Source: a virus. Taken from it: a DNA stretch of 20,463 nt. This document shows, in pieces, positions 1-20,463 of the stretch. The DNA is taken from IMG/VR virus record IMGVR_UViG_3300018416_000150, positions 1 to 20,463 of that record, one strand, 5' to 3'. A model generated the notes under the pieces. That model was not told where the DNA came from and ran no database searches. It saw nothing but the letters and a program-made list of their open reading frames with translations. The position numbers were made by a program, and so were the translations under genes. The first letter of the stretch is position 1, and each line of letters starts with the position of its first letter.

Positions 1-621
1 ACAGAAAGAATGCGTATTGATTCTACTGGAGATATACGATTTGGACATACTGGTGCTTATATAGCAGCAGATGAAGTTTACACTTTTTATAATCAACAAA
101 AAGGAAGAACAATTTCAATTGCTACAGCTGGTAATGCAAGTCATTATGGTATAGATATGTGGAACCAAGTAGGAGGTTCTTGTAATCAAATGCTGTTTAG
201 AGGTGGTGGTTCAGGAGCAGCAACAGGTTCAATAACCTCAACAGGTAATAATGCTACTCAATTTAATACTTCTTCTGATTACAGACTAAAAGAAAACGTA
301 GACTACACATGGGATGCCCTAACAAGATTGAATCAACTTAAACCTTGTAGATTTAACTGGATAGATGATGATACAAATACTTTAGAAGATGGTTTCTTAG
401 CTCACGAAGTTTCAAGCGTTGTACCAAATGCAGTCACAGGAGAAAAAGACGCTGTATATACAGAAGAAGAAGCAGCTTCTGAAATGTATATAAACGCAGG
501 TGATATAAAAAGACAACAATTAGATAATAGTAAATTAGTTCCTTTACTGGTTAAAGCAATCCAAGAACAACAAGAACAAATAGAAGAATTAAAAAGCGAG
601 ATTGAGGCACTTAAGTCTTAG
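1..621 (+). CDS. Tail fibre or appendage protein, C-terminal part with S74 intramolecular chaperone (5' truncated by window)
   Basis: The reading frame is open to base 1, so the gene begins upstream; the ATG at 10 is probably internal. The last ~120 residues form a typical peptidase S74 / intramolecular chaperone domain: SSDYRLKEN (Ser-Asp plus Lys, the family's autocleavage site), then a proline/tryptophan-rich core with DGFLAHEV, then the conserved LVPLLVKAIQE helix leading into a Q/E-rich coiled coil. In this family the domain helps a beta-helical fibre trimerise and then cuts itself off just before the serine. The upstream part (GDIRFGHTG, glycine and serine rich) looks like fibre shaft or tip. 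It lies directly before gene 14, so it may be a tail fibre or a neck-attached appendage. Family call is strong; which fibre it is cannot be told. Confidence 0.85.
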   Translation, partial: TERMRIDSTGDIRFGHTGAYIAADEVYTFYNQQKGRTISIATAGNASHYGIDMWNQVGGSCNQMLFRGGGSGAATGSITSTGNNATQFNTSSDYRLKENVDYTWDALTRLNQLKPCRFNWIDDDTNTLEDGFLAHEVSSVVPNAVTGEKDAVYTEEEAASEMYINAGDIKRQQLDNSKLVPLLVKAIQEQQEQIEELKSEIEALKS

Positions 622-665
622 TGCTATGATAATATTTTTAACTTAGGAGAAAATAGAGTAATAAT

Positions 666-1796
666 ATGGCCACGAATGTTTTCTTTAGTCAAGCAGTACA
701 GTCTGAACAAAATCTTGTAGAAGATTTAATTGTTGAGTCTTTACGAATGTATGGACATAATGTCTATTACTTACCTAGAAAAATAGTAAATGAAGATACT
801 ATTTTAGGTGATGCTGCTGACTCATCATTTGAAGATGCATATGAAGTAGAAATGTATCTAGAAGGTGTTGAAGGATTCGAAGGAGAAGGTGATCTTTATT
901 CTAAGTTTGGTGTAGAAGTAAGAGACACAGCTACTTTTATTATATCAAGAAGAAGTTGGGAAAGATTTGTTTCATTAGATGCTAATCTAGCAACAGGACT
1001 AAGACCAAATGAAGGTGATCTAATTTACTTTCCATTGTCAAAAAGTGTATTCGAAATTAAATTTGTAGAACACGAAAATCCTTTCTATCAATTAGGTAAG
1101 TTATATACATTCAAAATGACCTGTGATTTATTTGAATACTCAGGTGAAGATTTTGATACTAACATTGAAGCACTAGATACAGATTTAGAATTAGCACAAG
1201 CAGCTGCTATTACATTAACTTTAGCTGATACACCTACACTAAGAGACTTTGTTGTTGGTGAAACAATATCACAACAACTTACACCTACAGTCATTATAAC
1301 AGGTACAGTCTCAGCTTGGAGTGAAACTTCAAATAAACTTACAGTTTCAAACATCAAAACAAATGATACATCAGGTGATTATCAAACTTTTGCTGTTACT
1401 GATACTTCTGAAGGATACATTGAGATGGAAGATACATCAAGAGGTGATAAGATTATCATGCAGACAGGTCACTTTATTGATTTTGAAAACGGTACAGCGG
1501 GAGTTGAATTCCCAAGTTATATTACAGACGGATCTACAGGTACAGATAACATTAATCTAGAAGCAGGAACAGTAGTTGGTGATTTTGGTATATCATTAGA
1601 GACTGGTTCAGGTGATTCGTCAGCTTATGATAACATAGTTTTAGAAGATAGTCTAGCATCTAGAAGAAGTATTAACTCAATAGCATCAGAACAAGAATTA
1701 CCAACTGATCCTGGAGCATTTAACTTAGAAATAGAAACAGACGCTGACGGAATCATAGATTTCTCAGAAAGTAATCCATTCGGTGAGGCTACATAA
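666..1796 (+). CDS. gp14: Neck protein gp14 (head completion)
   Basis: T4 gp14-type neck protein, which with gp13 closes the filled head and forms the docking site for the tail. The first ~185 residues carry the family pattern: FFSQAVQSEQNLVEDLIVES, MYGHNVYYLPR, a long acidic stretch, then FIISRRSWERF and YFPLSKSVFEIKFVEHENPFYQLG. The C-terminus DFSESNPFGEAT also looks family-like. At 376 residues it is clearly longer than T4 gp14 (about 256); the extra length lies at about residues 190-350, a beta-rich, Ser/Thr/Gly/Asp-rich region with short repeated units (DNINLEAG, GISLETG, DNIVLED). A strong TTAGGAG lies at 643-649 but 16 nt from the ATG; a second weak AGAG at 655-658 is better spaced. 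The stop overlaps the gp15 start (TAATG). Confidence 0.9.
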   Translation: MATNVFFSQAVQSEQNLVEDLIVESLRMYGHNVYYLPRKIVNEDTILGDAADSSFEDAYEVEMYLEGVEGFEGEGDLYSKFGVEVRDTATFIISRRSWERFVSLDANLATGLRPNEGDLIYFPLSKSVFEIKFVEHENPFYQLGKLYTFKMTCDLFEYSGEDFDTNIEALDTDLELAQAAAITLTLADTPTLRDFVVGETISQQLTPTVIITGTVSAWSETSNKLTVSNIKTNDTSGDYQTFAVTDTSEGYIEMEDTSRGDKIIMQTGHFIDFENGTAGVEFPSYITDGSTGTDNINLEAGTVVGDFGISLETGSGDSSAYDNIVLEDSLASRRSINSIASEQELPTDPGAFNLEIETDADGIIDFSESNPFGEAT

Positions 1797-2617
1797 TGTT
1801 TGGAAATCATTTTTATCATTCATCTATTAAAAGAGCTGTCTCAGTATTTGGTACACTATTTAATAATATTAGTATTGTAAGACCTGGTGGTGAGACAATC
1901 AAAGTACCTCTAGCGTATGGTCCAAGACAGAAATGGATAGCTAGATTACAACAACAAGCATCTTTAGGTTTAGATGGTACAACAAGAACAGCTATAAGTT
2001 TACCAAGAATGGGTTTTGAATTAACATCTATAACTTATGATCCTACTAGAAAACTTACTAAAAAGACACAATACAAAAAAGCTGTAGCTAGTAATCCGCT
2101 ACAAATGCAATATCAATACGCTCCAGCACCTTATGATCTAGGATTCAGTCTAAGTGTATTAGTTAAAAATACAGATGATGGATTACAAATTATAGAACAA
2201 ATCATGCCCTTTTTCACACCAGACTATACTGTAACAATTCATACAGTACCAGACATGCAAGAAAAAAGAGATGTACCTATCATATTAGATAGTGTAACAC
2301 AAACAGACGAATATGAAGGTGACTATCAAACTAGATCAGTTTTAAGATATGATTTAGAGTTTACAATGAAGAACTATATCTATGGTCCAGTTACTAAATC
2401 TGATATCATTAGAGAAGTTAATGTTAGAACTTATTTAGAACCTGGTAGTGGTGAAATATCAAATGTTCTCACAGCAGGTAAAGTAAGTGAACAAACAGTA
2501 ACACCAAACCCACCTGATGCTGATCCAGACGAAACATTCACATATAACGAAACAACAAATTTCTTTGAACAACCAACATTAACTTATCAGGACGATAAAG
2601 ATAGCGATCCTAAATAA
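1796..2617 (+). CDS. gp15: Tail sheath stabiliser / tail completion protein gp15
   Basis: Matches T4 gp15 in length (273 versus about 272 residues) and in landmark segments: N-terminal MFGNHFYHSSIKRA, FGTLFNNI, IKVPLAYGPRQKW, then YQYAPAPYDLGFSLSVLVKNTDD and IEQIMPFFTPDYTV, and a C-terminal proline/acid-rich tail with FEQPTLTY. In T4 the gp15 hexamer caps the finished tail, contacts the last sheath ring and gp3, and connects to the gp13/gp14 neck. The start codon overlaps the gp14 stop by one base and has a GTGAGG ribosome site at 1783-1788, seven bases upstream. The two neck/tail joining proteins are therefore translated together. Confidence 0.92.
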   Translation: MFGNHFYHSSIKRAVSVFGTLFNNISIVRPGGETIKVPLAYGPRQKWIARLQQQASLGLDGTTRTAISLPRMGFELTSITYDPTRKLTKKTQYKKAVASNPLQMQYQYAPAPYDLGFSLSVLVKNTDDGLQIIEQIMPFFTPDYTVTIHTVPDMQEKRDVPIILDSVTQTDEYEGDYQTRSVLRYDLEFTMKNYIYGPVTKSDIIREVNVRTYLEPGSGEISNVLTAGKVSEQTVTPNPPDADPDETFTYNETTNFFEQPTLTYQDDKDSDPK

Positions 2618-2618
2618 G

Positions 2619-2626
2619 TATAAATA
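2619..2626 (+). promoter_or_regulatory. T4-type late promoter upstream of gene 16
   Basis: Perfect TATAAATA, the T4 late promoter core recognised by gp55-RNA polymerase. It begins two bases after the gp15 stop. Counting as in T4 (box at -13 to -6), transcription would start at about 2632, one base before the gene 16 ATG, giving an essentially leaderless transcript. Confidence 0.75.
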
Positions 2627-2632
2627 ATTATT

Positions 2633-3031
2633 ATGAGTAAAGTCGATCAAAAATTAGACGAACTTCTTGACATACAAGGAGAAATAGTACAAGTAGAAAA
2701 AAATCTACCTACGATATCATCTAATTCGCAAGATAAAGGTACTGATTACAAATATTCTAGAGAGATATTCTACAACCTTGTAGAAAGAGGTCAAGACGCT
2801 ATTGAAGGTATTTTAGATATAGCTAAAGAATCTGAACACCCTAGAGTATACGAAGTAGCAGGTCAACTGATCAAAACAGTAGGAGAAACAACAGAGAAAT
2901 TGATTGACTTACAAGCAAAGATGAAACAATTAGACAAAGATGATAATGTACCTGATAAAGTACAAAATAATCTATTTGTAGGTTCATCAGCTGAGTTACA
3001 AAAGTTGTTAAAACAAAATGCACAAGAATGA
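2633..3031 (+). CDS. gp16: Small terminase subunit gp16
   Basis: Position directly before the large terminase, size (132 residues; T4 gp16 is 164) and sequence fit the T4-like small terminase. This subunit assembles as a ring that recognises DNA and stimulates the gp17 ATPase at the start of packaging. Visible parts are a short N-terminal segment (VDQKLDELLDIQGE), a helical coiled-coil centre (EIFYNLVERGQDAIEGILDI, EHPRVYEVAGQLI and ETTEKLIDLQAKMKQL), and a C-terminal NNLFVGSSAELQKLL motif resembling the T4 segment ATVFMGSPTEL. The start has no Shine-Dalgarno sequence and sits just behind a late promoter. It overlaps gene 17 by 14 bases. Confidence 0.88.
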   Translation: MSKVDQKLDELLDIQGEIVQVEKNLPTISSNSQDKGTDYKYSREIFYNLVERGQDAIEGILDIAKESEHPRVYEVAGQLIKTVGETTEKLIDLQAKMKQLDKDDNVPDKVQNNLFVGSSAELQKLLKQNAQE

Positions 3032-4607
3032 AGGTTATCTAGGTAATATTAATGTCAAAAGAGCTGGCGTTCAGTCTCAATGGACAGAAGAAGAAATCTT
3101 AGAATACAAAAAGTGTATGGAAAATCCCATATACTTTATAGAGAATTATATCAAAATCATTTCACTAGATGAAGGTTTAGTACCTTTCAAATTATACGGA
3201 TATCAAGATGAGCTCATTACACACTTTGATGAGAATCGTTTTAGTATTGTATTAGCTTGTAGACAGTCAGGTAAATCAATAACAGCTTGTGCTTATCTAG
3301 TTTGGTATCTACTATTTCAACCAGAACAGACTATTGCTATCTTAGCAAACAAAGGTTCTACTGCTAGAGAAATGTTAGCTAGAATCACAACTATGTTAGA
3401 GCATGTACCTTTCTTTTTACAACCAGGTACTAAAGTTCTGAACAAAGGTTCGATTGAATTTGAAAATGATAGTAGAATCATAGCTTCAGCTACAGGTGCT
3501 AATTCTATTCGTGGTATGTCAGTTAATCTTCTATACTTAGATGAGTTTGCTTTCGTGGATAACGCTGAACAGTTTTATACATCAACATATCCTGTTGTTA
3601 CATCAGGTGGTAAATCAAAAGTTATCATTACATCTACAGCAAATGGTATAGGAAATATGTATCATAAACTTTATGAAGGTGCTGAACACGGTCAAAACGA
3701 ATATCAACCATTTACAGTTAATTGGTGGGATGTACCTGGTAGAGATGAGAAATGGAAAGAGTCTACAATAGCAAATACTTCTGAATTACAATTTGAACAA
3801 GAGTTCGGTAATTCATTCTTAGGTACAGGTAACACTTTGATCAATGCAAATACACTATTAGGATTACAAGGTAAAGATGCTTTGTGGTCAAGAGACAATG
3901 TTCATCTCTATCAAGAACCTAAACAAGATCATACTTATATCATGACAGTTGATGTAGCAAAAGGTAGAGGTCGAGATTATTCTACCTTTTCAATAATAGA
4001 TGTAACAGAAAAACCTTTCAAACAAGTTGGTATCTTTAGAGACAATATGATATCACCATTATTATACGCTGACATATTAGAAAAGTATGGTAAAATGTAT
4101 AATGAAGCACTGATTGTTATAGAAAATAACGATTCAGGACAAATTGTATGTAATAATTTGTACTATGACATAGAATATCCAAATGTATTTTTAGAATCTA
4201 CAGTCAAAGCATCTGGTGTAGGTGTAACTATGACTAGAAAAGTAAAACAAATTGGTTGTTCAACTCTTAAAGAGTTAATGGAAGAAAAAAAATTAATGGT
4301 TATAGACAAGTTTACTATAAGTGAATTAGTAACTTTTGTAGCAAAAGGACAGTCATACGAAGCTGATGGTGGTAATCATGATGATTTAGTTATGAATTTA
4401 GTGTTATTTTCATGGTTTGTAACGACACCTTACTTTCAAAGTTTAACAGATTTAGAACTAAAGAAAATGTTGTATGATGAACAACAACAAATGATTGAAG
4501 ATGATATGGTACCTTTTGGTATCATAGATGATGGACAACCTACAGAACAAACATACAAAGAGGGTGGAGATGTTTGGACTGTAGTGGATAATGTAAAAGT
4601 TTACTAA
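3018..4607 (+). CDS. gp17: Large terminase subunit gp17 (packaging ATPase and nuclease)
   Basis: The DNA-packaging motor and headful nuclease, docked on the portal during packaging. The N-terminal ATPase has Walker A ACRQSGKS (residues 80-87), Walker B LLYLDE with catalytic Glu (171-176) and the coupling motif TSTANG (205-210). The C-terminal RNase H-like nuclease shows VDVAKGRGRDYS (Asp 312), VIENND (Glu 369) and NHDDLVM (Asp 455/456), matching the three acidic metal-binding positions of T4 gp17. Length 529 is shorter than T4 (610), mostly at the ends. The ATG at 3018 lies inside gene 16 and has no clear ribosome site, which suggests translational coupling; the next in-frame Met (residue 34) would lose conserved sequence. 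Confidence 0.97.
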   Translation: MHKNEGYLGNINVKRAGVQSQWTEEEILEYKKCMENPIYFIENYIKIISLDEGLVPFKLYGYQDELITHFDENRFSIVLACRQSGKSITACAYLVWYLLFQPEQTIAILANKGSTAREMLARITTMLEHVPFFLQPGTKVLNKGSIEFENDSRIIASATGANSIRGMSVNLLYLDEFAFVDNAEQFYTSTYPVVTSGGKSKVIITSTANGIGNMYHKLYEGAEHGQNEYQPFTVNWWDVPGRDEKWKESTIANTSELQFEQEFGNSFLGTGNTLINANTLLGLQGKDALWSRDNVHLYQEPKQDHTYIMTVDVAKGRGRDYSTFSIIDVTEKPFKQVGIFRDNMISPLLYADILEKYGKMYNEALIVIENNDSGQIVCNNLYYDIEYPNVFLESTVKASGVGVTMTRKVKQIGCSTLKELMEEKKLMVIDKFTISELVTFVAKGQSYEADGGNHDDLVMNLVLFSWFVTTPYFQSLTDLELKKMLYDEQQQMIEDDMVPFGIIDDGQPTEQTYKEGGDVWTVVDNVKVY

Positions 4608-4609
4608 AT

Positions 4610-4617
4610 TATAAATA
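4610..4617 (+). promoter_or_regulatory. T4-type late promoter P1 upstream of gene 18
   Basis: Perfect TATAAATA followed by CT, starting three bases after the gene 17 stop. By T4 spacing the start would be near 4623, the first base pairs of the inverted repeat at 4622-4647. It is the upstream member of a pair of late promoters 42 bases apart in the same direction. Confidence 0.75.
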
Positions 4618-4621
4618 CTAG

Positions 4622-4647
4622 TTAATAAAGAGGAAACTCTTTGTTAA
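4622..4647 (+). repeat. Inverted repeat, 11-bp stem with GAAA loop, in gene 18 leader
   Basis: The arms 4622-4632 and 4637-4647 pair over 11 bp with a single G-T wobble and enclose a GAAA tetraloop (GNRA type, unusually stable). There is no T run after it, so it is not a normal intrinsic terminator. Its 5' arm begins at the predicted start of the P1 transcript, so it would be a 5'-terminal stem-loop of that RNA; such structures protect mRNA from 5'-end-dependent decay. The role is inference. Confidence 0.7.
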
Positions 4648-4651
4648 ACTT

Positions 4652-4659
4652 TATAAATA
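4652..4659 (+). promoter_or_regulatory. T4-type late promoter P2 upstream of gene 18
   Basis: A second perfect TATAAATA in the same gap. The predicted start is near 4665, inside the left edge of the 22-bp palindrome at 4663-4684 and about 37 bases before the gene 18 ATG. Tandem late promoters fit the high demand for sheath and tube protein. Confidence 0.75.
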
Positions 4660-4662
4660 ACG

Positions 4663-4684
4663 AATTTTATTTCGAAATAAAATT
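4663..4684 (+). repeat. Perfect 22-bp AT-rich palindrome and adjoining ribosome site of gene 18
   Basis: AATTTTATTTC and its exact complement meet with no spacer at 4673/4674. In RNA this could fold as a hairpin with a small loop placed immediately 5' of the strong TTAGGAG ribosome site at 4686-4692 (9 bases from the ATG). It could keep the ribosome site open, stabilise the RNA 5' end, or bind a dimeric protein as DNA. Only the symmetry is directly seen. Confidence 0.75.
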
Positions 4685-4701
4685 ATTAGGAGAAAACAAA
4701 C

Positions 4702-6714
4702 ATGGCATTTCAAGTTTCGCCTGGTGTACAGGTTCAAGAAATAGATGCTACTAATGTTATTCCTGCGGTCTCAAGTTCTACAGGAGCATATTGTGGTTAC
4801 TTTGGTTGGGGTCCAGCCGAAGAGGTTACTACAGTTACTTCTCAAAAAGGACTTGTTGACATATTCGGGGAGCCCGCTTCTACTAATATCGCTGCTGAGC
4901 ATTTTTACCCAGCTGCTTTATTCTTAGATTACGGGATTGACTTAAAAGTAGTTCGTATCGCGACTACCAATATGGTAAACGCGACAACAACAAGTGGACA
5001 GTCTTTGTTAATCAAAAACTTAACCCACTATAGAAATAATTACAACACTGGTTCTGCCGCTGTTGGTAATTATGGAGCAAGATGTGCTGGAGATTTAGGT
5101 AATTCACTTAAAATCCAGGTATGTGGTGGTGCTGACGCGTTTGCTGAAGCTGATGTTACAACAACTAATGGAACTTCTGCTTTAGACGGTACTTCAATCG
5201 AAGTTACTGCAGGGGAGAAATTCATAGTAGGTGACATTATAACAGCAATTGGTTCTGATACTACTAGATACAAAATATCAGCTATCGCTTTTGACTCAGG
5301 TTCTACCGGAGCCGCAACAGTTACAATTGCACAAGAAGATGATTCTACTCAAGGATTAACAGCCGCTGTTTCTAGTAGTGCTAATATATCTAGAGAGTGG
5401 GAATTTGCAAATCAATTCAACAAAGCACCTGGTACTTCTACTTACGCAAGTAGTAGAGCTAGTGCTGGTTCGAATGATGAAATGCATATCATAGTTCTTG
5501 ACGAAGACGGAGATTTCACTGGAACTCCAAACTCAGTTTTAGAAAGATTTGAAGCAGTATCAAAAGCTTCAGATGCTAAAGATGACTTCGGTGCAACTAA
5601 CTACTATGTTACTGTTATTGAAAACCAAAGTGAATATGTCTTCTGGTTGGATCATAGTTCTACTATGACATCAGCTGGTTCAGCCGCTGCAGGAGTCACA
5701 TTCGGTACAGGTACTTTACCAGATAATCTTTCATTTACCGATGGTTCAGATGGAAGACAACCTACAACTGGTCAAAAAATAACAGCTTGGGATACACACT
5801 TTGGTAGTGCAGATAATGAAGATATATCTTTACTTATCTCAGGATCTAATCAAGCAGATAACGGGAGTGGTAGTGTAGTTGAAACGAGAGCCGAAGCAAC
5901 AAGCTATTACAACCAATTAATGAATATCGCAGAAGACAGAAAAGATTGTGTCGTATTCTTTTCACCAATCAAATCAGATTGTGTTGACGCTGGAACATCA
6001 GCAGCAACAAATGTGAAGACTACTGCAGATACTCTAAACTCATCTAGTTACGCTTCAATGAGCAGTAACTGGTTATATATTTACGACAGGTACAATGACA
6101 GATATGCATGGGTACCAGACAACGGAGCAGTAGCAGGTCTATGTGCTAGAGCTGACTATACGAATGATGCATGGTTCTCACCAGCAGGATTCAACCGTGG
6201 TCAAATATTTGGTGTAACTAAATTAGCGTTTAACCCAACACAAGCTGATAGAGATACTCTATACAAAGCTAGGGTTAATCCTGTAGTTACATTCCCTGGA
6301 CAAGGAACATTATTATATGGAGATAAAACATTACTAAGCAATGCTGGTAGTGCGTTCTCAAGAATTAATGTTCGTAGATTGTTTATTGTGTTAGAGAAAG
6401 CGATTGCAACATCAGCTAAGTTCCAACTATTTGAATTTAACGATTCATTTACAAGAGCTAATTTCAGAGCAGCTGTTGAACCTTTCTTGCGTCAAGTACA
6501 AGGTAGACGAGGTATCTATGATTACCAAGTCATTTGTGACGAGACAAACAACACACCGGCAGTTATTGACTCATCTCAGTTTGTAGCTTCAATTTTTGTG
6601 AAGCCAGCTAGAAGTATCAATTTCATAACATTAACCTTTGTAGCATCTAGATCAGGTGTAGATTTCGAAGAACTCTACGGTCAACTCACAGGTGCAGCAG
6701 AATCATCAGTATAA
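4702..6714 (+). CDS. gp18: Tail sheath protein gp18
   Basis: Contractile tail sheath subunit, which polymerises around the gp19 tube and contracts at infection. The N-terminus (FQVSPGVQVQEID, then STGAYCGYFGWGPAEE and DIFGEP) and the C-terminal domain (FPGQGTLLYGDKTL, INVRRLFIVLEKAI, FVASIFVKPARSINFITLTF) are the typical core of T4-like sheaths; this C-terminal part makes the handshake contacts between subunits. The middle (about residues 130-330) is Ser/Thr/Ala/Gly rich and corresponds to the variable, surface-exposed domains. Its 670 residues compare with 659 in T4. It has a strong ribosome site (TTAGGAG) and two late promoters with structured leaders, and is followed 13 bases later by the tube gene. 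Confidence 0.96.
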   Translation: MAFQVSPGVQVQEIDATNVIPAVSSSTGAYCGYFGWGPAEEVTTVTSQKGLVDIFGEPASTNIAAEHFYPAALFLDYGIDLKVVRIATTNMVNATTTSGQSLLIKNLTHYRNNYNTGSAAVGNYGARCAGDLGNSLKIQVCGGADAFAEADVTTTNGTSALDGTSIEVTAGEKFIVGDIITAIGSDTTRYKISAIAFDSGSTGAATVTIAQEDDSTQGLTAAVSSSANISREWEFANQFNKAPGTSTYASSRASAGSNDEMHIIVLDEDGDFTGTPNSVLERFEAVSKASDAKDDFGATNYYVTVIENQSEYVFWLDHSSTMTSAGSAAAGVTFGTGTLPDNLSFTDGSDGRQPTTGQKITAWDTHFGSADNEDISLLISGSNQADNGSGSVVETRAEATSYYNQLMNIAEDRKDCVVFFSPIKSDCVDAGTSAATNVKTTADTLNSSSYASMSSNWLYIYDRYNDRYAWVPDNGAVAGLCARADYTNDAWFSPAGFNRGQIFGVTKLAFNPTQADRDTLYKARVNPVVTFPGQGTLLYGDKTLLSNAGSAFSRINVRRLFIVLEKAIATSAKFQLFEFNDSFTRANFRAAVEPFLRQVQGRRGIYDYQVICDETNNTPAVIDSSQFVASIFVKPARSINFITLTFVASRSGVDFEELYGQLTGAAESSV

Positions 6715-6727
6715 GGGGGTATAGAAA

Positions 6728-7225
6728 ATGGCAACAATTAACCAATTCAAAGCCAACTTAGTAGGTGCAGGTCCAAGAAATAACAGATTTGAGGTATTCA
6801 TACCTCGAACAGGTAGTAGAATACAGTTTTTGTGTAAAACTGCTGCTTTACCTGGACAAGTTATTGAACCTTTAGAAATGAAATACAAAGGTCTAACAGT
6901 TAAACTAGCGGGTGATAGAGTATTCGAAAACTGGACAGTAGGTATCTATAATGATACTGAATTCTCAGCTAGAACAGCTATAGAAGCTTGGATGGCTGAT
7001 ATTGTACCACTAGATTCTAGTGTTGGTCCAGTAGGATACGAATATATGGTCGATAAGGCTACTGTATCTCAGCTAGGTCGTGACGATTCAGTTATCGCAA
7101 CATATGAATTTTTCAATATGTGGCCAACTAACCTTGGAGCTATCGAATTAGATACTGAAGGTGGTGACGCTATTGAAGTCTTTGATGTTGAGTTCTGTTA
7201 CTCACATTTTGAAAGAACTCTATAA
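6728..7225 (+). CDS. gp19: Tail tube protein gp19
   Basis: Major tail tube subunit; stacked hexameric rings make the channel inside the sheath through which DNA leaves. Length 165 equals the T4 protein (163). Recognisable segments are FKANLVGAGPRNNRFEVFI, CKTAALPGQVIEP, GDRVFENWTVGIYND, IEAWMADI, and the C-terminal FFNMWPTNLGAIEL followed by IEVFDVEFCYSHFE. A strong AAGGGGG ribosome site lies at 6714-6719, about 8 bases before the ATG. It shares several of these landmarks with the protein at 13396-13956, indicating a common tube fold. The stop codon sits in the loop of a hairpin (7212-7236). Confidence 0.95.
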   Translation: MATINQFKANLVGAGPRNNRFEVFIPRTGSRIQFLCKTAALPGQVIEPLEMKYKGLTVKLAGDRVFENWTVGIYNDTEFSARTAIEAWMADIVPLDSSVGPVGYEYMVDKATVSQLGRDDSVIATYEFFNMWPTNLGAIELDTEGGDAIEVFDVEFCYSHFERTL

Positions 7226-7236
7226 AAGAGTCCTTT
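7212..7236 (+). terminator. Possible weak terminator or 3' hairpin at end of gene 19
   Basis: Arms 7212-7221 and 7227-7236 pair over 10 positions with one A-C mismatch, loop ATAAA, and the 3' arm ends in CCTTTT. The gene 19 stop codon lies in the loop and first stem bases. The T run is short and the stem imperfect, so it may be an attenuating terminator or an mRNA 3'-end protector separating tail genes from the gene 20 late promoter just downstream. Confidence 0.45.
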
Positions 7237-7244
7237 TGAAGGGA

Positions 7245-7252
7245 TATAAATA
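7245..7252 (+). promoter_or_regulatory. T4-type late promoter upstream of gene 20
   Basis: Perfect TATAAATA. T4 spacing places the start at 7258, exactly the A of the gene 20 ATG. The nearest purine-rich stretch (GAAGGG, 7238-7243) is 14 bases upstream of the ATG and would not be in this transcript. Confidence 0.75.
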
Positions 7253-7257
7253 TTAGT

Positions 7258-8781
7258 ATGGAATTATTTGGATTAGAAATAAAGAGGAAACAGGGTGACG
7301 AAACTAAAGCACAAAGTTTCGTCCCACCTCAAAATGATGGGTCTGTTATCGAAATCGGTAAAGACCATGGTATGGGTGGTTTCGCTGCCACCGGTGGAGT
7401 CATTGGTCAATATGTTGACATGGAAGGCGGAGTCAAGAACGAAGCTGACCTTGTTACAAGATATAGAACAATGTCTCTGGTACCTGAATGTGATGCAGCG
7501 ATTGAAGATATAGTTAACGAAGCTATATCATCAAACGATTTAGATGCTCCGGTATCTATTAACTTAGATAGAGTTACTCATTTTAGTGATTCTACTAAAG
7601 AAAAAATTCGTAAAGAGTTTGATGAAGTTTTATCTTTATTAGGTTTTAGAGAACTCTCACACGACATATTTAGAAAATGGTATGTTGATGGTAGACTCTA
7701 TTATCATAAGATGGTAGATTCTAAGAACACTAAAGTAGGTGTTCAAGGATTAAGACCTATTGATCCTCAAAAGATTCGTAAGATTCGTGAGGTTGATAAG
7801 AAAAAAGATCCTAAAACAGGAGTTGAAGTTGTTAAGAAAATAGATGAATATTATCTTTTCAATGAACAAGGGTTTGATAAGAGTGGTAATAACACAGGTC
7901 AAACAGTAAGAATTAGTCCTGATGCTGTGACTCACATAACATCTGGACTACTTGATTACAACCAAAAAGTAGTAGTTGGTTATTTACATAAGGCTATGAA
8001 GTCTGTAAACCAACTAAGAATGTTAGAAGATGCTCTAGTTATTTACAGAATATCAAGAGCACCAGAGAGAAGAATCTTCTACATTGATGTAGGTAACTTA
8101 CCTAAAGCGAGAGCTGAACAGTACTTAAAAGAAGTACAAACAAGTTATCGTAATAAGTTAGTGTATAACGCTGACACAGGTGAGATAAAAGATGACAGAA
8201 AGCATATGAATATGCTTGAAGACTTCTGGTTACCTAGACGAGAGGGAGGTCGAGGAACCGAGATTAGTACACTACCAGGTGGACAAAATCTTGGTGAGAT
8301 TGAAGATATTTTATATTTTCAAAAGAAATTGTACAAGTCTCTTAATGTACCAATTTCTAGATTAGAGACAGAAACTGCGTTCGCTATTGGTAGAGCGACA
8401 GAGATTTCTAGAGATGAAGTTAAGTTTTCTAGATTTATAGACAGACTTAGAATTAAATTCTCTAGATTATTTGATGATATTCTAAAAACTCAACTGTTAT
8501 TAAAGAATATTGTGACAGAAGATGATTGGAAGAAATCAAAAGAGTATGTAAGTTATGACTTTCAGAAAGATGGTCATTTCGTAGAACTAAAAGAAGCAGA
8601 GATATTGAGAGAACGAGTCAATACTCTAGAACAGTTAGATCAGTTCGTTGGTAAGTACTACTCAGAAGATTGGATAAGAAAGAATGTTCTTAGACAATCA
8701 GAAGCAGAAATTGCTCAGATGTCAAAAGAAATGGAAACATCTGGTGGTGGTGATGAAGACGAAGATGATTTAGATTTTTAA
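7258..8781 (+). CDS. gp20: Portal vertex protein gp20
   Basis: Dodecameric portal at the special head vertex: it starts prohead assembly, is the DNA channel and docks the terminase and neck. Landmarks are RYRTMSLVPECDAAIEDIVN (about residues 68-87), FRKWYVDGRLYYHKM, GLRPIDPQKIRKIREV, the RISRAPERRIFYIDVGNLPK segment, and the highly conserved stretch from GRGTEISTLPGGQNLGEIED to YKSLNVPISRLE (about 332-375). At 507 residues it is close to T4 (524). It ends in a very acidic tail (GGGDEDEDDLDF). No usable ribosome site lies near the start, which coincides with the predicted late transcript start. The prohead core gene follows after 14 bases. Confidence 0.97.
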   Translation: MELFGLEIKRKQGDETKAQSFVPPQNDGSVIEIGKDHGMGGFAATGGVIGQYVDMEGGVKNEADLVTRYRTMSLVPECDAAIEDIVNEAISSNDLDAPVSINLDRVTHFSDSTKEKIRKEFDEVLSLLGFRELSHDIFRKWYVDGRLYYHKMVDSKNTKVGVQGLRPIDPQKIRKIREVDKKKDPKTGVEVVKKIDEYYLFNEQGFDKSGNNTGQTVRISPDAVTHITSGLLDYNQKVVVGYLHKAMKSVNQLRMLEDALVIYRISRAPERRIFYIDVGNLPKARAEQYLKEVQTSYRNKLVYNADTGEIKDDRKHMNMLEDFWLPRREGGRGTEISTLPGGQNLGEIEDILYFQKKLYKSLNVPISRLETETAFAIGRATEISRDEVKFSRFIDRLRIKFSRLFDDILKTQLLLKNIVTEDDWKKSKEYVSYDFQKDGHFVELKEAEILRERVNTLEQLDQFVGKYYSEDWIRKNVLRQSEAEIAQMSKEMETSGGGDEDEDDLDF

Positions 8782-8795
8782 TTTAGGAGATTATG

Positions 8796-8969
8796 ATGGT
8801 AGATAAAACTAGAGAACTTGTAGATCAGATAGTAGACGGTAATAATGTTGAAGCTGGTGAAACATTTAAAGGTGTAATGCAAGATAAACAGTTAGATGCT
8901 ATAGATTTGAAAAGAGTTGAAATGCAACTCGATTGGATGAATAATAATCATTCAGAAGACGAAGAATAG
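8796..8969 (+). CDS. gp67: Small prohead core protein, gp67 (PIP)-like
   Basis: A 57-residue reading frame, too short for ordinary length cut-offs, with a good AGGAGA ribosome site at 8785-8790. ATG at 8796 is better spaced (5 bases) than the one at 8793. The product is helical and acidic (RELVDQIVDGNNVEAGETFK, LKRVEMQLDWM, ending HSEDEE). Its position between portal and protease genes is that of T4 gene 67, and its pattern of a short helix followed by N/D-x-V/L-x-A, a second helix and an acidic end resembles T4 gp67 (EAIKSNDLVAARKLFAEAM, then an Asp/Glu tail). gp67 is an abundant internal core protein that helps fix head shape and is degraded by gp21. The acidic tail here is far shorter than in T4. 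Confidence 0.75.
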   Translation: MVDKTRELVDQIVDGNNVEAGETFKGVMQDKQLDAIDLKRVEMQLDWMNNNHSEDEE

Positions 8970-8977
8970 GTAGACAC

Positions 8978-9502
8978 ATGAAAACATTCGTACAACTCAG
9001 AACAGAATTGGATGAAGTAAACTTTAAACAAGATATGAAGAAGAATCATATTTCTTCTACTAAGATCAAAAATACAGAAGTTCATTATCATTCAGAAAGA
9101 AAGGGTTCAAAGAAAGTTCGTGTGTTTGTAAAACCTAAGTCAGCAAAAGAGTTTGAAGAATTAGGTGTATTTAAAGACATGAATACAGCTAAGAAATCAG
9201 CTGAACAGTTTGTTAAACTTATGGGTGAAGATATAGACGAAGGTGTAAGCATACTTAAACAAATCGTTGAAAAAGTTGATGGACCTGTAGATTTAGACGA
9301 GTCAGAAACTTATCGTAGACGAGACGGAAAACCTATCGATAAACAGACTATAAAACAAATGGAAAGAATGGCAAGAGACTACAAAATGAAGATCAAAGTA
9401 AAAGGTGGTAAAGTTGAAGTCTCAGGTGCTAAGAAAAAATTGAACGATTTTGGTATGATATTTGTAGGTAGATCACGATATGGTGATCTTACAACAGCTT
9501 AA
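8978..9502 (+). CDS. Head-cluster protein at the gene 68 position, possible gp21 substrate
   Basis: A 174-residue, lysine- and glutamate-rich protein that I recognise only by place: between the gp67-like gene and the gp21 protease, where T4 has prohead core gene 68. The N-terminus (MKTFVQLRTELDEV) and the C-terminal ~60 residues (KPIDKQTIKQMERMARDY, then KMKIKVKGGKVEVSG) look like separate small units, the second perhaps a compact alpha/beta domain. Three (L/I)-D-E sites (residues 11-13, 86-88, 106-108) match the consensus after which gp21 cuts core proteins, which would suit a processed internal protein. It has a modest TAGG ribosome site at 8967-8970. Its 3' end overlaps the longer possible start of gp21 but not the preferred one. 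Confidence 0.6.
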   Translation: MKTFVQLRTELDEVNFKQDMKKNHISSTKIKNTEVHYHSERKGSKKVRVFVKPKSAKEFEELGVFKDMNTAKKSAEQFVKLMGEDIDEGVSILKQIVEKVDGPVDLDESETYRRRDGKPIDKQTIKQMERMARDYKMKIKVKGGKVEVSGAKKKLNDFGMIFVGRSRYGDLTTA

Positions 9503-9512
9503 AGAGGTAAAA

Positions 9513-10175
9513 ATGAAATTAATATCAGAACAATGGTCCGATGATGTAAATTATCTTGTCGAAGAAGACCCTAAGACAGGTAAGAAAAATATGTTTATCG
9601 AAGGTATCATGCTTCAAACAGAAGTTAAAAACAAGAATGGTCGTATTTATCCTCTTGAAGTTATGAAAAAAGAAGTTAAAAGATATAACAAAGAATATAT
9701 CGATCAAAAAAGGGCCTATGGAGAATTAGGGCATCCAGAAGGACCAACAATTAATTTAGAAAGAACATCTCATTTAATTGAGAGTTTAGAACAAGACGGC
9801 AATAATTTTGTCGGTAAAGCAAAGATTTTATCTACTCCTATGGGAGAAATAGTCAAAAACCTTCTTTCAGATGGTGCTAGACTAGGTGTCTCTAGTAGGG
9901 GTATGGGATCATTGAAAGCATCTAATCGTAAAGGTGGTGCTCAAATGGTTCAATCAGATTTTCAGTTAGCAACAGCTGCTGATATCGTAGCAGATCCTTC
10001 TGCTCCTGACGCTTTCGTAGATGGTGTTATGGAAGGAGTTGAATGGATTTGGGATAATGGAGTGATCAAAGCACAGAAAATTGAAGAATATAAAGACACA
10101 ATTAGACGAGCTAAATCACAAAAACTTCAAGAAACGAAATTAAATGTATTTAAATCGTTTCTAGAAAACTTATAA
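9513..10175 (+). CDS. gp21: Prohead core protease gp21
   Basis: Serine protease built into the prohead core; after assembly it cleaves gp22, gp67, other core proteins and the gp23 propeptide. Visible motifs, numbered from this start: FIEGIMLQTEVKNKNGRIYP (29-47), AYGELGHPEGP with the probable catalytic His 74, and LGVSSRGMGSL with the probable catalytic Ser (127/128), matching GELNHP and GVSSRGLGS of T4 gp21; DPSAPDAFVDGV near 161-172 corresponds to the T4 GPSAPDAWV segment. I chose ATG 9513 (220 residues, T4 gp21 is 212) because AGAGG at 9503-9507 is well placed and the protein then begins with the family's LI.E.W pattern; an ATG at 9480 would add 11 residues. ISE at 4-6 could be an autocleavage site. 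Confidence 0.94.
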   Translation: MKLISEQWSDDVNYLVEEDPKTGKKNMFIEGIMLQTEVKNKNGRIYPLEVMKKEVKRYNKEYIDQKRAYGELGHPEGPTINLERTSHLIESLEQDGNNFVGKAKILSTPMGEIVKNLLSDGARLGVSSRGMGSLKASNRKGGAQMVQSDFQLATAADIVADPSAPDAFVDGVMEGVEWIWDNGVIKAQKIEEYKDTIRRAKSQKLQETKLNVFKSFLENL

Positions 10176-10177
10176 TA

Positions 10178-10185
10178 TATAAATA
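10178..10185 (+). promoter_or_regulatory. T4-type late promoter upstream of gene 22
   Basis: Perfect TATAAATA two bases after the gene 21 stop. The predicted start near 10191 gives a leader of about 49 bases containing an AT-rich palindrome and the AGGGAG ribosome site at 10225-10230. It probably also drives gene 23, which has no TATAAATA of its own in the 3' part of gene 22 or the 25-base gap. Confidence 0.75.
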
Positions 10186-10198
10186 ATACTTAATAATC

Positions 10199-10214
10199 AA
10201 TTTATTAATAAATT
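10199..10214 (+). repeat. 16-bp palindrome in gene 22 leader
   Basis: AATTTATTAATAAATT is perfectly self-complementary and begins about 8 bases after the predicted late transcript start. It echoes the palindrome in the gene 18 leader in being AT-only or nearly so, close to the RNA 5' end, and ahead of a strong ribosome site. Confidence 0.6.
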
Positions 10215-10239
10215 TATTTGAAATAGGGAGCATATTCTA

Positions 10240-11643
10240 ATGTCTAATTTAGAAAGCACAATAGAAGAAGTAATGTCTGAAGCAGTAGAGCCGAAGGCAA
10301 AAGCATCTTCTGAAAAACCCGATCCTGATATCGAGAAAAAAGCTTCAGATGCAGCTGGTAAGGCTGGAGACGCTACTAAGAAAGCTAAAGCACCTGGTGG
10401 TGAAAAAGCTTCTGAAAAAAGCGACGAAGTTAAAGATGGTGCAACAAAAGTAGAAAAAGGAAAAGCCGTTAACCAAGAAGAAGTAGAGTCAGAAGACGAA
10501 GCTATTTCTGAAATGGGTAAAATGGAAGGTTCTAAGTCTGAAATGTTGAAAGCCATGGTCTCCAAAATGAAGGAAATGGGGATGAAAGAACTAAAAGCAG
10601 CCTGGAAAAAAATGGAAATGGCTGACATGGAAGACGAGGATGGCGAAAAAGACGAACAAGTCGAGTCACTAAGTCGTAATGCCTTAATTAGAGGTATTGT
10701 AGAAGGTCTTAAAGATAAGTCAACTGAAGAAGTTGCATCATTTATCGAAAGTTTTGATAAAGTAGAAGAAGAAGTTGAAGAAACTGAAGATTCAGTTGAA
10801 GAAGCTAAAAAGTCTACAAAAGAAATGGACGATATGGATGACGAAGACGAAGAAGAAGAAGAAGATGAAGAAGTCAAGAAAGAGTCATACGACATTGACA
10901 TGACAGACGACATTGAAGCTCTTGTTTCAGATGAAGATTTATCCGAAGGTTTCAAAGATAAAGCTAAAACAATTTTCGAAGCAGCAGTTGCATCTAAAGT
11001 TAAAGAGCAACTAGTAGAGAAAGAAGCTGAGTTAGAAGAAGAACTTAACAAGAAAGTTGAAGAAGTCAAAGAAGACTTAACTGAAAAAGTTGATTCTTAT
11101 CTAAACTATGTTTCTGAATCTTGGGTTTCAGAAAATGAATTAGCTATCGAGCGAGGATTAAAATCCGAGCTAACAGAAGATTTCATCAATGGTTTGAAAA
11201 AACTATTTGAAGAACATTATGTGGAAGTTCCAGAAGACAAGTTTGATGTAGTTGAAGAACTAGCAAACAGACTTGATGAGATGGAAGACAAGTTGAACGA
11301 AGAAGTTGCTGGCAACATTCAAGCTCAACAAGACATCGAGGAACTAAAGCGTGAAAAAATTATCAGCGAAGCATCTGTTGATCTAGCTGATACTCAGGTG
11401 GAGAAGTTAAAAGCTTTAGCTGAAGAAGTCGATTTCGAAAATGAAGAAAATTTCGTTGAGAAAGTTTCTACATTGAAAGAATCATACTTCGGAAGTGAAA
11501 AACTTGAAGCTGTCTCTGACGATGCAACTGTGGCAAGTGACGATGCTGACTTCTCAGGTGCGGGCGATGTAGCTCAACCTGTTACAGAAGGCATGGAAAG
11601 ATATACTGCCGCATTAACTAAATTCGCTAACTTAGATAAGTAA
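10240..11643 (+). CDS. gp22: Prohead scaffold (core) protein gp22
   Basis: Major internal scaffold around which gp23 assembles; it is later cut into small peptides by gp21. The C-terminal half is T4 gp22-like: a long helical/coiled-coil run from about residue 236, VDSYLNYVSESWVSENELAI (284-303), then LFEEHYVEVPEDKFDVVEEL (322-341). It is much longer than T4 gp22 (467 versus 269). The extra N-terminal part includes a Lys/Ala/Glu/Ser-rich low-complexity stretch (about 17-76), a Met-rich helical segment (about 92-130, at least ten Met) and a solid acidic block (EDEEEEEDEE, about 202-211). Many (L/I)xE sites are present (for example LSE 234-236 and ISE 376-378). Strong AGGGAG ribosome site, nine bases before ATG. 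Confidence 0.93.
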   Translation: MSNLESTIEEVMSEAVEPKAKASSEKPDPDIEKKASDAAGKAGDATKKAKAPGGEKASEKSDEVKDGATKVEKGKAVNQEEVESEDEAISEMGKMEGSKSEMLKAMVSKMKEMGMKELKAAWKKMEMADMEDEDGEKDEQVESLSRNALIRGIVEGLKDKSTEEVASFIESFDKVEEEVEETEDSVEEAKKSTKEMDDMDDEDEEEEEDEEVKKESYDIDMTDDIEALVSDEDLSEGFKDKAKTIFEAAVASKVKEQLVEKEAELEEELNKKVEEVKEDLTEKVDSYLNYVSESWVSENELAIERGLKSELTEDFINGLKKLFEEHYVEVPEDKFDVVEELANRLDEMEDKLNEEVAGNIQAQQDIEELKREKIISEASVDLADTQVEKLKALAEEVDFENEENFVEKVSTLKESYFGSEKLEAVSDDATVASDDADFSGAGDVAQPVTEGMERYTAALTKFANLDK

Positions 11644-11668
11644 GCGATATAATTGGGAAATAAACAAA

Positions 11669-13024
11669 ATGTTTATGTCAGAAAACTTACAAGAAAAATG
11701 GCAACCAGTTCTAGAACATAACGATCTTCCTAAAATCGAAGATTCTTATAAAAGAGCGGTAACTGCTGTTATTCTTGAAAACCAAGAAAGAGCTATTCAA
11801 GAAGAAAGAGGTCAAATAGACGAGGCACTTGGAGCTGGTACTGGTACTGTAGCGGGAGCATCTGGTGGTGTTACTGCAACTGCAGCAAACTGGGATCCAA
11901 TCCTTATCTCTTTAGTTCGTAGAGCAATGCCTAACTTGGTAGCATACGATATCTGTGGCGTTCAACCAATGACAGGACCTACTGGTCTTATCTTTGCGAT
12001 GAAAGCAAGATATGTTGACAGCACAACAGCTGTTGACAGAACTGAAGCTATGTTTGATGAAGCCGATACAGACTTTGCAGGTTCTGGTACTCACGCGGGT
12101 ACTGATCCTTTTGCGTCTGGTTCAGCTAACACAGCTATTCAGTCAGCGTATACTACAGGTACTGGTACAGCTACAGCTACTGCAGAGATTGATTCTTCAA
12201 TTCCTGAAATGTCTTTCACAATTCAGAAAGCTACAGTTACAGCTAAAAGCAGAGCGCTAAAAGCTGAGTACACTATAGAACTCGCACAAGACCTTAAAGC
12301 AATTCACGGCCTTGATGCAGAAACAGAATTAGCAAACATTCTTTCTGGTGAGATCCTTGCGGAAATCAACAGAGAAGTTGTTAGAACTGTTAACTCACAA
12401 GCTAAGATCGAAGGTCTTGCTTCAGAAAGCAACCTAACAGGTACTGCTGTTAACGGCCAATTTAACCTAGATGTTGATTCATCTGGTAGATGGTCAGTTG
12501 AAAAATTCAAAGGTCTTATGTACCACATTGAAAGAAACGCAAATGTTATCGCTAGACAAACAAGAAGAGGAAAAGGTAACTTTATCCTTTGTTCGTCTGA
12601 TGTAGCGTCTGCTCTAGCAATGGCTGGTGTATTAGACTACGCTCCAGCGTTATCAACTTCTTTGAATGTTGACGACACTGGAAACACTTTTGCTGGTGTT
12701 CTTAACGGCAGCATCAAAGTGTATATCGATCCATACTACGCAAGTGCGTCTCAAAGACCTACTGGTGTAAGCGCTGGTGAAGGATATTGTACAGTTGGTT
12801 ATAGAGGAACTAATCCTTTTGACGCTGGACTGTTCTATTGTCCTTATGTTCCATTGCAAATGGTTCGTGCAGTTGGTGAAGACACTTTCCAACCAAAAAT
12901 CGGATTCAAAACTAGATACGGTATGGTTTCAAACCCATTCGTAGGTTCTGCTCCGGCTGATGGATTGGCAACAGTCAACACTAACTCTTACTACAGATCA
13001 TTCGAAGTATTAAACCTTCTATAA
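11669..13024 (+). CDS. gp23: Major capsid protein gp23
   Basis: Main head shell subunit (HK97 fold). Family landmarks are LQEKWQPVLEHNDLPKI at the N-terminus, LVRRAMPNLVAYDICGVQPM and TGPTGLIFAMKARY (about residues 82-115), and FGAGLFY/FVPL-like sequence DAGLFYCPYVPLQMV near the C-terminus, with KTRYGMVSNPF. Length 451 is shorter than T4 (521) but usual for marine relatives. The N-terminal propeptide probably ends at GQIDE/ALGAG: gp21 cuts after Glu in (L/I)xE, and T4 gp23 is cut at LTE/AEIGG. That gives cleavage after residue 52 and a mature protein of 399 residues. GGGA at 11655-11658 is a weak, distant ribosome site; ATG at 11675 is an alternative start. A strong terminator follows. Confidence 0.97.
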   Translation: MFMSENLQEKWQPVLEHNDLPKIEDSYKRAVTAVILENQERAIQEERGQIDEALGAGTGTVAGASGGVTATAANWDPILISLVRRAMPNLVAYDICGVQPMTGPTGLIFAMKARYVDSTTAVDRTEAMFDEADTDFAGSGTHAGTDPFASGSANTAIQSAYTTGTGTATATAEIDSSIPEMSFTIQKATVTAKSRALKAEYTIELAQDLKAIHGLDAETELANILSGEILAEINREVVRTVNSQAKIEGLASESNLTGTAVNGQFNLDVDSSGRWSVEKFKGLMYHIERNANVIARQTRRGKGNFILCSSDVASALAMAGVLDYAPALSTSLNVDDTGNTFAGVLNGSIKVYIDPYYASASQRPTGVSAGEGYCTVGYRGTNPFDAGLFYCPYVPLQMVRAVGEDTFQPKIGFKTRYGMVSNPFVGSAPADGLATVNTNSYYRSFEVLNLL

Positions 13025-13056
13025 GTCGTAGTAATATCTAAATCATAATCGATTTC

Positions 13057-13083
13057 AAGAGGTCCTTCGGGACCTCTTTTTTT
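13057..13083 (+). terminator. Intrinsic terminator after gene 23
   Basis: Stem 13057-13065 pairs perfectly with 13070-13078 around a TTCG loop (C-UUCG-G, the most stable tetraloop class), followed by an unbroken T run to 13083. This is the clearest terminator in the window and would end the head-gene transcript. Confidence 0.93.
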
Positions 13084-13102
13084 GTCTAAACTATTTCTAT
13101 GT

Positions 13103-13110
13103 TATAAATA
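13103..13110 (+). promoter_or_regulatory. T4-type late promoter upstream of the 92-residue gene
   Basis: Perfect TATAAATA, 20 bases after the gene 23 terminator. The predicted start is 13116, the G of the GTG that opens the next gene. It restarts late transcription for the unknown gene and gp3. Confidence 0.72.
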
Positions 13111-13115
13111 TAGTT

Positions 13116-13394
13116 GTGAAAGAAAAAAATATCTCCGATATTATCAATGGTCGTTGGAACTGGTATGGTCTTGGAGAAGAACCCGAGGAAGAAATGATAC
13201 AATTTGATGAAATGATACATACATATCAACTTGATAATAGAAAAGCAGAAGTTGGTGTTTTAAAAGAAACGGGTACATTCGGTATAAGAATGTGGGAGAA
13301 TAATGTTCACCAAAAAGATGAACTGTTTGAAGGACATAGTGAAACATATGCTGAGAATGCTGCAGAAAACTATGTATTTGGGATAAAGAACTAA
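13116..13394 (+). CDS. Unknown 92-residue late protein
   Basis: I do not recognise this family. The product is acidic, tryptophan- and glutamate-rich (INGRWNWYGLGEEPEEEM near the start, FGIRMWENNVH in the middle) and has no signal peptide, membrane segment or metal-binding cluster. The reading frame has no ATG before residue 27, so GTG at 13116 is the likely start, and this coincides with the predicted start of a late transcript; no Shine-Dalgarno sequence is seen. It ends one base before the gp3 start, so the pair is probably co-translated, which suggests a structural or assembly role late in infection. The frame is uninterrupted and codon use resembles its neighbours, so it is probably a real gene. 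Confidence 0.65.
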   Translation: MKEKNISDIINGRWNWYGLGEEPEEEMIQFDEMIHTYQLDNRKAEVGVLKETGTFGIRMWENNVHQKDELFEGHSETYAENAAENYVFGIKN

Positions 13395-13395
13395 T

Positions 13396-13956
13396 ATGGC
13401 AACAGCAAATTGGCAAGCCGATCAACCAACTAACTTAAATTATTTAAGTCCTGTTAATTTTGATCTACAGATAAACAAACTACCTAAGACAAGGTATTTT
13501 TGTACTGGTGTGACACTACCAGGTATTAACTTTTCTGAAGCTTTACATACTCATACATTAGCTATCAACTCATATTTACCAGGTGATAAAATCGAATTCG
13601 ATCCTTTGACAGTAAAATTTGTAGTTGATGAAGATATGAAAAACTATCAAGAGATATTTGACTGGATTATGAAACTAGGACCTGGTAGAGATACAGACGA
13701 TTTCATGGGTCTAGTTGAATCGACAAAAAGATCAGATGGTTCTTTATCAAGTGCATCATTTGAAAATATGTACTCAGATGCTACTATTATTGTAAACACA
13801 TCTTCTAATAATGCAAATCTTGAATTTCAATTTCAAGATACATTCCCAACAAGTTTAGGTGCTATAGAATTTGCATCTGATTCACAAGGTGTAGAATATG
13901 CTACCTGTGATTTAACACTAAGATTTACATTATTTAAAATAAAAACAATATCATAA
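13396..13956 (+). CDS. gp3: Tail completion / sheath stabiliser protein gp3, tail-tube fold
   Basis: By position (after gene 23, before uvsY, as in marine T4-like phages) and size (186 residues; T4 gp3 is 176) this is gp3, which caps the tail tube and with gp15 stabilises the sheath end. Sequence supports a tube-type fold: it shares with gp19 of this window the ordered landmarks F.....LPG, a G-D-.-.-F element before a V-.-F strand, I..W (IFDWIMKL), and F..TFPTSLGAIEF versus F..MWPTNLGAIEL, then a strand-rich end. The N-terminus NWQADQPTNLNYLSPVNF is distinctive. No strong ribosome site is visible; translation may be coupled to the gene one base upstream. A different tube-family member (for example a gp54-like initiator) is the main alternative. 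Confidence 0.75.
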   Translation: MATANWQADQPTNLNYLSPVNFDLQINKLPKTRYFCTGVTLPGINFSEALHTHTLAINSYLPGDKIEFDPLTVKFVVDEDMKNYQEIFDWIMKLGPGRDTDDFMGLVESTKRSDGSLSSASFENMYSDATIIVNTSSNNANLEFQFQDTFPTSLGAIEFASDSQGVEYATCDLTLRFTLFKIKTIS

Positions 13957-13957
13957 C

Positions 13958-13985
13958 TGGACCTATACAGGTTTCGTGATATAAT
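13958..13985 (+). promoter_or_regulatory. Sigma70-like promoter upstream of uvsY
   Basis: TGGACC (13958-13963), 16-base spacer, TATAAT (13980-13985). The start is predicted at about 13992, the uvsY ATG itself. The region from GACCTAT through AGGTT is closely similar to the promoter at 16662-16689, and includes an inverted repeat ACCT-N4-AGGT (13961-13972). The overlapping TATAATTA (13980-13987) differs from the late box at one base, so late use is also possible. Confidence 0.6.
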
Positions 13986-13991
13986 TATAGT

Positions 13992-14435
13992 ATGAACTTA
14001 AAAAACATTCAAGATATGTGGAAAGAAGATTCGGTTATTGATGATATCGAACTGGATGCTTCTTCACTACAAGTACCAAGATTACACGCTAAGTATACAG
14101 AAATTCTTTCTAATAAGAAGTTAGAACTTATTCGACATGAAAGAATGATGAAAGAACTAAACAAAGATAAATGGTTATGGTATACAGGTAAAATGTCTAA
14201 AGAAGATATTGAGTTTCGTAAATGGGAATATGATCCTTTCGATGGATTGACAGTTCTTAAGTCAGACTATGATAAATTCACAGGTGCAGATAAAGATGTA
14301 CAAGATTTAAATGATAAAATTGAATATCTTAGAATAACAGTCGATTATTTACAAGATATAGTCTCTCAAATAACTTGGAGACATCAAACAATAAAGAATA
14401 TTATAGAATGGCGAAAATTCATGGCAGGGTCGTAG
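13992..14435 (+). CDS. uvsY: Recombination mediator UvsY
   Basis: Loads the UvsX recombinase on gp32-covered single-stranded DNA in recombination-dependent replication. It is 147 residues (T4 UvsY 137) with the same outline: N-terminal helix ...IQDMWKEDSVIDD.ELD, a K/R-rich helical middle (LHAKYTEILSNKKLELIRHE, then WYTGKMSKEDIEF.KWEYDPF), LTVLKSDYDKFTGADKDVQ, aligning with T4 ...KTVLSADKDVLKVD, and a C-terminal helix with IKNIIEWRKFMAG resembling T4 IKHIQDMRAFEAG. No Shine-Dalgarno sequence is present; the start lies at the predicted transcript start of a sigma70-like promoter. The gene overlaps uvsW by 28 bases, so the two are probably translationally coupled. Confidence 0.9.
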   Translation: MNLKNIQDMWKEDSVIDDIELDASSLQVPRLHAKYTEILSNKKLELIRHERMMKELNKDKWLWYTGKMSKEDIEFRKWEYDPFDGLTVLKSDYDKFTGADKDVQDLNDKIEYLRITVDYLQDIVSQITWRHQTIKNIIEWRKFMAGS

Positions 14436-15874
14436 TCGCTAAAGCAGACGAAGTATACCTATTCATATCAGCAGAAGATTCAATCAGAAAAGAACTTTCA
14501 GAATTCTTTAAGTTCAAAGTCCCTGGTGCTAGTTTCATACCTGCTGTTCGTAAAAGATTTTGGGACGGATACATTCGTCTATTCAATCTTAATACCAATA
14601 AATTATATCTAGGACTATTTTCATATCTCAAAGAGTTTTGTGAAGATAGAGGATATACTATTGAAGGATACGAACCCGACAAAGATACATTTACAATAGA
14701 AAGATATCAAGAAATTGTACAAGACATACCTTTAGAACTTAGAGAATATCAAAAAGAAGCAATTGCCTACGCAGCACATAATCAAAAATGTATATTAGTA
14801 TCTCCAACAGCTTCAGGTAAATCATTAATCATATACAGTCTTATTCGATATAACTTTTTAAAGAAGAACAAGAAAGCATTAGTGATAGTACCGACAACTT
14901 CACTTGTTGAACAAATGGCTAAAGATTTCAAAGACTATGGTTTTCGAGGTGAGATAGCAAAGATATATGGTGGTGACAAAGAATCAGATGCACCTATTGT
15001 AGTTACAACATGGCAATCAATGATGAGAATGCCAAAAGGATTTGGTAATCAATTTGGTATGGTGATTGGTGATGAAGCACATTTATTTCAAGCTAAGTCA
15101 TTAACGAAGATAATGGAATCACTTACAGAAGTAAAATATAAAATAGGTACAACAGGTACACTACAAGAAACAAAGACACATAAATTACAATTAGAAGGTA
15201 TGTTTGGACCAGCTTACTTTGTAACAACATCAGCTGATCTAATGGAAGCAGGTACACTTGCACAACTTGATATTCAAGCACTAGTGTTATCTTATTGTGA
15301 AGAAGAAAGAAAACTAGTCAGTAAAATGACTTATCAAGAAGAAATGGATTGGATTGTAAGAAATGATAAACGAAACAATTTTATCAACAATCTAGTTAAA
15401 GATTTAAAAGGTAATACATTAGTACTGTTTCAATTTGTAGAGAAACATGGTAAACCTTTATTCAAACTATTAAATGAGTTAGATAGAAAAGTGTTTTTTG
15501 TTTTCGGTGGTACTGATACAGTAGATAGAGAAAGAGTTAGAGAAATCGTGGAAAAAGAAAAAGATGCAGTTATTGTAGCATCGTTTGGTACATTTTCTAC
15601 AGGTATCAATATAAAAAGACTACATAATGTAGTATTTGCGTCTCCTAGTAAGAGTAGGATTCGTAATTTACAATCAATAGGTAGAGGATTGAGAAAATCA
15701 GAAGATAAAGATAAAGTTACATTGTATGATATAGCAGATGATCTTTCATGGAAGAAAAACATGAATTATACGCTCAATCACTTTTCAGAAAGAATAAATA
15801 TCTATAGTACAGAGAAATTTAACTATGAAATACATTCAGTAAGGATACCAGCAAATGCCAACCATAGACCATGA
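14408..15874 (+). CDS. uvsW: UvsW DNA/RNA helicase
   Basis: Superfamily 2 helicase that unwinds R-loops and branched recombination and replication intermediates (RecG-like role in T4). From ATG 14408 (488 residues; T4 about 503): an N-terminal DNA-binding part with RKRFWDGYIRLFN (49-60), then Q-region LREYQKEAI, Walker A SPTASGKS (132-139), VVTTWQS (198-204), DEAH box (222-225), GTTGT (247-251), and in the second domain GTFSTGINIK (394-403) and motif VI QSIGRGLRK (422-430). The C-terminus EKFNYEIHSVRI parallels T4 EKFNYVMKTV. A TTG at 14375 could add 11 residues, but ATG 14408 gives the family-like N-terminus. It overlaps the next gene by 20 bases. Confidence 0.94.
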   Translation: MAKIHGRVVVAKADEVYLFISAEDSIRKELSEFFKFKVPGASFIPAVRKRFWDGYIRLFNLNTNKLYLGLFSYLKEFCEDRGYTIEGYEPDKDTFTIERYQEIVQDIPLELREYQKEAIAYAAHNQKCILVSPTASGKSLIIYSLIRYNFLKKNKKALVIVPTTSLVEQMAKDFKDYGFRGEIAKIYGGDKESDAPIVVTTWQSMMRMPKGFGNQFGMVIGDEAHLFQAKSLTKIMESLTEVKYKIGTTGTLQETKTHKLQLEGMFGPAYFVTTSADLMEAGTLAQLDIQALVLSYCEEERKLVSKMTYQEEMDWIVRNDKRNNFINNLVKDLKGNTLVLFQFVEKHGKPLFKLLNELDRKVFFVFGGTDTVDRERVREIVEKEKDAVIVASFGTFSTGINIKRLHNVVFASPSKSRIRNLQSIGRGLRKSEDKDKVTLYDIADDLSWKKNMNYTLNHFSERINIYSTEKFNYEIHSVRIPANANHRP

Positions 15875-16322
15875 CACTAAATATCAGTATCTAAGATTAT
15901 ATGATGGGAAAGAAATATTTGCAATGGTGAGAGATATAGGTAACGAATTAGAATTACATTTTCCGATGAACATAATGTGTAAACCAGCTATGTCTGGTGG
16001 AGTAACAATTCATCTTGGACCTTTCATACCTTTTACAACCGATGATACTGTAACCATAGATATAAATGATGTAGTTGTTCGAACAAGTATTACAGATCAA
16101 TTTATAGGATTTTATGACGAAGCATGCACGGCATGGTTAGACATGAGAGAAAATGATACTATTGAAATAAAATCAACAAAACAAGATTTCCAAGAGCAAC
16201 AAAAACAATTAACTTCTTTAATAGAAGATAGAATGAAAAGGATGAATTGGGAAGACTATCCAGAAGAGGAAGACTTATTTGAATATGAAAATCTCCCAGG
16301 ACCAAAAGAAACGATACATTGA
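15855..16322 (+). CDS. Small protein with possible Sm-like beta barrel, paralogue candidate of 18285-18557
   Basis: A 155-residue protein of unknown function. Residues ~12-95 are strand-rich (YLRLYDGKEIFAMVRD, then LELHFPMNIMCKP, GGVTIHLGPFIPFT, DTVTIDINDVVV, FIGFYDEA) and line up end to end with the 90-residue protein at 18285-18557: L-x-x-G-(E/K), (I/L)..A.L.D or V.D, P...I, G..(V/I).L.P, TI/TL...(I/V)V, then L/I...Y.E. That layout suggests a small beta barrel, perhaps Sm-like, but this is inference. The last ~50 residues are helical and end in a very acidic tail (DYPEEEDLFEYE). AAGGA near 15841 is a plausible ribosome site. It lies between uvsW and gene 55 in the replication and transcription block. 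Confidence 0.6.
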   Translation: MPTIDHDTKYQYLRLYDGKEIFAMVRDIGNELELHFPMNIMCKPAMSGGVTIHLGPFIPFTTDDTVTIDINDVVVRTSITDQFIGFYDEACTAWLDMRENDTIEIKSTKQDFQEQQKQLTSLIEDRMKRMNWEDYPEEEDLFEYENLPGPKETIH

Positions 16323-16326
16323 TTTG

Positions 16327-16365
16327 ATAATATATATTTCATTATTCTCTTATATAATATATATT
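16327..16365 (+). repeat. AT-rich intergenic block with two 12-bp direct repeats
   Basis: ATAATATATATT occurs at 16327-16338 and again at 16354-16365, each containing the palindrome AATATATATT. They sit in a gap (16323-16428) that is nearly pure A/T for its first 50 bases. TATAAT at 16353-16358 is a possible -10 box but no -35 is well spaced from it. The block could be a promoter region or a DNA unwinding or protein-binding site; the rest of the gap shows nothing clear. Confidence 0.45.
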
Positions 16366-16428
16366 CTCTTTTCTGCGAACTAACATATTCATTTTACAGT
16401 ATGAATCCAGATCCGTCAAGCGGTATTT

Positions 16429-16665
16429 ATGAAAAAACCTAAAAAAAAGTACATTCATGTAAATCAACATAAAATCCGTGCTAATAAGAAGCATGGGACT
16501 AATGAACCTGTTATTACTATAAAAGAAGGTAGTACAAATACCTATTGCCACGAAGTTAAGATATTAGGTGAGAGTACAGTTAGATATGGTGGTAATGAGA
16601 AACCAATACTACCTTGTGGTGCAAGAGTGGTCATTGAAACCACAGCAGACATAGAAATAGCTTGA
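16429..16665 (+). CDS. Small basic conserved-looking protein of unknown function
   Basis: A 78-residue protein with a very basic N-terminus (KKPKKKYIHVNQHKIRANKK) followed by a strand-rich half (NEPVITIKEGSTN, HEVKILGESTVRYGG, CGARVVIETTADIEI). It resembles small hypothetical proteins I associate with marine T4-like phages, but I cannot name a function. The basic arm suggests nucleic-acid binding. Two cysteines (CHEVKIL and PCGARV) are present, too few for a zinc site alone. No good ribosome site precedes the ATG. The stop codon overlaps the -35 box of the gene 55 promoter. The uninterrupted frame and full coverage of the gap before gene 55 support it as real. Confidence 0.65.
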   Translation: MKKPKKKYIHVNQHKIRANKKHGTNEPVITIKEGSTNTYCHEVKILGESTVRYGGNEKPILPCGARVVIETTADIEIA

Positions 16666-16689
16666 CCTATCAAGGTTCTGTAGTAAAAT
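16662..16689 (+). promoter_or_regulatory. Sigma70-like promoter upstream of gene 55
   Basis: TTGACC (16662-16667), 16-base spacer, TAAAAT (16684-16689), six bases, then the ATG at 16696, so the start would fall on or next to the start codon. An inverted repeat ACCT-N4-AGGT (16665-16676) lies within the promoter, as it does in the uvsY promoter. Host-polymerase transcription of the late sigma gene before late genes makes biological sense. Confidence 0.65.
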
Positions 16690-16695
16690 AGATAT

Positions 16696-17220
16696 ATGAC
16701 TAGACAAAAAAGACAAACCAAAGAATCAGTTCATTATGTAAACAATAAAGAGTTTACTGCAGCAATTATCGAACATAATCATGCTTGTAGAAAAGCTGAA
16801 AAAGATGGTGTAGAAAAACCTAGAGTATCAGAATACATTGGTGAATGTATATACAAGATCGCTACTAGATTATCTACTAAACCTAATTTTATCAATTATT
16901 CGTATCGTGATGAAATGATATGTGATGGTATCGAAAATTGTCTACAATACATTGAAAACTTTAACGAAGAAAAATCACAAAATGCATTTGCCTATGTAAC
17001 TCAAATTATATACTTTGCGTTTTTGAGAAGAATACATAAAGAAAAGAAACAAGCAGCGATAAAACAAAGAAGTATTGAACAAGCAGGTGTTTTGTTTGAT
17101 ACTTTAGATACCATGGACGGTGACACGAAAGGTATGACTAACTCTTTTGTAGATTATTTACAAGAGAATATGAATCCTATAAATTATAAACCTCGTGGTT
17201 CAAAGAAAAAAGACACTTAA
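16696..17220 (+). CDS. gp55: Late-transcription sigma factor gp55
   Basis: Small sigma that directs host RNA polymerase to TATAAATA promoters, coupled to replication through the sliding clamp. Length 174 (T4 185). The region 2-like core matches T4: YVNNKEFTAAIIE (14-26), RDEMICDGIENCLQYIENFN (71-90), then NAFAYVTQIIYFAFLRRIHKEK (96-117). SFVDYLQENM (150-159) resembles the hydrophobic-acidic clamp-binding end of T4 gp55 (LDFLYE), but here it is followed by a 15-residue tail with many Lys/Arg (ending PRGSKKKDT). It is transcribed from a sigma70-like promoter, apparently without a leader or Shine-Dalgarno sequence. Gene 47 starts six bases after the stop. Confidence 0.93.
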   Translation: MTRQKRQTKESVHYVNNKEFTAAIIEHNHACRKAEKDGVEKPRVSEYIGECIYKIATRLSTKPNFINYSYRDEMICDGIENCLQYIENFNEEKSQNAFAYVTQIIYFAFLRRIHKEKKQAAIKQRSIEQAGVLFDTLDTMDGDTKGMTNSFVDYLQENMNPINYKPRGSKKKDT

Positions 17221-17226
17221 TACATT

Positions 17227-18288
17227 ATGAAAATAGCTTTGCTGAACGACACGCATTGTGGAGTTCGAAACAACAATCAAATGTTTGCAGAGTATCAAGG
17301 TAGATTTTATAAAGAAATCTTCTTTCCATACTTAGACAAACATAATATTAAAAACATTATACATCTTGGTGATTATTTTGATCGTAGACGAGATGTAAAC
17401 TTCTATTCATTACATAAGAACTATGAACACTTCATAGAACCTATGAGAGAAAGAGGGATTACTATGGACTTAATTGTCGGTAATCATGATATCTATTTCA
17501 AATCAACAAATGAATTGAACAGTCCAGACTATCTTTTAAATTTTGATAATGTCAATGTATACAAAGATCCAATAACAAAAGATTATGATGGTTTAGAAAT
17601 AGCTCTTTTACCTTGGATCAATTCTGAAAATGAAGAAGAAGTAGAAGAATTTTTACAATTAACAACAGCACCTTTTGTGATGTCTCACTTAGAAGTTAAT
17701 GGTGGTATGATGTCACCCGGACATTATCATGGTGGTGGTACACCTCAATCTTGGTTTGAAAGATTCGAACAAGTATTCTCAGGTCACTTTCATCATAAAT
17801 CACAATTAGGTAATATCAGATATTTTGGGTCACAAATGGAGTTCACTTGGAATGACTTTGGTGACGACAAATATTTTCATGTCTTTGATACAGAGACAAG
17901 AGAAATAGAAATGATAAAGAATCCTCTCAAGATGTTTCATAAAGTATTCTATGATGATACAAACGAAACATTAATGAGTATTAAGAAAAAAGATTTTAGT
18001 CATTTAGAAAATACATTCGTAAAAGTTATTGTTACGAATAAAAATGAACCTTACTGGTTTGATGTGTTTGTTGAAGAACTATTAAAAGCAGGTCCAGCTG
18101 ATTTAAAAGTGGTAGAAGATCATAGTAATTTAGATGTTCTAAACGAAGACGAATTAGTTGGTGATGCAGAAGATACATTAACAATACTTACAAAACATAT
18201 CGACAGTTTAAACATAGATGGAGACAAGGCAAAACTGGATGCTCTAATGAGATCATTGTATACAGAAAGTCTTGATATTTTAGTATGA
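17227..18288 (+). CDS. gp47: Recombination nuclease subunit gp47 (Mre11/SbcD-like)
   Basis: Metallophosphoesterase nuclease that pairs with gp46 to resect DNA ends for recombination-dependent replication and to degrade host DNA. All phosphoesterase motifs are visible: DTH (8-10), GDYFDRR (48-54), GNHD (85-88), SHLEVNG with the motif IV His (153-159) and GHFHH (186-190), followed by GSQMEFTWND, typical of the capping region. Length 353 (T4 339). No Shine-Dalgarno sequence lies before the ATG, six bases after gene 55. The stop overlaps the next start by four bases (ATGA), and two small genes separate it from its partner gene 46. Confidence 0.96.
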   Translation: MKIALLNDTHCGVRNNNQMFAEYQGRFYKEIFFPYLDKHNIKNIIHLGDYFDRRRDVNFYSLHKNYEHFIEPMRERGITMDLIVGNHDIYFKSTNELNSPDYLLNFDNVNVYKDPITKDYDGLEIALLPWINSENEEEVEEFLQLTTAPFVMSHLEVNGGMMSPGHYHGGGTPQSWFERFEQVFSGHFHHKSQLGNIRYFGSQMEFTWNDFGDDKYFHVFDTETREIEMIKNPLKMFHKVFYDDTNETLMSIKKKDFSHLENTFVKVIVTNKNEPYWFDVFVEELLKAGPADLKVVEDHSNLDVLNEDELVGDAEDTLTILTKHIDSLNIDGDKAKLDALMRSLYTESLDILV

Positions 18289-18557
18289 TAAAAATAATAC
18301 AATTAATAACAGGTGAAATGCTAATTGCTGATTTGAAAGATAATGAAATAGAGAATCCTTTATTCATTCATCAACAAGCAGTTGAAGGTCAAGGACCAAA
18401 AGTAAATCTCTATCCATACAATATTCTAGGAGAAGGTAATATTACACTTAATCCAGATAGTATTGTATGGACAGTTGATCCCGAACAGAGATTACTTAAT
18501 CAATACCAAGAAACATTTAGTAAAGTAATCACACCACCAACACCGAAAGTAGTATAA
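18285..18557 (+). CDS. Small beta-rich protein, possible Sm-like fold, between genes 47 and 46
   Basis: A 90-residue protein beginning IKIIQLITGEMLIADL and continuing with NPLFIHQQAV, GPKVNLYPYNIL, NITLNPDSIVWTVDPEQRLL. The opening L-x-TGE-x-(L/I)-x-A strand-turn-strand and the compact all-beta pattern recall Sm/Lsm-like proteins; this is inference, with no catalytic residues to confirm it. It parallels the protein at 15855-16322. It overlaps gene 47 by four bases (ATGA) and the next gene by one base, so it is co-translated within the gp47-gp46 unit. It ends in a proline/lysine tail (PPTPKVV). Confidence 0.65.
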   Translation: MIKIIQLITGEMLIADLKDNEIENPLFIHQQAVEGQGPKVNLYPYNILGEGNITLNPDSIVWTVDPEQRLLNQYQETFSKVITPPTPKVV

Positions 18558-18763
18558 TGGAACATAGAGTCTGTTACGCAGGGGAATGGGTATGCGAGGG
18601 ACATACTTTGACTTTTGAAATATTTGATGATGATACAGTAATGATCAGAGAATTTTATACTGTAAAAGGTAAAGAAGTTACATCACATCAAAGAGTAGAT
18701 TTAGATAAGGCAATAGATTACCAAGAGAGGTACATCAAATTAGGGTATGATAAAGTTTCATAA
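18557..18763 (+). CDS. Unknown 68-residue protein between genes 47 and 46
   Basis: Unrecognised. The product is a compact, mostly beta N-terminal part (HRVCYAGEWVCEGHTLTFEI, DDTVMIREFYTV) with a helical end (LDKAIDYQERYIKLGYDKV). Two cysteines lie in the pattern C-x6-C. It has no signal peptide or membrane segment. The start overlaps the upstream stop by one base (TAATG) and the end overlaps gene 46 by 17 bases, so it is embedded in the gp47-gp46 translational unit, which argues that it is expressed. A small accessory of the nuclease or a regulator are both possible; nothing in the sequence decides. Confidence 0.6.
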   Translation: MEHRVCYAGEWVCEGHTLTFEIFDDDTVMIREFYTVKGKEVTSHQRVDLDKAIDYQERYIKLGYDKVS

Positions 18764-20462
18764 AGTTAGATACAAAAATTTTCTATCGACAGGTAATGAA
18801 TTTACAGAGATAGATTTATCAAGAAAGAAAACATCACTTATAATCGGTGCAAATGGATCCGGTAAATCAACATTACTTGACGCTTTGACATTTGGTTTGT
18901 TTGGTCGTGCTTTTAGAAAGATACCAAAAACAGCTTTGATTAATTCTATAAATCAAAAACAAACTGTAGTCGAAGTAGAATTTCAGATTGGTAGAAATCG
19001 TTATCGTGTAATGAGAAGTATCAAACCTAATAAGTTTGAGATATATCGTGACGGTAAAATGTTACATCAGGATGCATCTGTTAGAGATTATCAAGCAATA
19101 TTAGAACAACAAATACTTAAACTAAATTACAAGTCATTTACTCAAGTAGTTGTTCTTGGTTCTTCAACATTCACACCTTTCATGCAATTGAATACACCAG
19201 AAAGAAGAGCTATCATTGAAGATATACTTGACATACAAATCTTTTCTGTAATGAAAGATTGTTTAAAACAAAGATCATCAACATTAAACAATGAACAAAG
19301 AGAAGTAAGAAATAATATCAAGATCGGTGAAGCAAAGATTCAAGGTCAAGAAGAAGCAATGAAACGATTAGAAGAAAATCGTGATGAAATGATTGAGAAA
19401 CTTTCGAAAGATGTACTAGAACATGAAACTCAAGTCTTAGAACATAAAAATAATATTCGAGCTGATATGGACAATGTAAAAACTTGTATGAATCTAATAC
19501 AAGATGAAGATGCGGTTCGTAAATCACTTCAAACAATGTTGAATGATGAAAAAGATTTTGAGAATGAAAGACGAAAGTTTATTAAAGAATTAAAGTTTTA
19601 TGAAGACAATGATGAATGTCCAACCTGTGAACAAGTTATTGATTCAAATCACAAAGAACATATTTGTAATGACAGAACTATAAACATCAAAGAACTTGAT
19701 CAAAGACTTACTACACATAGTGAGACTATACAGAGAATCAATGAAAGACTTGAAGAAATAAATGAAGTTCATAAAGAAATAGCTGAGTCTCAGAAAATGA
19801 TTCAAAAAGAACAAAATCTCATAGACACTAATGAAAAGTATATTGATAAATTAGAAGGTCAAATTCTAGAACTTACAAAACAAGAACATACAGAAGATGA
19901 TAAAGATAAACTAGAGAAGTATCGAAAAGCATTAGAACTTTTACAAGGTATGGATGCTGAGATATCAGATAGTAAACATTATCATGATCTAGCTGAAATA
20001 TTGTTGAGAGATAGTGGTATCAAAACTAAAATTATTAGACAGTATTTACCAATCATGAATAAGTTAATCAATAAATATTTAGCTAGCATGGAGTTCTTTG
20101 TACAGTTTGAACTTGATGAAGAATTCAATGAAGAAATAAAATCTAGATATAGAGACAACTTTTCATATTCATCATTTAGTGAAGGTGAAAAAATGAGAAT
20201 TGATTTATCACTTTTATTCACATGGAGAGCTGTTGCTAAGTTAAAGAATTCAGTAAATACAAATCTATTGATTCTTGATGAAGTATTTGATAGTTCACTT
20301 GATGAAGGTGGTACAGACGAATTCTTAAAAATTCTACATACACTAGATGATAATACTAATACATTTATTATTTCACATAAAGGTGAAAGTATGAATGAGA
20401 AATTTAATAACATTATTGAGTTCGAAAAGACCAATAACTTTAGTAAGATAAAAGAGCGATGA
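18747..20462 (+). CDS. gp46: Recombination nuclease ATPase subunit gp46 (Rad50/SbcC-like)
   Basis: SMC-family ATPase partner of gp47. It has Walker A GANGSGKS (34-41), a Q-loop near FTQVVVLGSS (131-140), a coiled coil of about 250 residues interrupted by a zinc-hook CPTC (291-294) with further Cys/His in HKEHIC (302-307), then the signature FSEGEK (477-482), Walker B LLILDE (507-512), D-loop region FDSSLDEGG and the switch His in IISHKG. At 571 residues it matches T4 (560), and the coil is short, as in phage Rad50 proteins. The TGA stop at 20460-20462 is inside the window, so the gene is complete. The start overlaps the previous gene by 17 bases and has only an adjacent AGGG. Confidence 0.96.
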   Translation: MIKFHKVRYKNFLSTGNEFTEIDLSRKKTSLIIGANGSGKSTLLDALTFGLFGRAFRKIPKTALINSINQKQTVVEVEFQIGRNRYRVMRSIKPNKFEIYRDGKMLHQDASVRDYQAILEQQILKLNYKSFTQVVVLGSSTFTPFMQLNTPERRAIIEDILDIQIFSVMKDCLKQRSSTLNNEQREVRNNIKIGEAKIQGQEEAMKRLEENRDEMIEKLSKDVLEHETQVLEHKNNIRADMDNVKTCMNLIQDEDAVRKSLQTMLNDEKDFENERRKFIKELKFYEDNDECPTCEQVIDSNHKEHICNDRTINIKELDQRLTTHSETIQRINERLEEINEVHKEIAESQKMIQKEQNLIDTNEKYIDKLEGQILELTKQEHTEDDKDKLEKYRKALELLQGMDAEISDSKHYHDLAEILLRDSGIKTKIIRQYLPIMNKLINKYLASMEFFVQFELDEEFNEEIKSRYRDNFSYSSFSEGEKMRIDLSLLFTWRAVAKLKNSVNTNLLILDEVFDSSLDEGGTDEFLKILHTLDDNTNTFIISHKGESMNEKFNNIIEFEKTNNFSKIKER

Positions 20463-20463
20463 T

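Follow-up and report, generated by a model that had tools for sequence, protein, structure and literature searches.

Comparison of related phage sequences gives good support to a conserved two-hairpin leader RNA before gene 18, the tail sheath gene, in a virus contig of 20,463 bases (the window, taken over its full length). The RNA structure of this leader appears to be under selection, its sequences having changed while the pairing was kept. On balance, the element is probably the sheath mRNA leader of a marine T4-type myophage, in which a first hairpin (H1) protects the 5' end and a second (H2) insulates the ribosome site, a reading held with moderate confidence. Promoters alone are the usual explanation of late gene expression in T4-type phages. 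A leader that is supported by covariation and stands before a major virion gene offers a defined RNA element to test, as well as a way of marking late operons in phages that are uncultured, and it illustrates that leader structure can persist as pairing while sequence drifts. No description of a conserved two-hairpin gp18 leader was found in the parts of the literature searched, which lay mostly outside subscription journals.

The late promoter of gene 18 and its leaders

Genes in the window are arranged as in a T4-type myophage, running from small and large terminase through tail sheath (gp18), tube, portal, scaffold and major capsid protein to a gp55-type late sigma factor (16696-17220; phrog_234, 1.4e-58), the tube gene being named from its position alone. 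Gene 18 (4702..6714, + strand) was assigned to the tail sheath protein through phrog_23 (tail sheath, 1.4e-116) and through tblastn to annotated sheath genes; among sheath proteins with an annotation, the closest come from the Pelagibacter phages Mosig (50.0%) and HTVC008M (48.5%) and the Methylophilales phages Melnitz (46.7%). Upstream, gene 17, encoding the terminase large subunit (3018..4607, + strand; phrog_5989 and phrog_2), ends 2 bases before the late promoter P1, an exact match to TATAAATA followed by CTAG (4610..4617, + strand). A second exact copy of TATAAATA (4652..4659, + strand) is a possible promoter P2. Since TATAAATA occupies -13 to -6 at T4 late promoters, according to the available part of the source (PMC1524935), the predicted starts are 4623 for P1 and 4665 for P2. 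The first-pass annotation had described both copies of the motif, both predicted starts, a GAAA-loop hairpin and a 22-nt palindrome, and all of these were found as it stated.

The T4 late promoter system (TATAAATA, gp55-gp33-gp45) has its counterpart in the window in the exact motif, its use before late genes, its placing before gene 18 and an encoded gp55 homologue. All six exact copies of TATAAATA in the window lie on the coding strand, each shortly 5' of a gene start; their number is not significant (6 against 2.84 expected, with 8 of 100 shuffles reaching 6). The phages of this group resemble those that infect very abundant ocean bacteria, for which a genome survey reported, in the available part of its text, that late-promoter prediction failed (PMC7029224).

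Two sets of leaders were compared. Similarity to the gp18 protein gave 80 loci, of which 16 are 80-96% identical in their best segment; 13 of these 16 extend far enough upstream, while L012, L015 and L016 fall short of P1. In all 13, which were chosen by protein similarity, TATAAATACTAG stands at the P1 position upstream of gp18. Scanning viral contigs for the P1 motif returned 51 stretches, some of them contigs already collected, and together with the window these provide 24 distinct gp18 leaders; L102 was left out because its stretch stops before a recognisable start codon. The 24-leader set is conditioned on P1 and hence uninformative on P1 itself, and stem-forming sequence played no part in its selection. 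Transcription would begin at about 4623 at the conserved P1, as the T4 rule predicts and the conserved spacing supports, giving the window a gene 18 leader of 79 nt. Despite their differing sequences, all 24 leaders measure 76-81 nt, and all carry the Shine-Dalgarno (SD) sequence AGGAG, which in the window lies at 4688..4692 (+ strand).

Pairing in the two hairpins and in other lineages

Hairpin H1 (4622..4647, + strand) consists of arms at 4622-4632 and 4637-4647 around a GAAA loop and contains 11 pairs, one of them T-G, ten of which are present in a transcript starting at 4623. In each of the 24 leaders, its base is separated from the predicted +1 by 0-4 unpaired nt (stem start +1 to +5) and 7-8 of 8 counted pairs are formed, so that the first stem stands at the predicted 5' end throughout, as originally proposed. 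Pairs were counted on loop-anchored arms, the MAFFT alignment of window-clade leaders having misplaced the H1 arms. The arms themselves vary widely (AATAAAGAG/CTCTTTGTT, GATGAG/CTCATT, GAATAAGAGG/CTTCTTATTC and GAATGATT/AATCATTC), and neither loop nor stem sequences are conserved in the window's clade. Among 12 distinct hairpins, both sides have changed at 6 of 8 pairs. One pair changes stepwise, being A-U in L005, G-U in L112 and G-C in L002, a series that fits selection for the pair. Within the first 32 nt, a hairpin equally stable and equally near the 5' end occurs in <5% of dinucleotide shuffles for every one of the 24 leaders.

Hairpin H2 (4663..4684, + strand), the perfect 22-nt palindrome AATTTTATTTCGAAATAAAATT, lies just 5' of the SD sequence. 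It is likewise present in 24/24 leaders, with 8-9 of 9 counted pairs, and its last counted pair falls 15-19 nt before the AUG. The cores TTTCGAAA (TTCGAA) and TATAGCTATA are unrelated, and pairing is kept in both. A palindrome as long as that of the window appeared in 0/300 shuffles. When arms were swapped between leaders, permutations equalling the native pairing numbered 0/20000 for H1 and 0/20000 for H2, in tests that ignore the relatedness of the leaders; the pair register was fitted leader by leader, a procedure that favours pairing, and the swap controls received the same optimisation. Stem covariation in homologous leaders, which the first-pass annotation had named as a check, is therefore positive for both stems. 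The H2 arms fall into few sequence classes and so represent few independent events, and H2 alone beats shuffles (p<0.05) in just 13 of the 24 leaders, the worst value being 0.55. It is almost wholly A-U, and it is absent from the minimum-energy fold of three leaders (L007, L117 and L124; 3/24).

Over the whole leader, the fold z-score averages -2.54, with 17/24 leaders below -2 and 21/24 below -1. A leader identical to that of the window (L003) reaches -3.69, and the weakest values are -0.48 (L107), -0.81 (L001) and -0.99 (L013). The leader of L104 combines the H1 of L008 with the H2 found in L106 and L005, as if leader halves recombine.

Beyond the window's clade, the predicted leader of Pelagibacter phage HTVC008M follows the same two-hairpin plan at 48.5% gp18 identity: TATAAATA and five bases are followed by GAGATTA-ACAA-TAATCTC exactly from +1, an 18-nt palindrome and AGGAG (z -3.2). 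The T4 gene 18 leader is 23 nt long and unstructured and lacks this plan. A palindrome no better than shuffles (p above 0.05) was obtained for 21 of 71 distinct gp18 leaders, among them those of Melnitz-2 (L083), L017-L020, L047, T4 (L084), P-HM1, Cr30, DLP_6, phiM19 and Syn1. L005, from the window's own clade, is also among them, its perfect palindrome being interrupted by a G-U pair. In six isolates outside the pelagiphage group, T4 included, the palindrome is within chance. Searches of Rfam with the window, L081, L082, L083, L025 and L078 gave 0 matches at the gathering score.

A clade of about 50% gp18 identity (38 distinct leaders) has a different hairpin, starting at +19 to +28 and bounded by conserved flanks. 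This hairpin, seen in phage Mosig among others (L081:9900-10003 and 37 related leaders), takes the form of UAUGG followed by GUAU-GAAUA-AUAC or GUAAG-AAAA-CUUAC. The UAUGG precedes the stem in 38/38 leaders, the six stem pairs are 98.0% paired, and 3 of the 6 have changed on both sides; a short palindrome before the SD sequence is 92.4% paired. Its position off the 5' end means that end protection cannot be the common function there. A small ORF was considered for the UAUGGGCGUAUGA motif of this clade and judged by eye; the frames differ among relatives while the stem is kept, and RNA structure is the better reading. Three leaders of the clade (L032, L067 and L071, arms read by eye) keep the H2 arms and lose the palindromic centre.

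One version of the gp18-leader palindrome, TTAGCTAA, is built around AGCT beside the Shine-Dalgarno sequence. On the + strand of 90 sequences, 47 of its 59 sites precede gp18; of the other 12, two lie before an ATG inside other genes and 10 before none, all seem to be within genes, and none is followed by a plausible gene start. The possibility that TTAGCTAA is a general ribosome-site palindrome was ruled out by this gp18-specificity.

Proposed function and competing readings

The base of a stabilising stem is expected at most about 4 nt from the 5' end of its mRNA. H1 has its base within that distance of the predicted 5' end, and its pairing is conserved in homologues. In E. coli, appended 5' hairpins impede RppH and stabilise mRNA, according to the available part of the report (PMC3997798). 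By analogy, H1 would most likely leave the host's decay machinery (first RppH, next 5'-end-dependent RNase E) without a free 5' end, a step that presumes a host like E. coli, the host itself being inferred from relatives. The resemblance is to 5'-terminal stabilising stem-loops of the ompA/papA type, which likewise place a hairpin a few nt from the 5' end of an abundant protein's mRNA; here, however, the mRNA is a predicted phage late transcript, AU-rich, with a second hairpin at the ribosome site. mRNA stabilisation by the leader stems may be proposed by comparison with such systems.

At the upstream border of the site where ribosomes land, the second hairpin would tie up the U-rich leader, leaving the Shine-Dalgarno region single-stranded, and would also leave little AU-rich single strand for direct RNase E entry. 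The earlier suggestion that the leader keeps the ribosome site open draws some weak support from the predicted folds, in which the unpaired probability from SD to AUG is 0.557 in native leaders against 0.484 in shuffled ones, a small gain that is seen in 21 of 24 leaders. Together, H1 and H2 would raise the yield of the sheath and of the adjacently encoded tube protein.

RNA structures at ribosome sites are known from T4, where those of genes e, soc, 49 and I-TevI are inhibitory and those of genes 25 and 38 enhancing, the gene 25 stem-loop being conserved in T-even phages (PMC3014915, available part). They share with H2 a place near T4-type ribosome sites. According to that review, in which "gene 18" has 0 occurrences, the inhibitory structures sequester the SD or AUG and the enhancing ones lie between SD and AUG; H2, however, is upstream of the SD, which is free. 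In the window, AGGAG is unpaired in the predicted fold, as opposed to the sequestered type of gene e, and H2 ends at 4684, the SD starts at 4688 and no helix lies between SD and AUG, as opposed to the split type of genes 25 and 38.

The main rival to this protective leader is a translational operator, in which a phage protein (gp18, RegA or some other) would bind H1 or H2, or one of these hairpins would switch structure, thereby tuning sheath synthesis. Operators of this kind exist at T4 genes 32 and 43 (PMC3014915, in the part available). The argument is stronger for the clade of about 50% identity, whose hairpin, with its invariant UAUGG, conserved flanks and covarying stem pairs, resembles a binding site, and the concentration of TTAGCTAA before gp18 points the same way. 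Across the window's clade, H1 keeps neither its loop nor its stem sequence, unlike a protein operator, and the predicted folds do not sequester the SD. An operator is regarded as rather unlikely.

Slightly less probable still is the arrangement from which the first-pass annotation started, namely two late promoters in tandem, whose mRNAs would each start at the left edge of a separate stem-loop. H1 does begin at the 4623 start; the 4665 start, however, is the third base of the H2 palindrome and thus lies inside its arm, where initiation would cost H2 two pairs. In all five leaders with a second TATAAATA, the predicted start coincides with the outer few nt of H2 or falls just before it, which favours a tandem design. 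Such a copy is nevertheless found in only 5 of 24 distinct leaders, so that tandem promoters are not a constant arrangement; elsewhere the site resembles TTAATAATA, and both hairpins are still conserved. The second TATAAATA is optional and, on these comparisons, is an addition in some lineages.

A role of H2, and perhaps H1, as DNA was also weighed, whether as a site for a dimeric protein, as a signal for packaging or recombination in the interval from gene 17 to gene 18, or as a cruciform. The terminase genes adjoin H2, and in most relatives the palindrome of H2 runs unbroken through the centre, something a hairpin loop would not need. The core sequences differ, however (TCGA, AGCT, TGCA, ATAT), and H2 keeps within a narrow range of distances from the start codon. 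G-U pairs in 4 of the 24 leaders of the window's clade break DNA symmetry while RNA pairing is kept, and L032, L067 and L071 lose the centre only; these two observations favour RNA over DNA as the selected form, and a DNA role is considered improbable.

Two further readings were given very little weight. The stems could serve the upstream gene 17 transcript as a terminator, processing site or 3' stabiliser, for H1 lies about 15 nt after the gene 17 stop codon. A search for rho-independent terminators (G+C-rich stem and T run) at 4400-5000 gave 0 terminator-like sites, though, neither stem is followed by a long U run, and in 24/24 leaders H1 keeps its place at the promoter start point. In the T4-type phages RB49 and phi1, mobile cassettes combine early promoters with stem-loops that are terminators; the pairing of promoter and stem-loop is similar here, but the stems are transcribed parts of the leader of one late gene. 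Finally, template switching, a mechanism described for T4, can turn near-palindromes perfect, and perfect palindromes in AT-rich DNA might be mutational by-products formed without selection, a very improbable account given how little leader length and the distance to the start codon vary across many sequence versions, the gp18-specificity of TTAGCTAA, and the gene 22 leaders of the same phages, which have no such stable structure.

Gene 22 had been put forward as a similar case in the initial reading. Its palindrome AATTTATTAATAAATT is indeed present at 10199-10214; the leaders, however, have no stable or conserved fold. The folds of ten distinct gene 22 leaders resemble those of shuffles (mean z +0.31, with one leader below -1 and 0/10 below -2), and gene 22 was rejected as a second example. 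Several gene 22 promoters of relatives have TATAAATACTAGTTAA in common with the gene 18 promoter, with unstructured leaders (window 10178-10240 and relatives).

Possible leaderless late mRNAs

Among marine sequences, an ATG stands 5-6 nt downstream of TATAAATA at 46 of 277 sites, with 0 at 0-4 nt and two at 7-12 nt; the count takes, for ORFs of at least 50 codons, the first ATG, after removal of repeats of the 40 bases that follow the motif. The same spacing follows GATAAATA (16/58) and CATAAATA (12/48), hardly AATAAATA (4/62), and control octamers have 0-5 such sites each. The T4 late promoters differ: in a 50-kb stretch, ATG is never closer than 14 nt at any of 19 TATAAATA sites. The sharp spacing between motif and ATG gives independent support for a +1 at 6-7 nt after the motif, and would imply leaderless late mRNAs. 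In the window, start codons follow TATAAATA by 5-6 nt at the promoters in 2619-2633, 7245-7258 and 13103-13116, and many related loci share this placing. Genes with this spacing include those for the portal and small terminase; HTVC008M adds those for a baseplate wedge subunit and the DNA end protector.

Leaderless phage mRNA is a known kind, phage mRNAs being called often leaderless in the available part of a paper on phage AR9 (PMC5312081); leaderless mRNA at T4-type late promoters was not found in the parts of the literature searched, mostly outside subscription journals. It may tentatively be suggested, as a possibility viewed with some doubt, that in marine T4-type phages with streamlined hosts a single class of late promoter serves two contrasting 5'-end designs: a leaderless form, with the start codon as first base, for low-copy virion and packaging proteins, and a conserved two-hairpin leader, protecting the end and isolating a strong ribosome site, for the abundant sheath and tube pair. 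If this is true, protein stoichiometry would be set in part by the architecture of the 5' end and not by promoter sequence. A different arrangement is seen just 5' of gp18 in Prochlorococcus phage Syn1 (L089), where a 7-bp inverted repeat (GTCCAAA/TTTGGAC) flanks the late-promoter-like AATAAATA.
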